A stretch of DNA of 64,000 nucleotides from Geodermatophilus saharensis. Its GTDB lineage: Bacteria; Actinomycetota; Actinomycetes; Mycobacteriales; Geodermatophilaceae. A program made the position numbers and the translations under genes. Location of the stretch: positions 310,001-374,000 of the forward strand of contig NZ_FZOH01000004.1 of the NCBI RefSeq assembly GCF_900188205.1, given 5' to 3'. Shown here one piece after another: positions 1 through 64,000 of this stretch (positions are counted from its first letter, which is position 1; each line of letters starts with the position of its first letter). Below the pieces are notes generated by a model. The model made no database searches, was not told the origin of the DNA, and saw only the letters and a list, made by a program, of their open reading frames with translations.

Positions 1-1318
1 GCTGGCCGCCTTCCGCGGCCACCTCGCCCGGGAGCTGCACGGGCTGGCCGACCTGGTGCACCGGGAGAACGGCAAGCCGCACGCCGACGCCGTCCTCGAG
101 ATCACCCTGGCGATCGACCACCTGGCCTGGGCCGGCGCGCACGCGCGCAGGGCGCTGGGCCCGCGCCGCGTGCGCGCCGGGGTGCTGGCGGCCAACCACG
201 CCGCCTACCTGGAGTACCAGCCCCTGGGCGTCGTCGGCGTCATCGGCCCGTGGAACTACCCGGTGTTCACGCCCATGGGCTCGATCGCCTACGCGCTGGC
301 CGCCGGCAACGCCGTCGTCTTCAAGCCCTCGGAGTACACCCCCGCCGTCGGCACGTGGCTGGCCGCCGCGTGGCGGACCGCCGTCCCCGACGCGGCCGAC
401 GTCCTCCAGGTGGTCACCGGCTTCGGCGGGACCGGCGCGGCGCTGTGCCGGGCCGGCGTGGGCAAGCTCGCCTTCACCGGCTCGGCGCCCACCGGGCGCA
501 AGGTGATGGCGGCGTGCGCCGAGACGCTCACCCCGGTGCTCATGGAGCTCGGCGGCAAGGACGCGATGATCGTCGACGACGACGCCGACGTGGCCGCCGC
601 CGCCGACGCCGCCGTCTGGGGCGCGATGAGCAACGCGGGGCAGACCTGCATCGGCATCGAGCGGGTGTACGTGACCGCCCCGGTCTACGACCGGTTCGTC
701 GCGGAGGTCGGCGAGCGGGTGCGCGACCTGCGCCCCGGCTCCGACGACGGCGCCGCCTACGGCCCCATGACGATGCCCTCGCAGGCCGACGTCGTCCGGC
801 GCCACCTCGACGACGCCACCTCGGCCGGCGCGCGGACGCTGACCGGCGGCACCGTGCAGGGCGTCTTCGTCCCCCCGACCGTGCTGCTCGACGTCCCCGA
901 GGAGTCGGCCGCGGTGCGGGAGGAGACCTTCGGGCCCACGCTCACCATCACCCGCGTGGCCGACGCCGAGGAGGCCCTCGAGCGCACCAACGCCACCTCC
1001 TACGGCCTGGCCGGGGCGGTGTTCTCCCGCTCGAGGGCGCGCGCGATGGACCTCGCCCGCCGGATGCGCAGCGGCATGACCAGCGTGAACTCGGTGCTGA
1101 CCTTCGCCGGCGTGCCGTCGCTGCCCTTCGGCGGCGTCGGCGAGAGCGGCTTCGGCCGCATCCACGGCGAGGACGGGCTCAAGGAGTTCACCCGCGCCAA
1201 GGCCATCACCCGCCAGCGCTTCCCGCTGCCGGTCGACCTCATGTCCTTCAGCCGCCCGCCGGCCGCCGCCGACGCGCTGGCCCGCGTCATGAGGCTGGTG
1301 CACGGCCGCCACCGCTGA
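1..1318 (+). CDS. Aldehyde dehydrogenase family protein, 5' end outside the window
   Basis: This is the C-terminal 438 or so residues of an NAD(P)-dependent aldehyde dehydrogenase, which oxidises an aldehyde to the acid. The frame is open from base 2, so the true start lies upstream; a GTG at 56 is internal. The fold signatures are in order: GPWNYPV near 245, the FTGSAPTGRKV cofactor region near 475, the general-base Glu in MELGGKD at 545-547, the catalytic Cys in GQTC at 647-649, EETFGP near 920, and the C-terminal PFGGVGESGFGR near 1130. All catalytic residues are present, so the enzyme looks functional. The substrate cannot be told from this part. A repeat cluster starts about 28 bases after the stop. 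Confidence 0.93.
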   Translation, partial: LAAFRGHLARELHGLADLVHRENGKPHADAVLEITLAIDHLAWAGAHARRALGPRRVRAGVLAANHAAYLEYQPLGVVGVIGPWNYPVFTPMGSIAYALAAGNAVVFKPSEYTPAVGTWLAAAWRTAVPDAADVLQVVTGFGGTGAALCRAGVGKLAFTGSAPTGRKVMAACAETLTPVLMELGGKDAMIVDDDADVAAAADAAVWGAMSNAGQTCIGIERVYVTAPVYDRFVAEVGERVRDLRPGSDDGAAYGPMTMPSQADVVRRHLDDATSAGARTLTGGTVQGVFVPPTVLLDVPEESAAVREETFGPTLTITRVADAEEALERTNATSYGLAGAVFSRSRARAMDLARRMRSGMTSVNSVLTFAGVPSLPFGGVGESGFGRIHGEDGLKEFTRAKAITRQRFPLPVDLMSFSRPPAAADALARVMRLVHGRHR

Positions 1319-1332
1319 GCTTCGGAGCGCCT

Positions 1333-1737
1333 TCAGCGCGCTGTTGGCACCTCGGGGCTCGTCCCCTGGTGCCTTTGTCGCGCTAATGGCACCTCGTGGC
1401 TCGTCCCCTGGTGCCTTTGTCGCGCTAATGGCACCTCGTGGGACCGGCGGCGGATGCGCTGCGGGCTCGAGCCCGGTGCCCGCTCTATCTCCCCGCGCGC
1501 CTCGAGGTCGACCTCGGTGTCGGTGCAGCAGTTGCGCACCCGCCCCTTCGGCAAGAGCGGGTGCGTGGCGTAGCGCTCCTGGGCGGTGGCGACGACGTCG
1601 CGCAGCAGCACCCAGCCGTCCGGGCCGGCGAGGTCGTCGAGGGTGTCGAGGACGTGCGCCCGCACGAGCTCGTACTGGGCCAGGTCCGTCGTCCAGCCGT
1701 CCAGCCCGCCGGGACGGGTCGCGTCGAAGACCTGCAC
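1333..1737 (-). CDS. DUF6958-like protein with a repeat-derived tail and a probable broken 5' end
   Basis: The open frame encodes 134 residues from a GTG at 1737. Residues 1 to about 90 resemble the small DUF6958 family as I remember it: D-Y-x-x-V-R-x-H near the start, then DVV..AQERY, a CTDTEVDLEARGEIER stretch and PGSSPQRIRR. The last 40 or so residues (SHEVPLARQRHQGT repeated) are simply translated intergenic repeat. The start is doubtful. A GTG at 1834 with a plausible N-terminus (STDPHSAPVPQSAWD) is out of frame only because of a perfect 13-bp tandem duplication at 1741-1766. Removing one copy would join the two frames. Function is unknown. Confidence 0.6.
   Translation of the reverse strand: MQVFDATRPGGLDGWTTDLAQYELVRAHVLDTLDDLAGPDGWVLLRDVVATAQERYATHPLLPKGRVRNCCTDTEVDLEARGEIERAPGSSPQRIRRRSHEVPLARQRHQGTSHEVPLARQRHQGTSPEVPTAR
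1346..1443. repeat. Intergenic repeat family 1, tandem 42-bp units
   Basis: Two complete 42-bp units (1346-1387 and 1388-1429) and the start of a third (1430-1443) lie head to tail. Each unit carries the core GGTGCCTTTGTCGCGCTAAT followed by GGCACC, so a GGTGCC/GGCACC inverted repeat encloses about 14 bases. The two full units differ at only one or two positions. Related cores occur at 2891-2990, 5388-5501 and 36229-36262. The block covers the 3' end of the DUF6958-like reading frame and is translated there. Confidence 0.85.
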
Positions 1738-1740
1738 CCG

Positions 1741-1766
1741 GCCGCGGCTCCGCGCCGCGGCTCCGC
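1741..1766. repeat. 13-bp tandem duplication
   Basis: GCCGCGGCTCCGC occurs twice in a row (1741-1753 and 1754-1766). Thirteen is not a multiple of three, so the duplication shifts the frame between a GTG at 1834 and the conserved body of the minus-strand DUF6958-like gene. Confidence 0.8.
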
Positions 1767-1949
1767 GCCCCGGCGTCGGCGTCGGCGTCCCAGGCCGACT
1801 GCGGCACCGGCGCGCTGTGCGGGTCGGTGCTCACCGGACCGCCGGGCGCTCCTCGGAGCGGTGCACGGGCAGAGGGAAGCACGTCCCCGGACCGGACGCT
1901 GCCGTCTGACGCGGCGCCCCTTCCCCGGCGCCTCCGTCGCGAGGACCGC

Positions 1950-2885
1950 TCAGGCCGCCGCCAGGGCGGCACGGATGCGCGCGACCAGCGCCTCGACGTC
2001 GCGCATGTCGGCCGCGCTCACCCGGATCACCCGCCACCCGGCGGCGCGGAGCCGGTCGAGCCGCTCGGCGTCACGCGCGACCTGGTCCGGCTCGAAGTGG
2101 TGCGCGCCCTCGTACTCGATGGCCAGCCGCACGTCCGGGAAGGCGAGGTCGACGCGGGCGACGAACCTGCCGTGGTCGAACACCTCGAACTGGGGCACGG
2201 GCTCGAGGCCGGCCAGGACCAGGCAGACCCTCAGCCGTGACTCCGGCGGCGACTCCGCACGCGGGTCGACCAGCGGCACCGCCCGGCGGACCCGGCTCAC
2301 GCCCCACCGGCCGGCACCGTGTAGTGCCATCGTGTCGAGGTCGGCTCTCGACACCGTCCCCGCACGCACCATCGCGTCCAGTGCGGCCACCGCCGTCGTC
2401 AGCGGTTCGAGGGTCATGACGTCCCACGCCGTCCGGAGGGGGACGGTGATCGGCACGTCGTCGGCCACCACGACGTCCGCGGGCGACAGGACGGTGTGGT
2501 GCACGGTCGCCTCCCGAGGGCCGCGCCAGCGGACCTCCTCCGGGCACACGAGCGTCACCTGGTCGTCGGCCGCTGCGAAGGGAGCGCCGTACCAGGCGGC
2601 CGCCGAGTGCCCGCCGACGGCGACACCCGGCGGCGCGAGCAGTGCGACGCCCCGGCAGCGCAACCGGTGGTCGACCGGCAGTCCCGGGTCGGCGTAGACG
2701 CCCTGGGCGAGCCTCCGGTAGCTGCGTCGCCGCAGCTGGCCACGCGTGAGGAAGCCCTCGGCCACGGCTGCGCTGCCGACGAAGACGCCGGGGAGAAGAC
2801 GGCGGTGAGCGGACACCCGGGCAGCGTGGTCGACCCGCGGGCCGTCGACCGGCGTCGTCCACAGGCCCCGATGCCAGTCGTCCAC
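1950..2885 (-). CDS. DUF559-type endonuclease-fold protein with N-terminal AbiEi-like region
   Basis: A 311-residue protein. The N-terminal third (LTRGQLRRRSYRRLAQGVYADPG) looks like the winged-helix region of AbiEi-type antitoxin-like proteins. The C-terminal part (FVARVDLAFPDVRLAIEYEGAHH, then RDAERLDRLRAAGWRVIRV) is the DUF559/Vsr-like PD-(D/E)xK fold, with the D of RVDLAF and the E of IEYEG as likely metal ligands. Such proteins are common and multicopy in actinobacteria; their role is not established. The start could be downstream of the GTG at 2885. Three family-1 repeats lie directly upstream, so promoter signals are hard to read there. Confidence 0.8.
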   Translation of the reverse strand: MDDWHRGLWTTPVDGPRVDHAARVSAHRRLLPGVFVGSAAVAEGFLTRGQLRRRSYRRLAQGVYADPGLPVDHRLRCRGVALLAPPGVAVGGHSAAAWYGAPFAAADDQVTLVCPEEVRWRGPREATVHHTVLSPADVVVADDVPITVPLRTAWDVMTLEPLTTAVAALDAMVRAGTVSRADLDTMALHGAGRWGVSRVRRAVPLVDPRAESPPESRLRVCLVLAGLEPVPQFEVFDHGRFVARVDLAFPDVRLAIEYEGAHHFEPDQVARDAERLDRLRAAGWRVIRVSAADMRDVEALVARIRAALAAA

Positions 2886-2890
2886 AGGTC

Positions 2891-2990
2891 GGGTGCCAAT
2901 AGCGCTACAAAGGCGCCCTTCCCGAGGGCCCCGGGTGCCAATAGCGCTACAAAGGCACCCTCAGCGGTGCCGACAGCGCTACACAGGCAC
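2891..2990. repeat. Intergenic repeat family 1, three units
   Basis: Three units at about 2891-2918, 2933-2960 and 2965-2990, in the opposite orientation to the 1346 cluster. The core is GGTGCCAATAGCGCTACAAA followed by GGC(A/G)CC. The outer GGTGCC/GGCACC and the inner AGCGCT are both palindromic. The block fills the gap between the DUF559 gene and the 3' end of the MFS gene. Confidence 0.85.
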
Positions 2991-2993
2991 TCC

Positions 2994-4319
2994 TCAGCCG
3001 TGGGTGGTGGCGGCCGACGCGGTGGTCGGTTCGCTGGGCACCGCGGGCGGGACGGCCGGTGCCGGGCGGCGGCGGATCGAGATCGACAGCACCGCGGCGA
3101 CCAGGCACAGCGCGCCGGCGCCGAACCAGGCCAGGTCGTAGGAGCCGGTGACGTCGCGGACGACGCCGCCGCCGAACGCGGCCACCGCCGAGCCGACCTG
3201 GTGCGCGGCGAAGACCCAGCCGAACACGACCGGCGCCCGCGCGCCGAAGTGCTCCCGGCACAGCGCCAGCGTCGGGGGCACCGTGGCCACCCAGTCCAGG
3301 CCGTAGAAGACGATGAACGCGATCATGCTGACCTGCAGGTCGGGCCCGAACAGCGGCGGCAGCAGGAACAGCGACAGCCCGCGCAGCGCGTAGTAGGCCA
3401 GCAGCAGCACCCGCGGGTCGACGCGGTCGGTCAGCCAGCCCGAGAACACGGTGCCGGCGATGTCGAACACGCCGACGACGGCGAGCAGCGTGGCCGCCGT
3501 CGTCACCGGCATGCCGTGGTCGTGGGCGGCGGGGATGAAGTGCGGCTGCACCAGGCCGTTGGTCGAGGCGCCGCAGATGAAGAAGCCCGCGGCCAGCAGC
3601 CAGAACGGCCGCGTCCGCGCCGCCTCCAGCAGCCCCCGGACGGCGGTACGCGCGGCGCCGGTGCGCACCGGGTCGACGTCGTCGGCGGCGGTCCCGCCGT
3701 AGGGGACGGCGCCGACGTCGCGCGGGCGGTCGCGCAGCAGCCAGGCCACCAGCGGGACGACGGCGAGCGCGGCCGCCGTCGTGCCCAGTGAGGCCGCCCG
3801 CCAGCCGCCGGAGGTCTCGGCGACCGCGGCGACGACGGGCAGGAAGACCAGCTGCCCGGTCGCGCCGCCGGCGGTGAGGATGCCGCTGACCAGACCGCGG
3901 CGGGCGACGAACCAGCGGCCGGTGACCGTCGCGACCAGCGACAGCGCCATCGACCCGGTGCCCAGCCCGACGGCGAACCCCCACAGCAGCACCAGATGCC
4001 AGCTCGCTGTCATGAAGACGGTCAGGCCGCTGCCGAGCGCGGTGAGCAGCAGCGCGCCGAGCACGACCCGCCGGATCCCGAAGCGCTCCATCAGCGCGGC
4101 GGCGAACGGCGCGGTCAGCCCGTACAGCGCCATGTTGACCGCGACCGCCGCCGAGATCGTCGACACCGACCAGCCGAACTCGGCGCGCAGCGGGTCGATC
4201 AGCACGCCGGGCACCGCGCGGAAGGCCGCGGCGCCGACCAGCGCGAGGAAGGTCACCGCCGCCACCCACCAGGCGGGGTGCACGCGGGAGGCGGTCCGGG
4301 CGGGCGCGGCGGTGGTCAC
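2994..4319 (-). CDS. MFS transporter
   Basis: An inner-membrane major facilitator of about 441 residues with 12 predicted hydrophobic segments, starting just after HPAWWVAAVTFLALVGAAAF. The loop after helix 2 carries a recognisable MFS motif (LMERFGIRRVVLGALLL), and a long basic/acidic loop (RPRDVGAVPYGG) separates the two halves. It resembles oxalate/formate-antiporter-like and monocarboxylate-type MFS proteins, but the substrate is unknown. I chose the GTG at 4319. A longer frame to an ATG at 4394 would run into the divergent gene's start codon and add a non-membrane leader. It is divergent from the GlxA-type regulator across about 73 bases, so shared control is likely. Confidence 0.88.
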   Translation of the reverse strand: MTTAAPARTASRVHPAWWVAAVTFLALVGAAAFRAVPGVLIDPLRAEFGWSVSTISAAVAVNMALYGLTAPFAAALMERFGIRRVVLGALLLTALGSGLTVFMTASWHLVLLWGFAVGLGTGSMALSLVATVTGRWFVARRGLVSGILTAGGATGQLVFLPVVAAVAETSGGWRAASLGTTAAALAVVPLVAWLLRDRPRDVGAVPYGGTAADDVDPVRTGAARTAVRGLLEAARTRPFWLLAAGFFICGASTNGLVQPHFIPAAHDHGMPVTTAATLLAVVGVFDIAGTVFSGWLTDRVDPRVLLLAYYALRGLSLFLLPPLFGPDLQVSMIAFIVFYGLDWVATVPPTLALCREHFGARAPVVFGWVFAAHQVGSAVAAFGGGVVRDVTGSYDLAWFGAGALCLVAAVLSISIRRRPAPAVPPAVPSEPTTASAATTHG

Positions 4320-4392
4320 GAGCGCAGAGCATGACCGCCCCGGGCCGACCCTGACCAGTGGCCCGCAGGACAACAGGTGCAAGGATCCGGCC

Positions 4393-5376
4393 ATGTCCTC
4401 ACCCGTCCCGCACGAGGTGGTCGTGCTCGCCGTCGACCGCGTCGTCGGCTTCGAGCTCGGCCTGCCCTACCGGCTGCTCGGCCTCGCCGAGGACGACGCC
4501 GGCCGGCCGCTCTACCGGGTCCGCGTGGCCACTCTCGACGGGCGCCCGGTGCGCACCGCCGACGGGTTCTCGGTGCTGCCCGAGCACGACGGGTCGGTGC
4601 TGGCCGAGGCGGGCACCGTCGTCGTGCCCGGGATCATGGGCGGCCCCGTCGTCCGCGAGGGGCGGATCCCCGAGGATCTCGCCGCGGCCGTCCGCACGGC
4701 CGCGCGGCACGCCCGGATGGTGTCGATCTGCACCGGCGCCTCCGTGCTGGCCGCGGCCGGACTGCTCGACGGCCGTCCCGCCGCCACGCACTGGCGCGAC
4801 GCCGAGGCGTTCCGCCGGCACTTCCCCGCCGTCCGGCTCGACGCCGACGTGCTCTTCGTCGACGACGGTGACGTGCTGACCTCCGCCGGTGTGGCCGCGG
4901 GCATCGACCTGCTGCTGCACCTGGTGCGCCGCGACCACGGCAGTGAGGTGGCCAACCGGGTGGCTCGGCGCAACGTCGTCGCCCCGTGGCGGGAGGGCGG
5001 GCAGTCGCAGTTCGTGGAGCGGCCGCTGCCCGAGAGCGGCGACACGGGGACGGCGGCCACCCGCGCCTGGGCGCTGGAGCACCTGGGCGAGCCGCTCACC
5101 CTCGCCGACCTCGCCGGCCACGCGCGGATGAGCGTGCGGACCTTCACCCGGCGCTTCCGCGAGGAGACCGGCCTGTCGCCGCTGCGCTGGCTGGCCGCGC
5201 AGCGGATCGGGCTGGCGCGGCGGCTGCTGGAGTCCACCGACGCCTCGGTCGACCGCGTCGCGGCGCAGGCCGGCTTCGGCACCCCGGCGTCGTTGCGCCA
5301 GCACCTGCGGGCCTCGATCGGGATCGCCCCCGGCGCCTACCGCCGCACCTACCGCGGGGCCGGCCGCACCGCCTGA
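4393..5376 (+). CDS. GlxA-family transcriptional regulator (DJ-1/PfpI plus AraC HTH)
   Basis: A 327-residue regulator. Residues 8 to about 190 are a DJ-1/PfpI-like class I glutamine amidotransferase fold (VVLAVDRVVGFELG, then SICTGASVLAAAGLLDGR with the nucleophile-elbow Cys, then ATHW). The C-terminal 100 residues form an AraC-type double HTH (LADLAGHARMSVRTFTRRFREETGLSP, then RLLESTDASVDRVAAQAGFGT). Proteins of this layout usually activate or repress a neighbouring operon. The divergently transcribed MFS gene is the obvious candidate target. The ATG at 4393 follows AGGATCCGGCC, an acceptable ribosome site; the much longer upstream frame is antisense to the transporter and not real. Confidence 0.9.
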   Translation: MSSPVPHEVVVLAVDRVVGFELGLPYRLLGLAEDDAGRPLYRVRVATLDGRPVRTADGFSVLPEHDGSVLAEAGTVVVPGIMGGPVVREGRIPEDLAAAVRTAARHARMVSICTGASVLAAAGLLDGRPAATHWRDAEAFRRHFPAVRLDADVLFVDDGDVLTSAGVAAGIDLLLHLVRRDHGSEVANRVARRNVVAPWREGGQSQFVERPLPESGDTGTAATRAWALEHLGEPLTLADLAGHARMSVRTFTRRFREETGLSPLRWLAAQRIGLARRLLESTDASVDRVAAQAGFGTPASLRQHLRASIGIAPGAYRRTYRGAGRTA

Positions 5377-5758
5377 CAGGGGCCGGCATCGCGACGTCGG
5401 CACCTCCCGGGGTGCCAAGAGCACGACGAAGGCACCTCCCGGGGGTGCCAAGAGCACGACAAAGGCACCTCCCGGGGTGCCGACACCGCGACGGAGGCGC
5501 CCCCCGGTCGGGTGAGGTGTGACGGGCGACTCGCCCGCGCGGCGGCAGGATCGGCGGCCGCGTCTGGTTGAGTGGGGAGACCGGCGCCGCCCTCGCTCAT
5601 CCGGAGCTGCAGGACTCGACGTCGGGCTGGTGCAGCGCCACCGAGGCGCGCCCGGCTGTCCGACGTCGCCGCCGGCGCGCTCCGCCCCGTCTCCCGGGGC
5701 CGGCCTGCGCCCGCGCACGGCGACCGAGGACGGCGACCCGAGAACGCCCGAGGAACCG
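5377..5758. other. Gene-free stretch before the DEAD-box helicase: repeats then a probable 5' leader
   Basis: About 380 bases without a convincing gene. The first part (5388-5501) holds family-1 repeats. The rest (about 5510-5758) is GC-rich, has no good promoter I can identify, and may be a long untranslated leader of the helicase gene. The helicase frame happens to be open through it to 5519 but lacks helicase sequence there. No known leader RNA was recognised. Confidence 0.5.
5388..5501. repeat. Intergenic repeat family 1, three and a half units
   Basis: A partial unit (5388-5403) is followed by units at about 5411-5436, 5444-5469 and 5475-5501. The core is GGTGCCAAGAGCACGACAAA followed by GGCACC, spaced about 33 bases apart with CTCCCGGG between. 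The outer GGTGCC/GGCACC arms match the other clusters; the inner part has diverged. Confidence 0.82.
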
Positions 5759-7351
5759 ATGACCTCCCCGCAGTCCCCCGCTCCCGCCGGTCCCGCCCGG
5801 TCCCGCCGCCGTCGCGGCGGCCGCGGCCGCGGCACCGGCAGCAGCACCACCGCCCCCGCCGCCCAGCCGCAGCCGCAGCCGCAGTCCCAGCCGCAGCCGC
5901 AGCCGCGGGAGATCCCGGCCGGTGACGTCGCCACCGTGCTGCCCACCGACACGACCTTCGCCGAGCTCGGGGTGCCCGCCCCGCTGGTCGAGGTGCTCAC
6001 CGCCAGCGGCATCACCGCGCCGTTCCCCATCCAGGTCGCGACGCTGCCCGACTCCCTCGCCGGCCGCGACGTGCTCGGCCGCGGCCGCACCGGCTCGGGC
6101 AAGACCATCGCCTTCGCCCTGCCGCTGGTCTCCCGGCTGGCCGCCGCCACCACCCGCCGCCAGGCCCGCCGGCCGCGCGCGCTGGTGCTCGTCCCCACCC
6201 GCGAGCTGGCCAACCAGGTGCTGGCCACCGTCGAGCCGCTGGCCCGCGCCCTGGGCCTGCGCGCCACCACGGTGTTCGGCGGCGTCGGGCAGAACCCGCA
6301 GGTGCAGGCGCTGGCCGCCGGCGTCGACGTCGTCATCGCCTGCCCCGGCCGGCTCGAGGACCTCATCGGGCAGGGCCACGCCGACCTGTCCGCCGTCGAG
6401 GTCACCGTCCTCGACGAGGCCGACCACATGGCCGACCTGGGTTTCCTGCCCGGTGTCAAGCGGCTGCTGGACCGCACGCCGAAGGGCGGTCAGCGGCTGC
6501 TGTTCTCGGCCACGCTGGACAACGGCGTCGACGTGCTCGTCAAGCGCTACCTCGACCGCCCGGTGACCCACTCGGTCGACCCGGCCGTCGCGCCGGTGGC
6601 CACCATGACCCACCACGTGTTCCAGGTGTCGGCCGCCGACAAGGCCGAGGTCGTCCGCGAGCTCGCCTCGGGCCTGGGCCGCAGCGTGCTGTTCACCCGG
6701 ACCAAGCACCAGGCCAAGAAGCTCGCCAAGCAGCTCACCGCGGCCGGCGTCCCCGCCGTCGACCTGCACGGCAACCTCAGCCAGAACGCCCGCGAGCGCA
6801 ACCTCGAGGCGTTCAGCACCGGTGGCACGCGCGTGCTGTGCGCCACCGACATCGCCGCGCGCGGCATCCACGTCGACGACGTGGCGCTGGTCGTGCACGT
6901 CGACCCGCCGACCGAGCACAAGGCCTACCTGCACCGCTCGGGCCGCACCGCCCGCGCCGGTGCCGGCGGCACGGTGGTCACCCTGTCCACCCCCGACCAG
7001 CACGGCGAGGTGCGCACGCTGACCCGCCAGGCCGGCATCACGCCGGTCGTGACCGCGGTGCGCCCGGGCGCCGAGCAGATCACCGCGCTCGCCGGTCCGG
7101 CCGCGCCGTACGTCGAGCCCGCGCCCGCGCCGGAGCCCCAGCCGCAGGGCCAGGGCGGCGGCCGGCGTCGCCGCGGCGGCTCCGGCACCGTCGCGGCCGC
7201 GAAGACCCCCGCGGCGGCGACCGCCACGGCCGGCGGCCGCGGCTCCGCGCGCACCCCCGGCCCCGCGCGCACCCGCGCCGAGCTGGCCGCGCGGGCCGGC
7301 ACCCACTCGGCGGCGTCGTTCAGCGGCCGGTCGCGGCGCGGCGGCCGCTGA
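5759..7351 (+). CDS. DEAD-box RNA helicase
   Basis: A 530-residue ATP-dependent RNA helicase that unwinds or remodels RNA duplexes in ribosome assembly or mRNA decay. A basic N-terminus (RSRRRRGGRGRG) and a Gln/Pro repeat precede the core. Motifs in order: Q motif (PFPIQ), GRTGSGKT, PTRELANQ, CPGRL, the DEAD box (VLDEADHM), SAT, ATDIAARGIHVDDVA and HRSGRTARAG. The C-terminus is another low-complexity Arg/Gly/Ala tail, typical of RNA-binding extensions. The ATG at 5759 follows GAGGAACCG. It stands alone with a long upstream gap, which fits leader-level regulation such as cold induction, but nothing in the sequence proves that. Confidence 0.93.
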   Translation: MTSPQSPAPAGPARSRRRRGGRGRGTGSSTTAPAAQPQPQPQSQPQPQPREIPAGDVATVLPTDTTFAELGVPAPLVEVLTASGITAPFPIQVATLPDSLAGRDVLGRGRTGSGKTIAFALPLVSRLAAATTRRQARRPRALVLVPTRELANQVLATVEPLARALGLRATTVFGGVGQNPQVQALAAGVDVVIACPGRLEDLIGQGHADLSAVEVTVLDEADHMADLGFLPGVKRLLDRTPKGGQRLLFSATLDNGVDVLVKRYLDRPVTHSVDPAVAPVATMTHHVFQVSAADKAEVVRELASGLGRSVLFTRTKHQAKKLAKQLTAAGVPAVDLHGNLSQNARERNLEAFSTGGTRVLCATDIAARGIHVDDVALVVHVDPPTEHKAYLHRSGRTARAGAGGTVVTLSTPDQHGEVRTLTRQAGITPVVTAVRPGAEQITALAGPAAPYVEPAPAPEPQPQGQGGGRRRRGGSGTVAAAKTPAAATATAGGRGSARTPGPARTRAELAARAGTHSAASFSGRSRRGGR

Positions 7352-7433
7352 CCGCAGCGGCTGCCGCGGGGTTCACACCGGGGGCGGTCGGGAAGAGCAG
7401 TCCCGACCGTCCCCGACCCCTGTGAGGTGCCCC

Positions 7434-7970
7434 GTGGCCCTGCCCATCACCCTGTCCGAGATCGGTCCCCGGATCTCCGCCGGTGCGTTCATTCTCAACA
7501 GCGGGCTGGGCAAGCGCGCCGCCGACGAGGAGACCGCGGCCGGCCTGCACGGCTTCGCCTCCGGCACCTACCCCTTCCTCAAGGACGTCGAGCCGCGGCA
7601 GTTCGTGCAGGCCCTGTCGACGGCGGAGATCGCCGTGGGCGCGGCCCTGCTGACGCCGTTCGTGCCGACCGCGCTGGCCGGCGCCGTGCTCACCGGTTTC
7701 GCCGGGGGCCTGCTGGGCCTCTACCTGCGCACGCCGGGCATGCGCAAGGAGGGCAGCCTCGCCCCCACCGAGCAGGGCCTGACGATCGCCAAGGACGTCT
7801 GGCTGCTCGGCATCGGCGTCGGCCTGCTCACCCGCGGCACCGTCGACCGCGGCTCCAAGCGCGTGCAGAAGGCCGCCCGGACCCTGGCGAAGGCCAACAA
7901 GCGGGTCTCCCGGGCCGAGCAGAAGATGGAGCGCAAGGCCGACCGCCGGGGCGCCCGCGCCGCCGCGTAG
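7434..7970 (+). CDS. Small membrane protein, unknown function
   Basis: A 178-residue protein that I do not recognise with certainty. It has two or three hydrophobic stretches (FVQALSTAEIAVGAALLTPFVP, then LAGAVLTGFAGGLLGLYL, then DVWLLGIGVGLLTRGT) and a strongly basic, probably helical tail (KRVQKAARTLAKANKRVSRAEQKMERKADRR). The layout recalls DoxX-like actinobacterial membrane proteins. The GTG at 7434 is preceded by GAGGTG at a good distance, so it is preferred over the in-frame GTG at 7422. It ends one base before the convergent regulator gene. Confidence 0.72.
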   Translation: MALPITLSEIGPRISAGAFILNSGLGKRAADEETAAGLHGFASGTYPFLKDVEPRQFVQALSTAEIAVGAALLTPFVPTALAGAVLTGFAGGLLGLYLRTPGMRKEGSLAPTEQGLTIAKDVWLLGIGVGLLTRGTVDRGSKRVQKAARTLAKANKRVSRAEQKMERKADRRGARAAA

Positions 7971-7971
7971 C

Positions 7972-8511
7972 TCAGTCCGCCGGCAGGAAGACCGTGCCGA
8001 CGAGCCGGCGCCGGCGGCCCGGGCCGGGCGCGTTGTCCAGCCGCGCCCGGAGCACCGCCCGGACGTCGTCGAGGAGGCCGGCGAACTCGTCGTCGTCGAG
8101 CCACAGTCCGGTCATCCGGTAGCCGACGCCGTCCCGCGCGGGATCGGGACCGCCCGGCTCCTCGGCCGCGCGCCCGAGCCAGCGGTCGAAGTCGGCCAGC
8201 AGGGCGGCGACGAACGTCCCGAAGGCCCGGCGGTGCTCGTCGGGGCTCATCGCCGCCGCCTCGGCCGGCCCGACCGAGGCGGCGGCGACCACCAGCCGGT
8301 AGGTGCGCTCGGTGCTGCCCCGCACCCGCCGCTCGGCCACCACCTCGAGCACGCCGGCGTCGGCGAGCACCGCTACGTGCCGGTACAGGGTTGCGGCCGG
8401 CACGTCGGGGAGCTCGGTGTGCAGCTCGCCGGTGGTCAGGGTGCGGTCGCCCAGGAGCGCCTGGACGACCCGGAGACGCACCGGGTGCAGCAGCAGGTCC
8501 GCGGTCGCCAC
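7972..8511 (-). CDS. ArsR-like winged-helix transcriptional regulator
   Basis: A 179-residue regulator. Residues 5 to 75 are an ArsR-type winged helix (LLLHPVRLRVVQALLGDRTLTTGELHTELPDVPAATLYRHVAVLADAGVLEV is the region). The rest is a helical effector or dimerisation part (DFDRWLGRAAEE, then GLWLDDDEFAGLLDDVRAVLRAR). The GTG at 8511 is chosen because GAGAGAGGTGG precedes it. It is divergent from the small gene at 8566, and the gap between them holds a strong promoter and an inverted repeat that this protein is likely to bind. Confidence 0.82.
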   Translation of the reverse strand: MATADLLLHPVRLRVVQALLGDRTLTTGELHTELPDVPAATLYRHVAVLADAGVLEVVAERRVRGSTERTYRLVVAAASVGPAEAAAMSPDEHRRAFGTFVAALLADFDRWLGRAAEEPGGPDPARDGVGYRMTGLWLDDDEFAGLLDDVRAVLRARLDNAPGPGRRRRLVGTVFLPAD

Positions 8512-8522
8512 GCGGCCACCTC

Positions 8523-8554
8523 TCTCATGGTTGACAACGATCTCACCGATGAGA
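8523..8554. promoter_or_regulatory. Candidate operator, inverted repeat TCTCAT/ATGAGA
   Basis: TCTCAT (8523-8528) and ATGAGA (8549-8554) are exact reverse complements with 20 bases between. The arms bracket the -35 and spacer of the promoter for the rightward gene. This is where an ArsR-type repressor would act on the promoter. Confidence 0.5.
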
Positions 8555-8559
8555 ACAAT
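8531..8559 (+). promoter_or_regulatory. Sigma-70-type promoter for a leaderless gene
   Basis: A perfect -35 TTGACA (8531-8536), a 17-base spacer and a -10-like AACAAT (8554-8559). Transcription would begin about seven bases later, at or next to the ATG at 8566, so the message is predicted to be leaderless. No ribosome site precedes the ATG, which agrees. Confidence 0.65.
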
Positions 8560-8565
8560 AGCGGC

Positions 8566-8922
8566 ATGGCGACGATCCGGACCACTCCGCAGACCCTGCA
8601 GATCTCCCTCACCCGGACCGAGAAGGTCCTCGGCCTGCTGCGCGACCTCGAGGTGCCGCTGACCGCGGTGCGCTCGGTCGAGGTCGTCCCCGACGGCCTG
8701 GCCGCCGCGCGGGGGATCCGTGCCCCCGGGCTGGGCCTGCCCGGCCGGCGGCTGATCGGCACCTGGCGGCGCCGCGGCACCAAGGCGTTCGTCAGCGTCC
8801 GCCGCGGCCCGGCCGTCCGGCTGCACCTGACCGGGCAGCGCTTCGACACCGTGCTCGTGTTCGCCGACGACGCCGCCGCGGTCGCCGCCGACGTGGCCGC
8901 GCACCGGACGGTCCCCCGGTGA
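8566..8922 (+). CDS. Hypothetical protein, 118 aa
   Basis: A small soluble protein with a beta-rich, basic middle (RGIRAPGLGLPGRRLIGTWRRRGTKAFVSVRRG) ending in VRLHLTGQRFDTVLVFADD. The pattern recalls bacterial PH-like proteins, but I cannot name a family with confidence. The ATG at 8566 fits the leaderless promoter just upstream. The stop overlaps the GTG of the following hydrolase (GTGA), so the two are co-transcribed and translationally coupled. The ArsR-like regulator next door probably controls both. Confidence 0.7.
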   Translation: MATIRTTPQTLQISLTRTEKVLGLLRDLEVPLTAVRSVEVVPDGLAAARGIRAPGLGLPGRRLIGTWRRRGTKAFVSVRRGPAVRLHLTGQRFDTVLVFADDAAAVAADVAAHRTVPR

Positions 8923-9854
8923 CCGTGCGCGAGATCCCCCTGACGGTGCCCGGCGAGCCCCCGCTCGCCGGCACGCTCACCCTGCCGGACTCCCCCGGCC
9001 CGGTGCCGGCCGTCCTGCTGGCGCCGGGGTCGGGGCCGCTCGACCGCGACTCCGACCACCGCCGCGCGCGGTTCGGCGTCACCCGGGAGCTGGCGCACGC
9101 CCTCGCCGAGGGAGGCATCGCGTCGCTGCGCTACGACAAGCGCGGCGTCGGCGCGACGCCGGGCGACTGGCGGCGGGCGGGCTTCTCCGACAACGCCGAC
9201 GACCTGGTCCGCGCCTGCGCCGCCCTCACCGCCCGGCCCGAGGTCGACGGCGACCGGGTGGTGCTCGCCGGCCACAGCGAGGGCGCGCTGCTCGCCGCCA
9301 CGGCGGTCGCGCGAGGGCTGCCGGCCGTCGGCGTCGTCCTGCTGGCCTGCTCGGCCACCCCGGGCGCGGAGCTGCTGCGCTGGCAGGCCCGGCAGATCGG
9401 GCCGACGCTGCCGGCGCCGGTCCGGGCGCTGCTGCGGCTGACGCGGACCGACCTGGAGCGGAAGGTCGCCGCCAACCACGAGCGCATCCGGGCCACGACC
9501 ACCGACGTCGCCCGGATCGGGGGTGCGCGCCTCAACGCGCGCTGGCACCGGGAGTTCCTCGACCACGACCCGCGCGCCGACCTCGCCCGGATCACCGCGC
9601 CGGTGCTCGCCGTGACCGGCGAGAAGGACCTGCAGGTGCCCGTCGCGGACCTCGACGTGATCGCGGCGACCGTTCCCGGGCCGGTCACCGTCCTGCGGGT
9701 GCCCGACCTGACCCACACGCTGCGCCGCCAGCCGGGCCGGGCGTCCATGGGCGCCTACCGCGGCGAGCTGCGCCACCCCGTCGACGCCGAGGTGCTCGCC
9801 GCCGTCGTCGGCTGGTGCCGGGAGGTCACCGGCCTGCAGCGCACCGCGGCCTGA
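8919..9854 (+). CDS. Alpha/beta hydrolase
   Basis: A 311-residue alpha/beta-hydrolase-fold enzyme. The nucleophile elbow is GHSEG with Ser120. The oxyanion region is LLAPGSGPLDRD, and a YDKRGVGAT strand is typical of the dienelactone-hydrolase/S9-like peptidase group (the YqiA/YfhR-type esterases). Later LAVTGEKDLQVP carries the acid and DLTHTLRR the His. No signal peptide is seen, so it acts in the cytoplasm. The substrate is unknown. It is coupled to the 118-residue gene by a GTGA overlap and followed by a strong terminator. Confidence 0.88.
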   Translation: MTVREIPLTVPGEPPLAGTLTLPDSPGPVPAVLLAPGSGPLDRDSDHRRARFGVTRELAHALAEGGIASLRYDKRGVGATPGDWRRAGFSDNADDLVRACAALTARPEVDGDRVVLAGHSEGALLAATAVARGLPAVGVVLLACSATPGAELLRWQARQIGPTLPAPVRALLRLTRTDLERKVAANHERIRATTTDVARIGGARLNARWHREFLDHDPRADLARITAPVLAVTGEKDLQVPVADLDVIAATVPGPVTVLRVPDLTHTLRRQPGRASMGAYRGELRHPVDAEVLAAVVGWCREVTGLQRTAA

Positions 9855-9894
9855 CGGCGGGGGCGGGCACCCACCCGGGTGCCCGCCCCCGTCG
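9855..9894. terminator. Bidirectional terminator hairpin
   Basis: A perfect 14-bp GC stem (9859-9872 with 9877-9890) and a four-base loop, extended by four further pairs including one G-T. It sits between two convergent genes (hydrolase and sugar isomerase) and lacks a U-tract, as usual in actinobacteria. Confidence 0.85.
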
Positions 9895-9914
9895 CCTGCG
9901 GTGGGGTCCTCCGG

Positions 9915-10922
9915 CTAGTTGCCGCTGGAGAACGCCGCGTCGAACGCGGCGGCCGGCGGGTCGAAGGCCAGCCGCCGGACGAAGGCCAGCGCCTCGGGGG
10001 CGCCGACGAGACGGTCCATGCCGGCGTCCTCCCACTCCACCGAGATCGGCCCGTCGTAGCCGATGGTGTTGAGCATCCGGAAGCAGGCCTCCCACGGGAC
10101 GTCGCCGTGCCCGGTGGAGACGAAGTCCCAGCCGCGCCGCGGGTCGGCCCACGGCAGGTGCGAGCCGAGCCGGCCGTTGCGGCCGTTGCCCACCTGGCGC
10201 TTCGCGTCCTTGCAGTCGACGTGGTAGATCCGGTCCTTGAAGTCCCAGATGAAGCTGACCGGGTCGAGGTCCTGCCACACGAAGTGGCTCGGGTCCCAGT
10301 TCAGCCCGAAGGCCTCCCGGTGCCCGATCGCCTCCATGGTGGCGACCGTCGTCCAGTAGTCGTAGGCGATCTCCGACGGGTGCACCTCGTGGGCGAACCG
10401 GACGCCGACCTCGTCGAAGACGTCGAGGATGGGGTTCCAGCGCGCGGCGAAGTCGGCGTAGCCGTCCTCGATCATCGAGGCCGGGGCCGGCGGGAACATC
10501 GCGACGGCCTTCCAGATCTTGGACCCGGTGAACCCGACGACCGTCTTCACGCCCAGCTTCGCCGCGGCCCGCGCGGTCAGCATCATCTCCTCGGCCGCCC
10601 GCTGCCGCACGCCCTCGGGGTCGCCGTCGCCCCACACCCGCGGGTTGACGATGTCGCGGTGCCGGGCGTCGATCGGGTCGTCGCAGACGGCCTGGCCGTT
10701 GAGGTGGTTGGAGATCGCCCACACCTTCAGGCCGTACTTGTCCAGCAGCTCGAGCCGCTGCTGCACGTAGGAGTCGTCGGTGGCGGCCTTCTCGACGTCG
10801 AGGTGGTCGCCCCAGCAGGCGATCTCCAGGCCGTCGTAGCCCCACTCGGAGGCGAGCCGGGCCACCTCCTCGAACGGCAGGTCGGCCCACTGGCCGGTGA
10901 ACAGGGTGACGGGGCGGGGCAT
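9915..10922 (-). CDS. Sugar phosphate isomerase/epimerase family protein
   Basis: A 335-residue TIM-barrel protein of the AP-endonuclease-2-like superfamily (IolE/xylose-isomerase-like). Typical segments are [18 protein letters not shown] near the start, [44 protein letters not shown] and a C-terminal [10 protein letters not shown]. The Glu, Asp, His and Glu residues in these are the usual metal ligands. It probably interconverts or dehydrates a sugar or inositol intermediate. The ATG at 10922 overlaps the stop of the dehydrogenase (TGATG), making it the last gene of the sugar operon. Confidence 0.9.
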
Positions 10923-12124
10923 CAGGCGGTCCTCTCGGGGTCCTGGGCGGCGATCGGGGTCCACACGGAATCGGCGGCGGCGCTGCGCTCGACGGCGTCG
11001 AGCACCCGCTGGACCTGCAGGCCGTCGGCGAACGACGGCGTCGGGTCCTCGTCCTTGGCGATCGCGGTGAGCAGGTCGACGACCTGGTGGGTGAAGCCGT
11101 GCTCGTAGCCCAGCCCGTGCCCGGCCGGCCACCACGAGCCGATGTAGGGGTGGCCGGGCTCGGTGACGAGGATGCGCCGGAACCCGGCGCGCTCGGCGGG
11201 CTCGCTGCCGTCGAAGAACTGCAGCACGTTCATGTCCTCGAAGTCGAAGGCGAGACTGCCCTCGGACCCGTTGACCTCGATGCGGATGGCGTTCTTGCGG
11301 CCCAGAGCGAAGCGGGTCGCCTCGAAGGTGGCCAGCGCACCGCCGGAGAACCGGCCGAGGAACACCGCGGCGTCGTCGACGGTGACCCGGCCCAGGCCCT
11401 CCCCCGCGACACCCGACAGGGACCCGGCCGCGGCTGGCAGCGGCCGCTCCTCCACGAAGGTCTCCAGCAGCGCGCTGACGCCGGTGAGGGTCTCGCCGGT
11501 GATGTGCTGGGTGAGGTCGACGATGTGCGCGCCGATGTCGCCGAGCGCGCCGGAGCCGGCCTTGTCCTTCTCCAGCCGCCACGACATGGGTGCGGTGGGG
11601 TCGGCGATCCAGTCCTGCAGGTACTGCGCGCGCACGTGCCGCACCTGGCCGATGCGGCCCTCGGCGACCAGCTGCCGGGCCAGCCCGATCGCCGGCACCC
11701 GGCGGTAGGTGAAGCCGACCATGGAGCGCACGCCGCGCGCGGCGGCCCGGACGGCGGCCTCGGTCATCGCCTCGGCCTCGGCGACGGAGTTGGCCAGCGG
11801 CTTCTCGCACAGCACGTGCTTGCCGGCCTCCAGCGCCGCGATCGCGATCTCGGCGTGGGTGTCGCCGGGGGTGCAGACGTCGACCAGGCCGACGTCGTCG
11901 CGCTCGACCAGCCGCCGCCAGTCGGTCTCCACCGAGGCCCAGCCCAGCCGGGCGGCGGCGTCGGCGGTCCGCTGGGGGTCGCGGCCGGCGAGCACGGTGA
12001 GCTCGGGGCGCAGCGGGAGGTCGAAGAAGTGGGGGGCGGTGCGCCAGGCCTGCGAGTGCGCCGCGCCCATGAAGGCGTGTCCGATGAGACCGACCCCGAG
12101 GGTCGGCCGGTCTGCTGAGGTCAT
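10922..12124 (-). CDS. Gfo/Idh/MocA family oxidoreductase
   Basis: A 400-residue NAD(P)-dependent sugar or inositol dehydrogenase. The Rossmann start is [12 protein letters not shown], followed by [30 protein letters not shown], which carries the family's EKP lysine, and [10 protein letters not shown] with the conserved D-x-G-x-H. Everything expected for an active enzyme is present. The ATG at 12124 has GGGAG upstream. It lies downstream of the ABC uptake genes but behind a strong hairpin (12141-12173), so it is probably made at a lower level than the binding protein. Confidence 0.92.
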
Positions 12125-12140
12125 GGGGGCTCCCGGGGAG

Positions 12141-12173
12141 GGGCGGGGCCGCCGGTGACCGGCGGCCCCGCCC
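12141..12173. terminator. Strong hairpin between binding-protein and dehydrogenase genes
   Basis: A perfect 15-bp GC stem (12141-12155 with 12159-12173) and a TGA loop, immediately after the substrate-binding protein gene (stop at 12181). It can act as a partial terminator or an mRNA 3'-end stabiliser that keeps the binding protein in excess. Confidence 0.82.
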
Positions 12174-12180
12174 GGGTGGA

Positions 12181-13236
12181 TCAGGACTCGAACGCGTTGT
12201 CGATGTACTGGTCGACGTTGTCGGTGGTGACGACCGGCGCGTTGAGCACGATCTGGCGCGGGACCTCGACCTCGGTCAGGTCCGACAGCGCCTTGTCCTG
12301 CGCGACCAGGCGGGCCAGCCGGATGCCGTCGGCGGCCTGGGTGTGCGGGTAGATGACCGTCGCCTGCAGCACCGAGTTCCCCTCCTGGATGGCCCGCATC
12401 GCGTTCGCCGAGCCGGCGCCGCCGACCATGATGAACTCGTCGCGGCCGGCGCTCTCGATGGCGGCCAGGACGCCGACGCCCTGGTCGTCGTCGTGGTTCC
12501 AGAGGGCGTCGATCTGCGGCGCGGCCTGGAGCAGGTTCGACGCCGCCTCCTCGCCGCCCTCGACGGTGAAGTCGGCGGCGACGCGGTTGTCGACGTCGAG
12601 GCCGCACTCGGACAGCGCGTCGGCGAAGCCCTGGCTGCGGTCCTGGGTCAGGGGCAGCGAGTCGATGCCGGCGATCTCGGCGACGACCGCGTCGGGCTGG
12701 TCGCCGAGCTGCTCGCAGATGTACGTGCCGGCCGAGACGCCCATGCCGTAGTTGTCGCCGAGGATCGTGGTGCGCGCGGCGAAGGGGCTGTCGAACTCGC
12801 GGTCGACGTTGATGACCGGGATGCCGGCCTCCATCGCCTGGATCGCGACCGGGGTCATCGCGGCACCGTCGAAGGGCAGCAGCACGATCGCGTCGACGCC
12901 GTCGTTGATGAACGTCTCCACCTGGCTGATCTGGGTGCTGACGTCGTTGGTGCCCTCCGCGACCACCAGCTCGACGTCCTCGTAGTTCTCCGCCTCGGCC
13001 CGGGCGGCCTCGGTGATGCCGGCCATCCACCCGTGGTCGGCCGCGGGGGCGGAGAAGCCGATGGTGACGGTGTTGCCGGCCTCGTCGTTGTCGCTGGCGG
13101 CCTGGTTGCCACCGCCTGCGCTGCCGGAGTCCTCGGGGGTGTTGCTGGTGCAGCCGGCCACGAGCACGCCCGCGCTGAGCAGGGCGACCGTGGCGTACGG
13201 CAGACGGCGGAACGGACGCTGCCTCGTTGCAGACAT
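12181..13236 (-). CDS. Sugar ABC transporter substrate-binding lipoprotein
   Basis: A 351-residue periplasmic-binding-fold lipoprotein of the ribose/galactose type. The signal peptide ends in the lipobox LVAGC with Cys29 as lipid anchor, then a Ser/Gly/Asn-rich tether. [17 protein letters not shown] opens lobe 1, [31 protein letters not shown] is the typical hinge region, and [21 protein letters not shown] lies in lobe 2. The ATG at 13236 has GAGGAGAG upstream. It works with the permease and the double ATPase just upstream. The ligand is a sugar or polyol of unknown identity. Confidence 0.92.
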
Positions 13237-13314
13237 GCTCTCTCTCCTCGGGTGTCGCCTCCCTGTCCGGGAGCCGGGTGGGACGCCGCCGGACGGGTGT
13301 CCGGCGGGTGGTGC

Positions 13315-13386
13315 TGCTGGAACGGCCCCCCTCACAGGGCCCCGCCGCGAGCCTGCGAGCGGTGGGGGCGAGGGGGTCCTTCGTCA
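13315..13386 (-). repeat. Intergenic repeat family 2 (GACGAAGG hairpin), copy B
   Basis: Read on the minus strand it begins inside the permease stop codon (TGACGAAGGACCCCCTCGCC) and ends GGGGGGCCGTTCCAGCAG. The ends pair (GGACCCCCTC with GAGGGGGGCC, one mismatch) to form a long hairpin. A second copy, also starting exactly at a stop codon, is at 19745-19815. It probably works as the permease terminator. Confidence 0.75.
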
Positions 13387-14571
13387 GAGGGTCTTGCCGG
13401 TGGCGGCCGGCCGGGCGCCGCCGGGCCCGCCGGCGGCGGTGGTGCCGCCGGAGACCGCACCTGAGGGCGATCCGGGCAGGGCCGGCCCGCCCGAGGAGCT
13501 CCCGGAGCCGGGACGGCGGAACGAGAAGCCGCCGGTGGCCACGCGCTGCTGCAGCAGCACCGCGAGGATGATGATCACGCCGCGGGCCACGGCCTGCGCC
13601 GAGCTCGACAGGTTGTTGAGCGTGAAGACGTTGCCCAGCGTGGTGAAGATCAGGACGCCGAGCACGGTGCCCACGATCGTGCCGCGCCCGCCGATGAGCA
13701 GCGTGCCGCCGATGACCACCGCGGCGATGGCGTCGAGCTCGTAGAGGGTGCCGTGGGTCGAGCTGCCCGTCGTCGTGCGCGCCATGAGCATCACGGCCGC
13801 GATGCCGCAGCAGATGCCCGAGAGGACGTAGAGCTTCACGGTGTGCCGCTGCACCCGGATGCCGGCCAGCCGGGCGGCCTCGGCGTTGCCGCCGACGGCG
13901 AAGGTGCGCCGGCCGAAGGTCGTCCGGTTGAGCAGCACCCACCCGGCGACGGCGACCAGCGCGAAGATGATCACCAGCGTCGGGACGCCGAGGACGTCGC
14001 CGGAGAAGAAGGACAGGAAGTCCCGGTCGCGCACGATCTGGGTGCGCCGGTTGGCGATGATCTCGGCCAGGCCGCGGGCGGCGGCGAGCATCGCCAGCGT
14101 GGCGATGAAGGCCGCGAGCCGGCCGTAGGCGATGACCACCCCGTTCACGAGCCCGGCCACGCCGCCGACCACCAGCGCGGTGAACACCATGACGATCCAG
14201 TGGACGTCCTCGGCCATCTGCTGGGTGGCCAGCGTGGTGGCCCACACCGACGCCAGCGCGACCAGCGCGCCGACCGACAGGTCGATGCCGCCGCCGATGA
14301 TCACGAAGGTCATGCCGACGCTGACCACGCCGATGACCGAGGCCAGCCGCAGGATGGTCAGGACGTTGTCGACGTCGGCGAAGCGGTCACCCGCGGTGGC
14401 GATCCCGACGACGCAGAGGATGACCAGGGCCAGCACCAGGCCCAGGTTGCGGCCCACCGGCCCGGCGAGGAACCCGCCGGCGTGCCCGCGGGCCTGCTCC
14501 TTGCCGGTGCCCGTGGTCAGCACCGTGCTGCCCTGGCTCGTGCCCTGCGCGCTCGTGCCCTGCTCGCTCAC
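13384..14571 (-). CDS. Sugar ABC transporter permease (RbsC type)
   Basis: A 395-residue inner-membrane permease of the ribose/xylose family. About 30 polar N-terminal residues precede a series of hydrophobic segments; family signatures are GMTFVIIGGGIDLSVGALVAL, FIATLAMLAAARG and AVVIGGTLLIGGRGTIVGT. The C-terminal 50 residues are a Gly/Ser/Pro-rich tail, longer than usual. The GTG at 14571 overlaps the stop of the ATPase gene by GTGA, so synthesis of the two is coupled. It forms the channel through which the ATPase drives sugar uptake. Confidence 0.93.
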   Translation of the reverse strand: MSEQGTSAQGTSQGSTVLTTGTGKEQARGHAGGFLAGPVGRNLGLVLALVILCVVGIATAGDRFADVDNVLTILRLASVIGVVSVGMTFVIIGGGIDLSVGALVALASVWATTLATQQMAEDVHWIVMVFTALVVGGVAGLVNGVVIAYGRLAAFIATLAMLAAARGLAEIIANRRTQIVRDRDFLSFFSGDVLGVPTLVIIFALVAVAGWVLLNRTTFGRRTFAVGGNAEAARLAGIRVQRHTVKLYVLSGICCGIAAVMLMARTTTGSSTHGTLYELDAIAAVVIGGTLLIGGRGTIVGTVLGVLIFTTLGNVFTLNNLSSSAQAVARGVIIILAVLLQQRVATGGFSFRRPGSGSSSGGPALPGSPSGAVSGGTTAAGGPGGARPAATGKTL

Positions 14572-16169
14572 GCGACGTCCCCTTCGTGCACCGGGACGCC
14601 GTGCGTCGACGTCCCCTCCATGACCAGGTCGAGCACGCGGTGCTCGTCGAGGGCCGCGGCCGGCTCCTCGGCCACCACCCGGCCCTCCGCGACGACGAGG
14701 ACCCGGTCGGCCAGACCGAGCACCTCCGGGATCTCGCTGGAGACCACGACCACCGCGACCCCGCGGTCGGCGAGGTCGCGCACGAGCGCGTAGATCTCCG
14801 ACCGCGCACCGACGTCGACCCCGCGGGTCGGCTCGTCGAGCAGCAGCACCCGGCACTCGCGCAGCAGCCAGCGGGCCAGCACGACCTTCTGCTGGTTGCC
14901 GCCGGACAGCGTGCGCACCTCGCGGGTGACGTCGGCCGGGCGGACCTCCAGCGCGCTCACCTGCTCGCGCGCGGCGTCGCGCTCGGCGGCGCCGGACAGG
15001 AAGCCGCCGCGGGCGAAGCGCGTCAGGCTCGAGATGGAGATGTTGCGGGCCACCGACTCGCCGAGCAGCAGCGCCTGGCTCTTGCGCTCCTCGGGTGCCA
15101 GACCGACGCCGGCGGCCACCGCGACGCCGACGTCGCCGGGCCGCAGCCGGCGGCCGCCCACGCGCACCGTGCCGCTGGTCGCGCGCCGGGCGCCGTAGAC
15201 GGTCTCGAGGATCTCCGAGCGGCCCGAGCCGACCAGCCCGGCCAGCCCCACGATCTCGCCCGGTCGCACGGTGAAGGAGACGTCGGAGAACGCGCCGCGC
15301 AGGCCGAGGTCGTCGACCTCGAGCACCGGCTCGGCGGTGGCCGGGGGCCGGTGGTGGCGCTCGGGGAAGACGTACTCGATGTCCCGGCCGGTCATCAGCG
15401 TGATGACCTCGCGGGTCGGCGTCTCGCGGGCCGGCAGCCCGGTGGCGACGGTGCGGCCGTCCTTGAGGACGGTGATGCGGTCGCCGATCTCGCGGATCTC
15501 CTCGAGCCGGTGGGAGATGTAGACGACGGCGACGTCGTGCGCGGTGAGGTCACGGATGACCGTGAACAGCCGCTCGACCTCCTCGTTGTCGAGGACGGCG
15601 GAGGGCTCGTCCATGATGATCAGCCGGGCGTCCTGGGACAGCGCCCGCGCGATGCTCACCATCTGCTGGGAGGCCGCGGGCAGCGACCCGACCTCGGCAC
15701 CGGGGCGGATCTCGGGGTGGCCGAGCCGGGTGAGCAGCTCCCCCGCCCGCCGGTTGAGCTCGCGCGGCCGCACGAAGCCCAGCTGGGCCTGCTCCCGGCC
15801 GAGGAAGACGTTGTCGGCGACGGTGAGCCCGGCGACGAGGTCGAGCTCCTGGTAGATCGTCGCGATGCCCAGGCCCAGCGCGGCCTGCGGCGTCGACAGC
15901 CGGACCTGCTCGCCGCGCCAGAAGATCACGCCCTCGTCGGGCTGGTGCGCGCCGGCGAGGACCTTGATCAGCGTCGACTTGCCGGCGCCGTTCTGGCCGA
16001 GGAGGCAGTGCACCTCCCCCGCGCGGACGTCGAGGTCGACACCGCCGAGCGCGCGGACACCGGGGAAGGTCTTGACGATGCCGTGCATCTCCAGCAGCGG
16101 CGCCTCGCGCACCAGCGACTCCCGCCCGACGTCCACGGCACCACCCGACTTCTGCTCAGCGTTGACCAT
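14568..16169 (-). CDS. Sugar ABC transporter ATP-binding protein (RbsA type, two ATPase domains)
   Basis: A 533-residue protein with two ABC domains. The N-terminal domain has Walker A GQNGAGKST at about 58-66, a weak signature (LPAASQQ) and Walker B LIIMDEPSAVLD. The C-terminal domain has the degenerate Walker A (GLVGSGRSE) that is normal for RbsA/XylG, the signature LSGGNQQK and Walker B VLLLDEPTRGVDVG. It powers sugar import with the adjoining permease and binding protein. The ATG at 16169 is chosen because the promoter at 16187-16215 lies between it and an upstream in-frame start at 16205. It is the first gene of the operon. Confidence 0.93.
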   Translation of the reverse strand: MVNAEQKSGGAVDVGRESLVREAPLLEMHGIVKTFPGVRALGGVDLDVRAGEVHCLLGQNGAGKSTLIKVLAGAHQPDEGVIFWRGEQVRLSTPQAALGLGIATIYQELDLVAGLTVADNVFLGREQAQLGFVRPRELNRRAGELLTRLGHPEIRPGAEVGSLPAASQQMVSIARALSQDARLIIMDEPSAVLDNEEVERLFTVIRDLTAHDVAVVYISHRLEEIREIGDRITVLKDGRTVATGLPARETPTREVITLMTGRDIEYVFPERHHRPPATAEPVLEVDDLGLRGAFSDVSFTVRPGEIVGLAGLVGSGRSEILETVYGARRATSGTVRVGGRRLRPGDVGVAVAAGVGLAPEERKSQALLLGESVARNISISSLTRFARGGFLSGAAERDAAREQVSALEVRPADVTREVRTLSGGNQQKVVLARWLLRECRVLLLDEPTRGVDVGARSEIYALVRDLADRGVAVVVVSSEIPEVLGLADRVLVVAEGRVVAEEPAAALDEHRVLDLVMEGTSTHGVPVHEGDVA

Positions 16170-16186
16170 TAGTCCGTTGAGCGGAG

Positions 16187-16215
16187 AACGTATGAGGTGG
16201 CACACAAGAGGTCAA
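16187..16215 (-). promoter_or_regulatory. Promoter of the sugar ABC operon
   Basis: On the minus strand, -35 TTGACC (16210-16215) and -10 TACGTT (16187-16192) with a 17-base spacer. The start of transcription would be near 16180, about 11 bases before the ATG at 16169. The -10 lies next to an imperfect palindrome (CGTTGAGCGGAGAACG, 16176-16191), a possible site for the neighbouring ROK repressor. Confidence 0.6.
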
Positions 16216-16272
16216 GACCCCGGCCGGGCTCGGTTACCGGATCGCGACCCGAGCGCCGGGTTGTCGAGGGAG

Positions 16273-16291
16273 GCCTCCCCGGGTGGGAGGC
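16273..16291 (-). terminator. Hairpin after the ROK regulator gene
   Basis: GCCTCCC (16273-16279) pairs with GGGAGGC (16285-16291) around a five-base loop, eight bases after the ROK stop and before the sugar operon promoter. This is a short but well-placed terminator candidate. Confidence 0.5.
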
Positions 16292-16298
16292 ACCTGCG

Positions 16299-17465
16299 TC
16301 AGCGGGCGAGCGCCTGGTGGACGGAGTCCTCGTCGAGGTGGCCCTCGATGGCCATGAGGGCGGCACCGATCCGGCCGGAGAGGTCCGGCGCCTCGCTGAC
16401 GGTGATCTCCAGGGCCCGCGCGGCCAGCGGCATCGCCCGGCCGTACACCGCCTCGCGGATGCCGGCCAGCAGCGGGACGCCGGCCTGGGCGACACCACCG
16501 GTCATGACGATCCGGTGCGGGTTGAAGAAGTTGACTAGCGCGGCCAGCACGGTGCCGATCGTGCGGCCGGCGTGCCGGACCAGCTCCAGGGCCACGCCGT
16601 CGCCCTGGGCCGCCCGCTCGACGACGTCGCGGGTGGTGGTGACCGGCAGCCCGGCGGCCCGGGCGTCGCGCAGCAGCGCACCGCCGCCGGCGATCGCCTC
16701 CAGGCAGTTGGTCTGGCCGCAGCGGCAGACGACCTCCCGGCCGTCGGCCGAGGGGACGTGGATGTGCCCGATGTCGCCGGCGCTGCCCTGCGCGCCCCGG
16801 TACACCCCGCCGTCGACGATGATCCCGCAGCCGATGCCGGTGCCGACCTTGACGACCAGCACGTCCTGCACCGACCCCGCGACACCCATCTCGCCGAGCG
16901 CCATGACGTTCACGTCGTTGTCGACGAACACCGGGCAGCCGTAGCGGCCGAAGGCGCTCGGGACGGGGAAGTCGTGCCAGCCGGGCATGATCGGCGGGTG
17001 CGAGGGCCGCCCGGTCGAGAACTCGACCGGACCGGGGACGCCGACGCCGACGGCGCACACGTCGGCCGGTGTCAGCCCGGCCTCGGCGAGCACCTGCTGC
17101 GCCAGCCGGTCGACCTCGGCGAGCACCGGGCGGGGGCCCTCGGCGATGTCGATGGGGTGCCCGGCGGTGGCGAGGATCTGCGCGGACAGGTCGGTGACGG
17201 CGACGTCGACGCTGGTGACGCCGAGGTCGACGGCGAGCACGCACCCGGCGGCGCTGTTGAACCGCAGCAGCGTGGGCGGGCGGCCGCCGGTGCTCCAGCC
17301 GCGGCCGCCCTCCTCGAGCAGGCCGGCGGCGATGAGCTGGTCGACGCGCGCGCTGACGGTGTTGCGCGCGGCCCCGGTCAGCGCGACGAGCTCGGCCCGG
17401 CTCCGGGCGCGGCCGGTGCGCACGTGGTGCAGCAGCGCGCCGGCCGAGGCGGAGGAGGAGCCCAT
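16299..17465 (-). CDS. ROK family transcriptional regulator
   Basis: A 388-residue repressor-type ROK protein. Residues 15-60 are a winged helix (SRAELVALTGAARNTVSARVDQLIAAGLL). The sugar-kinase-like part begins at VLAVDLGVTSVDVAVTD (phosphate-binding loop) and contains VGTGIGCGIIVDGG and the zinc motif with the CRCGQTNCLEAIAG Cys cluster. Such proteins bind a sugar or sugar phosphate and release DNA. It lies directly upstream of the ABC operon on the same strand, so that operon is the expected target. It is coupled closely (four bases) to the hydrolase gene upstream. Confidence 0.92.
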   Translation of the reverse strand: MGSSSASAGALLHHVRTGRARSRAELVALTGAARNTVSARVDQLIAAGLLEEGGRGWSTGGRPPTLLRFNSAAGCVLAVDLGVTSVDVAVTDLSAQILATAGHPIDIAEGPRPVLAEVDRLAQQVLAEAGLTPADVCAVGVGVPGPVEFSTGRPSHPPIMPGWHDFPVPSAFGRYGCPVFVDNDVNVMALGEMGVAGSVQDVLVVKVGTGIGCGIIVDGGVYRGAQGSAGDIGHIHVPSADGREVVCRCGQTNCLEAIAGGGALLRDARAAGLPVTTTRDVVERAAQGDGVALELVRHAGRTIGTVLAALVNFFNPHRIVMTGGVAQAGVPLLAGIREAVYGRAMPLAARALEITVSEAPDLSGRIGAALMAIEGHLDEDSVHQALAR

Positions 17466-17469
17466 GCCG

Positions 17470-18159
17470 TCATGGTGACACGCCGCGGGCCCGGTCCCGG
17501 CCGCTCCGCCCGGCCGACTCCGCCAGCGCCGCCCGCAGCACGGCGGCCACCTCGCCCGGGTGGGTCTGCACCGTCATGTGCGCCGCGCCGGGCACCTCGA
17601 CCACCCGGCCGCGGGGTGCCGCCGCGGCCACCTGCCGAGCCCAGTCGGCACGGCAGAGCCGGTCCCGGGTGCCGCGGACGACGGTCACCGGCACGCCGAC
17701 GGCGGCCAGCCGGTCCTCGATCCGGTCCGGGGCGGCCACCCGCCACAGGGCCCGCATCGCGCGGGGGCCGGTGCCCAGCCACTGGGCCAGCACCAGCGGC
17801 AGCTGCCACCAGGGCTCGCGCAGCGCCGTCCGCAGCCACCACCGGGCCAGCCGGGCCGGGCTGCGCAGCCGCGGGTCAGTGGTCGGGCCGAGCAGGACGA
17901 CGCCGGCCACGCGGGGGTCGCCGGCCGCCGCGGCGACCACCTGGCAGCCCTGGCTGTGCCCGGCGAGGACCACCGGACCGGCGCCGAGCGCGGCGCGCAG
18001 GGCGGCGGCCAGGTCGTCGAGCGGGGGAACAGGTGCAGACCGGCCCATCCCGGGTAGGAGCACGACGTCGGCGGGTACCCGTCGGCGCAGCCGTGACCAC
18101 GACCGCCCGTCCAGCCCCAGGCCGGGGACGACCACCAGCCGGGGGATGAGGACGGGCAC
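17470..18159 (-). CDS. Alpha/beta hydrolase
   Basis: A 229-residue alpha/beta hydrolase. The N-terminal strand and oxyanion loop are RLVVVPGLGLDGRSW, the nucleophile elbow is VLAGHSQGC, the acid lies in VVRGTRDRLC and the His in PGAAHMTVQTHP. The GTG at 18159 starts exactly where similarity to the fold begins. Four bases separate its stop from the ROK gene, so they share a transcript, but a link to sugar use is not obvious. The substrate is unknown. Confidence 0.85.
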   Translation of the reverse strand: MPVLIPRLVVVPGLGLDGRSWSRLRRRVPADVVLLPGMGRSAPVPPLDDLAAALRAALGAGPVVLAGHSQGCQVVAAAAGDPRVAGVVLLGPTTDPRLRSPARLARWWLRTALREPWWQLPLVLAQWLGTGPRAMRALWRVAAPDRIEDRLAAVGVPVTVVRGTRDRLCRADWARQVAAAAPRGRVVEVPGAAHMTVQTHPGEVAAVLRAALAESAGRSGRDRARGVSP

Positions 18160-18162
18160 CGG

Positions 18163-18177
18163 CCCGGTTGTACCGGG
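18163..18177. promoter_or_regulatory. Possible operator palindrome
   Basis: CCCGGT-TGT-ACCGGG, a perfect 6-bp inverted repeat four bases upstream of the hydrolase start, in the region divergent from NDH-2. It may be a regulator site or chance in such GC-rich DNA. Confidence 0.3.
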
Positions 18178-18292
18178 TGGACGCGGACACCGCGAGCACG
18201 CAGACCAGAGCCACGGGCGGGTGGCCGGGATCACCTCCCCGGCCGGCCCGCCGCAGGACAGCGGAGTCCCTGACGGGAGAGGATCAGTCATC

Positions 18293-19747
18293 ATGACGAC
18301 GACATCACCTGCGCACGACGCCGCCGACGGCACGCGGACCGGCCGCCCGCAGGTGGTGATCGTCGGCTCCGGCTTCGGGGGGCTGTTCGCCGCGAAGGCC
18401 CTGCGCAACGCCGACGTCGACGTCACGGTGATCGCCAAGACCGGCCACCACCTGTTCCAGCCGCTGCTCTACCAGGTGGCCACCGGCATCCTGTCCGAGG
18501 GCGAGATCGCACCGGCCACCCGCGAGGTGCTGCGCCACCAGAAGAACGCCCGGGTCATCCTGGGCGAGGTCGTCGACATCGACGTCGACGCGCGCACGGT
18601 GACCTCGACTGTCCTCGGCCGCACGACGGTGCACCCCTACGACGAGCTCATCGTGGCCGCCGGCGCGGGGCAGTCCTACTTCGGCAACGACCAGTTCGCC
18701 GAGTTCGCCCCCGGCATGAAGAGCATCGACGACGCCCTCGAGCTGCGCGGCCGGATCTTCGGCGCCTTCGAGCTGGCCGAGATCGCCACCGACCCCGCCG
18801 AGGTCGAGCGGCTGATGACCTTCGTCGTCGTCGGTGCCGGCCCGACCGGTGTGGAGATGGCCGGCCAGATCGCCGAGCTCGCCCACCGCACGCTGCGCCG
18901 CGACTTCCGCAACATCGACCCCGAGAAGGCGCGCATCATCCTGATCGACGGCGCGCCGCAGGTGCTGCCGCCGTTCGGCCCGAAACTGGGCGAGAAGGCC
19001 CGCCGGCACCTCAACCGGATGGGCATCGAGGTGCAGCTCGGCGCGCTGGTGACCGACCTGGACGCCGACGGCCTCACCGTCAAGGACTCCGACGGGCAGG
19101 TCCGCCGCATCTCCGCCGCCACCAAGGTGTGGGCGGCCGGCGTGCAGGCCTCCCCGCTGGGCCGGCTGCTCGGCGAGAAGACCGGGGCCGAGGTCGACCG
19201 CCCCGGCCGGATCTCGGTGCAGGCGGACCTGACCCTGCCCGGTCACCCGGAGATCCACGTCGTCGGCGACATGGCCAACCACCCCGACAAGCTGCCGGGC
19301 GTGGCCCAGGTGGCCATCCAGGGCGGGCGCTACGCGGCCGACCAGATCAAGCGGAAGCTGGCCGGCAAGGCGCCGCGCGGCCCGTTCCGGTACCGCGACA
19401 AGGGGAACATGGCGACCATCTCGCGGTTCTCCGCGGTGGCCGACATCAAGAAGCTGAAGTTCGAGGGCTTCATCGCCTGGGTGCTCTGGCTGGTGGTGCA
19501 CCTCTTCTACATCATCGGCTTCAAGAGCCGGGTCACCACGGTGCTGCACTGGATGGTCAGCTTCCTCGGCCGCGGCCGCTCGCAGCGGGTGGCCACCCAG
19601 CAGCAGGTCTACGGCCGGCTGGCGCTGGAGAAGCTCGGCGCCGGGTTCTCCGCGTCGAAGACCGGCGGCCCGAAGGACCACGGCGAGAACCCCGACGAGG
19701 TCAACCCCGACCAGCAGCAGGACCTCGTCGCCCGCCGCACCGCGTAG
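18293..19747 (+). CDS. ndh: Type II NADH dehydrogenase (NDH-2)
   Basis: A 484-residue flavoprotein that passes electrons from NADH to the menaquinone pool without pumping protons. The FAD-binding GSGFGG is at residues 25-30. The second, NADH-binding Rossmann motif is VVVGAGPTGVEMAGQIAEL, and HVVGDMANH near the C-terminal third is the conserved FAD-contact segment. The hydrophobic segment FEGFIAWVLWLVVHLFYIIGF and following residues anchor it to the membrane. The ATG at 18293 has GGGAGAGGA upstream. The C-terminus carries a polar tail. It stands alone and is followed by a family-2 hairpin. Confidence 0.93.
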   Translation: MTTTSPAHDAADGTRTGRPQVVIVGSGFGGLFAAKALRNADVDVTVIAKTGHHLFQPLLYQVATGILSEGEIAPATREVLRHQKNARVILGEVVDIDVDARTVTSTVLGRTTVHPYDELIVAAGAGQSYFGNDQFAEFAPGMKSIDDALELRGRIFGAFELAEIATDPAEVERLMTFVVVGAGPTGVEMAGQIAELAHRTLRRDFRNIDPEKARIILIDGAPQVLPPFGPKLGEKARRHLNRMGIEVQLGALVTDLDADGLTVKDSDGQVRRISAATKVWAAGVQASPLGRLLGEKTGAEVDRPGRISVQADLTLPGHPEIHVVGDMANHPDKLPGVAQVAIQGGRYAADQIKRKLAGKAPRGPFRYRDKGNMATISRFSAVADIKKLKFEGFIAWVLWLVVHLFYIIGFKSRVTTVLHWMVSFLGRGRSQRVATQQQVYGRLALEKLGAGFSASKTGGPKDHGENPDEVNPDQQQDLVARRTA

Positions 19748-19815
19748 ACGAAGGGCCCCGCTGCCCCCCACGCCTCGCTCCGCTCGGCGCGGGACCCTGC
19801 AGCGGGGCCGTTCCA
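19745..19815 (+). repeat. Intergenic repeat family 2 (GACGAAGG hairpin), copy A
   Basis: Begins in the NDH-2 stop codon (TAGACGAAGGGCCCCGCTGC) and ends GCAGCGGGGCCGTTCCAGCA. GGCCCCGCTGC pairs exactly with GCAGCGGGGCC. It lies between convergent genes and should act as a terminator. Copy B is at 13315-13386 with the same ends and a diverged middle. Confidence 0.8.
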
Positions 19816-19820
19816 GCACC

Positions 19821-20498
19821 TCACGCGAGCCACGTGGCGAGGGCGGTGGTGACCAGGGCGGGGGTCACCACGTGGCCGCCGTCGAACTCGTCGTAGACGA
19901 CGTCGTAGCCGGCCGCGGCGAGCTGCCGCGACACGCGCCGGCCGCAGCGGTCGACCGGCAGCACCCGGTCGTGCGTGCCGTGGGCGATCCACACCCGCGG
20001 CCGGCCCGCCCGCCCGGGCGGTGCCGCGAAGCCGGGCGAGAAGGCCAGCAGCGCCTCGAACAGGTCGCCGTTGGCCAGGCCCAGCGACAGCGCGTACGAG
20101 GCGCCGTCGGAGAAGCCGCCGAGCGCCACCCGCGACACCGCCAGGCCCGCGGCCACCTGCTGCAGCGCGGCGTCGAGGACGGCGACGTCGCGGCCCAGCC
20201 CGCCGGTGATCAGGTCCCAGGTGCTCGCCACCGACGACGTGGCGAGCACGGCGACCCCGCGGGCGGTCGCGACCTCCCCCACGGCGGCCAGCGACTGCCC
20301 GGCGTCGCCGCCGGCGCCGTGGCAGAACACCAGCAGCGGCCGCGGCCCGCGGTCCCCGAGGGGGACCGCGACCAGCGCCTGCACCCGGCCGTCCAGGTCG
20401 AGCACCGTGGTGCCCGGCGGCAGCGGCGGCCCGGCCGGCGAGGGACCGGGCCGGGCCTCGAGCCGCCCCTCGGCGGCCGGGCGCGGCGCGGCGGCCAT
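19821..20498 (-). CDS. Phospholipase/carboxylesterase-like alpha/beta hydrolase
   Basis: A 225-residue alpha/beta hydrolase. RPLLVFCHGAGGDAGQS forms the oxyanion region, LGGFSDGASYALSLGL the nucleophile elbow, VWIAHGTHDRVLPV the acid, and EFDGGHVVTP the His. This is the layout of the small esterase/phospholipase (YpfH/PHB-depolymerase-like) group. About 30 Pro-rich residues precede the fold. The ATG overlaps the stop of the upstream gene (TGATG), so it is the last gene of a three-gene operon. Confidence 0.87.
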   Translation of the reverse strand: MAAAPRPAAEGRLEARPGPSPAGPPLPPGTTVLDLDGRVQALVAVPLGDRGPRPLLVFCHGAGGDAGQSLAAVGEVATARGVAVLATSSVASTWDLITGGLGRDVAVLDAALQQVAAGLAVSRVALGGFSDGASYALSLGLANGDLFEALLAFSPGFAAPPGRAGRPRVWIAHGTHDRVLPVDRCGRRVSRQLAAAGYDVVYDEFDGGHVVTPALVTTALATWLA

Positions 20499-21790
20499 CA
20501 CACCGCGTGCGCCGCGGGCGGCACGTGCTCGTCGGGCCGCTCGAGGTGCAGCGGCTGCAGCGGCGTCGTCTCCTCGAGGTACAGGAAGGCGTCGTAGCGC
20601 TGCCCGAGCACGGTGGGCACGTAGTTGCCCCAGCGCTCCCGCTCGGGCCGGTACACCACGCCGATCGCCCGGTGCCCGAGCCGGCGGTCCAGCCAGCCGG
20701 GGCGCTCCCCGCGCGGGACGACGACCAGCGCGTCGCGGCCGAGCGCCTCGTGCAGCAGGTGCTCCAGGCTGCCCTCCCGGGCCGGTGGCACGACCATGCG
20801 CTCGATCTGCGCACCCCACTCGCGCCCGGCGACCACCCCGCCGCGGTGCCCGCCGAACCCGACCAGCACGACGTCGTCGGTCCCGTGCCGCTCCCGGAGC
20901 AGCTGGCCGACGGTGGTCATCCCGGCGTCGGCCATGTCGGTGGCGCGGGCGTCCCCGACGTGGGTGTTGTGCTCCCAGACGACCGCCCGCCGGCCGGTGT
21001 GTGCCAGCAGCCGGTCGAGGGTGTCGGCCATGTGCACGTCGCGGACGTTCCACGACTCCGCCGACCCCGCGAGCATCGACCGGTAGTAGCGCTCGGCCCC
21101 GGCGACGACGGCGGCGTTCTGCTCGGCGGCGAACCGTGCGTCGGGATCGGGGTCGCCCTGGTCGGTGGTGGCACCGCGCTCCTCGCACAGCCGCCGCAGC
21201 AGGTCCACGACGGTCTGCTCGCAGCCGGCCGGCGCCAGGCGGGTGGCGAAGGCGTACTCGGCGCCGTCCTCGCCGTAGGGCTCGAAGCAGCGCAGCGCCT
21301 GCACGGCGGCCTCGGCGTGGCCGGGCTCGTTCTCCCGCAGCCAGGACACCAGCTCCTGCATCGAGTCCCACAGGCTGTAGACGTCCAGGCCGTGGAAACC
21401 GACGCGGTCGGCCGCGGGCCGGGTGGCGTTGACGTCGCGCAGCCAGCGGCAGAAGTCGACGACGTCGTCGTTGGCCCACATCCACGTCGGCCAGCGGGAG
21501 ATCGCGTCCAGTGCGGTGCGCGGGTCGTCCTCGCCACCGGGGCGCAGCCGCACGCTCCGGTCGACCCGGGAGCAGTCGGGCCAGTCGCCCTCGACGGCGA
21601 CCAGGCCGAAGCCGTGCTCCTCGACCAGGCGGCGGGTCAGCGCCGCGCGCCAGGCGTAGTACTCGTGCGTGCCGTGGCTGGCCTCGCCGATCGCCACCAC
21701 CCGCGCGTCCCCGACCCGCGCGAGCAGCGGGTCGAGATCGGCGGCGTCGCGCAGCGGGAGGGCGAGCTCCCGGACGTCGTCGGCGTCCAT
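20498..21790 (-). CDS. Erythromycin esterase family protein
   Basis: A 430-residue member of the erythromycin-esterase superfamily (Ere/SucC-like). Marker motifs are VVAIGEASHGTHEYY near residue 32, AVEGDWPD, GFHGLDVYSLWDSM, VVWEHNTHVGDAR and VVPRGERPGWLD near the end. Most chromosomal members are not drug-resistance enzymes and their substrate is unknown, so I would not call it a resistance gene. It overlaps both neighbours by TGATG, linking it with a carboxylate-amine ligase and an esterase. Confidence 0.9.
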   Translation of the reverse strand: MDADDVRELALPLRDAADLDPLLARVGDARVVAIGEASHGTHEYYAWRAALTRRLVEEHGFGLVAVEGDWPDCSRVDRSVRLRPGGEDDPRTALDAISRWPTWMWANDDVVDFCRWLRDVNATRPAADRVGFHGLDVYSLWDSMQELVSWLRENEPGHAEAAVQALRCFEPYGEDGAEYAFATRLAPAGCEQTVVDLLRRLCEERGATTDQGDPDPDARFAAEQNAAVVAGAERYYRSMLAGSAESWNVRDVHMADTLDRLLAHTGRRAVVWEHNTHVGDARATDMADAGMTTVGQLLRERHGTDDVVLVGFGGHRGGVVAGREWGAQIERMVVPPAREGSLEHLLHEALGRDALVVVPRGERPGWLDRRLGHRAIGVVYRPERERWGNYVPTVLGQRYDAFLYLEETTPLQPLHLERPDEHVPPAAHAV

Positions 21791-22926
21791 CAGGTCCTCC
21801 CGGCCGCCCCCTCGCGGACGATCCACTCGGCGACCGCCCGGCGGTCGCCCGTGCGCAGCCAGGTGCTCCGCTGCCGCGCCGCGGACGTACCCCGGCCGAG
21901 GAGGTCCTGCACCAGCGCGCACACCTCGTCCCACTCGCCGGCGACGGTGAGGTCCTCCTCGAGCTCGGCGAGCAGCCCGGAGACCGCGTCGCGGGCGTCG
22001 ACCAGCTCCAGGCGCAGCGGGTCGAACAGCCGGCCGCCGACGCCCTCCCGCGCCGCCCGCCACCGGGCCGCCCGCAGGTGCTCGGGGCGCACCTCGGGCA
22101 CCGGCTCGCCGCGGGCGGCGCGGCCGGCGAGCACCCGCACCAGCGAGCGGACCAGCGCCGCGTGCAGGACGGCGTCGTCGAGGGCGGTGCAGACGTCGGC
22201 CAGCCGGAACTCGATCGTCGGCAGCCGGGCCGAGGGGCGCACGTCCCAGTACAGGTGCGAGCCGTCGGCCACCACGCCGGAGGCGACCAGGCCGGCGAGC
22301 ACGCGCCGGTAGCCCTCGGCGTCGCCCAGGGGCTCGGGGGCGCCGGCGTGCGGGAAGCGGGTCCACCACAGCGTCCGCCACGACTCGTAGCCGGTGTCGA
22401 CGCCGTCGTGGAACGGCGAGCTGCCGGTCATGGCCAGCAGCACCGGGACGTAGGGCCGGGCGCGGTCGAGGACGGCGACGGCGGTGTCGAGGTCGGGGAC
22501 GCCGACGTGCACGTGGCAGCCGCAGATGTCCTGCTGCCGGGCCAGCCCCGCCCAGCGCTCGACCATCGCCTCGTACCGCTCCCCCGGCGTGACCGGCATG
22601 GTGTGCCAGGAGTTCCACGGGTGGGTGGACGCGGGCAGCAGCAGCAGGCCGTCGCGCGCCGCGGCGGCGGCCGCCTGGGCGCGGCCGGCGGCGAGGTCGG
22701 CGCGCACCTCGGCGAGGGAGGTGCAGATCCCGCTGGCGGTCTCGAGCTGGGTGGTGGCGATCTCGGGCAGCACCAGCGGGCCGGCCTCGCCGGCGAGGGC
22801 GGCGGCCGCCGCCTGCGGGCCCGGGGTCAGCTCGTAGGTGTCGGGCGCGACGAGGTGGAACTCCTCCTCGACACCGAGGGTGCGCCCGACGGCGCCGGTG
22901 TCGGACTGCTGGCCGTCGGGGTGCAC
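21790..22926 (-). CDS. Carboxylate-amine ligase (YbdK/GCS2-like)
   Basis: A 378-residue ATP-grasp-like glutamate-cysteine ligase 2 family protein. LGVEEEFHLV marks the start of the fold. QLETASGICTSLAEVR, GCHVHVGVPD, WDVRPSARLPTIEFRLADV and the C-terminal RSTWLRTGDRRAVAEWIV are conserved. It may join glutamate or another carboxylate to an amine. I choose the GTG at 22926, with AGGAG at good spacing, over a GTG at 23022 that lies inside a 44-bp palindrome. It is the first gene of the three-gene operon. Confidence 0.88.
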   Translation of the reverse strand: MHPDGQQSDTGAVGRTLGVEEEFHLVAPDTYELTPGPQAAAAALAGEAGPLVLPEIATTQLETASGICTSLAEVRADLAAGRAQAAAAAARDGLLLLPASTHPWNSWHTMPVTPGERYEAMVERWAGLARQQDICGCHVHVGVPDLDTAVAVLDRARPYVPVLLAMTGSSPFHDGVDTGYESWRTLWWTRFPHAGAPEPLGDAEGYRRVLAGLVASGVVADGSHLYWDVRPSARLPTIEFRLADVCTALDDAVLHAALVRSLVRVLAGRAARGEPVPEVRPEHLRAARWRAAREGVGGRLFDPLRLELVDARDAVSGLLAELEEDLTVAGEWDEVCALVQDLLGRGTSAARQRSTWLRTGDRRAVAEWIVREGAAGRT

Positions 22927-23172
22927 GCCGCTCCTGGGTGCCGTCGGTGGGGCTGTCGGGTGTGCTGCCGGGCAGGCCGACGCTACGGCCGGCGCCGCCG
23001 GGTCGCACCCGGTGACCTGCACGCTCGTGCTCTGCCCCGCATGCGGGGCAGAGCACGAGCGTGCGCCGGGACACCTGATCGCTCTGGGCGTAGCGGCGGG
23101 GGTGGCCGTTGCAGGCCCCGCAGGCGTCCACTGGACGGTGCAACGGTGTAATCACGACCCAGGAGGTGCGCC
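22927..23172. other. Divergent intergenic region with a 44-bp palindrome
   Basis: About 245 bases between the divergent ligase operon and the protease gene. The main feature is the perfect palindrome at 23020-23063. The protease side has a strong AGGAGGT ribosome site at 23161-23167. I saw no clear -35/-10 pair for either side. Confidence 0.5.
23020..23063. repeat. Perfect 44-bp palindrome
   Basis: Each 22-base half is the exact reverse complement of the other, with GCATGC at the centre and no loop. The left half begins CACGCTCGTGCTCTGCCCCG. Read on either strand, one frame gives TLVLCPACGAEHERA, a Cys-x-x-Cys motif, because of the symmetry. It lies between divergent genes, so it is not placed as an ordinary terminator. 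Confidence 0.9.
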
Positions 23173-24114
23173 GTGACCCGACCGGACACCGACGCCGCGC
23201 TGGACGCCTACTCGCGGGTGGTCACCGCGGTGGCCGCGGACCTCACCCCGCACGTCGCCGCGCTGCAGGTCACCGGGCCCGACGGGCGGTCGGGCGCCGG
23301 GTCGGCGGTCGTGGTCCCCGGCGACGGCCTGCTGCTGACCAACGCGCACGTCGTCGGCCGTGCCCGCGCCGGGCGGGCCGTGTTCAGCGACGGCAGCGAG
23401 ACGGCGGTGGACGTCGTCGGCACCGACCCGCTCTCCGATCTCGCCGTCGTCCGGGCCACCGCCGGCGCCCCGGAGCCGGCCGTCCTCGGCGACGCCGCGC
23501 AGCTGCGGGTCGGGCAGCTCGTGGTCGCCGTCGGCAACCCCCTCGGCCTGGCCGGGTCGGTCACCGCCGGCGTGGTCAGCGGGCTGGGGCGCTCGCTGCC
23601 CACCCGCGACGGGCGCACCGCGCGGGTGGTCGAGGACGTCATCCAGACCGACGCCGCGCTCAACCCCGGCAACTCCGGCGGCGCGCTGGCCGACTCCGCC
23701 AGCCGGGTGGTGGGCATCAACACCGCCGTCGCGGGGTGGGGCCTGGGGCTGGCCGTGCCGGTCAACGACACCACCCGACGGATCATGACGACGCTGGTGC
23801 GCGACGGACGGGTGCGCCGGGCCTACCTCGGGCTGGTCAGCAGCCCGGCGCCGCTGCCGGCCCCGCTCGCCGAGCGCACCGGCCGCCGGCGCGGGCTGCG
23901 GGTGGTCGACGTCGTCGCGGGGTCGCCGGCCGACCGGGCGGGGCTGCGGCCCGGTGACCTCGTCCTGGAGGCGGGGCGGGCACCGGTGGCCGAGGCGCAG
24001 AGCCTGCAGCGGCTGCTGTTCGCCGAGGCGGTGGGGCAGCCGCTGCCGGTCACGGTCTACCGGCGCGGGGCCATGGTCGACGTCATCGCCGTCCCCACCG
24101 AGCTCACCGGCTGA
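23173..24114 (+). CDS. HtrA-like trypsin-fold serine protease with PDZ domain
   Basis: A 313-residue DegP/HtrA-type protein. The catalytic triad is complete: His59 in TNAHVV, Asp89 in LSDLAVVR and Ser168 in GNSGG. A C-terminal PDZ domain follows (RGLRVVDVVAGSPADRAGLRPGDLVLEAG). There is no signal peptide or membrane segment, so unlike classical HtrA it is predicted to stay in the cytoplasm. The GTG at 23173 has a near-perfect AGGAGGT upstream, so translation should be strong. Role is probably protein quality control; partners are unknown. Confidence 0.9.
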   Translation: MTRPDTDAALDAYSRVVTAVAADLTPHVAALQVTGPDGRSGAGSAVVVPGDGLLLTNAHVVGRARAGRAVFSDGSETAVDVVGTDPLSDLAVVRATAGAPEPAVLGDAAQLRVGQLVVAVGNPLGLAGSVTAGVVSGLGRSLPTRDGRTARVVEDVIQTDAALNPGNSGGALADSASRVVGINTAVAGWGLGLAVPVNDTTRRIMTTLVRDGRVRRAYLGLVSSPAPLPAPLAERTGRRRGLRVVDVVAGSPADRAGLRPGDLVLEAGRAPVAEAQSLQRLLFAEAVGQPLPVTVYRRGAMVDVIAVPTELTG

Positions 24115-24161
24115 CCACTCCTCCGGGTGACGCGCTCCTCCCCCTGCTCAGGAGCGCCCGG

Positions 24162-25142
24162 ATGGGGAACGATCCCCTTCGCGACGGAGGGGGCCGCGTG
24201 TACGGGGACCGCAGGAGTGGGCTGGGCCTGCTCGCGCTGCTGTACGGCTGTGGTGCCGTGCTGTGCGCGGCGGGTGCGCTGTGGCCGATGAGCGCGCGCA
24301 CGCCGGTGGGGCTGCTGGCCGCGCTGGCCGGGTGCGGCGGGGCGCTCGCCGCGGTGATGTGGACGGGCCGCGACCGGCTGCCGATGGCCGCCGTCCACGC
24401 GGCGCTGATGCTGCTGTCGCTGCTCACCGCCCTGGTGGCCTGGCGGTCGGCCACCGCCGTGGGGATCGTCGGCCTCGGCCCCGCGCTGGTGGCCCTGGGG
24501 ATGCTCGCCGGGCACGTGCTGCCGCCGGGACCGGCCCGGGCGCACGCCGCCGCCGGGGTCGTCGTCGTGAGCGCGGGGGCCTTCGCCGCGGCACCGGAGG
24601 GCTTCCTGTCCCCGTGGAGCGCCGCGGTCGTCACGGCGGTCGTGCTCACCGAGGCGCAGATCCGCCAGACGCGCGCCCTGCGCCGGGCCGCCTGCACCGA
24701 CCCGCTGACCGGGCTGGTCAACCGCCGGGCGTGGGAGGACGGCGCCGCCCGGCTGCTGGCCGCTGCCGGGCGGGCCGGTGAGCCGGTCACCGTCGCGGTC
24801 CTGGACCTCGACGGGTTCAAGGCGGTCAACGACACCGGCGGACACGCCGCCGGGGACGCGCTGCTGCGTTCGCTGGCCTCCTCGTGGCGCTCGGAGCTGC
24901 GCCGGTCGGACCTGCTGGGCCGGGTCGGTGGGGACGAGTTCGCCCTGTGCCTGCCCGGCAGCGACACCGCGGCCACCGCCGACCTGCTGCAGCGGCTGCG
25001 CGCGGTGTCGGCCGGGCCGTGGTCGGCCGGGACGGCGACCGCCCGCCCCGGGGAGGACCTCGACGAGGTGCTCGCCCGCGCGGACGCCGCGCTCTACCGG
25101 CAGAAGGCCGTCCGCTCCGCCCGCCGGACGACGGTCGACTGA
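24162..25142 (+). CDS. Membrane GGDEF protein, probable diguanylate cyclase
   Basis: A 326-residue protein with five or six hydrophobic segments in residues 20-160 and a C-terminal GGDEF domain (residues about 175-320) that would make cyclic di-GMP. The active-site loop is intact (GGDEF at 256-260), as are DPLTGLVNRRAW and LDLDGFKAVND. A product-inhibition site (RxxD) is present upstream as RRSD near 247. The ATG at 24162 has AGGAG upstream, but the GTG at 24198 has GGAGGGGG, so the start is open. The two starts differ only by a polar leader. Confidence 0.9.
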   Translation: MGNDPLRDGGGRVYGDRRSGLGLLALLYGCGAVLCAAGALWPMSARTPVGLLAALAGCGGALAAVMWTGRDRLPMAAVHAALMLLSLLTALVAWRSATAVGIVGLGPALVALGMLAGHVLPPGPARAHAAAGVVVVSAGAFAAAPEGFLSPWSAAVVTAVVLTEAQIRQTRALRRAACTDPLTGLVNRRAWEDGAARLLAAAGRAGEPVTVAVLDLDGFKAVNDTGGHAAGDALLRSLASSWRSELRRSDLLGRVGGDEFALCLPGSDTAATADLLQRLRAVSAGPWSAGTATARPGEDLDEVLARADAALYRQKAVRSARRTTVD

Positions 25143-25158
25143 CCGCCCGGCGAGGCGC

Positions 25159-25965
25159 TCACGGGCGGCGCCAGTCGTCGGAGGTCAGGTGGGAGCCGGC
25201 CATCGGCCCCATCTGCAGCATGCCGCCGTCGACGGCGTAGGACGCCCCGGTCACGTAGGACGCCTGCGGGGAGGCGAGGAACGCGACGACGGCGGCGACC
25301 TCGTGGGCGTCGCCCGGGCGGCCGACCGGGACGCCGGGCCGCTCGTGCCCGGGCGCGGTGGGGTCCTCGTCCTCCTGGCCGGTCATCGGGGTGGCTATCT
25401 CCCCCGGGGCGACGGCGTTCACGGTGATCCCGTGCTCGGCGAGCTCGATCGCGGCGACCCGCGTGAGCAGCCCCAGGCCGCCCTTGGCCGCGCAGTAGGC
25501 CGCCGCGCCCACCCGCGGCTGGTGCTCGTGGACGCTGGTGACGTTGACGATCCGCCCGCCCCGCCCGGCCGCGACCATCCGCCGGGCGGCCCGCTGCAGG
25601 CACAGGAACGCCGCGTCGAGGTCGGTGGCCAGCACCTCGCGCCAGGTCTCGTAGTCGGTGTCGAGGAGCAGGGTCGAGTGGCCGGTGCCGGCGTCGTTGA
25701 CGAGGACGTCGATGCCGCCGAGCGCGTCGGCGAGCTCGTCGACGACGTCGGCGGCCCGCGGCAGCTGCGTGAGGTCGACGTGGCGGACCTCCGCGCGCCG
25801 GCCGCGCGAGCGCACCTCCCCGGCGGTGGCCTGCGCGTCGGCCTCGTCGCGGTACCAGGTGATCCCCACGTCGCAGCCCTGCTCGGCGAGGGCGACGGCC
25901 ACCGCCTTCCCGATGCCCGACTCCGACCCCGTGACGACCGCGACGCGGCCCGCTGACTCCGTCAT
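25159..25965 (-). CDS. SDR family oxidoreductase
   Basis: A 268-residue classical short-chain dehydrogenase. The cofactor motif is TGSESGIG, with NDAGTG in place of the usual NNAG. The catalytic Ser lies in VTSVHEHQ and YCAAK gives the Tyr and Lys. YVTGASYAVDGGMLQ near the end is typical of glucose/3-oxoacyl-type SDRs. The ATG at 25965 was chosen over ATG 25974 and a longer leader to 26049; GGGGGG lies upstream. It converges on the GGDEF gene with only 16 bases between. Substrate unknown. Confidence 0.9.
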   Translation of the reverse strand: MTESAGRVAVVTGSESGIGKAVAVALAEQGCDVGITWYRDEADAQATAGEVRSRGRRAEVRHVDLTQLPRAADVVDELADALGGIDVLVNDAGTGHSTLLLDTDYETWREVLATDLDAAFLCLQRAARRMVAAGRGGRIVNVTSVHEHQPRVGAAAYCAAKGGLGLLTRVAAIELAEHGITVNAVAPGEIATPMTGQEDEDPTAPGHERPGVPVGRPGDAHEVAAVVAFLASPQASYVTGASYAVDGGMLQMGPMAGSHLTSDDWRRP

Positions 25966-26150
25966 GCCCCCCATGCTGGGGGCCGGCGCCGGTCCCCGCC
26001 GACCGACCGGTGACGCTGCGCAGTCCCGCGCTGACGGTCCGGCGTCCACGCCCGGACGTCCGCGAGGGTCGTGGCGGGCCGCCGGATCGCGGCCGACACT
26101 CGGGGAACTGACGCAGCACCCGTCAGCCCCCGCTGCACCGGGAGACGCTC

Positions 26151-28922
26151 CTGCCGCCCCAGACCTTCGGCCCCTACGAGCTCGACGAGCTGCTGGGTCA
26201 CGGCCGTTCGGGTGAGGTCCACCGCGCCTGGGACACCCGCCGGCACCGCACCGTCGCGCTCCGGATCCTGCTGCCGGAGCTCACCCGGGACGAGCGGTTC
26301 CGCGCGCGCTTCCTCCGCGACTGCGAGCGCGCCGCGCAGCTGGACGAGCCGCACGTCGTCGCGGTCCACGAGTTCGGCGAGATCGACGGCCGGCTCTACG
26401 TGGACACGCAGCTGGTCGACGGCCGGACGCTGGCCGCGGTGCTCGCCGCCGGAGGTCCGCTGCCGGCACACCTCGCCGTCGACGTCGTCGGGCAGCTCGC
26501 GGCCGCGCTGGACGCCGCGCACGCCCGCGGTCTGGTGCACCGCGACGTCGGGCCCGCCGAGGTCCTGCTGTCGGGGCGGACCGCCCACCCGGACTGCCAC
26601 CTCGACGGGTTCGGTGTCGCCGGGGCCCCCACCGGCGCGGACGCGGTGGCGATGCCGCGGTACGTGCCCCCCGAGCGCCTGACCGACCGGCTCGCCGACC
26701 ACCGGGTCGACGTCTACGCGCTGGCCTGCCTCCTGTACGAGGTGCTGACCGGCAGGCCGCCCTTCACCGCCGCCGACGCGCAGGAGCTGTGCGAGGCGCA
26801 CCTCCACCGGGAGCCGCCGCGGCCCACCGACGTGGTCGGCTCCCTCCCGCCGGGGCTCGACGCCGTCGTGGCCCGCGGCATGGCCAAGGACCCCGACCAG
26901 CGGTACGTGAGCGCCGGTGAGCTGGCGCGCGCCGCCCGCGCGGCGCTCGTGCCCGCCCCCGACACCGTGCCGGTGCGGGCCGTCCCCCCGCCGGCCGCCA
27001 CCGGCGGGACCGCGGGCGGTGCTCCGGCAGGCGGTGCTCCGGCAGGCGGTGCTCCGGCAGGCGGTGCTCCAGCGGGCGGTGCTCCGGCGGGCGGGACCGC
27101 GGCGGCCGTGCGCGGCCCCTCGGCCGACGTGGCGGGCGCACACCGCGCCCGGCACCGTGCCGCCGAACCGCCGCCGCGGCCACCCCGCCGCCGGGGCCTG
27201 GCCGCGGCGCTCGTCGCCGGGGCGGTCGCGCTGACCGCCGCCGGCGGGGTGGCGGCGGTCCGGCTGGCCTCCGACGGCTCCGACGCGACGGCGTCGACCC
27301 CGGTGGTGGTCGAGCCGGCCGACGACCCGGGCGAGGACCCCTTCGTCCCCGCGCCGCCGGGGACGGCCGACCCGGCGCAGCGGTCCGGCGACCCGGCACC
27401 CGCGGACGCCGGTCAGGACGGCGGGCCGCCCGCGGACGCCGCCGATCCACCGCCGGACACCGGGGACGCGGCGCCGGGCAGCGCCGGCTCCCCGGACGGA
27501 GCCGACGGTTCCGCGGGCACCGAGGGCTCCCCGCAGGACGGCGGGTCCGCGGGGACGACCCTCGAGCCCCCGTCGGGGACCGGTGGCGCCGGGGCGGGCG
27601 CCGACACGCCGGCCGAGGCGGCCGGCAGCCAGGCGCCGGACGGCTCCGCACCGGACGGCGCGGACCCCGACGGCGCGGACTCCGACGGCGCGGACCCCGA
27701 CGGCGCGGACCCCGACGGCGCGGGAGCCGGGGGCGCGGCCGCGGGCAGCCCGGTCGCCGGTGACCGGCCGGGCCTCTACGGCGGTCCCGGCGCCGAGGTC
27801 TGCGACGCCGAGGGGATGGCGGCGTTCCTCGCGGCCCACCCCGACCGCGCCGCCGCCTTCGCCGAGGTCGAGGGCATCCCGGCCGACGGGATCGACGAGC
27901 ACCTCGCGACGCTGACCCCGGTGGTGCTGCGCTTCGACACCGCCGTCACCAACCACGGCTTCGCCGACGGGCGTGCCGTGCCGTTCCAGTCGGTCCTGCG
28001 GGCCGGCACGGCGGTGCTGGTCGACGACTCGGGGGTCCCGCAGGTCCGGTGCCTGTGCGGCAACCCGCTGGAGCCGCCCGCCGCCCGCCCCTCCCCCGAC
28101 TACCAGGACCACGACGGCGAGCCCTGGCCGGGTCGTGCCCCCGACACGGTGGTCGTCGTGCAGCGCAGCCCCGCGCCGCTGCCCGCGCTGGTCCTCGTCG
28201 ACGACACGACCGGCACCGTGGTGGCCCGGCCCGTGGGTACCGCCGGCGGCGGGGACCGGCAGGTCGACGCCGGCCTGGCCGAGCAGGCCCTCCGCTTCGG
28301 CGGCGACACCACGCCGTCCCCTCCGGGCAGCGGGACCTCGTCGGCCGGCTCGTCGCCCGGGTCGTCGGCCGGGTCGTCGGCCGGGTCGTCGGCCGGGTCG
28401 TCGGCCGGGTCGTCGGCCGGGTCGTCGGCCGGGTCGTCGGCGTCGTCGTCCGGCGGTGACGGCCCTGCCGGTCCGTCCGGCGGCACGGTCACACCCGCGC
28501 CGGCCCCCGGGTCCGGTGCCCCTCCCGGCGGGGACGCACCGCGCCCGGGGAACCCCGCACCACCGGAGGCGCCGGCCGGGGAGGACCCGGTCGAGGAGGC
28601 GCCGCCCGCCGGGGAGCCGCCGGCCGAGCAGCCCCCGGCGGACGGACCCCCGGCCGAGGAGCCCCCGGCTGACGACCCCGCTGCCGAGGAGGCGCCGGTC
28701 CCGGCAGTGCCGCCGGCCGACGAGGCGCCACCGGCCGAGGAGGCGCCGGCCCCGGCAGCGCCGCCGGCCGACGAGCCGCCCGCCCGGGCGCCGGCTCCGG
28801 AGCCACCCGCCGCGCCACCGCCGGCCCGGGAGGAGGCCACGGTCGAGCCACCCGCCGCCGAGCCGCCCGTGGAGGACCCGCCTGCCGAGGAGGCGCCGGC
28901 TCCGGACCCGGGCGGCTCCTGA
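26151..28922 (+). CDS. Membrane pseudokinase with extracellular DUF6777-like domain, CTG start proposed
   Basis: A 923-residue protein if started at CTG 26151, which has GGGAG six bases upstream. No ATG or GTG exists in frame between a stop at 26109 and GTG 26400, which lies inside the kinase fold. Residues 6-260 follow the PknB fold: glycine loop GHGRSG at 16-21, then VALR with Arg38 in place of the catalytic Lys, HRDVGPAE (130-137) lacking the Lys and Asn, and LDGFG (151-155) with Gly in place of the DFG Asp. So catalysis is unlikely. GGAPA repeats lead to a transmembrane helix at about 349-371, then a Gly/Asp-rich stalk, a DUF6777-like domain (541-718, GLYGG, TNHGFADGR, VRCLCGNPL), an SSAG repeat and a Pro/Glu/Ala tail. 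Confidence 0.8.
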   Translation: MPPQTFGPYELDELLGHGRSGEVHRAWDTRRHRTVALRILLPELTRDERFRARFLRDCERAAQLDEPHVVAVHEFGEIDGRLYVDTQLVDGRTLAAVLAAGGPLPAHLAVDVVGQLAAALDAAHARGLVHRDVGPAEVLLSGRTAHPDCHLDGFGVAGAPTGADAVAMPRYVPPERLTDRLADHRVDVYALACLLYEVLTGRPPFTAADAQELCEAHLHREPPRPTDVVGSLPPGLDAVVARGMAKDPDQRYVSAGELARAARAALVPAPDTVPVRAVPPPAATGGTAGGAPAGGAPAGGAPAGGAPAGGAPAGGTAAAVRGPSADVAGAHRARHRAAEPPPRPPRRRGLAAALVAGAVALTAAGGVAAVRLASDGSDATASTPVVVEPADDPGEDPFVPAPPGTADPAQRSGDPAPADAGQDGGPPADAADPPPDTGDAAPGSAGSPDGADGSAGTEGSPQDGGSAGTTLEPPSGTGGAGAGADTPAEAAGSQAPDGSAPDGADPDGADSDGADPDGADPDGAGAGGAAAGSPVAGDRPGLYGGPGAEVCDAEGMAAFLAAHPDRAAAFAEVEGIPADGIDEHLATLTPVVLRFDTAVTNHGFADGRAVPFQSVLRAGTAVLVDDSGVPQVRCLCGNPLEPPAARPSPDYQDHDGEPWPGRAPDTVVVVQRSPAPLPALVLVDDTTGTVVARPVGTAGGGDRQVDAGLAEQALRFGGDTTPSPPGSGTSSAGSSPGSSAGSSAGSSAGSSAGSSAGSSAGSSASSSGGDGPAGPSGGTVTPAPAPGSGAPPGGDAPRPGNPAPPEAPAGEDPVEEAPPAGEPPAEQPPADGPPAEEPPADDPAAEEAPVPAVPPADEAPPAEEAPAPAAPPADEPPARAPAPEPPAAPPPAREEATVEPPAAEPPVEDPPAEEAPAPDPGGS
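27015..27092 (+). repeat. 15-bp coding repeat (GGAPA)
   Basis: Five copies of a 15-bp unit (GGCGGTGCTCCGGCA and close variants) in frame, encoding GGAPA in the cytoplasmic linker of the pseudokinase. Confidence 0.8.
28347..28442 (+). repeat. 12-bp coding minisatellite (SSAG)
   Basis: GGGTCGTCGGCC is repeated six times without change (28359-28430), with degenerate copies on each side. It encodes SSAG in the extracellular part of the pseudokinase. The unit keeps frame, so copy number can vary without breaking the gene. Confidence 0.88.
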
Positions 28923-28940
28923 CCGTCGCGCGCGGGGTGC

Positions 28941-29906
28941 TCAGCCGGCCGCGGCGGCGTAGCGGTCGGCGACCACGCGCAGCCGGGCGGTGAGCTCCGG
29001 CGGCGGGGACAGCACGGTGAACGGGGCGCCGGTCAGGCCCAGCGCGGCCACCGCCCAGTCGAGGTCGTCGCCCTCGATGTGCACCCGGCAGCCGTCGGGG
29101 CCGTCGTCGGTGACGGTGGCCCAGCGGCCGATCCGCCGGCGCACGTGGTCCCCGCCGGCGGCCACCCGCGCCTCGACGACGTACCGGGTCCACGCGCTGC
29201 CGATCCGCTCGCGCACGTAGGCCGCGGCGTCCTCGGCAGGGAAGCGGCGCGGCCCGAACACCGCGCCCGTGCCGCGCGGGGCGTGCAGCCGGTCGATCCG
29301 GAACACCCGCCAGTCGCCGCGGTCGAGGTCGTAGCCGACGAGGTACCAGCGGCGGCCCAGCGCCACGAGGCGGTGCGGCTCGACGGTCCGGTCCGCGCGC
29401 TCCCGGTCCGGCGCGGTGTAGCCGAAGGCGATCCGCTCGGTGTCGCGGCAGGCGAGGGCGACGGTGGTGAGGACGGCGGGGTCGACGGCGTCGGCGCCCG
29501 ACGACGGGGGCGCGCCGGCCGGCACCGTCACCGCGCGCAGCGCCTCGACGCGCGAGCGCAGCCGGCGGGGCATGACCTGCACCAGCTTGGCCAGCACCCG
29601 CACCGACGTCTCGGCCATGCCCGCGACCGGGCCCGCCGCGGCCGCCTGCAGCCCGACGGCGAGGGCGACGGCCTCGTCGTCGTCGAGCACGAGCGGCGGC
29701 AGCGCGGCACCGGGAGCCAGCGCGTACCCGCCGTCGACACCCCGGGATGCGTCGACCGGGTAGCCGAGCTCCCGCAGCCGCTCGACGTCGCGGCGCAGCG
29801 TGCGGACGGAGACGCCCAGCCGGTCGGCCAGGTCGGCGCCGGACCAGTGGCGGCGCGCCTGCAGCAGGGACAGCAGCCGGAGGCTGCGCACCGCGGGGTC
29901 GCTCAT
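28941..29906 (-). CDS. WYL-domain HTH transcriptional regulator (YafY type)
   Basis: A 321-residue regulator. Residues 1-60 are an HTH_11-type winged helix (SLLQARRHWSGADLADRLGVSVRTLRRDVERLRELGYPV). The WYL domain is about residues 140-230, with RWYLVGYDLDRGDWRVFRIDRL carrying the marker residues, and a WCX C-terminal part follows. These regulators sense a small ligand or nucleic acid. It is divergent from the DinB-type gene, and a perfect palindrome lies between them, so it probably controls both. The ATG at 29906 lies at the start of the HTH similarity. Confidence 0.92.
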   Translation of the reverse strand: MSDPAVRSLRLLSLLQARRHWSGADLADRLGVSVRTLRRDVERLRELGYPVDASRGVDGGYALAPGAALPPLVLDDDEAVALAVGLQAAAAGPVAGMAETSVRVLAKLVQVMPRRLRSRVEALRAVTVPAGAPPSSGADAVDPAVLTTVALACRDTERIAFGYTAPDRERADRTVEPHRLVALGRRWYLVGYDLDRGDWRVFRIDRLHAPRGTGAVFGPRRFPAEDAAAYVRERIGSAWTRYVVEARVAAGGDHVRRRIGRWATVTDDGPDGCRVHIEGDDLDWAVAALGLTGAPFTVLSPPPELTARLRVVADRYAAAAG

Positions 29907-29928
29907 GCCTCCATCCTCTCCGACACAG

Positions 29929-29945
29929 CGGTCAGGATCTGACCG
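29929..29945. promoter_or_regulatory. Operator palindrome CGGTCAG-GAT-CTGACCG
   Basis: Perfect 7-bp arms around three bases, placed between the divergent WYL regulator (29906) and DinB-type gene (30000). It is the natural binding site for the regulator. Confidence 0.7.
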
Positions 29946-29999
29946 CAATCACCGCGAGCATGGTCCTCACCAGCACGAACGAGACCCCGGAGGACCACC

Positions 30000-30527
30000 G
30001 TGACCGCTTCGACCCCCACCGTGACCGCTTCGATCCCCACGCTGACCGGCGAGCGCGCCGACCTGCTCGAGACGCTGGCCACCCACCGGCACTTCCTGCG
30101 CCACACCGTCCGGGGGCTGACCGACGAGCAGGCCACCCGGCGCACCACCGCCAGCGAGCTGACGCTGGCCGGCATCGTCAAGCACGTCGCCTCCACCGAG
30201 CGGTCGTGGGCGGACTTCGTCGTCCACGGCACCGCCGCCATGGAGCAGTCGCCGGAGGACTGGGCGCAGGAGTGGGTGCTGGCACCGGGCGAGACGCTGG
30301 CGTCGGTGCTCGCCCTCTACGACGACGTCGCCGCCCGCACCGACGAGCTGGTCCGCACCGTCGACCTCGACGCCGCCCACCCCCTGCCGGAGGCGCCGTG
30401 GTTCACACCGGGCGCCGTCCGCTCCGCGCGGCGGGTGTTCCTGCACGTGGTGGCCGAGACCGCCCAGCACGCCGGGCACGCCGACATCCTGCGGGAGTCC
30501 CTGGACGGCCAGAAGACGATGGGTTAG
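30000..30527 (+). CDS. DinB family protein
   Basis: A 175-residue four-helix-bundle protein of the DinB/YfiT superfamily (DUF664-like). ETLATHRHFLRHTVRGLTDEQA opens helix 1, GIVKHVASTERSW supplies the first metal-ligand His, and HVVAETAQHAGHADILRE the other two. These proteins are often thiol- or metal-dependent transferases of unknown substrate. GGAGGACCACC precedes the GTG at 30000. The first 21 bases of the gene are duplicated in tandem, so a second GTG at 30021 is also possible. The stop overlaps the convergent gene's stop by four bases. Confidence 0.88.
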   Translation: MTASTPTVTASIPTLTGERADLLETLATHRHFLRHTVRGLTDEQATRRTTASELTLAGIVKHVASTERSWADFVVHGTAAMEQSPEDWAQEWVLAPGETLASVLALYDDVAARTDELVRTVDLDAAHPLPEAPWFTPGAVRSARRVFLHVVAETAQHAGHADILRESLDGQKTMG

Positions 30528-31504
30528 CCGGGCGGGGCGTCGTCGAGCGACGCCGCCTCCAGCTCGGCGACCCGGGTGACGGTGCGGTCGCGCTCGGCGG
30601 CCGCCCGCTCCGCCGCCCGGTCGGCCGCACCCGCCCGGCGCTGCGCCGTCGCCGCCTCGTCGCCGGCCGCCGCCGCCTCCTCGCGCGCCCGCGCCAGCTC
30701 GGCGGCCAGCTCCTCGGCCCGGGCGGTCAGCTCGGCGGCCCGGCGCGCCGCCCGCGCGGCCCGGTCCCGCGCCGCGCGGGCGGCGCGCTCGGCCTGCCCG
30801 GCGAGGTCCGCCGCGGCCTCGGCGTCCTCGCGGGCGGCGGCGACCTCCTGCCGTCGGCGCTCCTCGGCCGCCCGACGCTGCTCCGCCCGCCGCCGCTCCT
30901 CCGCCCGGCGCCGCTCCGCGGCCGCGTCCTGCTCGTGGCGGCCCCCGGCTCCCGCGGCGGGCTCGGCGGGGTGCGCCGCGGCCGGTCGCCGGGGACGCGG
31001 CGGCGGCACGACGCGCAGGTCGGGGCGGTCGCCCAGGCCGGTGCCCTGGGCCGACAGCGTGCCGGTGAGCCGCCCGGCGAGCAGCGCCTCCCCCGCGTCG
31101 GGGTCGGCGAGCGCCGCGCGCAGCGTCTGCTCGACCTGGCCCGCGACGGCTTCGCTGAGCGGGTGGCCGAGGCGGGCGGCCAGCACGCGCGCCTGGCGGG
31201 TGAGCGCGGTGAGCAGCCGCGAGCGCTGCGCACCCAGGGCGCGCAGCTGGTCACCGGCCAGGCTCACCTGCGCCTCGCGCAGCAGGTCCCCGAGCTCGAC
31301 CAGCCCGGCGATCTCGTCGGGTTCCTCCCGGACCAGCGCGTTGCACGCCCAGGCCGCCGTCGAGGGCCGGCCGAGCACCGCGATCGCCCGCGCGAGCCCC
31401 CGGTCGCCGGCGGCGCGGGCGCGGCGGGCGGCCTCGGTGCGGGCGGCCACGAAGTCGCCGGGGAGCAGCCCGTAGAGCTCGTCGGCGACCCCGTCGAGGT
31501 CCAC
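30524..31504 (-). CDS. Alanine/arginine-rich coiled-coil protein, unknown function
   Basis: A 326-residue protein. Residues 1-170 are a conserved-looking globular part (LYGLLPGDFVAARTEAARRAR, AVLGRPSTAAWACNALVREEPDEIAGLVELGDLLREAQ). A Pro-rich linker follows, then a long Ala/Arg/Glu coiled coil of about 130 residues (AEERRRAEQRRAAEERRRQEVAAARED and onwards). No membrane segment is seen. Similar proteins are widespread in actinobacteria without known function. The GTG at 31504 has AGGAGGGGC upstream, which settles the start. Confidence 0.78.
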   Translation of the reverse strand: MDLDGVADELYGLLPGDFVAARTEAARRARAAGDRGLARAIAVLGRPSTAAWACNALVREEPDEIAGLVELGDLLREAQVSLAGDQLRALGAQRSRLLTALTRQARVLAARLGHPLSEAVAGQVEQTLRAALADPDAGEALLAGRLTGTLSAQGTGLGDRPDLRVVPPPRPRRPAAAHPAEPAAGAGGRHEQDAAAERRRAEERRRAEQRRAAEERRRQEVAAAREDAEAAADLAGQAERAARAARDRAARAARRAAELTARAEELAAELARAREEAAAAGDEAATAQRRAGAADRAAERAAAERDRTVTRVAELEAASLDDAPPG

Positions 31505-31689
31505 GCCCCTCCTCGCACCCGGCGGACGACGGCGCGACCCTGCCACGACCGGCGGAGCCGCCGCGAGCGGGAGGGGTGCGCCCGCGCGGCGTCCCTGGCA
31601 CGGTGTGCGCCGGAGGACGGCGCCGTCCCCCGCCCGGACGCCCCGACACGCCGGCACCCCACGGCCGGCGCCCGATCCCCGGAGTCCCC

Positions 31690-32133
31690 GTGGTCCCCTG
31701 CCCCGCCGCCCAGCCCAGCGCGGCTCCGCACCCCGTCGGTCCCCCGACCGTCCTGTTCGTCTGCGCCTCCGACGCGGCGACCTCGCAGATGGCCGCCGCC
31801 CTGCTCACCCGCCGCGCGCAGGGCCGGGTCCGCGCCCTGTCGGCAGGGTCGGCCCCGGCCGCACGGGTCGACCCGGCCGTCGTGGCCGCGATGGCCGAGG
31901 TCGGGGTCGACCTCTCGGCGCGGTTCCCCAAGCCGCTGACGGCCGACGCGGTGCACGTCTCCGACGTCGTCGTCAGCCTGGGCGGGGCGCGGCGCTGCCC
32001 GCTCCTGCCCCGCACCCGCTACCTCGACTGGCCGGTGGCCGACCGCGCGGGCAGCGACGTCGCCGGGGTCCGGCCGGTGCGCGACGACCTCGACCGCCGG
32101 GTGCGCGGGCTGCTCGCCGAGCTCACCGGCTGA
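31690..32133 (+). CDS. ArsC-like low-molecular-weight phosphatase-fold protein, probably inactive
   Basis: A 147-residue protein of the LMW-PTPase/thioredoxin-coupled arsenate reductase fold. The P-loop region is VCASDAATSQMAAALL: Cys25 is present but the normally invariant Arg after C-x5 is Thr31. The later GGARRCPLLP keeps only one of the two redox cysteines of the family, while YLDWPVADRAG matches the usual YEDW..D segment. So it keeps the fold but should not act as a standard arsenate reductase or phosphatase. The GTG at 31690 has GGAG upstream. Confidence 0.8.
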   Translation: MVPCPAAQPSAAPHPVGPPTVLFVCASDAATSQMAAALLTRRAQGRVRALSAGSAPAARVDPAVVAAMAEVGVDLSARFPKPLTADAVHVSDVVVSLGGARRCPLLPRTRYLDWPVADRAGSDVAGVRPVRDDLDRRVRGLLAELTG

Positions 32134-32227
32134 GCGCGGTCACCGCCGCAGGGACGGGGCGGTCGTCCACGGGGGTCCTCCTGCCTAGTCTTGGTCTCCC
32201 CTGCCCCGTCGGCGTCCGGAGGTCCCC

Positions 32228-32383
32228 GTGCTGCTGCGCCTGCTCGGACTGCTCGTGGTGGTCTGGCTCGTCGTGACCGTGGTCGGCTGGGTGGTGGAGG
32301 GGCTGTTCTGGCTGGCCGTCGTCGGCCTGCTCGCGGTCGCGATCACCGCGGCGCTCGGGGTGCGGGAGCGCCTGCGTCGCTGA
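32228..32383 (+). CDS. Small membrane protein, 51 aa
   Basis: A 51-residue peptide read from a GTG with CCGGAGGTCCCC upstream, a strong ribosome site. Almost the whole chain is hydrophobic (two close helices, LLGLLVVVWLVVTVVGWV and LFWLAVVGLLAVAITAALG) and it ends in RERLRR on the inner side. A TAGTCT at 32185-32190 could be its -10. A perfect terminator follows. It looks like a real, independently expressed small gene of unknown function. Confidence 0.7.
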   Translation: MLLRLLGLLVVVWLVVTVVGWVVEGLFWLAVVGLLAVAITAALGVRERLRR

Positions 32384-32391
32384 GCAGCCGG

Positions 32392-32421
32392 TGCCCCGGC
32401 CCGTGGCGACGGGCCGGGGCA
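32392..32421. terminator. Bidirectional terminator hairpin
   Basis: TGCCCCGGCCCGT (32392-32404) pairs exactly with ACGGGCCGGGGCA (32409-32421) around GGCG: a perfect 13-bp stem between two convergent reading frames. Confidence 0.88.
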
Positions 32422-32434
32422 GTCGGACGCGGGG

Positions 32435-33000
32435 TCAGGCCGCCGCGGCCACCGCGGTCATGGGTGCCGGCCGGCCGAGCCGGACGCCGACGGCGGCGAC
32501 GACGCTGACCGCACCCAGCAGGGCCAGCGCGGCGCCGGGGCCGCCGAGGGCGCCGCTGACCGCGAGGACGGCCAGCGGGCAGACGAACTGGCCGACGAAC
32601 AGCGCCGAGGTCCACACCCCGGTGGCCCGGCCGCGCTGCTCGAAGGTCAGCGAGCCCAGCGCCCAGGAGAGCATCGAGGGCAGCAGCAGGCCGTTGCCCA
32701 GGCCGGTCACCACCGCGGCGACGACGACGGCGGGGACGGCGTCGGCGAACCCGAGGCCGAGCAGGCCGGCGCCGGAGAGGGCGAAGGCGGCAGGCACGGT
32801 CACCGCCGGGCCGAGCCGCGCCAGCCGGCCGAAGGAGAACGCCCCGACGGCGGTGCCCAGCGAGCCGATGGCGCTGATCGCCCCGATGGCGCCGGTGGAC
32901 TCCACGCCGATCGCGTCCAGCGTGAACGACAGCTCGACGACGAGGACGTAGAACACCAGGCCGGGAAGTGTCAGGACGCCGGCCCCGGAGCGGAGATCAC
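32435..33000 (-). pseudogene. Truncated MFS transporter, C-terminal half only
   Basis: The frame encodes about 185 residues that match the second half of an MFS protein: six hydrophobic helices beginning VLTLPGLVFYVLVVELSFTLDAIG, with FGRLARLGPAVTVP and FEQRGRATGVWTSALFVGQ loops. The first six helices are absent; upstream lies the end of a LysR gene. The only start codon (GTG at 32956) falls inside the first helix. A functional 12-helix carrier would need about 400 residues. This is a remnant left by a deletion whose junction is near 33000. Confidence 0.7.
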
Positions 33001-33959
33001 TTCCCCGGAGGTGCGGTATCAGTCAGGTCGATGCCCTCCCGCGCGCGGGCCGAGACGGCGAGCTCGGCGGCCCGTGAGACGACGTCGCGCAGGTAGCGGT
33101 GCTCGGGGTCGTCGTCGTAGACCGGGTGCCACCACATGGCCTCCACCAGCGGGCCGGCCTCGAACGGCGGTGGCAGCGCGCGGACGCCCGACCCCAGCGG
33201 CAGCAGGTCGACCAGCCGGCGCTGCAGCAGCGCGATGCGGTCGCTGCCGGCGACCAGCGCGGGCACGGTGAGGAAGTCCTCGTTGACCACCTGCACGCGC
33301 GGCTCGATGCCGAGCTGGCGCATCTGCCGCGCGGCCGGGGTGGACGCCGTCTGCCCGTGGTAGGTGGCCACCCACGGCAGCGTCTCGAGGTCCTCGACGG
33401 TCAGCCCGCGCTCGGCGACGGGGTTGTCGGTGGCCACCACGCAGACCCACTCGTCGCGGTAGAGGTCGCGGTGGGACAGGTCGGAGACGAACCCGTGCGG
33501 CAGCAGCAGCAGGTCGGTGGTCAGCAGCACCTGGTGGGCGCTGTCGACGACCGCCGGGGAGTGCGGGGTCAGCCGCAGCCGGGTGCGCGGCGCCTCCTCG
33601 GCGAGCAGGGCGGCGAGGGTGTCGCCGAGGACGACGACCACGTAGTCGCTGACCAGCACGGAGAACTCGCGCGACGACGACGCCGGGTCGAAGCCCGGCT
33701 GGGCGGTGAACACCCGCTCGACGCCGGCCAGCGCCACCCGCACCAGCTCGCGCAGCTGCACGGCCAGCGGTGTGAGCCGGTAGTCGTTGCCCACGCGGGT
33801 GAGCAGCTCGTCGCCGAAGTGGCGGCGCAGCCGGGCCAGCGACGCCGACAGCGCCGGCTGCGACAGCCCCATCTGCGCGGCGGCGCGGGTGACGCTGCGC
33901 TGGGTCAGCAGCGCGTCGAGGGACACGAGCAGGTTGAGGTCCAGACTCGCGAGGTTCAC
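32997..33959 (-). CDS. LysR family transcriptional regulator of the catabolic operon
   Basis: A 320-residue LysR protein. The HTH is LLVSLDALLTQRSVTRAAAQMGLSQPALSASLARLRRHFGDELL, and the effector domain follows from FSVLVSDYVVVVLGD. The pattern resembles NodD/LinR-type LysR proteins that respond to aromatic compounds. The GTG at 33959 was chosen at the start of the HTH similarity; the much longer frame upstream is antisense to the operon. It is divergent from the seven-gene operon and should activate it when the substrate or an intermediate is present. Confidence 0.9.
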   Translation of the reverse strand: MNLASLDLNLLVSLDALLTQRSVTRAAAQMGLSQPALSASLARLRRHFGDELLTRVGNDYRLTPLAVQLRELVRVALAGVERVFTAQPGFDPASSSREFSVLVSDYVVVVLGDTLAALLAEEAPRTRLRLTPHSPAVVDSAHQVLLTTDLLLLPHGFVSDLSHRDLYRDEWVCVVATDNPVAERGLTVEDLETLPWVATYHGQTASTPAARQMRQLGIEPRVQVVNEDFLTVPALVAGSDRIALLQRRLVDLLPLGSGVRALPPPFEAGPLVEAMWWHPVYDDDPEHRYLRDVVSRAAELAVSARAREGIDLTDTAPPGK

Positions 33960-33964
33960 CAGCC

Positions 33965-33982
33965 GACGGTATCGGCGCCGTC
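33965..33982. promoter_or_regulatory. Candidate LysR box
   Basis: GACGG and CCGTC are exact inverted repeats eight bases apart, right beside the LysR start in the 105-base divergent gap. LysR sites are typically such short interrupted palindromes. Confidence 0.4.
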
Positions 33983-34064
33983 TATGACCCCCATCAGACA
34001 TCTCGTCTTCCCGGGCGGCCCCGCCTCCCCGACCGTGGTGGGCGTTCCCACGAGGAGGACCCGA

Positions 34065-35087
34065 GTGCCCGACCGCCCGTACCTGGACCCCGCCGACCTC
34101 GACCGCGCCGACCCCGAGAGCGCGATCGCCGCGGCGGCGAAGCGGTGCTCCAACTGGGGCCGCTGGGGCGCCGACGACGTGCTCGGCACGCTGAACTTCC
34201 TCGACGACGCCAAGCGCGCCGAGGGTGCGCGGCTGGTGCGCCGGGGCGCGGCCTTCTCGCTGTCGCAGCGGTTCGACGCCGACGGCCCGCAGAAGGGCTG
34301 GCGGCGCCGGACCAACCCGGTGCACACGATGCTCGACACCGGCACCGACGCCGAGCGCGGCGTGCAGGGCTTCCCGCACGGCATCGGCGGCGCCGACGAC
34401 GTGATCGCCATGCCGCTGCAGGCGAGCACCCAGTGGGACGGCCTCGGGCACATCTTCGACCACGGCGACGCCTGGAACGGCCGCCGCGCCGGCGACGTCG
34501 TCACCAGCCTCGGCGACGCCGTCACCGGCATCGAGACCGTCGCCGACCGCATCGCCGGCCGCGGCGTGCTCCTCGACGTCGGCCGCGCGGTCGGCGAGCA
34601 GTTCGGCACGCCCGGCGAGCTCCCCGACGGGTTCGCCATCACCCCCGCGCACCTGGAGGCGACCATCGCCGCCCAGGGCGCCGGCGCCCGGGTCGGCCGC
34701 GGCGACCTGCTGCTCGTGCGCACCGGGCAGCTCACCCGCGCCCGCCGCTCGGTCGCCGCCGGCACCGGCTGGGGCGACTACGCCGGAGGCCCCGCGCCGG
34801 GCCTGAGCTTCACCGCCGCCGACTGGCTGCACGCCACCGAGATCGCCGGCGTCGCCACCGACACCTGGGGCTTCGAGGTGCGGCCCAACGAGTTCGACGT
34901 CGCCTTCCAGCCGCTGCACCAGGTCGCCATCCCGCACATCGGCCTGTTCCTCGGCGAGCTGTGGGACCTCGACGCGCTGGCGGCCGACTGCGCCGCCGAC
35001 GGCGTGTGGGAGTTCTTCCTCACCGCCGCACCCCTGCCCGTGACCGGCGCCGTCGGCGCCCCGGTCAACCCGCTCGCCGTCAAGTAG
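34065..35087 (+). CDS. Cyclase family protein (kynurenine-formamidase-like metal hydrolase)
   Basis: A 340-residue protein of the putative cyclase superfamily (PF04199). The metal-binding region corresponds to ASTQWDGLGHIFDHG, close to the family's H-x-G-T-H-x-D-x-P-x-H pattern but with Gln-Trp in place of the first ligands. RGVLLDVGRA, GDLLLVRTG and FTAADWLHATEIAGVATDTWGFE are also typical. It may hydrolyse a lactone, amide or ring-fission product. The GTG at 34065 has GAGGAGGAC upstream. First gene of the operon; ten bases separate it from the monooxygenase. Confidence 0.87.
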   Translation: MPDRPYLDPADLDRADPESAIAAAAKRCSNWGRWGADDVLGTLNFLDDAKRAEGARLVRRGAAFSLSQRFDADGPQKGWRRRTNPVHTMLDTGTDAERGVQGFPHGIGGADDVIAMPLQASTQWDGLGHIFDHGDAWNGRRAGDVVTSLGDAVTGIETVADRIAGRGVLLDVGRAVGEQFGTPGELPDGFAITPAHLEATIAAQGAGARVGRGDLLLVRTGQLTRARRSVAAGTGWGDYAGGPAPGLSFTAADWLHATEIAGVATDTWGFEVRPNEFDVAFQPLHQVAIPHIGLFLGELWDLDALAADCAADGVWEFFLTAAPLPVTGAVGAPVNPLAVK

Positions 35088-35097
35088 GAGCCGAGAG

Positions 35098-36228
35098 ATG
35101 CCCGCCGTCAGCAACGTCCTGGTCGTCGGTGCCGGCCTCGCCGGCGCCGCCACCGCCATCCGGCTGGCCGAGGCCGGCGTCGCCGTCGACCTCGTCGAGA
35201 TCAAGCCCGAGGTCGGCGCCCTCGGCTCCGGCATCACGCTGCAGGGCAACGCCCTGCGCGAGCTGCGCACCCTCGGCGTGTGGGAGCGGGTGTCGGCGGC
35301 CGGGTACGCCTTCGACGTCACCGGCATCCGGGCGCCCGACCCCGCCGGCACCGTGATCGCGGAGATCCCCGACGCGAAGACGGGCGGCCCGGACCTGCCC
35401 GCCGTGATGGGGATGTCCCGCCCGGAGCTGGCGCGCATCCTCACCGACCGCGCCGCCGAGGTCGGCGTCAAGGTCCGGTTCGGGACGACGCACACCGACC
35501 TGCGGCAGGACGCGACCGGCGTCGACGTCACCTTCGCCGACGGCTCGGCCGGCCGCTACGACCTCGTCGTCGGCGCGGACGGGCTGCGCTCCTGGACCCG
35601 CCGGGCACTGGGCATCGAGCTGGAGACGACGCCGGTCGGCATGGGCATCTGGCGCGCGTTCGGCCCGCGGCCGGCGAGCGTGACCCGCACCGACCTCTAC
35701 TACGGCGGCCCGTCGTTCATCGCCGGCTACTGCCCCACCGGCGAGGACTCGCTCTACGCCTACGTCGTCGAGCCGGCGCAGGACCGCTCCACGCTCACGC
35801 CCGAGGAGCAGCTGGCCACCATGCGCGAGCTCGCCGCGGCCTACCACGGTCCCTGGGACGACGTCCGCGAGACGCTCACCGACCCGTCCCGGGTGAACTA
35901 CACCTGGTTCGAGACCCACGTGCTGCCCGCCCCGTGGAACCGCGGCCGCGTGGTGCTCGTCGGCGACGCGGCGCACACCTGCCCGCCCACCATCGCCCAG
36001 GGCGGCGCGCAGGCACTCGAGGACGCCTACGCGCTCACCGACCTGCTGCTCACCCGGTCCGCGCTCGACCAGGACCTGTGGGACGCCTTCACCGCCCGCC
36101 GCTTCGACCGGGCCAGGACCGTCGTCGACGCGTCCAACCAGCTCGCCCGGTGGCAGCTCGACCACGTGCAGGGCGACATCCCGGGCCTCATGCGCTCGAT
36201 CGCCCAGCTCGTCTCCCAGCCCGCCTGA
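35098..36228 (+). CDS. FAD-dependent aromatic monooxygenase
   Basis: A 376-residue single-component flavoprotein hydroxylase of the salicylate/3-hydroxybenzoate hydroxylase type. It would use NADH or NADPH and oxygen to add a hydroxyl group to an aromatic ring. GAGLAGAATAIRLAEAG is the FAD-binding GxGxxG start, YDLVVGADGLRSWTR the DG motif, and VVLVGDAAHTCPPTIAQGGAQALEDAYAL the GD motif. The ATG at 35098 has GTAGGAGCC upstream. It lies between a cyclase and a ring-cleavage dioxygenase, so it probably makes the diphenol that the next enzyme opens. Confidence 0.92.
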   Translation: MPAVSNVLVVGAGLAGAATAIRLAEAGVAVDLVEIKPEVGALGSGITLQGNALRELRTLGVWERVSAAGYAFDVTGIRAPDPAGTVIAEIPDAKTGGPDLPAVMGMSRPELARILTDRAAEVGVKVRFGTTHTDLRQDATGVDVTFADGSAGRYDLVVGADGLRSWTRRALGIELETTPVGMGIWRAFGPRPASVTRTDLYYGGPSFIAGYCPTGEDSLYAYVVEPAQDRSTLTPEEQLATMRELAAAYHGPWDDVRETLTDPSRVNYTWFETHVLPAPWNRGRVVLVGDAAHTCPPTIAQGGAQALEDAYALTDLLLTRSALDQDLWDAFTARRFDRARTVVDASNQLARWQLDHVQGDIPGLMRSIAQLVSQPA

Positions 36229-36262
36229 ACAGCCTTTGTCGCGATAAAGGCACCTCCTGGAG
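36229..36262. repeat. Intergenic repeat family 1, single degenerate unit
   Basis: GCCTTTGTCGCGATAAAGGC followed by ACCTCCTGG lies between the monooxygenase and dioxygenase genes. Here GCCTTT and AAAGGC form a closer inverted repeat. It breaks an otherwise tightly packed operon. Confidence 0.7.
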
Positions 36263-36268
36263 CACCTC

Positions 36269-37207
36269 ATGACCCAGCGCCTGATCACCCACCTGCGGCA
36301 CGTCGACCTCGCCGTGCCCGACCTGCGCACCCAGCAGGACTTCTTCACCCACACCTGGGGCCTCACCGCCGAGCACACCGACTCGGGCCTGACCTTCCTC
36401 GCCGCCGAGGGCAGCCCGGAGCAGTACGTCGTCCGGCTCCGGGAGTCCGCAGACAAGCGCATCGACCTCATCAGCTTCGGCGCGAAGGACCGGGCCGACG
36501 TCGACACCCTCGCCGGCACCCTGGCCCGGGACGGCGTGCAGCTGGTGCACGAGCCGCGCGACCTGCAGACCCCCGGCGGCGGCTACGGCTTCCGGTTCTT
36601 CGACAACGAGGGCCGCACCATCGAGATCAGCTCCGACGTCGCCGTGCGGCAGCACCGCCGGGTCGAGGAGGGCGAGTCGATCCCCGTGCGGCTGTCCCAC
36701 GTGGTGATCAACTCCGCCGACCCCGAGGGCACGCTGGCCTTCTACGAGCGGTACCTGGCGTTCTCGCTGTCGGACACGCTCATGCACCCCCGGATGGGGA
36801 ACATGATGTGGTTCCTGCGGACCAACGAGTGGCACCACTCGATGGCCATCGCCCGGGGCCCGCACGCCGCCCTGCACCACGCCTCCTTCGAGCTGCGCGG
36901 CATCGACGAGTACATGCGCGGCACCGGCCGGCTGCTGCGCCAGGGCGTCGAGAAGATCTGGGGCCCCGGCCGCCACCTGGCCGGCAACAACACCTTCAGC
37001 TACTTCCTCGACCCGCACGGCAACACCGTCGAGTACACGACCGAGCTCGAGACGATCGACGAGGACACCTGGCACCCGCACGTCTACGACTTCTCCAACC
37101 CGGAGGTGTCCGACCAGTGGGGCACGGCGAACGCCATGAACGAGTTCGTCGCCAAGAAGTCGTTCAACGACCCCGACAAGGGTCTGTTCGTCGCTCCTCC
37201 GGTCTGA
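36269..37207 (+). CDS. Extradiol (catechol 2,3-dioxygenase-like) ring-cleavage dioxygenase
   Basis: A 312-residue two-domain vicinal-oxygen-chelate enzyme. It opens a catecholic ring next to the hydroxyl pair using Fe(II) and O2. The iron ligands are all visible in the C-terminal domain: His144 (RLSHVVIN), His203 or His204 (LHHASFEL) and Glu255 (NTVEYTTEL). The N-terminal domain (HLRHVDLAVPDL) lacks metal ligands, as in the family. The stop overlaps the next ATG (TGATG). GGAG upstream of the ATG comes from the flanking repeat. Confidence 0.91.
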   Translation: MTQRLITHLRHVDLAVPDLRTQQDFFTHTWGLTAEHTDSGLTFLAAEGSPEQYVVRLRESADKRIDLISFGAKDRADVDTLAGTLARDGVQLVHEPRDLQTPGGGYGFRFFDNEGRTIEISSDVAVRQHRRVEEGESIPVRLSHVVINSADPEGTLAFYERYLAFSLSDTLMHPRMGNMMWFLRTNEWHHSMAIARGPHAALHHASFELRGIDEYMRGTGRLLRQGVEKIWGPGRHLAGNNTFSYFLDPHGNTVEYTTELETIDEDTWHPHVYDFSNPEVSDQWGTANAMNEFVAKKSFNDPDKGLFVAPPV

Positions 37208-38175
37208 TGCGGTTCGCCACCTGGGAGGCCGGCGGGGCCGTCTCCGCCGGCGTCGTGAGCGACGCCGGCCTGCACCCCCTGCCGGAGGGGACGACGGTCC
37301 TCGACCTGGTCCGGGCCGGGCTGCCGGCGGCGCTCGCGGCCGGCGAGGAGGCGCTGCGGGGGCCGGCCGTGCCGCTGGACGCCGTCCGGCTGCTGCCGCC
37401 GCTCGAGGCCCCCACGGTGCGCGACTTCGTCGCCTTCGAGGAGCACGTCGAGGGCGTCCGCAAGGCCATCGACGGGGTCGCCGGCGTGGTCGCCGAGTGG
37501 TACCAGGCGCCGACGTTCTACTTCACCAACCCCTATGCGCTCGTCGGCGCGCACGACGACGTCGCGGTGCCCCCGGGCTCGCAGCGGTTCGACTTCGAGC
37601 TCGAGGTCGCCGTCGTGGTCGGTCGCGACGGCGCCTCGCTCACCCCCGAGCAGGCGCGCGAGCACGTGTTCGGGTACACGGTCCTCAACGACTGGTCCGC
37701 CCGCGACCTGCAGGCCCGCGAGATGCGGGTCAACCTCGGCCCGGCCAAGGGCAAGGACTCTGCCACCACGCTCGGGCCGTGGCTGGTCACCGCCGACGAG
37801 CTCGAGCCCCACCGCGACGACGAGGGCTTCCTGGCCCTGGACATGCGGGTGAGCGTCAACGGCACCGAGGTCGGCCAGGACCTGCTGTCCAACATGGGCT
37901 GGCCGTTCGAGGAGCTCATCAGCTACGCCTCCCGCGGCACGCAGGTCCGCGCCGGCGACGTGCTCGGTTCGGGCACCTGCGGCAACGGCGGCTGCCTGGC
38001 CGAGCTGTGGGGCCGCCGCGGCGAGGCGGCCCCGCCTCCGCTGCAGCCGGGCGACGTCGTGGAGATGACCGTCGAGGGCATCGGCACCGTCCGCAACCGC
38101 GTCGTCGCCGGCGTCGACCTGCCGCCGGTGCGCGCCGCCCGGCCGCGCCCGCGCACCCGCACGCGCCCGACGTGA
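37207..38175 (+). CDS. Fumarylacetoacetate hydrolase family protein
   Basis: A 322-residue FAH-family enzyme, which in meta-cleavage pathways hydrolyses, isomerises or decarboxylates the ring-fission product. PTVRDFVAFEEHVEG is the N-terminal active-site region, then FELEVAVVVGRDG with the metal-binding Glu pair, VLNDWSARDLQAREM with the Asp, GPAKGKDSATTLGPWLVT with the Lys, and GSGTCGNGGCLAE. All the expected metal and catalytic residues are seen. Its start is coupled to the dioxygenase (TGATG) and its stop to the SDR (GTGA). Confidence 0.92.
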   Translation: MRFATWEAGGAVSAGVVSDAGLHPLPEGTTVLDLVRAGLPAALAAGEEALRGPAVPLDAVRLLPPLEAPTVRDFVAFEEHVEGVRKAIDGVAGVVAEWYQAPTFYFTNPYALVGAHDDVAVPPGSQRFDFELEVAVVVGRDGASLTPEQAREHVFGYTVLNDWSARDLQAREMRVNLGPAKGKDSATTLGPWLVTADELEPHRDDEGFLALDMRVSVNGTEVGQDLLSNMGWPFEELISYASRGTQVRAGDVLGSGTCGNGGCLAELWGRRGEAAPPPLQPGDVVEMTVEGIGTVRNRVVAGVDLPPVRAARPRPRTRTRPT

Positions 38176-38921
38176 GCCTCGCGGGAGCGGTCGTCGTGGT
38201 CACCGGCGCGGCCCAGGGCCAGGGCGCCGCGGAGGCCCGGTTGCTGGCCGCACAGGGCGCCGTCGTCGTCGCCACCGACGTGCTGGAGCACCCCGCCGAG
38301 GACCTCGGCGGCGCCGGCTACCGGCGGCTCGACGTCACCGACGCCGCCGGCTGGGCCGCACTCGCCGAGGACCTGGCGCGCGAGCACGGCCGGGTGCACG
38401 GGCTGGTGGCCAACGCCGGGATCACCTGGCGGGCACGGCTGGCCGACCTCGACCCCGCCGACCTCGCCCGGGTCACCGAGGTCAACGTGACCGGCACCCT
38501 GCTCGGCATCCAGGCGCTCACCCCGCTGATGACCGACGGCGGGTCGGTCGTGGTCGTCGGCTCGGTGGCCGCCCTGACCGGGCACTTCCCGGTGGCCTAC
38601 ACGGCGTCGAAGTGGGCGCTGCGCGGGCTGGCCAAGGCCGCCTGCCTGGAGCTCGGCCCGCGCGGCATCCGCGTCAACACGATCCACCCCGGCTACGTCG
38701 AGACGCCGATGACCGCCTCGGCCGCACCGGCGTTCCGCGCCGCCAACGTCGCCGAGACCCCCCTCGGCCGCACCGGCACCGTCGACGAGGTCGCGCCCCT
38801 GGTCGCCTTCCTCCTCGGCGACGGCGCCTCGTTCATCACCGGCGCCGAGATCCCCGTCGACGGCGGGATGACCGCCCACGGCGGCGTGAAGTCCATCAGC
38901 GACGCCGTCCGCACTGCCTGA
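38172..38921 (+). CDS. SDR family oxidoreductase
   Basis: A 249-residue short-chain dehydrogenase. TGAAQGQGAAEARLLAAQG is the NAD-binding start, ANAGIT the second motif, SVAALTG supplies the Ser, and YTASK the Tyr and Lys. PVDGGMTAHGG near the end matches the group acting on diols and ketones. In this operon it may oxidise a hydroxylated intermediate before or after ring cleavage. GTG 38172 overlaps the stop of the FAA-hydrolase gene. Confidence 0.91.
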   Translation: MSLAGAVVVVTGAAQGQGAAEARLLAAQGAVVVATDVLEHPAEDLGGAGYRRLDVTDAAGWAALAEDLAREHGRVHGLVANAGITWRARLADLDPADLARVTEVNVTGTLLGIQALTPLMTDGGSVVVVGSVAALTGHFPVAYTASKWALRGLAKAACLELGPRGIRVNTIHPGYVETPMTASAAPAFRAANVAETPLGRTGTVDEVAPLVAFLLGDGASFITGAEIPVDGGMTAHGGVKSISDAVRTA

Positions 38922-38932
38922 GAGGAACTCCC

Positions 38933-40123
38933 GTGTTCGAGTACTTCCCCACCGGCCCCTACACCTGGAACCTCAGCGTGGTCGCCACGCTGAACTCCGG
39001 CGGGCTGATCGACGAGGTCGACCGCGCCTGCCGGCCGATCAAGGACGCCGCGAACGCCGGTGAGGACGCCGGCACGCCGGACTTCCTGCGCGCCTGGACC
39101 GCGCTGACCGACCAGCTCGTCGCGCAGGCGGAGGCCGCCGAGAAGGCGGGGCACGTGCGCACCGCCGGGCAGCTGTGGTTCCGCGCGTCGAACTACCTCG
39201 CCCAGGCAGAGCGGATGCTGGCCCACTCGGACCCGGACCGGGTGCCCACCTACCGGCGGATGCTGGAGATCGCGCAGAAGGCCTTCGACACGCACAGCCC
39301 GCGGGTGTCCCGGGTGGCGGTCCCCTACGAGGGGACGACGCTGCCGGCCTACTTCTCGCAGGCGCCGGCCGCCGACGACGGCCCGGTGCCGGTGGTCGTG
39401 CTGGTCAACGGGCTGGACTCCACCAAGGAGCACATGTACGCCTCCGACCACTGGGAGGAGCTGGCCGCCCGCGGCATCTCCTGCCTGATGCTCGACCAGC
39501 CCGGCACCGGTGAGTCGCTGCGGCTGCAGGGGCTGACCGCCCGGGTGGACACCGAGGCCTGGGCGAGCTCGTGCGTCGACTGGCTCGAGACCCGCGCCGA
39601 CGTCGACGCCGACCGCATCGGCATCGTCGGGTGGTCGCTGGGCGGCTACTACGCGCCGCGCGCCGCGGCGTTCGAGAAGCGGTTCGCCCTCTGCGTGGCC
39701 TGGGGCGCCAACCACGACTGGGGTGCGGTGCAGCGCCGCCGCCGGCAGCGCGAGGGCGAGCGCCCGGTCCCCCACTACTGGGAGCACGTGCTGTGGGTGT
39801 GGGGGCAGGACGGCGACGAGAACGACCTCGACGGCTTCCTCGACTTCGCCGACCAGGTCACCCTCGAGGGCGTCGTCGAGCAGATCACCGTGCCGTTCCT
39901 CGTCGCCCACGGCGCCAACGACCGGCAGATCCCGCTGGAGATGGCGCACCGCTCCTACGAGCAGGCGGTGAACTCCCCCAAGCGCGAGCTGCGGGTGTTC
40001 ACCCCCGAGGAGGGCGCCACCGAGCACATCGGCCTGGACCACCTGCCGTACGTGAGCACCTTCATCGCCGACTGGGTCGCCGACACCTTCGCCGAGCTGG
40101 GCCGCCGGGGGGCGGCGTCGTGA
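38933..40123 (+). CDS. Alpha/beta hydrolase related to C-C bond hydrolases (DHPON hydrolase/FrsA-like)
   Basis: A 396-residue protein with a helical N-terminal cap of about 140 residues (LIDEVDRACRPIKD, AGQLWFRASNYLAQAERML) and a C-terminal alpha/beta hydrolase. The nucleophile elbow is GWSLGG with Ser235, the acid is in VAHGANDRQIP and the His in ATEHIGLDH. This architecture is that of 2,6-dihydroxypseudooxynicotine hydrolase and FrsA-like esterases, which split C-C bonds next to activated rings. It could cleave the ring-fission product or a side chain. GAGAGGAACTCCC precedes the GTG. Confidence 0.88.
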   Translation: MFEYFPTGPYTWNLSVVATLNSGGLIDEVDRACRPIKDAANAGEDAGTPDFLRAWTALTDQLVAQAEAAEKAGHVRTAGQLWFRASNYLAQAERMLAHSDPDRVPTYRRMLEIAQKAFDTHSPRVSRVAVPYEGTTLPAYFSQAPAADDGPVPVVVLVNGLDSTKEHMYASDHWEELAARGISCLMLDQPGTGESLRLQGLTARVDTEAWASSCVDWLETRADVDADRIGIVGWSLGGYYAPRAAAFEKRFALCVAWGANHDWGAVQRRRRQREGERPVPHYWEHVLWVWGQDGDENDLDGFLDFADQVTLEGVVEQITVPFLVAHGANDRQIPLEMAHRSYEQAVNSPKRELRVFTPEEGATEHIGLDHLPYVSTFIADWVADTFAELGRRGAAS

Positions 40124-40521
40124 GCATGCTGTTCGTCAAGCTGCCCGTGCGGGACCTGGCGGCGGCGCGGGCGTTCTACGAGGCGCTGGGCTTCCGCGTC
40201 GAGGAGACCTCCTCCGACGAGGGCGAGGCCGCGGTGGTCCTCGGCGACGAGCAGGTGCTGTCGCTGCACACGCGCGAGCGGTTCGCCGCGCTGCTGCCCG
40301 GAGAGGCGGGCGACCCCGCGCAGGCACCGACCGCGGTGCACGCCCTGACCGCCGACGGCCGGGCGCAGGTCGACGAGCTGCTGGCCCGCGCGGCGGCCGC
40401 CGGTGGCCGGCCGGGCCGGCCCGCACGCGAGGAGGACGCCCGCTACACCGGCAGCTTCGCCGACCCGGACGGCAACGTCTGGGAGGTCGTCTGGATCGAC
40501 CAGCTGCACGTCGTCAACTGA
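40120..40521 (+). CDS. VOC family (glyoxalase-like) protein
   Basis: A 133-residue single VOC protein (two beta-alpha-beta-beta-beta units). MLFVKLPVRDLAAARAFYEALGF is the typical opening, and FADPDGNVWEVVWID the second half. This variety is often annotated as a lactoylglutathione-lyase relative but rarely has that activity. GTG 40120 overlaps the stop of the previous gene; an ATG at 40126 is an equal choice. It is the last gene of the operon and may be a third ring-handling or binding protein. Confidence 0.87.
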   Translation: MSMLFVKLPVRDLAAARAFYEALGFRVEETSSDEGEAAVVLGDEQVLSLHTRERFAALLPGEAGDPAQAPTAVHALTADGRAQVDELLARAAAAGGRPGRPAREEDARYTGSFADPDGNVWEVVWIDQLHVVN

Positions 40522-40574
40522 GGGCGGCGCGTCCCGACGTCGGCGGAGGGCCGGAGGTGCCGGGTGTCGGGCGC

Positions 40575-41452
40575 TCAGGCGACCTGGAACGAGCGCCGGG
40601 CCAGGCCCAGGAAGAAGCCGTCGATCGCGGTGGTGACGCCGGCGGTCGGGTCGGTGGCGGCGCCGAGGGTGACGAACAGCGGCGTGAAGTGCTCCACGGT
40701 CGGGTGGGCGTAGCGCAGCCCGGGCGCCCGCAGCCGGAACCGCGCCAGCTCCTCGACGTCGCCGCGGTCGAGGGCGTCGGCGGCCCAGGCGTCGAAGTCC
40801 GCCGACCAGCCCGGGACGAGGTCCGGCCGGTGCCAGTCCACGTAGGGCAGGCCGTGGGTCATGAACCCCGACCCGACGACGAGCACGCCCTGCTCGCGCA
40901 GCGGGCGCAGCCGCTCCCCCAGCGCGAGCAGCGTCGCCGTGTCGTGGGTGGGCAGGCTCAGCTGCAGGACCGGGACGTCGGCCTCCGGGTACATCACCTT
41001 GAGCGGCACCCAGGCGCCGTGGTCGAGACCCCGGCCGCGGTGCTCGTGCACGTGCGCGGTCTCCGCCAGCACCGCGAGCAGCTGCCGCGCCAGGTCGCCC
41101 GACTCCGGGGTGTCGTAGCGCATCCGGGAGTACATGGGGTCGAACCCGCCGAAGTCGTAGACCAGCCCGGTCGGCACGGTGCTGGTGACGCCGAGGGAGT
41201 CCGACTCCCAGTGCGCGCTGACGATCAGGACCGCGCGCGGCCGCGGCAGGCCGCGGGCCCACCCGGCGAGCTCGCGCATCCAGGCGGTGTCCTCGAACAG
41301 CGGCGGGGCGCCGTGGCTGAGGTACAGCGCCGGCAGCGGGCCGTCGTCGGGCGTCCAGGGCCGGTGCTCCCCAGGCCGGCGACGTGCCGCAGGTGCGCGG
41401 CGAAGGGGTGGCGGGGGTCGATCAGCGCGTCGGCTGCGGCGGTGGGGTGCAC
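40575..41452 (-). pseudogene. LigB-type extradiol dioxygenase (4,5-DOPA dioxygenase-like), frameshifted
   Basis: The body (frame ending at 40575) has all motifs of class III extradiol dioxygenases: YLSHGAPPLFED, VLIVSAHWE, DHGAWVPL and GFMTHGLPY with the metal His residues. The first 29 residues (HPTAAADALIDPRHPFAAHLRHVAG, GTG at 41452) are in a different frame. The two frames join if the run of four C at 41369-41372 were five (one G more on the coding strand), giving GLGEHRPWTPDDG. So this is a one-base deletion or a sequencing error. The GTG lies three bases after the ribA stop, so the genes are co-transcribed. Confidence 0.8.
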
Positions 41453-41455
41453 CGG

Positions 41456-42133
41456 TCAGCCCGCCAGCGGCAGGTCGAGGGTGTGCTGGGTGTGGTCGCG
41501 CTTGACGGCGAGGTAGCGGGCGTTGGCCGCCGACAGGTGCACGCCGGTGGGCACGCGCTCGGTCACCGCGACGCCGAGCAGCTCGAGCTGCGCGGCCTTG
41601 TCGGGGTTGTTGCTCAGCAACCGGACCCGGTCGGCGCCGACCGCGGCGAGCATCTGGACGGCGGCGGTGTAGTCGCGCTCGTCCTCGCCCCGGCCCAGCG
41701 CCCGGTTGGCCTCGTAGGTGTCGAGGCCGGCGTCCTGCAGGGCGTAGGCGTCGAGCTTGGCGTAGAGGCCGATGCCGCGGCCCTCCTGGCGCAGGTAGAG
41801 CAGGAACCCGCCGGCGTCGGTGATCCGCTCGGCCGCCTCGCGCAGCTGCGGACCGCAGTCGCACCGCTGGGACCCGAAGACGTCGCCGGTGAGGCACTCG
41901 CTGTGCGGGCGGACCAGCGGCGCCTCGCCCCCGGCCGCCGACCGGGCGAGCGCGGCCCGCCAGTCGCCCAGCCCGAGCAGCAGGTGCTCGCGGCCGTCGG
42001 CGAGCCCGTCGAAGGTCAGCACCTCCGCCGTCGTGGCGTACCCGTCGGCGAACTCCAGCGGCACCGTCACGCGGGTGCGCACGGTGGCGGCGGGAGCCGG
42101 GGACAGCACGTCCGTGCCGAGGGAGAGGGTCAT
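41456..42133 (-). CDS. ribA: GTP cyclohydrolase II
   Basis: A 225-residue stand-alone GTP cyclohydrolase II, which opens GTP in the first committed step of riboflavin synthesis. The zinc cysteines are in HSECLTGDVFGSQRCDCG. YLRQEGRGIGLYAKLDAYALQD carries the catalytic Arg and Tyr loop, and LLSNNPDKAAQL the GTP-binding region. The ATG at 42133 is preferred over 42169 because GGAGG lies just upstream. Being outside a rib operon and controlled by a MarR protein is unusual for this enzyme; it may supply flavin or a specialised precursor. Confidence 0.93.
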   Translation of the reverse strand: MTLSLGTDVLSPAPAATVRTRVTVPLEFADGYATTAEVLTFDGLADGREHLLLGLGDWRAALARSAAGGEAPLVRPHSECLTGDVFGSQRCDCGPQLREAAERITDAGGFLLYLRQEGRGIGLYAKLDAYALQDAGLDTYEANRALGRGEDERDYTAAVQMLAAVGADRVRLLSNNPDKAAQLELLGVAVTERVPTGVHLSAANARYLAVKRDHTQHTLDLPLAG

Positions 42134-42145
42134 CGCGACCTCCGA

Positions 42146-42167
42146 GTCACTTGTACCTACAAGTGAC
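42146..42167. promoter_or_regulatory. MarR operator 1, perfect 22-bp palindrome
   Basis: GTCACTTGTA-CC-TACAAGTGAC: perfect 10-bp arms, 13 bases upstream of ribA. It is in the right place to block ribA transcription. Confidence 0.85.
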
Positions 42168-42184
42168 ACCCTAGCGCGGACAAG

Positions 42185-42196
42185 TTGAAGCTACAA
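42185..42196. promoter_or_regulatory. MarR operator 2, imperfect copy
   Basis: TTGAAGCTACAA repeats the core TTGTACCTACAA of operator 1 with one mismatched pair and lies 23 bases before the marR start. Together the two sites allow a MarR dimer to control both divergent genes. Confidence 0.65.
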
Positions 42197-42219
42197 GTAC
42201 CGGGTGGGACGATGGCGGC

Positions 42220-42717
42220 GTGGAACCCCGGTGGCTCAGTGCCGACGAGATGACGGCGTGGGTGCGGCTGGTCGCCGTCGTGGAGCTGCTGCCCGGCGTC
42301 CTGGACGGTCAGCTGCGCCGCGACGCCGGGCTGACCCACTTCGACTACTTCGTGCTGGCGATGCTGTCGGAGGCGCCGCGCCGGACGCTGCGCATGACCG
42401 AGCTGGCCACCCGCACCAACGCCACCCTCCCCCGCCTGTCCCACGTCGTGCGCCGGCTGGAGGAGCGCGGGCTGGTCGAGCGGAGGCCGTGCCCCTCCGA
42501 CGGCCGGGCCACCAACGCGCGGCTCACCGACGACGGCTGGGCCACGGTGCGCGCCACCGCGCCCGGCCACGTCGCCACGGTGCGCGAGCACGTCCTCGAC
42601 GCGCTCACCCCCGAGCAGGTCGGCCAGCTCGCCGAGATCGCCGGGGCGCTGCTCGGGCGGCTCGACCCCGACGGGCGGCTGGCCGCCGTCTACGGCACCG
42701 CCGCTCCCGGCCGGTGA
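42220..42717 (+). CDS. MarR family transcriptional regulator
   Basis: A 165-residue MarR protein: winged helix (TELATRTNATLPRLSHVVRRLEERGLVERRPCPSDGRATNARLTDDG) inside a helical dimer frame. It probably represses ribA and itself, and releases DNA on binding a small phenolic or on oxidation; no Cys pair typical of OhrR is seen. GTG 42220 has no clear ribosome site. It is divergent from ribA, and its stop lies four bases from the convergent remnant. Confidence 0.9.
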   Translation: MEPRWLSADEMTAWVRLVAVVELLPGVLDGQLRRDAGLTHFDYFVLAMLSEAPRRTLRMTELATRTNATLPRLSHVVRRLEERGLVERRPCPSDGRATNARLTDDGWATVRATAPGHVATVREHVLDALTPEQVGQLAEIAGALLGRLDPDGRLAAVYGTAAPGR

Positions 42718-42721
42718 CCGC

Positions 42722-42955
42722 TCAGCCGGCGACGCGGGTGGCGAAGCCGGTGTAGTCGACGACGAGGCCGTCGTCGTCGACGGTCAGCTCGAAGGCGCCG
42801 TGCGCGGGGTCGGCGTACGCCCACCGCAGCGGGCCCAGCCGCCGGTAGGTCTGCTCGACCCGGGTCACGCCGAGCTCCGGGACGTCGACCCACGCCACCG
42901 GCGAGGTCACCTGCCGGCCCACCTCCAGCGCGGCGAGCCGCCGGCCGTGGCCGCG
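42722..42955 (-). pseudogene. 3' remnant of a putative glycolipid-binding protein gene
   Basis: The last 75 or so residues of a PF06475-like (putative glycolipid-binding) protein: RRLAALEVGRQVTSPVAW, VDVPELGVTRVEQTYRRLG and VDDDGLVVDYTGFA match the end of that family. The preceding 100 or so residues are missing. Upstream in this frame the sequence is antisense to another remnant, and no start codon with a ribosome site is present. Boundary approximate (about 42945-42960). Confidence 0.6.
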
Positions 42956-43162
42956 CCGGCCGCGCGCGCCGACGTGGTGCTGCGGGACGTCGGGGCGCCG
43001 CTGCTCGCCCGCCGGGTGCTGCTGGAGACGCGACCGGGCGCGCCCCCCGCCGCGGCCGCCCTCGCCGCCGCGCTGCGCGCCGTCGCGGTGGGGGTCGCCG
43101 CCGGGACCGGGGGAACGGAGCCGTCCGCCGCGGGTCGTGTGTGGCCGGAGGGCTCCGGGTAG
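42950..43162 (+). pseudogene. 3' remnant of a LysR-type regulator gene
   Basis: About 70 residues read on the plus strand, VAAPAARADVVLRDVGAPLL then ARRVLLETRPGAPPAAAALAAAL, look like the C-terminal end of a LysR effector domain. The HTH and most of the effector domain are missing. The two remnants point away from each other and meet at about 42950, as if the 5' halves and shared promoter of a divergent pair had been deleted. Confidence 0.5.
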
Positions 43163-43205
43163 TGCGCCGCCGAGTGGCACACCACCGAGACCAGGGAGAG
43201 CTGCG

Positions 43206-43463
43206 ATGACCGTCCCCGACACGACGACCCGCGACGCCGCCACCGGCACCCGCGACATCAAGTCGCACGAGTCGACCAGCTTCGCCGACCTCGGCAAGGA
43301 GATGTGGTCCTACCTCACCGGCAAGGGCGCCGCGATCAACTACGAGTTCGTCGACATGACCGTCGAGGTGCCGCGCGAGACCGGCCCGGACTCCCCGCGC
43401 GCCACCTGGAAGCTCAACGGCACGCTGCGCATCACCACCGCCGAGAACGCCAGCCGGGGATGA
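43206..43463 (+). CDS. Small hypothetical protein, 85 aa
   Basis: An 85-residue acidic, soluble protein that I do not recognise. FADLGKEMWSYLTGKGAAINYEF and VEVPRETGPDSPRATWKLNGTLRITT suggest a small helix-plus-strand fold. The ATG has GGGAGAGCTGC upstream. Its stop overlaps the start of the next gene (ATGA), so the two proteins are made together, and the second has a membrane anchor. No function is assigned. Confidence 0.65.
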   Translation: MTVPDTTTRDAATGTRDIKSHESTSFADLGKEMWSYLTGKGAAINYEFVDMTVEVPRETGPDSPRATWKLNGTLRITTAENASRG

Positions 43464-43888
43464 CGCCGGAGGGCGACCCGCGGCTCGAGGTCATCGCCGA
43501 CCTGTCGATCGAGGTCGACGGCGTCCCGCTGCGGGTGCGCGCGTCGGGTTCGGAGATCACGGCCTCCTCCCCCGACGTGCGCCGGCTGTTCTCCGCGGTC
43601 CGCGTGGCCGGCGGAGCGGCCACGCAGGGCTCCCCGGGCCGCGCCGAGCTCGCCCGGGTGGCCGACACGCTCGCCGACCGGGGCCTCACGGCGCGGCTCG
43701 ACGGCCCCGGCGGCCGGGTGCTCAGCCTGGGAGCCGACGTCGACTCGCCGGCCGGCTCGGCGCTGGTCGGCACCCGGCACGCGCGGGTGCACCCGGCCGG
43801 CACGCTGCTCGGGGCCGGGCCGGCCGCCCCGGTCGCGGCGCTGGTGCTCGTGGCGGTGGTGCTGCTGGCCCGCCGGCGCCGGCGGTAG
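43460..43888 (+). CDS. Hypothetical tail-anchored protein, 142 aa
   Basis: A 142-residue protein with a soluble N-terminal part (LEVIADLSIEVDGVPLRVRASG then VRRLFSAVRVAGG) and a single C-terminal membrane helix, PVAALVLVAVVLLA, ending in a run of Arg. So it should be tail-anchored with the bulk in the cytoplasm or outside, depending on orientation. The soluble part resembles small actinobacterial domains around phage-shock and chaperone genes only vaguely. Translationally coupled (ATGA) to the 85-residue gene. Confidence 0.65.
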   Translation: MTPEGDPRLEVIADLSIEVDGVPLRVRASGSEITASSPDVRRLFSAVRVAGGAATQGSPGRAELARVADTLADRGLTARLDGPGGRVLSLGADVDSPAGSALVGTRHARVHPAGTLLGAGPAAPVAALVLVAVVLLARRRRR

Positions 43889-43898
43889 CCGCCCGCGC

Positions 43899-43931
43899 CG
43901 GCCGCCGTCCCGCTCCCCGCGACGGCGGCCG
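43899..43931. terminator. Terminator hairpin between convergent genes
   Basis: CGGCCGCCGTC (43899-43909) pairs exactly with GACGGCGGCCG (43921-43931) around an 11-base loop, between the tail-anchored protein gene and the aldo/keto reductase gene. Confidence 0.7.
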
Positions 43932-43940
43932 GTGCGCGTC

Positions 43941-44972
43941 TCAGGCCGTGCGGGCCTCCTGCCACAGGTCGATGCCGGCGTCGACGGCGTGCTGGTCGAT
44001 GCGGGCGAGCTCGTCGTCGGAGAAGTCGAGCCGGTCGAGGGCGGCCACGTTCTGCTCGAGCTGCGCGACGCTGCTGGCGCCGATGAGGACACTGGTCACC
44101 CGCGGGTCGCGCAGCGCCCAGGCCAGCGCCATCTGCGCCAGTGACTGCCCGCGCTCCTGCGCCAGCCCGTGCAGCGCCCGCACGTGCGCGAGGGTCTGCT
44201 CGGTGAGCAGGTCGGTCGACAGCGACTTGCCCTGGCTGGCCCGCGACCCCTCGGGGATCCCGGACAGGTACTTGTCGGTGAGCATCCCCTGCGCCAGCGG
44301 CGAGAAGGCGATGCACCCGGCTCCGACGTCGGCGAGGGTGTCGAGCAGGCCCTCGGTCTCGATCCAGCGGTTGAGCATCGAGTAGCTGGGCTGGTGGATC
44401 AGCAGCGGCGTGCCGAGATCGGCGAGGATCGCCGCGGCCCGCGCGGTGTCCTGCGGCGAGTACGACGAGATGCCGGCGTAGAGCGCGCGTCCCGACCGGA
44501 CGGCGGTGTCGAGCGCGCCCATCGTCTCCTCGAGCGGCGTCGTCGGGTCCGGCCGGTGGGAGTAGAAGACGTCGACGTAGTCGACGCCCATGCGCCGCAG
44601 CGACTGGTCGAGGCTGGCCAGCACGTACTTGCGCCCGCCGCCGCCCTGCCCGTAGGGGCCCGCCCACATGTCGTAGCCGGCCTTGGTGGAGAGCACCAGC
44701 TCGTCGCGGTACGGGCGGAAGTCGTCGCGCAGGTGGCGGCCGAAGTTGGTCTCTGCGCTGCCGTAGGGCGGGCCGTAGTTGTTGGCCAGGTCGAAGTGGG
44801 TGATGCCCAGGTCGAAGGCGCGCCGCAGCACGTCGCGCTGCCGCTCCAGCGGGACGTCGTCGCCGAAGTTGTGCCACAGCCCGAGGCTGATCGCCGGCAG
44901 GTCCAGGCCGCTGCGGCCGGTCCGGCGGTAGGTCATCGCGTCGTAGCGGTCGTCGGCGGCAGCGTGGGTCAT
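43941..44972 (-). CDS. Aldo/keto reductase (YghZ-like)
   Basis: A 343-residue NADPH-dependent aldo/keto reductase close to E. coli YghZ (L-glyceraldehyde 3-phosphate reductase). The tetrad is intact: Asp in THFDLANNYG, Tyr in NNYGPPYGSAE, Lys in LVLSTKAGYDMW and His in FYSHRPDP. CIAFSPLAQGMLTDKY and VTSVLIGASSVAQLEQNV are the NADPH region. It may detoxify methylglyoxal or similar aldehydes. ATG 44972; a longer frame upstream is antisense to the hydrolase leader. Confidence 0.92.
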   Translation of the reverse strand: MTHAAADDRYDAMTYRRTGRSGLDLPAISLGLWHNFGDDVPLERQRDVLRRAFDLGITHFDLANNYGPPYGSAETNFGRHLRDDFRPYRDELVLSTKAGYDMWAGPYGQGGGGRKYVLASLDQSLRRMGVDYVDVFYSHRPDPTTPLEETMGALDTAVRSGRALYAGISSYSPQDTARAAAILADLGTPLLIHQPSYSMLNRWIETEGLLDTLADVGAGCIAFSPLAQGMLTDKYLSGIPEGSRASQGKSLSTDLLTEQTLAHVRALHGLAQERGQSLAQMALAWALRDPRVTSVLIGASSVAQLEQNVAALDRLDFSDDELARIDQHAVDAGIDLWQEARTA

Positions 44973-45072
44973 GCCCCGATCCTGCCCGGGTCCCCCGCTT
45001 CCGAAGCGCGCCGGCCGCGAGGAGGATGCCCGGCGCGGGGGCCCTGTCGGCCGACCTGGAGGGAGGCGCGCC

Positions 45073-45888
45073 GTGCCCTTCTTCGACGGTTCCCGCGGCC
45101 GCATCCACCACACCGCCTGGCTCCCGCCCGGCGAGGTCCGCGCCGTCGTCGTCCTCTGCCACGGCGGTCTCGGCGAGCACGTGGGCCTCTACGGGGCGCT
45201 CGGGGAGCGGCTGGCCGCCGACGGCATCGCCGTGCACGCGCTGGACGCCCTCGGCCACGGGCGCAGCGACGGCGAGCGCGACCTGATGCCGACCTGGGAC
45301 GTCTTCGTCGACGACGCGAGCACCCTGGCCGGGATCGCGCGGGCGCAGCACCCCGGCCGCCCGCTGGTGCTCGCGGGCCACTCCGGCGGCAGCCTGGCCG
45401 CCCTGCTGCTCGCCCAGCGTTCCCCGGGGACCGCGGACGCCCTGCTGCTCTCCGCACCGCCGGCCGCGCCGCTGCCGTGGATGGAGGACCTGGCCGCGGC
45501 CGGCGACGGGTACGCCGAGCCGCCCGACCCGGCGGAGGTGTTCAGCACCCACCCGGAGTACCTGCACGCACTGCGCACCGACCCGCTGGTGTACCGCGGC
45601 CCCCTCCCGCCGCAGACCGTCCGGGCCCTCGTGCGGACCTGGCCGGAGATCGAGGCCGGGGTGGCCGCGGGACGGCCGGGCGCGCCGACGCTCCTCCTGC
45701 ACGGCGAGCTCGACCCGATGGTCCCGGTCGAGCACTCACGGACGCTGGCCGCGCGGCTGCCGCGGGCGACGCTGCGCGTCTTCCCCGGCGACCTGCACGA
45801 CGTCCTCAACGAGCACGACCGCGACGCCGTGCACGACGTCGTGGCGGAGTTCGTCCTGGCCCAGGTGCGCCCCGCCGTCCGGGCCTGA
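45073..45888 (+). CDS. Alpha/beta hydrolase, monoacylglycerol-lipase-like (serine aminopeptidase S33 group)
   Basis: A 271-residue alpha/beta hydrolase. VVVLCHGGLGEHVGLYGALGERL is the oxyanion and lid region typical of monoacylglycerol lipases, with DALGHGRSDG, nucleophile LAGHSGGSLAALL, acid LLLHGELDPMVP and His DLHDVLNEHD. No signal peptide is seen. The GTG at 45073 has GGAGGGAGG upstream. It stands alone, divergent from the aldo/keto reductase. Confidence 0.9.
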   Translation: MPFFDGSRGRIHHTAWLPPGEVRAVVVLCHGGLGEHVGLYGALGERLAADGIAVHALDALGHGRSDGERDLMPTWDVFVDDASTLAGIARAQHPGRPLVLAGHSGGSLAALLLAQRSPGTADALLLSAPPAAPLPWMEDLAAAGDGYAEPPDPAEVFSTHPEYLHALRTDPLVYRGPLPPQTVRALVRTWPEIEAGVAAGRPGAPTLLLHGELDPMVPVEHSRTLAARLPRATLRVFPGDLHDVLNEHDRDAVHDVVAEFVLAQVRPAVRA

Positions 45889-45926
45889 GCGCCGACCCCG
45901 GGCACGGGTGGGCGACCGGACGGATC

Positions 45927-45932
45927 TAGCGT
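45927..45932 (+). promoter_or_regulatory. -10 element of a leaderless gene
   Basis: TAGCGT six bases before the GTG at 45939, the usual spacing for leaderless actinobacterial messages. No ribosome site lies before the GTG. Confidence 0.55.
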
Positions 45933-45938
45933 GCGCGG

Positions 45939-46724
45939 GTGCCCACCACCCCCGCCGTCCCGTCCCCGCCCGAGGCCCGCAGCGGCAGGGGCGTCGTCCT
46001 GGTCACCGGGGCGAGCTCCGGGCTCGGCGCGGAGATGGCTCGGCAGTTCGCCGCCCTCGGCTGGGACCTCGCGCTGTGCGCGCGGCGCACCGACCGGCTC
46101 GACGCCCTGGCCGGCGAGATCCGCGCCGGCACCGGCCGGCGGGTGGAGACGGCGGCCCTCGACGTCACCGACCCCGACGCCGTCCCCGCGGTCTTCGGTC
46201 GCTTCGAGGAGGCCTTCGGCGGCCTGGACCGGGTGGTGGTCAACGCGGGCGTCGGCGGCGGTGCCCCGCTGGGCACCGGGCAGGCCGGGGTCAACCGCGA
46301 GACGGCGGTGACCAACTTCGTCGGCGCGCTGGCGCAGTGCGAGGCGGCGATGGAGGTGTTCCGCCGGCAGGGCCGCGGCCACCTGGTGCTGATCAGCTCG
46401 ATCTCGGCGCTGCGCGGGATGCGGCGGTCGATGACGGTCTACGCGGCGACGAAGGCCGGCGTCGCCGCGCTCGGCGAGGGGCTGCGGTCCGAGCGCGTCC
46501 CGGGCGTGGACGTGACGGTGGTCTATCCCGGCTACATCCGCTCGGAGATGAACGAGGGCGTCGCCGGCACCCGGCTCATGACCGACACCGAGCCCGGGGT
46601 GCGCGCCGTGGTCGCCGCGGTCGAGGCGCGGAAGGCGAAGGCGTACGTGCCGGCCTGGCCGTGGGTGCCGATCGGCGCGGCGCTGCGCGTGCTGCCGCTG
46701 TCGGTGGTGCGGCGGCTGACGTGA
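45939..46724 (+). CDS. SDR family oxidoreductase
   Basis: A 261-residue short-chain dehydrogenase. TGASSGLGAEMARQFAALG is the cofactor site, VNAGVGGG the second motif, LISSISALRG the Ser and YAATK the Tyr and Lys. Its C-terminal end (AYVPAWPWVPIGAALRVLPLSVVRRL) is basic and hydrophobic, typical of membrane-associated SDRs acting on steroids or long-chain substrates. GTGA overlap with the phosphotransferase gene shows co-translation. Confidence 0.9.
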   Translation: MPTTPAVPSPPEARSGRGVVLVTGASSGLGAEMARQFAALGWDLALCARRTDRLDALAGEIRAGTGRRVETAALDVTDPDAVPAVFGRFEEAFGGLDRVVVNAGVGGGAPLGTGQAGVNRETAVTNFVGALAQCEAAMEVFRRQGRGHLVLISSISALRGMRRSMTVYAATKAGVAALGEGLRSERVPGVDVTVVYPGYIRSEMNEGVAGTRLMTDTEPGVRAVVAAVEARKAKAYVPAWPWVPIGAALRVLPLSVVRRLT

Positions 46725-48238
46725 GCGTCCCGCCCGACGCCCGCCCGGTGCGCGCCGAGGACGCCTTCGACGTCGCCGCCGTCGCCGCGTGGCCGGCCGC
46801 GCACGCCGACCCCGCGCGGGCCGGCGTCGATCCCTCCGCCGTCCCGGAGGTCCGGCAGGTCGCCGGCGGCGTCTCCAACCTGACCTACCTGCTGCGCTAC
46901 CCCGACGGCGACCTGGTGCTGCGGCGCCCGCCGCGCGGGCAGCACACCGGCACCGCGCACGACGTCGCCCGCGAGTACCGGATCCAGGACGCGCTGGGCC
47001 GGGTACTGCCGGCCGTGCCGCGCACCGTCGCGCTCTGCGAGGACCCCGCGGTCATCGGCACGCCGTTCTCCGTCGTGCGGCGGGTCGAGGGGCCGATCCC
47101 CCGCCGGGAGCTGCCGCCGGGGGTCGAGCTCTCCCGGGAGCAGGTGGCCCGGCTGTGCCGGACCGTCGTCGACCTGCTGGTCGACCTGCACCGGGTCGAC
47201 GTCGCCGCCGCGGGGCTGACCGACCTCGACCGCGGGCCCGGGTACGTGCGCCGCCAGGTGGAGAACTGGACGCGGCGTTACGCGCGGGCGCGCACCCGGG
47301 ACGTGCCGCGGTTCGGGCGGGTGACGGCGTGGCTGGCCGCGCACCAGCCGGCCGACCGGCCGCACGCGGTGGTGCACAACGACTTCCGGTTCGACAACGT
47401 CGTGCTCGACCCCGCCGACCCCACCCGCCCGGCCGGCCTGCTCGACTGGGAGCTGGCCACGGTGGGGGACCCGCTCATGGACCTCGCGAGCGCGCTGGGC
47501 TACTGGGTGCAGGCCGACGACGGGCCGCTGTTCCGCCGGTTCAGCCGCCAGCCCACGACGCTGCCCGGGATGATGACCCGCGAGGAGGTCGTCGCGTACT
47601 ACTGCGCGCGGACCGGGCAGCGCGTCACGAACGCGGAGTGGGCCTGGTACGAGGTGTTCGGCCTGTTCCGGGTCGCCGTCATCGCGCAGCAGGTCTACGC
47701 GCGCTACCGGTCGGGGCAGACGACGAACCCGGCGTTCCGCTCGTTCGGGATCGCGGTGCGGCTGCTGGAGCGGCGGTGCCGGTCGGGGATCCGGCGGGCC
47801 GGCCGGCTGACCCCCGACCGCGCCGCCGCGCAGGTGGGCAGCCCGCTGCTCACCCCGGCGGCGGATCCGGCCCCGCCGGTGGACCCCGCCGCCGCTGGAC
47901 GACCCCGGCCCCACCGCACCGCTGCGGATTGCCCGCCGGCTCGACCCGGGCGGCTCCGGACCCGAGGACGTCGTCGTCGACGCCGCCGGCCTGGTGGTGA
48001 CCGGGCTGCGCGACGGCAGCGTCGTACGGGTGGACCCGGCGACGGGCGCGCGCACTCTCGTCGGGCGGACCGGCGGGCGGCCGCTGGGGGTGGAGCCGTG
48101 CGCGGACGGCGGCGTCCTCGTGTGCGACCACGACCGCGGCCTGCTGCGCCTGTCCCCCGGCGGTGGGGTCGAGGTGCTCGTGGCCGAGGTCGACGGCGAG
48201 CCGGTGACGTTCGCGAGCAACGTGACGTCGGCGCCTGA
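46721..48238 (+). CDS. Phosphotransferase family protein (APH/ACAD10-like), reading on into SMP-30 DNA
   Basis: Residues 20 to about 350 are an aminoglycoside-phosphotransferase-like kinase of the ACAD10/11 group: GGVSNLTYLLRYPDGDLVLRRPP is the ATP-binding region, VVHNDFRFDNVVLD the catalytic loop and LLDWELATVGDPLMDLA the metal site. HVHxD-type Brenner motif residues are intact. The normal end would be near FGIAVRLLERRCRSGI (about 47780-47800), but no in-frame stop occurs before 48238. From 47834 the frame is VGSPLLTPAADPAPPVDP, probably the natural N-terminus of the SMP-30 protein, and then it becomes nonsense. A TGA exists one frame away at 47808. Confidence 0.72.
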   Translation: MSVPPDARPVRAEDAFDVAAVAAWPAAHADPARAGVDPSAVPEVRQVAGGVSNLTYLLRYPDGDLVLRRPPRGQHTGTAHDVAREYRIQDALGRVLPAVPRTVALCEDPAVIGTPFSVVRRVEGPIPRRELPPGVELSREQVARLCRTVVDLLVDLHRVDVAAAGLTDLDRGPGYVRRQVENWTRRYARARTRDVPRFGRVTAWLAAHQPADRPHAVVHNDFRFDNVVLDPADPTRPAGLLDWELATVGDPLMDLASALGYWVQADDGPLFRRFSRQPTTLPGMMTREEVVAYYCARTGQRVTNAEWAWYEVFGLFRVAVIAQQVYARYRSGQTTNPAFRSFGIAVRLLERRCRSGIRRAGRLTPDRAAAQVGSPLLTPAADPAPPVDPAAAGRPRPHRTAADCPPARPGRLRTRGRRRRRRRPGGDRAARRQRRTGGPGDGRAHSRRADRRAAAGGGAVRGRRRPRVRPRPRPAAPVPRRWGRGARGRGRRRAGDVREQRDVGA

Positions 48239-48848
48239 CGGCACCGTGTGGTTCACGACGTCGACGAGCCGGTGGGACCTCGAGCACCACGTCGGGGACC
48301 TCTTCGAGCACTCGGCGACGGGGCGGCTGGTGCGCCGCGACCCCGACGGCACGGTGACGACGGTGCTGTCGGGGCTCGGCTTCGCCAACGGGCTGGTGCT
48401 GGCACCCGACGGGTCGCACCTGCTGGTGGCCGAGACCAGCCGCTACCGGGTGCTGCGGCACTGGCTGACCGGGCCGCGGGCGGGCAGCACCGAGCCGCTG
48501 GTCGAGGGCCTGCCGGGGTTCCCCGACAACGTCAGCCTGGGCAGCGACGGCCTGCTGTGGGTGGCGATCGCCGCGCCGCGCAACGCGCTGCTCGACCGGC
48601 TGCTGCCGCTGCCCGGCGTCCTGCGTCTGGCGCTGTGGAACGTGCCCGAGCGGGTACGGCCGAGGGCGACGCCGATCGCCTGGGTCATGGCGTTCGACCC
48701 CGCCGACGGCCGCCGGGTGCACGACCTGCGGTCGACCGAGGCCGGGTACGGCTTCGTCACCGCGGTGGCCGAGCGCGACGGCACGGTGGTGGTCGCCGGG
48801 CTGCACGAGGACGACCTCGCGGTGCTGGAGCCGCTCGACCGGAACTGA
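47994..48848 (+). CDS. SMP-30/gluconolactonase family protein, 5' part in another frame
   Basis: The open frame from a GTG at 47994 encodes 284 residues of a six-bladed beta-propeller lactonase: VLVCDHDRGLLRLSPGGG, TFASNVTSAPDGTVWFTTSTSR, GLGFANGLVLAPDGSHLLVAET and LPGFPDNVSLGSDGLLWVA contain the metal Asn and Asp residues. Blade 1 begins earlier in the same frame (GPEDVVVDAAGLVVTGLRDG, from about 47955) with no start codon. Upstream frame 2 holds a likely N-terminus (GTG 47834). They join if the four C at 47884-47887 were three. So the gene is frame-shifted, or fused to the phosphotransferase. Confidence 0.7.
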   Translation: MVTGLRDGSVVRVDPATGARTLVGRTGGRPLGVEPCADGGVLVCDHDRGLLRLSPGGGVEVLVAEVDGEPVTFASNVTSAPDGTVWFTTSTSRWDLEHHVGDLFEHSATGRLVRRDPDGTVTTVLSGLGFANGLVLAPDGSHLLVAETSRYRVLRHWLTGPRAGSTEPLVEGLPGFPDNVSLGSDGLLWVAIAAPRNALLDRLLPLPGVLRLALWNVPERVRPRATPIAWVMAFDPADGRRVHDLRSTEAGYGFVTAVAERDGTVVVAGLHEDDLAVLEPLDRN

Positions 48849-48903
48849 CGCAGGCCCAGCCCGAGGTGCCGCCCGCCCGGCTGCTCACCGAGCGCCGTGG
48901 CCG

Positions 48904-50409
48904 TCAGAACGGCGGTGGGTCGTCGTCCGAGTCAGGCGGTCCATCGGCCTCCGGCGGTGGGTCGGGTGCCTTCGGTGGCGGTGGTCGCAGGCCCGGTGGT
49001 CGGGTCGTCCTCGTGATCCCTGACGGGCTGGTGACGGTGAGCGTGCCGTCCTCGGTCATCTCGAACCGCCAGCCGCGGGCGAGGGTCTTGAGCCGGTGGT
49101 GGGAGCGGCACAGGCAGCACAGGTTGGCGCAGTCGGTGACCCCGCCGTGCGCGTGCGGGATGACGTGGTCGGCGTCGGCCCAGCCGACCCGCTGCCCGCA
49201 GGTGGGCATCCGGCAGGTGCGGTCGCGGGTGCGCACGAACGCCCGCTGCGCCGCCGACGGTGTGTAGCGGTCGACCTCGTCGGGTCGGTCGAGCAGCGCG
49301 CAGCCGCAGTCGCCGTCCCCATCCCCGTCGGCATGCTCCCGGCAGCCGCGGGCGGCCAGCCGGCGCAGCCGGTCCAGCGTCGCGGTCGCGCGCAGCGTGC
49401 CGTCCTCCTCGGTGAGTGCGACGGTGACCGTCCCGCCCTCGGGTGCCTGCACCCCCAGGGCGTCCAACTCGCGCAGCAGCGCGCGCAGGTGGGCGGCGGT
49501 GATCGGCAGCCCGTTGACCTCACCGGCCTGCGCCGACCGCCCGGCCAGCGACGCCAGGGTGGCGACGATCTGCAGGTGCGCGGTCACCGCCACCCCCGGC
49601 TGCCACGGCCGCTGCAGCAGATCGGCGAACACGGCGGTGCGCAGCTGCCCGATCGGGCGCGGATCACCGTCGGCCTTCACCATCCGCGCCAACTCGTCGA
49701 CCACCGCGTGGCAGGCCGCGGCCACGTCGGTGGGCAGCTCGGCGGCCAGCGTGCTCATCCCGTCCGACGGGGAGGGGTAGACCCGCACATCGGCATGCCG
49801 TTCGGCGGTCTCGCGCCGCCGGTCGACCGCGTCGGCGTCGGCCTCCAGCAGGAGTTCGAGGGCGCGCTTCTTCAGCTTGCCGACGGTCAGCTGTGCCGCG
49901 TCGGGTAGGACGGCGGCCTCGATGCGGCGGGCGGTGTCCGGGGTGGTGTGCTGCAGTACCTCGGCCAGCGCCTTCGCGCGGGCCTCGTCCAGCTCCCCGG
50001 CGGCCAGCGCGGCCCAGGTGGCGGGCAGGCGCTCGCGGTAGGTCCAGGCCCGGGTGGCCAGGTGGTCGGCCGTACCCCGGCCGCAGTTGAGCACCAGCGC
50101 CAGCTCGGCGGTGAAGAACTCCGACACCCCCGGCAACTCGCCATCGGGCTTCCAGGACCCGCGGCGGGCACCAGGCGTGCCCGGCGCGGGGTCGTCGTCA
50201 TCGGGACTGTCGTCGGCCAGGCCCAGCACCAGCTCGGCCTCGTAGGCGGCGGTCATCGCCTTGACCGCGGCCACCCGCTGCAGTTCGGCGGCCTTCTGCT
50301 CGCGAGACAACAGGTCGACCGGCAGCCGGCGGATCTCCGGCGGCCGGGCAGCGAGCAGGTCGAGGAGGTCGCCGACCACCGGCGACTCGACGTCCTCGAT
50401 CTCCTGCAC
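48904..50409 (-). CDS. DUF222/HNH endonuclease (13E12-repeat family)
   Basis: A 501-residue protein of the DUF222 plus HNH family, multicopy in many actinobacteria. The DUF222 part spans about residues 20-350 (ALVLNCGRGTADHLATRAWTYRERLPATWAALAAGELDEARA). The HNH domain is near 390-450: RMPTCGQRVGWADADHVIPHAHGG, then NLCCLCRSHHRLKT, with the zinc Cys pairs and the HNH His. It ends in a Pro/Asp tail. The function of the family is not settled (possibly a mobile or phage-related nuclease). No terminal repeats or other mobile genes are seen next to it. Confidence 0.9.
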   Translation of the reverse strand: MQEIEDVESPVVGDLLDLLAARPPEIRRLPVDLLSREQKAAELQRVAAVKAMTAAYEAELVLGLADDSPDDDDPAPGTPGARRGSWKPDGELPGVSEFFTAELALVLNCGRGTADHLATRAWTYRERLPATWAALAAGELDEARAKALAEVLQHTTPDTARRIEAAVLPDAAQLTVGKLKKRALELLLEADADAVDRRRETAERHADVRVYPSPSDGMSTLAAELPTDVAAACHAVVDELARMVKADGDPRPIGQLRTAVFADLLQRPWQPGVAVTAHLQIVATLASLAGRSAQAGEVNGLPITAAHLRALLRELDALGVQAPEGGTVTVALTEEDGTLRATATLDRLRRLAARGCREHADGDGDGDCGCALLDRPDEVDRYTPSAAQRAFVRTRDRTCRMPTCGQRVGWADADHVIPHAHGGVTDCANLCCLCRSHHRLKTLARGWRFEMTEDGTLTVTSPSGITRTTRPPGLRPPPPKAPDPPPEADGPPDSDDDPPPF

Positions 50410-50448
50410 GACCCGAACCTACGGACCGGGTACGACAGCTCTCGCAGG

Positions 50449-51330
50449 TCAGCGGTCGGATCCGGCGATCGCGGCAACGACCTCGCGGGCGCCGGTGCGG
50501 CCCTCGGGCGTGGGCGTCAGCGGGTACACGTGCACCGCCCCCTCGACGACGGTCACCTCCACGTGTGCGTCCTCGGCGGCAGCGCGGTTGCGCAGGCGCA
50601 GGGCGTCGGGCAGCAACAGGTCGCGGGTGCCGACCCAGACGTGCACCGGGGCCAGACCGGCCAGCGGCCCGTTGACCGGGCTCAGCCGCATGTCGGTCGG
50701 GTCGTCCCCGCCCGCCCAGGCGCGCCCCGCCTCGACCAGCCCGGCACGCGAGAGCCAGGGGTCCCGCGCCTCGGCCGCCGGGACGCCGGGGTCGGTCAGG
50801 GTGAGGTCCAGCCACGGCGCGACGAGGGCGATCAGCCGCGGCTGCGGCAGGTCGGTGTCCAGCAGCGTCTGCGCCAGCCCCAGTGCCAGCCCACCGCCGG
50901 CGGAGTCCCCCGCCAGGACGACGTCGCCGACCTCGCGGTGCAGGTCGCCGTAGACCGCGGTGAGGAGGCGGTACGCGTCGCGGTACGTGCACTGCGGCGC
51001 CAGACCGTAGTCGGGCACCACCACACGGACACCGGCGTCGGCCAGCCGCCCCACCAGCGTCCAGTGCTGAGGCGCCACGCCCGCCACGTAGGCGCCGCCG
51101 TGCAGGTACAGCACTGCTCGTGAGGCGCCGCCGCGGGGCGCGACCGTGGTGACCTCGAAGCCCTCGACCCGGCGGGCGGCCACCTCGTGCCGGCGACGCA
51201 GGCGGGCCGGCGGCGGCGCCGGGCGCTTGGGCTCGGCCAGCCTCCGGCGGGCGGCCCCGGCCGTGGCCATGCGCGGCTTGGCCGTCAGCCGCAGGTACGC
51301 CGCGACGGCCCGCATCCGGACACTGCTCAC
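50449..51330 (-). CDS. Alpha/beta hydrolase, hormone-sensitive-lipase type
   Basis: A 293-residue HSL-family esterase. The oxyanion motif is VLYLHGGAYVAG, the nucleophile elbow GDSAGGGLAL, the acid lies in DLLLPDALR and the His in EGAVHVYPL. A basic N-terminal cap precedes it. The GTG at 51330 overlaps the isochorismatase stop (GTGA), so the two are made from one message. It probably hydrolyses short acyl esters. Confidence 0.88.
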   Translation of the reverse strand: MSSVRMRAVAAYLRLTAKPRMATAGAARRRLAEPKRPAPPPARLRRRHEVAARRVEGFEVTTVAPRGGASRAVLYLHGGAYVAGVAPQHWTLVGRLADAGVRVVVPDYGLAPQCTYRDAYRLLTAVYGDLHREVGDVVLAGDSAGGGLALGLAQTLLDTDLPQPRLIALVAPWLDLTLTDPGVPAAEARDPWLSRAGLVEAGRAWAGGDDPTDMRLSPVNGPLAGLAPVHVWVGTRDLLLPDALRLRNRAAAEDAHVEVTVVEGAVHVYPLTPTPEGRTGAREVVAAIAGSDR

Positions 51331-51893
51331 GCGGGAGGTGCCCCGACCAGGTCGACGTCGGCCGAGGTGACCGTGCCGGTGCTGCGGCCCGGCGCGCCGG
51401 AGAAGCTCCAGTACAGGTTGGTGTGCGCGACGACCTGCTCGGGCGGCGGTGCGCCCCACTGCGACTTGTCGCCGCAGGTGTGCGCGTCGCCGACCAGGAC
51501 CGTGTCGTAGCCGCGGACCAGGGCGCCGTGCAGCGTGGAGCGGATGCAGGCGTCGGTCTCCGCGCCGGTGACCACGAGGCGGCCGACCCCGAGGCCGGCC
51601 AGCACCTGTTCGAGGTCGGTGGCCTCGAACGAGTCGCCGAACTGCTTCTCCACCCGCGCTTCGCCGTCGGCCGGTGCCAGCTCGGGGACGATCTGCCACC
51701 CGTCGCTGCCGTGGGCCAGCTCCTCGTCGTCGTGCTGCACCCAGACCACGGGGACGCGTTCACCGCGGGCGCGCTCCACCAGGCCGGCGATGGTGGCCAC
51801 CACCTCGTCGCGGGCGTGCGCCCCACCGACCACGCCGTTCTGCACGTCGATGACGAGCAGTGCGCTGTGGGGCCTGTCGTGCAGCGTGGTCAT
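51327..51893 (-). CDS. Isochorismatase family cysteine hydrolase
   Basis: A 188-residue hydrolase of the isochorismatase/nicotinamidase superfamily. The catalytic triad is visible: Asp in LLVIDVQNGVV, Lys in VEKQFGDSF and Cys in ETDACIRST. GAETDACIRSTLHGALVRGYDTVLVGDAH is the family signature. The substrate could be an amide or ester. The ATG at 51893 has GGGAGGACG upstream. It is the first gene of a two-gene unit with the esterase. Confidence 0.9.
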   Translation of the reverse strand: MTTLHDRPHSALLVIDVQNGVVGGAHARDEVVATIAGLVERARGERVPVVWVQHDDEELAHGSDGWQIVPELAPADGEARVEKQFGDSFEATDLEQVLAGLGVGRLVVTGAETDACIRSTLHGALVRGYDTVLVGDAHTCGDKSQWGAPPPEQVVAHTNLYWSFSGAPGRSTGTVTSADVDLVGAPPA

Positions 51894-51999
51894 GCGTCCT
51901 CCCGGGTGTCCGCGGTCGCCCTCACCCTGGCACGGACCACCGACGATCCCCGGCTCAGCGCAGGCTCCACGGCCGCTACTGATCACGGTCCCCCCGGCG

Positions 52000-52005
52000 T
52001 AGCGT
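52000..52005 (+). promoter_or_regulatory. Possible -10 element (TAGCGT)
   Basis: TAGCGT about 55 bases before the start of the secreted protease gene; it matches the -10 of the leaderless SDR gene at 45927. No convincing -35 is seen. Confidence 0.35.
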
Positions 52006-52059
52006 GCGCCGCACCCGAGGGGCTCCGGCCCGGGGCCCCGGTCACACCTGGGGGGATCG

Positions 52060-52785
52060 ATGAGTCCTCGTCGTGTCGCGGTGGTGCTCGCCGTCGCGCT
52101 CAGCAGCCTGTTCCTCGTCGCGTCTCCCGCCTCGGCCCAGACCCCGGGGGTGAGCTGCGACCTGCCGGAGTCCGACGCCGAGGCCCTGGTGGTCCTCAAC
52201 GCCTACTACCCGAACCGGTACACCTGGACCGACGCCTCCCTGACCGCGGCGGTGCAGGCGGCGCCCAACGTCGACCCGGCCTACGTCGACGCCATCCAGC
52301 GGGCGATCACCGACTGGGGTGCCGTTCTGGCCGACTGTTTCGACGGCGCGATCACGCTCACCGACGTGACCGACCTCGGTGCTGCCGCCCAGCGCGACGC
52401 CGACATCACCGTGCACTACGTGCCCTACGCCGGCGGCAACGTCTTCGGCGGCATGGCCGTCTGCGGTGTCAGCTCGTGCCCGAACGTCATCGTGCGCTCC
52501 GAGTTCGCCCCCGGGATCCCGGTCGAGGACTACACGCCCGGCTACGTGTACTACGTCGCGCTGCACGAGCTCGGCCACGCCCTCGGGCTCGGGCACGCCA
52601 CCAACCTGCGCGAGAGCATGGACCTCATGGGCTACGAGTGGATCCGCAACGCCCCGGACCCCGTCTTCTCGCAGTGCGACCTCGACGCGCTGGCCTACAT
52701 CTGGTCGTGGGCGCTGACCGGCGGGACGCCCCCGGGTCCAGGACCGAGCGCCCTGGAGCCGACCTTCGACTGCTCCCTCGCCTGA
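52060..52785 (+). CDS. Secreted matrixin-like zinc metalloprotease
   Basis: A 241-residue exported protein. The signal peptide (residues 1-26) has a basic start, a hydrophobic core VAVVLAVALSSLFLVA and a cleavage site ASPASAQ. The zinc site is HELGHALGLGH with His169, Glu170, His173 and His179, and MDLMGYEW supplies the Met-turn, as in M10/matrixin proteases. Cys pairs (SCDLPES, DCFDG, VCGVSSC) could form disulfides. It is likely to act on extracellular proteins. ATG 52060 follows GGGGGGATCG. Confidence 0.88.
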   Translation: MSPRRVAVVLAVALSSLFLVASPASAQTPGVSCDLPESDAEALVVLNAYYPNRYTWTDASLTAAVQAAPNVDPAYVDAIQRAITDWGAVLADCFDGAITLTDVTDLGAAAQRDADITVHYVPYAGGNVFGGMAVCGVSSCPNVIVRSEFAPGIPVEDYTPGYVYYVALHELGHALGLGHATNLRESMDLMGYEWIRNAPDPVFSQCDLDALAYIWSWALTGGTPPGPGPSALEPTFDCSLA

Positions 52786-52809
52786 CCCGACAGGAGCAGC
52801 CGCGCGGGG

Positions 52810-53787
52810 TCACCGGGTCGTGTACGGCCCGGTCGACTCCGCGTGGTAGCCCTTGGCGCCGACGGTGAGCGCCAGCTCGCTGCGCGGCGGGCGGCCCGCG
52901 GCGAGCAGGTCGAGGGCGGCGCGGAAGTCGTACGCGGGCGTCCAGCCGAGGTCGGCACGGGCGGCGTCGTTGACGTAGACCCGGTCGATCGAGGGGAACA
53001 GCCGCCAGCCCAGCCGCGCGTACAGCTCGGGGGCGTCGGGGACGAGCCGGGCGACGACGGCGGGCGCGTCGGTGCGCAGCCCGGCGAGGTCCTCGCGGCG
53101 GAACGGCGTGGTCGCGCTGACGACGTAGCGGCCGAACCCGAGCGCGGGCGCCCGGTCGAGGGCGGCCCGGTGCGCCGAGACCACGTCGGCGAGGTCCACG
53201 CGCCGGAACAGCAGCTCGTTGACCTTGACGTTGTCGTCGTCGTAGGCGGCGCGGACGGCGTCGGCGTCGTCGCCCTCGGGGAAGAACCGGGAGGTGCGCA
53301 GCACGACGACGGGCAGGCCGGTGTCGCGGGCGAGGAGCTCGCAGAGGTCCTCGGCGGCGACCTTGGTGGCGCCGTAGACGTTCCTCACCCGCGGGGCCAC
53401 CGCCTCGGTGATCCACGCGGCGGGCTCCCCCGGCGCCGGGGTCAGCGCGCGGCCGAACGCGGAGGTGGTGCTGGTGACCACCACCCGCCCCACGCCGGCG
53501 GCCACCGCCTCCTCGAGCACCGTCAGCGTGCCGGTGACGTTGGTGTCGACGAACGCCTGTCGGTCGTGGGTGCCGACGTGCGGCTTGTGCAGCGTGGCGG
53601 TGTGCACCACGGCCTGCGCGCCGGCCAGCGCCGCGCGGACGGCGGGCCGGTCCCCCACCGAGGCGACGACATCGGTCCACGGCGAGGGCAGCAGGTCCAG
53701 GCCGACGACGTCGTCACCGGCGGCGCGCAGCACGCGGACCAGCGCCTCGCCGAGGTGGCCCGAGCTGCCGGTGACCAGGACGCGCAC
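52810..53787 (-). CDS. NAD-dependent epimerase/dehydratase family protein
   Basis: A 325-residue extended [32 protein letters not shown] is the cofactor site, [11 protein letters not shown] the Ser/Thr and [14 protein letters not shown] the Tyr-x-x-x-Lys. It resembles UDP-sugar epimerases and atypical NAD epimerases of unknown substrate. GTG 53787. It lies about 40 bases downstream of the clpP-like gene on the same strand and may be co-transcribed. Confidence 0.9.
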
Positions 53788-53829
53788 GGCCCCACCCTGG
53801 CACGGTCGCGGCGGAGCACCGCCGGCCCG

Positions 53830-54434
53830 TCAGGCCCCTCGTCCGGCGCCGGCGGGGAGCGGGCCCGGCAGGGCGGCGGCCGAGCCGACGACGTGGTCGA
53901 CGAGGCCGTACTCGACGGCCTCCTGCGCGGTGAACCAGCGGTCGCGGTCGGAGTCGCGCTCGATCTCCTCGACGCTGCGCCCGGTGTGCCGGGCCTGCAG
54001 CTCGTCGACCTCGCGCTTGAGGCGCCGCAGCAGGTCGGCCTGGACGGCGACGTCGGACTGCACGCCGCCGATCCCGCCGGAGGGCTGGTGCACGAGGATC
54101 CGCGTGTGCGGCAGGGTGAACCGCTTGCCCGGCGTGCCGGCGGTGAGGAGGACTGCCCCATCGAGGCCGCCATCCCGAAGGCGTAGGTGGCGACGTCGCA
54201 GCCGAGGGACCGCATGGTGTCGTAGACGGCCAGCCCGGCGGTGACCGAGCCACCGGGTGAGTTGACGTAGAGGTGCACGTCCCGGCGCGGGTCGTCGGCC
54301 GCCAGGAGCAGCATCTGGGCGCACAACTGGTTGGCGACGTCGTCGTCGACCGCGGTGCCGAGGACCACGATGCGCTCCTGCAGCAGGCGGTCGAGGACGG
54401 CGTCCTGCAGGACGGGGGAGCCGTTCGTCGTCAT
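53830..54434 (-). pseudogene. clpP: ATP-dependent Clp protease proteolytic subunit, frameshifted
   Basis: The start frame (ATG 54434, AGGAGG upstream) runs [44 protein letters not shown] and [10 protein letters not shown] (the Ser is catalytic), then goes out of frame. The other frame holds [31 protein letters not shown] (catalytic His) and the rest with the Asp, ending at 53830. The joint is at about 54150: the coding strand reads CAGTCCTCCTCACC where CAGTTCCTCCTCACC would keep frame, so one T is missing. A real clpP mutation is possible if paralogues exist, but a sequence error is likely. Confidence 0.85.
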
Positions 54435-54518
54435 GGTCGTGACCTCCTGGGACCGTCGGGACCGGACGTCCCGCAGTCAATCGGGAGATCCCCGGGAATG
54501 CGCTCCGGAATGGCACGG

Positions 54519-54535
54519 TTTCGCCATTCGCGCAA
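54519..54535. promoter_or_regulatory. ClgR-like operator
   Basis: TTTCGCCATTCGCGCAA contains CGC-N5-GCG with near-palindromic flanks, close to the GTTCGC-N5-GCGAAC consensus of ClgR, which activates clpP genes in actinobacteria. It is about 85 bases upstream of the clpP ATG. Confidence 0.5.
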
Positions 54536-54560
54536 TTGTCGTGCCGACGGCGGAACGGTG

Positions 54561-55325
54561 TCACCAGGGCAGCCGGCGGCCGTCCCGCAGGAAGTCGCCG
54601 GTGGTCCCGCCGGGCGGCAGGTCGACGGCGCGCAGGACGCCGGCGGCCGCGTCCTCCGCCGAGCGGCCGCCGGCGCCCCGCGCGTCGGTCGCCACCCAGC
54701 CGGGGCAGACCGAGTTGACCGCTATCCCCTCGCGGCCGAGCTCGGCGGCCAGCATGCGGGTCAGCGCGTTGAGCGCCGCCTTGGAGACCCGGAACCCGGG
54801 CGCTCCCCCGCCCATGTTGGCCAGCGACCCCGCCTCGGCCGACACGTTGACGACCCGGCCGGCGGCGCTGCGCCGCAGCAGCGGCAGGAAGGCCTGCGTG
54901 GCGCGCCAGGCGCCCAGCACGTCGACCTCCCACGCGTGCCGGACCACGTCCAGGTCCGCCGCGGCGGCGGTGCCCCGCACGTCGCGGGGGGCGCCGGCGT
55001 TGTTGACCAGGGCGTCGACGCGGCCGTGGCAGCGGTGCACCTCGTCCGCGGCCCGGCTGCAGCTCGCCGCGTCGGTCACGTCGAGCCGCACGACGTCGAC
55101 GCGGACGCCGTCGTGCACCCGGAGCTCCCGGGCCGCGGCCCGGCCGAGGGCGAGGTCGCGCACCGCCATGACCGGGGTGTCGCCGCGCAGCGCGAGCCGC
55201 CGGACCAGCTCGCGGCCGATCCCGCGGTTGGCCCCGGTCACCACGACCACCGCGGGCCGGTCCGGCGGGTGCCCGGGCCGCGCCGTGGCGGATCCCGGGG
55301 CCACGGTGGGTCGTCCCTGCACCAC
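54561..55325 (-). CDS. SDR family protein lacking the catalytic Tyr
   Basis: A 254-residue short-chain dehydrogenase fold. TGANRGIGRELVRRLALRG and VNNAGAP bind the cofactor, VNVSAEAG supplies the Ser, but the Tyr-x-x-x-Lys site reads FRVSK: Phe178 replaces the Tyr, Lys182 remains. The codon is TTC. The paralogue at 56410-57102 has a normal YSVSK at the same place. So this copy can probably bind NAD(P) but not catalyse normally. GTG 55325; divergent from the LysR gene, which may control it. Confidence 0.85.
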   Translation of the reverse strand: MVQGRPTVAPGSATARPGHPPDRPAVVVVTGANRGIGRELVRRLALRGDTPVMAVRDLALGRAAARELRVHDGVRVDVVRLDVTDAASCSRAADEVHRCHGRVDALVNNAGAPRDVRGTAAAADLDVVRHAWEVDVLGAWRATQAFLPLLRRSAAGRVVNVSAEAGSLANMGGGAPGFRVSKAALNALTRMLAAELGREGIAVNSVCPGWVATDARGAGGRSAEDAAAGVLRAVDLPPGGTTGDFLRDGRRLPW

Positions 55326-55384
55326 GGCCCCTCCTGCCCCGCGCCCGGCCGGTCACCGTCGGACGCTGCCAGTCCAGGACCTGT

Positions 55385-55398
55385 GGACCTGTCGGTCC
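55385..55398. promoter_or_regulatory. Candidate LysR box GGACC-TGTC-GGTCC
   Basis: A perfect 5-bp inverted repeat in the 99-base divergent gap, about 27 bases before the LysR ATG; overlapping GTCC and GGAC half-sites occur just upstream. Confidence 0.5.
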
Positions 55399-55424
55399 AA
55401 TGCCCGGCGTGATAGCACCTGGGC

Positions 55425-56375
55425 ATGGACGTGCACCTGCGCGATCTCCGGTACTTCCTCGCGGTGGCCGACGAGCTGCACTTCACGCGGGCCGCGCAGC
55501 GGTTGTTCGTCTCGCAGCCGGCGCTCAGCCGGCAGATCCAGGTGCTCGAGCAGCACGTCCGCGCACCGCTGTTCGCCCGCGGGCCCCGCGGGGTCAGCCT
55601 CACCGCCGCCGGCCGCGCCCTGGTCCCCTACGCGCGGTCGACGGTCGCGACGTGGGACGAGGCGCAGTCCGCCGTCGCCGAGGCGGTCGCCACCGACAGC
55701 CGGACGATCCGGGTCGGGATGAGCATCGGCGTCGGCCGGGGGCTGATCCCGGCAGCGGTCGAGGTGTTCGAGCAGCGCCACCCGGGCTTCACCGTCGAGT
55801 TCCAGCAGACGTCGTTCGACGACCGCACCGCCGGGCTGACGTCGGGCGCCACCGACCTGGCGTTCTGCTGGCTGCCGCTGCCCGAGGACAGCGGCCTGCG
55901 CCACCGGGTGCTGCTGAGCGAGGAGCGGCACCTGGCCCTGCCCGTCTCCCACCCGCTCACGGCGCGGTCCGAGCTGACGATGGCCGACCTGTACGACGAG
56001 CCGTTCCTCGCCCTGCCCGAGTCCAACGGCAGCCTGCGCGACTACTGGCTCGCCGTCGACGCCCGCCACGGGCACCCCGTGCGGATCGGCGCCGTGGTGC
56101 ACGGGCCCGAGGAGGCGGTGGAGGCGCTCGGCCGGGGTCTCGGGGTCGCGCTGATCAGCGCCGGCAACGCCGAGATCTACCGCCGTCCGGAGTACGTCGT
56201 CCGTCCCGTCCGGGGGCTGCCGCCCGGTGAGCTCGCCATCGCCTGGCGGTCCGGCGACCCCCGCCCGGCGGTGCACGACTTCGTGCTCGCCTGCGTCGAG
56301 GCCGCCCGGCAGGTGCACCCCGCGGCCGACACGTCCGCCCGGGAGGCCGGTACCCCCACCGCCGCGGCCGGGTGA
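55425..56375 (+). CDS. LysR family transcriptional regulator
   Basis: A 316-residue LysR protein. The HTH is RYFLAVADELHFTRAAQRLFVSQPALSRQIQVLEQHV, and the effector domain starts at TIRVGMSIGVGRG. It lies between two paralogous SDR genes, divergent from the first and convergent on the second, and may respond to a substrate of both. ATG 55425 is at the start of the HTH. Confidence 0.91.
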   Translation: MDVHLRDLRYFLAVADELHFTRAAQRLFVSQPALSRQIQVLEQHVRAPLFARGPRGVSLTAAGRALVPYARSTVATWDEAQSAVAEAVATDSRTIRVGMSIGVGRGLIPAAVEVFEQRHPGFTVEFQQTSFDDRTAGLTSGATDLAFCWLPLPEDSGLRHRVLLSEERHLALPVSHPLTARSELTMADLYDEPFLALPESNGSLRDYWLAVDARHGHPVRIGAVVHGPEEAVEALGRGLGVALISAGNAEIYRRPEYVVRPVRGLPPGELAIAWRSGDPRPAVHDFVLACVEAARQVHPAADTSAREAGTPTAAAG

Positions 56376-56409
56376 TCGGCACGGTGCCGGCCGGGACGCC
56401 GGCCCGCGG

Positions 56410-57102
56410 TCACCACGGGATGCGCCGCCCGTCGCGGAAGAAGCCGCCGCTGGGCCCGTCGTCGGGGACGTCGACGGCGAACAGGATGCTGGCCGCGCCG
56501 TCGGCCACCGGGCGCCCGCCCGCGCCGCCCATGTCGGTGGCCACCCACCCCGGGCAGACGGCGTTGACCAGCACCCGGCGGCGGCGCAGGTCCGCGGCGA
56601 GCTTGACGGTGAGCATGTCCAGCGCGGCCTTGGACACCGAGTAGGCCGGCGCTCCCCCCGCGCTCCCGGTCTCGCCGAAGGACCCCGCGCCGCTGGAGAC
56701 GTTGACCAGGCGGCCGCCGGGCCGCAGCAGCGGGGCCAGCGCCACCGCCATCCGCCAGGCGCCCACCACGTTGACCGCCAGCGCCTCCTCGACGACGCGC
56801 AGGTCGGCGTCGGCCGCGCTCTGCCAGGTGTCGTAGTGGACGGCGGCGTTGTTGACGAGCACGTCGACGCCGCCGTGCTCGGCCGCCAGCCAGGAGGCCA
56901 GCGCCCCGACGCTGGCGGGGTCGGCGACGTCGAGCCGCCGGACGACGACCGGGCCGGTCATCCCCCGGGCGGCCTCCTGCCCGCGGGCCTCGTCGCGGAC
57001 CGCGAGCACGGTGGTCACCCCGCGGGCGGCGAGCCGGGCGGCCACCTCCCGGCCGATCCCGCGGTTGGCCCCGGTGACGACCGCGACGCCGCTGGTCCTC
57101 AC
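56410..57102 (-). CDS. SDR family oxidoreductase
   Basis: A 230-residue short-chain dehydrogenase with an intact site: TGANRGIGREVAARLAARG, VNNAAVHYD, VNVSSGAGS (Ser) and YSVSK (Tyr, Lys). It is a paralogue of the 54561 protein; both end in the same pattern (PGWVATD, then FxRDGRRxPW). GTG 57102 overlaps the stop of the NmrA-like gene (GTGA), so it is the last gene of a four-gene chain. Confidence 0.9.
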   Translation of the reverse strand: MRTSGVAVVTGANRGIGREVAARLAARGVTTVLAVRDEARGQEAARGMTGPVVVRRLDVADPASVGALASWLAAEHGGVDVLVNNAAVHYDTWQSAADADLRVVEEALAVNVVGAWRMAVALAPLLRPGGRLVNVSSGAGSFGETGSAGGAPAYSVSKAALDMLTVKLAADLRRRRVLVNAVCPGWVATDMGGAGGRPVADGAASILFAVDVPDDGPSGGFFRDGRRIPW

Positions 57103-57635
57103 AGCGACCCCGCGACGGCGTCGGGGGTCAGGGCCGCCAGCGCCGTCGGCCAGCCGGTGTCGCCCTGCTCGAGCCGGACGCCGGTGGCCGGCTCGTCGGT
57201 CAGCCAGCCGGGCCGGACGACGGCGGGGTCGGCGCCGCTGGCCCGCAGCGCCTGCTCGCCCCGGGCCCGGGCCTCCGTCACGTGCGCCATGGCCGGGTGG
57301 GCCTGCGGCCGGGTGACGTAGATCTGGCTCACCAGCACCACCCGCAGGTCCCGCTCGGCCGCGGCGGCGGCCAGGGCGGCGACCCCGCGGTGCACCACCG
57401 TCTCGGCCCCGGCCGCGTCGTGGGGCGGCCCGACGCAGACCACGACGCCGTCGACGTCCGCGAGGGCCGCCGGCCAGGTGGCGGGGTCGTCGAGGTCCCC
57501 GACGATCGTCCGGACACCGGCGGCCGGCCGGGGCCGGCGGCTGAGGACCGCGACCGGCCGGCCGGCGGCGAGCAGCCGCTCGACCACCCGCCGGCCGGTG
57601 CGGCCCGAACCGCCGACGACGAGCGAGGTGCTCAC
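57099..57635 (-). CDS. NAD(P)H-binding (NmrA/atypical SDR) protein
   Basis: A 178-residue NAD(P)-binding Rossmann protein. VVGGSGRTGRRVVERLLAAGRPVAVLSRRP is the cofactor motif and VVLVSQIYVTRPQAHPAMAHV the middle strand. It resembles the short NmrA-like/NAD(P)H-binding proteins, which act as redox sensors or reductases. GTG 57635 overlaps the stop of the tiny frame upstream (GTGA), and its stop overlaps the SDR start. Confidence 0.85.
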   Translation of the reverse strand: MSTSLVVGGSGRTGRRVVERLLAAGRPVAVLSRRPRPAAGVRTIVGDLDDPATWPAALADVDGVVVCVGPPHDAAGAETVVHRGVAALAAAAAERDLRVVLVSQIYVTRPQAHPAMAHVTEARARGEQALRASGADPAVVRPGWLTDEPATGVRLEQGDTGWPTALAALTPDAVAGSL

Positions 57636-57733
57636 GACGGCCGGGTCCCGGACGGGGAGGAGGTGTCCGCGACCCGGTCGCCGGGGCCGGCGAGGACGCG
57701 GTGCGCGACGTCGGCGGCGGTCGGTGCGGTCAC
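57632..57733 (-). pseudogene. 33-residue frame, possible SnoaL-like remnant in an overlapping gene chain
   Basis: A 33-codon frame, GTG 57733 to stop at 57632, that begins VTAPTAADVAHRVLAG, like the start of SnoaL-like proteins, and then diverges. It joins two real genes by GTGA at both ends. It may be an internally deleted gene whose start and stop codons were kept, preserving translational coupling. It could be a chance frame. Confidence 0.4.
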
Positions 57734-58704
57734 GTCAGGTGCTCGGCGAGGTGGGCGCCGGCCAGGGACACCGCGCGGTCGACGTGCGCGCTGCTGTCGT
57801 AGAAGTCGAACTGGCTGCCCTCGCCCCAGTACTGGTCGATCGTCCCGTCCACCGAGACGGCGAACCGGTGCGCCCCCTGGGGGATGGCGGCGCTCTCGCT
57901 GTGCACCAGCAGCACCGGCTGCCGCACCTGCGGCGCCAGGGCGATCGGGTCGTAGGTGAGCCACCCCGGCCAGGCCATGACGGCGAAGCGGTTGGGCCAC
58001 GCACGCACCGCGCCGCGCCGGGGGTTCTGGTAGAAGTCGACGTCGAAGGGCATCGCGGTCAGCGGGTCCCCGGCGCCCACCGCCGGTACGTAGGTCACCT
58101 CCCCGGTCGCCTCGAAGTGGCTGCGGGCGCGGGCGCCGGCGGCCATCCGCATCGCCACGCCCTCCGCGCCGCCATAGGTGTCCGCGACGATCCGCGCGTC
58201 GTGCAGCCAGGGCGCGACCAGCGCCAGCGCGCGCACCCGCGGGTCGGCGACGGCGTTGCTCACCGTGTATCCGGCCGACGCGCAGACGCCGAGCGCGCCG
58301 ATCCGCTGCGGGTCGACGACGTCGGTGCGGCCGGCCAGGTAGCCGACCGCGTCGCCGATGTCGCGGGCCTTGAGCGCCGGCGACTCGTAGTCGCGCAGCG
58401 CTCCCCCGCTGGCCCCGTACCCCGTGTGGTCGAAGGCGAGGGTGGTGTGGCCCCGGGCGGCCAGCCGTGCGGCGTACCGGTCGGCCATCTGCTCCCGGAC
58501 GCTGGTCCAGGTGCCGGTGACCACCACGCCGGGCAGGGGCCCGTCCGCGTCCTCCGGCCGGTACAGCACCCCGGCGAGCGGGACGCCGTGGGCGGGGAAG
58601 ACGACGGCCTCGGCGGTCACGCCGTCCGCGCGGCGGCGCAGCTCGTCGCGGACTCGGGCCGGCGCGACGTCCTCGCGCACGGGCATCGGGGGCGCACTGG
58701 TCAT
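57730..58704 (-). CDS. Alpha/beta hydrolase (dienelactone-hydrolase-like)
   Basis: A 324-residue alpha/beta hydrolase. PGVVVTGTWTSVREQMADRYAARLAARG is the oxyanion region, TLAFDHTGYGASGG a typical strand and turn, and GVCASAGY the nucleophile elbow, with Cys rather than Ser in the third position of the motif. The acid and His regions are in LLVHSESAAIPQGAHRF. It looks like the YcjY/DUF1100-type group. The ATG at 58704 has GGAGAG upstream. It leads the four-gene GTGA chain. Confidence 0.85.
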   Translation of the reverse strand: MTSAPPMPVREDVAPARVRDELRRRADGVTAEAVVFPAHGVPLAGVLYRPEDADGPLPGVVVTGTWTSVREQMADRYAARLAARGHTTLAFDHTGYGASGGALRDYESPALKARDIGDAVGYLAGRTDVVDPQRIGALGVCASAGYTVSNAVADPRVRALALVAPWLHDARIVADTYGGAEGVAMRMAAGARARSHFEATGEVTYVPAVGAGDPLTAMPFDVDFYQNPRRGAVRAWPNRFAVMAWPGWLTYDPIALAPQVRQPVLLVHSESAAIPQGAHRFAVSVDGTIDQYWGEGSQFDFYDSSAHVDRAVSLAGAHLAEHLT

Positions 58705-58975
58705 GCCACTCTCCACGGCGAGGGGGAGGACGGTGCGGTGGCGGACCACCGAGGGGGGCGCCGTCCACGGTCGCGCGCGGCCGCGCGGCGGACCAATACC
58801 GAACCCGATCGGCTCCCGCTATGCCACACGGCACGGCACGGCACGGCACGGCTGTCGGCGTCCGCGGCAGCGCCCACGTGCGCGAGCAGGTACCGCGCGC
58901 GGAACCGGTGACGGGAACCGGGGGTCTGCGCCAGGATGTGCCGCCGCTCAGCCCCCCACCTCGCCGGAGACCCCC
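58705..58975. other. Divergent intergenic region with a pentanucleotide repeat
   Basis: About 270 bases between a hydrolase operon and the antiporter gene. It contains the ACGGC repeat (58828-58852). The plus-strand start has GCCGGAGACCCCC as ribosome site. No clear -35/-10 pair was found. Nothing else was recognised. Confidence 0.5.
58828..58852. repeat. Pentanucleotide repeat, (ACGGC)5
   Basis: Five perfect copies of ACGGC, about 120 bases before the antiporter start. Slippage here would change promoter or leader spacing. Confidence 0.85.
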
Positions 58976-60319
58976 ATGCCCGCACCATCCCTGCCCGGGG
59001 ACCAGGTGATCGCCTTCGTCCTGCTGGACATCGCGATCATCCTGATCGCCGCCCGCGTCGTCGGCAGCCTCGCCCTGCGGATCGGCCAGCCCCGCGTCGT
59101 CGGGGAGATCGTCGCCGGGGTCCTGCTCGGCCCCTCCCTGCTCGGGGCCACGACGTTCGTCTGGGACGACGCCCCCGCCTTCCTGGCCTGCGACCGGTCC
59201 CTCCCCGAGGGAGTGGCCCCGAGCATCAGCTCGTGCCTGTTCCCCGCTCAGGCGCAGAGCGGGTTGAGCCTGCTGGGCACGATCGCCCTGGTCCTGTTCA
59301 TGTTCCTGGTGGGGCTGGAGCTCGACACCGACCGCCTGCGTGGCCGGGCCGCCGGCATCGTCACCGTCGCCGTGGGGGTCGTGGCCATCCCGGTCGCGCT
59401 GGGGTTCCTCATCGCGCCGGTCCTCTTCACCGACCGGTTCACCGGCGTCGGCGATCCGTCCCGGATCGGCTTCACGCTCATGGTGGGCGCGATGCTGGCG
59501 GTGACCGCCTTCCCGGTGGCCGCGCGCATCCTCCAGGAGAAGGGGCTGGCGACCTCCCCGCTCGGCATCGTCGGCATCGCGGCGGCGGCGCTGGTCACCA
59601 TCCTCATGTTCCTCACGGTGGGCGTCGCCCGGGGCGTGGCGACCGGGGAGCCGTCGTCGTCGCACCTGTGGCGGCTGACGGGGACGCTGGCCTTCCTCGC
59701 GGTGATGTGGCTGGTCGTCCGGCCGGCACTGGCACGGGTGTTCAGCGGTGACAAGGTGGCCGACCCGCTGACCGGCACCCAGTTCGCCGTCGTCCTGGGC
59801 GTGGTCGTGCTGGCCGCCTACGCCGCCGACCGGATCGGCATCCACGCGCTCGTCGGCGGCTTTGTGGCCGGCCTGGTCGTGCCGCGCCACGCGGTCCTCA
59901 CCACGGCGCTGACCTCCCGGCTCTCCGACGTGGCGATCGTGTTCCTGCTGCCGATCTTCCTGGCCTACAGCGGACTGCGCACCGACTTCACCACGCTGAC
60001 CTGGGCCGCGCTGCCCGGCATCGCGCTGTTCGTGGTCGTGGCCGTCGTCGGCAAGTGGGGCGGGGCCCTGGTCAGCGGGCGCCTCGGCGGGCTGTCCTGG
60101 AGCGAGAGCAACGCGCTGGGCATCCTGATGAACTGCCGCGGCCTGATGGTGCTCGTCGCCGCCCTGGTGGCGCTCAACGCCGGGGTCATCAGCCCCCAGC
60201 TGCAGGTCGGCGCGGTGGTCATGGCGCTGATCACCACCGGGATGACCGGCCCGCTGGTCGACCGGTTCCTGGGCCGCCCGGACCAGCAGCCGGCCGCCCG
60301 GGCGGTCGAGGTCGGCTGA
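58976..60319 (+). CDS. CPA2-family cation:proton antiporter
   Basis: A 447-residue inner-membrane protein with 12-13 hydrophobic segments. The first carry LRIGQPRVVGEIVAGVLLGPSLLG, a hallmark of the KefB/NapA group; LFMFLVGLELD and IGIHALVGGFVAGLVVPRH follow. The ion-binding Asp pair of NapA-type proteins is not fully conserved here, so the ion (Na+ or K+) is unclear. No C-terminal TrkA domain is present. ATG 58976 has GGAGA upstream. A terminator hairpin follows at 60359-60393. Confidence 0.91.
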   Translation: MPAPSLPGDQVIAFVLLDIAIILIAARVVGSLALRIGQPRVVGEIVAGVLLGPSLLGATTFVWDDAPAFLACDRSLPEGVAPSISSCLFPAQAQSGLSLLGTIALVLFMFLVGLELDTDRLRGRAAGIVTVAVGVVAIPVALGFLIAPVLFTDRFTGVGDPSRIGFTLMVGAMLAVTAFPVAARILQEKGLATSPLGIVGIAAAALVTILMFLTVGVARGVATGEPSSSHLWRLTGTLAFLAVMWLVVRPALARVFSGDKVADPLTGTQFAVVLGVVVLAAYAADRIGIHALVGGFVAGLVVPRHAVLTTALTSRLSDVAIVFLLPIFLAYSGLRTDFTTLTWAALPGIALFVVVAVVGKWGGALVSGRLGGLSWSESNALGILMNCRGLMVLVAALVALNAGVISPQLQVGAVVMALITTGMTGPLVDRFLGRPDQQPAARAVEVG

Positions 60320-60358
60320 CCCGGCCGCGCCGCCCCGGCGCGATCCCGCCCGCACCGC

Positions 60359-60393
60359 ACCGGCCCGGCCCCTCGACGAGGGACCGGGCCGGT
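60359..60393 (+). terminator. Repeat family 3 terminator hairpin, copy 1
   Basis: ACCGGCCCGG (60359-60368) pairs exactly with CCGGGCCGGT (60384-60393), and CCCTC with GAGGG inside. A near-identical 35-base copy is at 60958-60992, so the two hairpins flank the lipoprotein gene. Confidence 0.8.
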
Positions 60394-60470
60394 GGCACGT
60401 CCGGGCCCCGTCGTCGGGCGACGGCCCTTCGCCTCTGCCCGTGCGTCCGGGCCGGCGGGAGGGTCGGTCC

Positions 60471-60947
60471 ATGCGCCAGCAGCTGCGTTCGGTCCGAGCC
60501 GGGGTGGTCACGGTCCTCGGCGTCGTCCTGCTCACCTCGTGCTCCGGCGACGAGGAGGGCTCCGGCGACGGCGGTGGGTCCGCCGCCGACACCCCGGCGA
60601 CCAGCTCCCCCGCGGAGGAGACGACAGCCGGGGACGACTTCTGCACCCAGGCCGAGGACCTCGACCAGCGGGTCGAGACGGCGCTGGAGCAGTCGGACCG
60701 TGACGAGTCGATCCCCGACGTCTTCCGTCAGCTCGCCGAGGAGATGCAGGGCATCACCGCGCCGGACGCCATCGCCGCCGACTGGGACACCATGCGGTCC
60801 GGACTGGAGCGGATGGCCGACGCGGTGGCCGACCTCGACCTCGGCGACGCCGACTCCGTGGCCGCCCTGGAGGACGCCGGCAGCGGGCTGGAGGACGCGA
60901 GCGACCACGTCGAGACCTACCTGCGCGACGAGTGCGGCATCGGCTGA
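60471..60947 (+). CDS. Small lipoprotein, unknown function
   Basis: A 158-residue lipoprotein. The signal peptide ends in VLLTSC, with a lipidated Cys, followed by an acidic, Ser/Thr/Gly/Pro-rich tether. The mature part is helical and acidic (QAEDLDQRVETALEQ, then FRQLAEEMQGITAP and DVxDxL-like repeats) and ends DECGIG, so two Cys could form a disulfide. The ATG at 60471 has GGGAGGG upstream. Sandwiched between two copies of the same terminator hairpin. Confidence 0.75.
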   Translation: MRQQLRSVRAGVVTVLGVVLLTSCSGDEEGSGDGGGSAADTPATSSPAEETTAGDDFCTQAEDLDQRVETALEQSDRDESIPDVFRQLAEEMQGITAPDAIAADWDTMRSGLERMADAVADLDLGDADSVAALEDAGSGLEDASDHVETYLRDECGIG

Positions 60948-60957
60948 CCCGGACGCC

Positions 60958-60992
60958 ACCGGCCCGGCCCCTCGGGGAGGGACCGGGCAGGT
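60958..60992. terminator. Repeat family 3 terminator hairpin, copy 2
   Basis: Differs from copy 1 at three of 35 positions. It lies between the convergent lipoprotein and ribonucleotide reductase genes, so it can stop transcription from both sides. Confidence 0.8.
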
Positions 60993-61031
60993 GGACGACC
61001 GGTCAGCGGCGGGGAGGCCCCGCCGGCCGGG

Positions 61032-63890
61032 TCAGCTGCAGCCGCTGGTCGAGCCGCAGCCCTCGCAGACGTAGCAGCTGCCGGCCGGGCGCATCTTCGT
61101 GCCGCAGGTCATGCACAGCGGCGCGTCGGTGACGTTGCCGGTGACCATCTCGAACAGCTCGGCCGAGGAGTGGGCCTCCTTGACCGGCTCGGCCTTCGGC
61201 TCCGGCTTGGCCGGCGCCTCGGTCGGCACCGAGCCGCGCAGCGCCTCGACGTCGACCTCCTCCTCGACGACGGTGGCCGTCGACGCGGAGGTGTCGTAGC
61301 CGGCCACCTGCGCCGCCCGCTCCTCGGCGGTGAAGATGCCCAGGGTGGCGCGGGTGTCGACCGGCAGGTGGTCGAGCGCCAGGCGACGGAAGATGTAGTC
61401 CATCACCGACTGGGCGATCCGGATGTCCGGGTCGTCGGTCATGCCGGCCGGCTCGAAGCGCATGTTGGTGAACTTCTGGATGTAGGTCTCCAGCGGCACA
61501 CCGTGCTGCAGCGCGATCGAGATGCCGATCGAGAAGGCGTCCATGACACCGGCCAGGGTCGAGCCCTGCTTACCCAGCTTGAGGAACACCTCGCCCAGGC
61601 TGCCGTCCTCGTACATGCCGGCGGTCATGTAGCCCTCGGCGCCGGCGACGCTGAACGACGTCGTCATGCTCTGCCGCTTCTTGGGCAGCCGGCGGCGCAC
61701 CGGGTGCGAGGTCGTGGTGACCGGAGCCGCCTCGGCCTCGACCGTGGCCTCGGACTTCTTGGCCTTGGCGTCGGACAGCGGCTGACCGACCTTGCAGTTG
61801 TCGCGGTAGATCGCCAGCGCCTTGAGGCCGAGCTTCCAGCCCTGGAAGTAGATGTTCTCGACGTCCTCGACGGTCGCCGTCTCCGGCATGTTGACCGTCT
61901 TGCTGATGGCGCCGGAGATGAACGGCTGCACCGCGGCCATCATGCGGACGTGGCCCATCGGGGAGATGGCCCGCTCGCCCATGGCGCAGTCGAAGACCTC
62001 GTAGTGCTCCGGGCGCAGGCTCGGGGCGTCGACGACGTGGCCGTGCTCGGCGATGTACTCGACGATCGCCTCGACCTGCTCGTCCTGGTAGCCGAGGCTC
62101 TTGAGCGCCCGCGGGACCGTCTGGTTGACGATCTGCATGGACCCGCCGCCGACCAGCTTCTTGTACTTGACCAGCGAGAAGTCCGGCTCGATGCCGGTCG
62201 TGTCGCAGTCCATCATGAAACCGATGGTGCCGGTGGGGGCGAGCACCGAGGCCTGCGCGTTGCGCCAGCCGTTGTCCGCGCCGATCTCCAGGCACTCCTG
62301 CCACTGGGCGGTGGCGGCCCGCAGCACGTCGGCGTCGTCGGCGCCGACCGGGCGGATGGCGTCGTTGGCCGCGGCGTGCTTGCGCATGACGCGGGCGTGC
62401 GCGTCGGCGTTGCGGGCGAACCCGTCGTAGGCGCCGACGATGCCGGCCAACTCGGCCGAGCGGCGGTAGGCGGTGCCGGTCATCAGCGAGGTGATCGCCG
62501 CGGCGAGGGTCTGCCCGCCGCGCGAGTCGTAGGCGTGGCCGGTGGCCATCAGCAGCGCGCCGAGGTTGGCGTAGCCGATGCCCAGCTGCCGGTAGGCGCG
62601 GGTGGTCTCACCGATCGGCTCGGTCGGGAAGTCGGCGAAGCAGATGGAGATGTCCATCGCCGTGATGACCAGCTCGACGGCCTTGACGAAGGTCCGGGCG
62701 TCGAACGTCCCGTCGTCCTTGAGGAACTTCATGAGGTTCAGGGACGCCAGGTTGCACGAGCTGTTGTCCAGGCTCATGTACTCCGAGCAGGGGTTGGACG
62801 CGTTGATCCGGCCCGTCTCGGGGTTGGTGTGCCAGTCGTTGATCGTGTCGTCGTACTGGATGCCGGGGTCGGCGCACTCCCACGCGGCCTGGGTGACCTT
62901 GCGGAAGAGCTCCTTGGCGTCGACGGTCTCGATCACCGAGCCGTCGAGGCGGCCGCGCAGGCCGAACGGCGTGCCGTCCTCCACCGCGCGCATGAACTCG
63001 TCGGAGACGCGGACGGAGTTGTTGGCGTTCTGGTACTGGACGCTGGTGATGTCCTTGCCGCCGAGGTCCATGTCGTACCCGGCGTCGCGCAGCGCGCGGA
63101 TCTTGTCCTCCTCGCGCGCCTTGGTCTCGATGAACTCCTCGATGTCGGGGTGGTCGATGTCGAGGACGACCATCTTCGCCGCGCGCCGGGTGGCGCCGCC
63201 GGACTTGATCGTCCCGGCGGAGGCGTCGGCGCCGCGCATGAAGCTGACCGGGCCCGAGGCGGTGCCGCCGGAGGACAGCAGCTCCTTGGACGAGCGGATG
63301 CGGGAGAGGTTCAGGCCGGCGCCGGAGCCGCCCTTGAAGATCAGCCCCTCCTCCCGGTACCAGTTGAGGATCGAGTCCATCGTGTCGTCGACGGCGAGGA
63401 TGAAGCAGGCGCTGACCTGCTGCGGGGCGGGCGTGCCGACGTTGAACCACACGGGGCTGTTGAAGCTGAACACCTGGTGCAGGAGCATCCAGGTCAGCTC
63501 GTGCTCGAAGACCTCCGCGTCGCCCTCGCTGGCGAAGTAGCCGTGCTCGCGGCCGGCGGCGCCGTAGGTGAGCACCACCCGGTCGATGAGCTGGCGCAGG
63601 CTGGTCTCGCGCTGCGGGGTGCCGACGGCGCCGCGGAAGTACTTCGTGGTGACGATGTTGGTGGCGTTGATGCTCCACTCGGCGGGGAACTCGACGCCGC
63701 GCTGCTCGAAGTTGATCGAGCCGTCACGCCAGTTGGTCATGACGACGTCGCGCCGCTCCCAGACCACCTCGTCGTAGGGGTGCACCCCGGCGGTCGTGTA
63801 GACCCGCTTGATCTTCAGGCCCTTCCCCCGGGTCGGCGCCTTGACGGCCCGACGCGTACGGCCTGCCGGGCGGTCCTCGATCTCGGTCAC
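61032..63890 (-). CDS. nrdJ: Class II (adenosylcobalamin-dependent) ribonucleoside-diphosphate reductase
   Basis: A 952-residue ribonucleotide reductase that makes deoxynucleotides using B12 as radical source. The catalytic region has FNSPVWFNVGTPAPQQVSACFIL with one active-site Cys, GSGAGLNLSRIRSS, NASNPCSEYMSLDNSSCNLASLNLMKFL (the second Cys and the thiyl-radical Cys, and the Asn and Glu) and PTGTIGFMMDCDTTG. The tail ends CMTCGTKMRPAG..CYVCEGCGSTSGCS, a zinc or redox Cys cluster that re-reduces the site. The GTG at 63890 has GGGAGAG upstream. No aerobic class I gene is in view. Confidence 0.95.
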   Translation of the reverse strand: MTEIEDRPAGRTRRAVKAPTRGKGLKIKRVYTTAGVHPYDEVVWERRDVVMTNWRDGSINFEQRGVEFPAEWSINATNIVTTKYFRGAVGTPQRETSLRQLIDRVVLTYGAAGREHGYFASEGDAEVFEHELTWMLLHQVFSFNSPVWFNVGTPAPQQVSACFILAVDDTMDSILNWYREEGLIFKGGSGAGLNLSRIRSSKELLSSGGTASGPVSFMRGADASAGTIKSGGATRRAAKMVVLDIDHPDIEEFIETKAREEDKIRALRDAGYDMDLGGKDITSVQYQNANNSVRVSDEFMRAVEDGTPFGLRGRLDGSVIETVDAKELFRKVTQAAWECADPGIQYDDTINDWHTNPETGRINASNPCSEYMSLDNSSCNLASLNLMKFLKDDGTFDARTFVKAVELVITAMDISICFADFPTEPIGETTRAYRQLGIGYANLGALLMATGHAYDSRGGQTLAAAITSLMTGTAYRRSAELAGIVGAYDGFARNADAHARVMRKHAAANDAIRPVGADDADVLRAATAQWQECLEIGADNGWRNAQASVLAPTGTIGFMMDCDTTGIEPDFSLVKYKKLVGGGSMQIVNQTVPRALKSLGYQDEQVEAIVEYIAEHGHVVDAPSLRPEHYEVFDCAMGERAISPMGHVRMMAAVQPFISGAISKTVNMPETATVEDVENIYFQGWKLGLKALAIYRDNCKVGQPLSDAKAKKSEATVEAEAAPVTTTSHPVRRRLPKKRQSMTTSFSVAGAEGYMTAGMYEDGSLGEVFLKLGKQGSTLAGVMDAFSIGISIALQHGVPLETYIQKFTNMRFEPAGMTDDPDIRIAQSVMDYIFRRLALDHLPVDTRATLGIFTAEERAAQVAGYDTSASTATVVEEEVDVEALRGSVPTEAPAKPEPKAEPVKEAHSSAELFEMVTGNVTDAPLCMTCGTKMRPAGSCYVCEGCGSTSGCS

Positions 63891-63946
63891 GAGCTCTCCC
63901 TCGGTGAGTGGTCCGGGCGGCTGGGGAAGAGAGCCACCCTGTTCCT

Positions 63947-63996
63947 AGCGGTTGGTGCTGACGGTTTCTGGGGTGGTGCTGAGCGGTTGGTGCTGA
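63947..63996. repeat. 15-bp direct repeat upstream of nrdJ
   Basis: AGCGGTTGGTGCTGA occurs at 63947-63961 and 63982-63996, with a partial copy (GGTGGTGCTGA) between. It lies 57-106 bases upstream of nrdJ, where a regulator could bind. It is not a NrdR box and I saw no B12-riboswitch consensus, but the window ends here. Confidence 0.7.
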
Positions 63997-64000
63997 GTGG

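Follow-up and report, generated by a model that had tools for sequence, protein, structure and literature searches.

The open frame at positions 26151-28922 (+) of the window, the 64,000-nucleotide stretch of Geodermatophilus saharensis DNA analysed here, encodes a predicted single-pass membrane receptor of the DUF6777 kinase type. Its cytoplasmic domain has turned into a pseudokinase, and the most likely background is a gene duplication in Geodermatophilus, a soil bacterium. The frame was read directly. The domain order, the loss of catalytic residues, the single origin, the common locus, the graded decay and the uneven constraint were all shown computationally. Regarding function, the protein may be a co-receptor or decoy without catalysis that arose through this duplication, a proposal to which we give about even credence.

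Table 1. Features of the pseudokinase gene and its neighbours, with positions in the window
Feature	Position	Strand	Basis or remark
Flanking SDR gene, upstream	25159..26049	-	synteny conserved
Shine-Dalgarno-like GGGAG, 6 nt before CTG	26140..26144	+	direct reading
Pseudokinase-TM-DUF6777 gene, entire	26151..28922	+	923 aa plus stop; ORF reading and Pfam
Probable non-canonical start codon CTG	26151..26153	+	alignment with orthologs and intact relatives
Kinase-fold domain, residues 9-251	26175..26903	+	Pfam Pkinase, AlphaFold2, Foldseek
Arg38 replacing beta-3 Lys	26262..26264	+	alignment
Catalytic loop HRDVGPAE: HRD kept, Lys to Gly134, Asn to Glu137	26538..26561	+	alignment
GFG replacing DFG (Gly153)	26607..26615	+	alignment
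Ala/Gly/Pro-rich juxtamembrane linker, AGGAP repeats	26961..27185	+	composition, translation
Single transmembrane helix, residues 352-370	27204..27260	+	Kyte-Doolittle mean 2.04, preceding basic residues
Outer Ala/Gly/Asp/Pro-rich stalk, PDGAD-type repeats	27261..27752	+	composition, translation
DUF6777 domain, residues 535-696, Cys551/Cys634/Cys636	27753..28238	+	Pfam, structure model
C-terminal tail, Ser/Gly repeat then Pro/Ala/Glu-rich	28239..28919	+	composition, translation
Flanking WYL-domain regulator gene, downstream	28941..29948	-	synteny conserved

Profile matches, alignment, eight orthologs and a fold model of high confidence support the original prediction, in which a transmembrane pseudokinase is joined to DUF6777 outside the cell. 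The Pfam Pkinase profile matched residues 9-251 with 103.5 bits (cut-off 31.7), and the AlphaFold2 model of this part had a mean pLDDT of 91.9. The best Foldseek matches of the model were PknB, PknE and PknI, PDB kinases being found at E values down to 3.6e-24; PknB L33 mutant entries were among the matches. The profile score above the cut-off and the two lobes of the model point to a Hanks-type Ser/Thr kinase fold. Alignment agreed with the prediction that this fold and the HRD (residues 130-132) remain while four catalytic positions are replaced together: the beta-3 Lys by Arg38, the +2 Lys by Gly134, the +5 Asn by Glu137 and the DFG Asp by Gly153. The alpha-C Glu is Asp57, and three loop glycines are retained. 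The activation loop has 19 residues, compared with 23-28 in 16 intact DUF6777 kinases. With the beta-3 Lys and the DFG Asp gone, two of the three key residues of the usual pseudokinase definition are missing, and since only the HRD Asp is kept among Lys, HRD Asp, Asn and DFG Asp, the sequence is not that expected of an active Ser/Thr kinase.

The possibility that the active-site residues were shifted rather than lost did not hold: the block is ungapped, and the DFG Asp position is Gly in seven and His in one of the eight orthologs. A register shift rescuing the DFG via Asp152, one residue early, was likewise rejected, as the alignment with the sisters is ungapped and the orthologs have Thr or Ser there. 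It is very improbable that the gene encodes a normal active kinase of low rate, or that sequencing errors account for the replacements. The HRD of the window copy is intact, but all nine assemblies have losses at these positions, and the pattern of an active member can be seen in the 16 intact relatives.

The CTG at 26151 is supported as start codon by a TGA 14 codons upstream with no ATG, GTG or TTG in between, by the GGGAG at 6 nt and by a CTG at the aligned position in all nine pseudokinase genes. GGAG lies 5-6 nt ahead of the CTG in all nine leaders. The intact relatives whose start region was read, some of them from the translation, have GTG or ATG at this position. An internal start at GTG 26400 is disfavoured because residues 2-83, which lie upstream of it, had dN/dS values of 0.16-0.75 by pair (eight pairs).

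As there is one hydrophobic helix (residues 352-370), directly preceded by PPRPPRRRG, the kinase part is predicted to lie inside and DUF6777 outside. The repeat stalks expected from the sequence were recovered as the AGGAP linker and the PDGAD-type outer stalk. The outer domain, originally called DUF6777-like, is a genuine DUF6777, matching PF20568 over residues 535-696 and profile positions 3-163 of 163 with 187.7 bits (cut-off 27). Its model reached a pLDDT of 90.3, and the predicted fold had no match in the PDB or in BFVD at E values up to 0.001. The Cys pair noted in VRCLCGNPL is an incomplete description, as Cys551 is conserved as well. Cys551 and Cys634 were invariant in DUF6777 alignments of 33 and 73 sequences, and Cys551 was conserved to at least 90% in one of 44. 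Cys636 was invariant among the 33 sequences and conserved to at least 90% in the other two alignments. No paper on DUF6777 turned up in the literature library searched.

The pseudokinase gene was present in 9 of 26 Geodermatophilus genomes, always at the same locus, and the nine formed a single group in the kinase tree (100/99). This tree took in 50 of 83 rows, with one in three separate kinases kept and the own-genome kinases L011, L013 and L014 left out, L013 being without the required motif and the other two having been read in a wrong frame. The beta-3 Lys, +2 Lys, +5 Asn and DFG Asp are missing in all nine copies. Decay is graded, the window copy being the least decayed: the activation loops have 19, 14, 13, 13, 13, 6, 6, 6 and 6 residues, the lengths of 6 depending on the alignment of strongly shortened loops. 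In related species the same gene is further along in loss and in some adjoins an intact sister receptor. An alternative in which nucleotide binding or a catalysis other than phosphorylation persists, with Asp132 and the acid at +5 as new ligands, appears improbable. It draws on analogy with SelO and SidJ, described as dead kinases with other activities (PMC12599244), and would fit the three loop glycines and HRD of the window copy, the charges preserved at the beta-3/alpha-C pair (Lys to Arg, Glu to Asp) and the Asp or Glu at +5 in eight of nine copies. However, Asp132 is replaced by Glu in one ortholog and by Ser in another, four copies have Glu at the beta-3 position and none of the nine retains the DFG Asp, which argues against a common new active site.

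The closest relatives of the pseudokinase group were four intact tandem partners, although the join was weak (84/62). An intact DUF6777 kinase lies directly downstream of the pseudokinase in four of the nine genomes, with G. telluris and G. tzadiensis among the species that have such a tandem sister, which the other five genomes lack. At the window locus no intact sister kinase was found between the pseudokinase and WYL genes, and a genome-wide search revealed no other DUF6777 protein in the window genome; a partnership with a tandem sister is therefore not needed everywhere. Besides the pseudokinase, 13 kinases of the window genome score above the profile cut-off. The tandem sisters are restricted to one species clade, so that they could be a later arrival and not the duplication partner. 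In G007, a genome with a close WYL gene, the pseudokinase gene is missing altogether and the SDR and WYL genes are neighbours; it was either lost or never gained there. The pseudokinase of G011 joined those of G006, G024 and G025, but in the unrooted tree of the flanking genes G011 stood next to the window, which may reflect recombination, convergence or a rate artefact.

DUF6777 also occurs outside this lineage. On the question of whether pseudokinase and DUF6777 co-occur, of 25 DUF6777-fused Pkinase domains compared (the truncated L089/L170 kinase being left out) nine were dead, all of one group, and 16 were intact. DUF6777 was also found with TIR, with EAD1 or with no recognised intracellular domain; the Pfam count covered 44 of 65 frames, from which L072 (masked bases) and 20 f21 frames were left out and in which three L111 fragments were not counted. 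DUF6777 accompanies kinases elsewhere too, in line with the co-receptor or decoy proposal: a separate kinase lay within the stretch examined in 15 of 20 Streptomyces-type loci, whereas about 0.05 would be expected per 11.5 kb, given that three genomes of this type had 42-49 kinase matches apiece. At 40 of 78 DUF6777 loci from genome contigs no kinase was present, whether fused or nearby, some of these stretches being short or incomplete. DUF6777 is likely a sensor domain common to kinases, TIR and EAD1 proteins. More tentatively, it may be a new-fold ectodomain that serves as common sensor for a superfamily of actinobacterial receptors not recognised before, coupled inside to a Ser/Thr kinase, an atypical kinase-like domain, TIR or EAD1, or to no inner output, a separate kinase then lying nearby. 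In that case the Geodermatophilus pseudokinase would be the non-catalytic co-receptor dedicated to this superfamily; contacts of its N-lobe would be what retains it, and the conserved CTG start would keep its dose low.

Selection was estimated by NG86, and because this method lacks a base-composition correction, within-genome comparisons and neutral simulations were relied on. The pairs were chosen by hand (eight pseudokinase and four tandem intact pairs, with six intact pairs in the sub-domain analysis). Kinase-domain dN/dS was 0.23-0.70 in the pseudokinase pairs and fell below the 5% bound of the neutral simulations in all eight at a GC of at least 0.65 and in five at a GC of 0.5, the other three lying within the neutral range; the intervals of two pairs extended to 0.97 and 1.00. 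The kinase part is thus weakly constrained. The ranges of intact and dead kinases touch because of the non-tandem intact pair G010-G012, with a kinase ratio of 0.40 (DUF6777 0.25). In contrast, DUF6777 in the pseudokinases is not relaxed; with ratios of 0.26-0.39 in the eight pairs versus 0.30-0.54 in the four tandem pairs, it is as constrained as in the intact sisters.

Three non-overlapping pairs each were pooled for the pseudokinases (six of nine genomes) and the intact relatives, where two of the three pairs were not tandem sisters and one included G111, of another genus of the family. In the pooled pseudokinases dN/dS was 0.47 for residues 2-150, with 0.49 (0.33-0.75) for residues 2-83 and 0.44 (0.29-0.65) for residues 84-150. 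Residues 176-265 reached 0.87 (0.59-1.28), which is compatible with neutrality, and exceeded residues 2-150 in 998 of 1000 bootstraps. The corresponding values of the intact relatives were 0.26 (2-150) and 0.25 (176-265). Constraint on all parts of the kinase was thus not found in the pooled pairs; the pair G002-G003, outside the pool, behaved in the opposite way, these residues being well constrained (0.03/0.24). For the outer domain and residues 2-150, the selection data speak for retained function.

These values also bear on a possible but rather unlikely explanation, in which the kinase part is merely decaying, only the membrane-anchored DUF6777 is used and the kinase fold is preserved only insofar as folding does not suffer. 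The near-neutral residues 176-265 of the pooled pairs, the stepwise shortening of the activation loop, the well constrained DUF6777 and the frequency of kinase-less DUF6777 proteins, as in Streptomyces, would all agree with decay. Against it stand the constraint on both N-terminal segments in the pooled pairs and the retention of the kinase frame in all nine copies, though open frames are readily kept at the G+C content of these genomes. The whole gene is missing once, in G007, lost or never gained.

As a non-catalytic co-receptor or decoy, the protein would work as follows. DUF6777, carried on its stalk through the wall, would still bind an envelope or extracellular ligand or partner. Without phosphotransfer, the kinase-fold part would pair with kinase domains, for the most part via its N-lobe half: those of the intact DUF6777 sister where present and, where the sister is absent, another PknE/PknB-like kinase or itself. 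The likely effect would be that receptor-kinase signalling is tuned or blocked. The sequence is compatible with the non-catalytic sensor first proposed, with a ligand outside and a scaffold inside, although the lack of detectable constraint on residues 176-265 in the pooled pairs argues against a scaffold using the whole kinase surface.

This single lineage can be set beside intact sisters built in the same way, at the same locus in four genomes, and offers graded intermediates of loss. The side-by-side comparison makes it testable which kinase surfaces stay under selection once catalysis is gone, and the Geodermatophilus gene could thus be used for studying how bacteria repurpose dead kinases.

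Among known systems, PknE of Mycobacterium tuberculosis scored highest against the kinase part in the PDB sequence comparison (230 bits). PknE is a single-pass receptor kinase whose outer domain differs from DUF6777; its aligned chain has the catalytic residues that the window copy lacks. PknB Leu33, presumably the dimer residue of the back-to-back contact, aligns with Arg31 of the window copy, so that this contact is not conserved as such and was discarded as support. The profile of PASTA receptor kinases (PknB/Stk1), NF033483, reached 215 bits against a cut-off of 450 over residues 9-272 only, and the protein had no PASTA match in Pfam. The best NCBIfam match, NF052427 (StpK7), gave 269.2 bits against 900 over residues 4-267 only.

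EssB/YukC is a type VII secretion component of Firmicutes and is not known to carry DUF6777. Like the window protein it is a bacterial transmembrane pseudokinase, and it is described as a non-catalytic assembly part (PMC12599244). ActPs1 has three substituted catalytic residues, a frequently lost helix G and often a PQQ domain (PMC12599244), whereas the window copy keeps the HRD Asp and had no PQQ-type Pfam match. ActPs2 is likewise actinobacterial, with the beta-3 Lys changed to Arg and a C-terminal membrane segment, but its HRD Asp is Asn, its DFG is deleted and it carries insertions of 32 and 250 residues (PMC12599244); the window copy has HRD, GFG, a short activation loop and no long insertion relative to PknE. 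ActPs3, which includes MviN of M. tuberculosis, is also actinobacterial with a shortened activation loop, and in many members a membrane part follows the kinase. Its catalytic motifs are described as wholly lost and its best-known member lies within a peptidoglycan-synthesis membrane protein (PMC12599244); by this description the window copy, with its HRD kept despite the short loop and DUF6777 outside, is set apart. Nearest in the kinase tree are the intact DUF6777 receptor kinases of Geodermatophilaceae and Pseudonocardia, which share DUF6777 and the order of parts and differ in their full catalytic residues, in the GTG or ATG start of those whose start region was read, and in their longer activation loop.

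The open frame at 26151-28922 (+) encodes 923 residues. A Pfam search matched Pkinase at residues 9-251 (103.5 bits, cut-off 31.7) and DUF6777 at residues 535-696 over nearly the whole profile length (187.7 bits, cut-off 27), with a single hydrophobic helix between them at residues 352-370. A transmembrane pseudokinase fused to an external DUF6777 domain, as proposed in the original prediction, was borne out, including the profile match for the outer domain. Because a basic stretch precedes the helix, the kinase part is predicted to lie inside and DUF6777 outside; the kinase should be on the cytoplasmic side, with DUF6777 held externally on a low-complexity stalk. Among solved structures, PknE was the closest to the kinase part in sequence. 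AlphaFold2 modelled both domains with confidence (mean pLDDT 91.9 for the kinase, 90.3 for DUF6777). The kinase model had PknB, PknE and PknI as PDB neighbours, and the DUF6777 model gave no fold match in PDB or BFVD at E up to 0.001.

The kinase domain was aligned with 16 intact DUF6777-fused kinases. In the window copy the beta-3 Lys is replaced by Arg, the alpha-C Glu by Asp, the +2 Lys by Gly, the +5 Asn by Glu and the DFG Asp by Gly, while the activation loop comprises 19 residues versus 23-28 in the intact kinases. The catalytic positions align without gaps, so that the residues are not merely shifted, and a register shift was ruled out. On this alignment the catalytic losses are real; the four replacements first reported (Arg38, Gly134, Glu137, Gly153) and the retention of HRD both held. 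Among nine pseudokinases, HRD is present only in the window copy, the others having HGD (six), HGE (one) or HGS (one). Arg occupies the beta-3 position in five copies and Glu in the other four; the DFG Asp is replaced by Gly in eight copies and by His in the ninth. Their activation loops measure 19, 14, 13, 13, 13, 6, 6, 6 and 6 residues, the shortest values being alignment-dependent. TxTG-like Thr pairs, present in most intact relatives, are absent from the pseudokinases; a single Thr stands elsewhere in the loop of the window copy.

At the aligned start position the codon is CTG in all nine pseudokinases, with GGAG 5-6 nt before it; intact relatives whose start region could be read have GTG or ATG. 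A CTG start may reduce protein dose. In the window, GGGAG lies 6 nt upstream of CTG 26151, an in-frame TGA stands 14 codons before it, and no ATG, GTG or TTG occurs between this TGA and the CTG. The open frames of the eight orthologs extend further upstream. Two of them have an alternative start two codons before the CTG, close against GGAG (ATG in L085, TTG in L081), and L074 has an in-frame ATG 14 codons before it; these three may use another start. About 50 nt ahead of the CTG, each of the nine leaders carries ACACTC (window 26096-26102), extended to ACACTCG in eight; it is perhaps a promoter or leader element.

DUF6777 was present in 14 of 26 Geodermatophilus genomes, in 19 of 112 from the family and in 49 of a class-wide sample of 394; nine of the 26 carried the pseudokinase. 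In all eight orthologous loci the pseudokinase is flanked by SDR and WYL genes and accompanied by counterparts of the window genes at 21790, 23173, 30000 and 30524; a GGDEF gene and the counterpart of the gene at 32435 were each nearby in six. In genome G007 no DUF6777 was found, and SDR and WYL adjoin. In G004, G006, G024 and G025 the pseudokinase is followed on the same strand by an intact DUF6777 kinase. A tree built from 50 kinase domains placed the nine pseudokinases in one group (100/99) among the DUF6777-fused kinases, which indicates a single lineage. The intact tandem partners were nearest to it, although this join was weak (84/62). The partner-bearing genomes form one clade in the flanking-gene tree, so that either an early duplication followed by losses or a later arrival of the partner is possible. 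Because the partners group next to the pseudokinases, our preferred reading is that the pseudokinase arose by duplication. The dS of the intact tandem kinase domain was out of step with the flanks: in G. telluris (L084 9402-11942, +) it was 0.59 and 0.56 against G006 and G025, with 0.17 for flanking genes, and between G004 and G006 it was 0.17, below the flanks (0.30). The intact copy may therefore have been exchanged between species.

Eight pseudokinase pairs had kinase-domain dN/dS ratios (NG86) of 0.23-0.70, four tandem intact pairs had 0.12-0.23, and the non-tandem intact pair G010-G012 had 0.40 (DUF6777 0.25). The ratio for flanking genes was 0.16-0.26. In five same-genome comparisons, between 478 and 500 of 500 bootstraps put the pseudokinase ratio above that of the intact sister. 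Neutral simulations at assumed equilibrium GC of 0.5, 0.65, 0.8 and 0.9 gave medians of 0.84, 1.01, 1.34 and 1.57 and 5% bounds of 0.61, 0.78, 1.03 and 1.02; three of the eight pairs fell inside the neutral range at GC 0.5 and none at the other values. DUF6777 showed no sign of relaxation in the pseudokinases (0.26-0.39) versus the tandem intact sisters (0.30-0.54). Pooled pseudokinase values, with the pair G002-G003 set apart, were 0.47 at residues 2-150 and 0.87 (0.59-1.28) at 176-265, versus 0.26 and 0.25 in intact relatives. By pair, residues 176-265 gave 0.59-1.33 in seven of eight and 0.13 in G002-G003. Since DUF6777 is unrelaxed and the ratio is low at 2-150 and high at 176-265, the parts retained are, on the whole, DUF6777 itself and the N-lobe half. 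The PknB contact Leu33 aligns with Arg31 of the window copy. The observation in the original prediction was confirmed. The most likely mechanism, to which we give an even chance, is a non-catalytic co-receptor or decoy that would act through DUF6777 and the N-lobe half; its main rival, in which the kinase is simply decaying and DUF6777 continues to be used, is possible but rather unlikely.

Pfam was run on 44 of 65 DUF6777 frames (window, Geodermatophilaceae and other loci outside the Streptomyces-type set); 24 matched Pkinase, four TIR_2 and one EAD1. Judged by domain order, the TIR proteins share the outer domain and differ in the inner one, and the EAD1 fusion is a possible link from a DUF6777 sensor to conflict-system adaptors. 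The kinase-like stretches of L072, which lay outside the 44 frames, and L088 gave APH and ABC1 matches under the Pfam cut-offs, and five neighbouring genes tested around them had no Pfam match. In L111 (about 5676-6132, -; genome G471) DUF6777 matches ran over three frames, possibly a broken copy or a sequencing artefact.

DUF6777 proteins and clusters in the compared loci
Feature	Locus	Position	Strand	Remarks
TIR-DUF6777 protein	L076	8556-11738	-	TIR, probable membrane stretch, then DUF6777
TIR-DUF6777 protein	L079	6554-9508	+	TIR, probable membrane stretch, then DUF6777
TIR-DUF6777 protein	L100	5260-7971	+	TIR, probable membrane stretch, then DUF6777
TIR-DUF6777 protein	L102	51-2639	-	TIR, probable membrane stretch, then DUF6777
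EAD1-DUF6777 fusion	L097	5698-7743	+	effector-associated domain EAD1 scored 54.3 bits against a cut-off of 24.2
Kinase-like stretch fused to DUF6777	L072	6630-9698	+	HGD...N, DFD motifs
Kinase-like stretch fused to DUF6777	L088	7101-9749	-	HGD...N, DFD motifs
Kinase-DUF6777 protein, Actinomycetota MAG	L188	6537-9047	+	followed by a weak F5/8 type C match (23.2 bits, under the cut-off of 28.2)
Streptomyces microflavus cluster	L163	1739-5959, 7416-8807		ABC exporter (two FHA stretches), an intact kinase and a DUF6777 protein

In genomes inferred to be of Streptomyces type, DUF6777 is a separate gene. A separate kinase lay within the same 6-12 kb stretch in 15 of 20 such loci picked by us from the matches, and the 15 kinases listed retain the catalytic residues; by comparison, three such genomes of 8.7-9.9 Mb had 42-49 kinase matches each. 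Over 78 named DUF6777 loci, a kinase was fused in 12, separate in 26 and absent from the stretch covered in 40. The joint presence of exporter, FHA, intact kinase and DUF6777 in the S. microflavus cluster suggests a kinase-FHA-exporter pathway.

Among the papers searched, none named DUF6777 and none covered both Geodermatophilus and pseudokinases. A 2025 review of bacterial pseudokinases covers the ActPs1-3, GLW, CP1, DYD and DLHK families (PMC12599244). The window protein lacks some defining features of ActPs1-3 and is set apart from them by the descriptions in that review (PMC12599244); we describe it as a receptor-type pseudokinase whose ectodomain is new.
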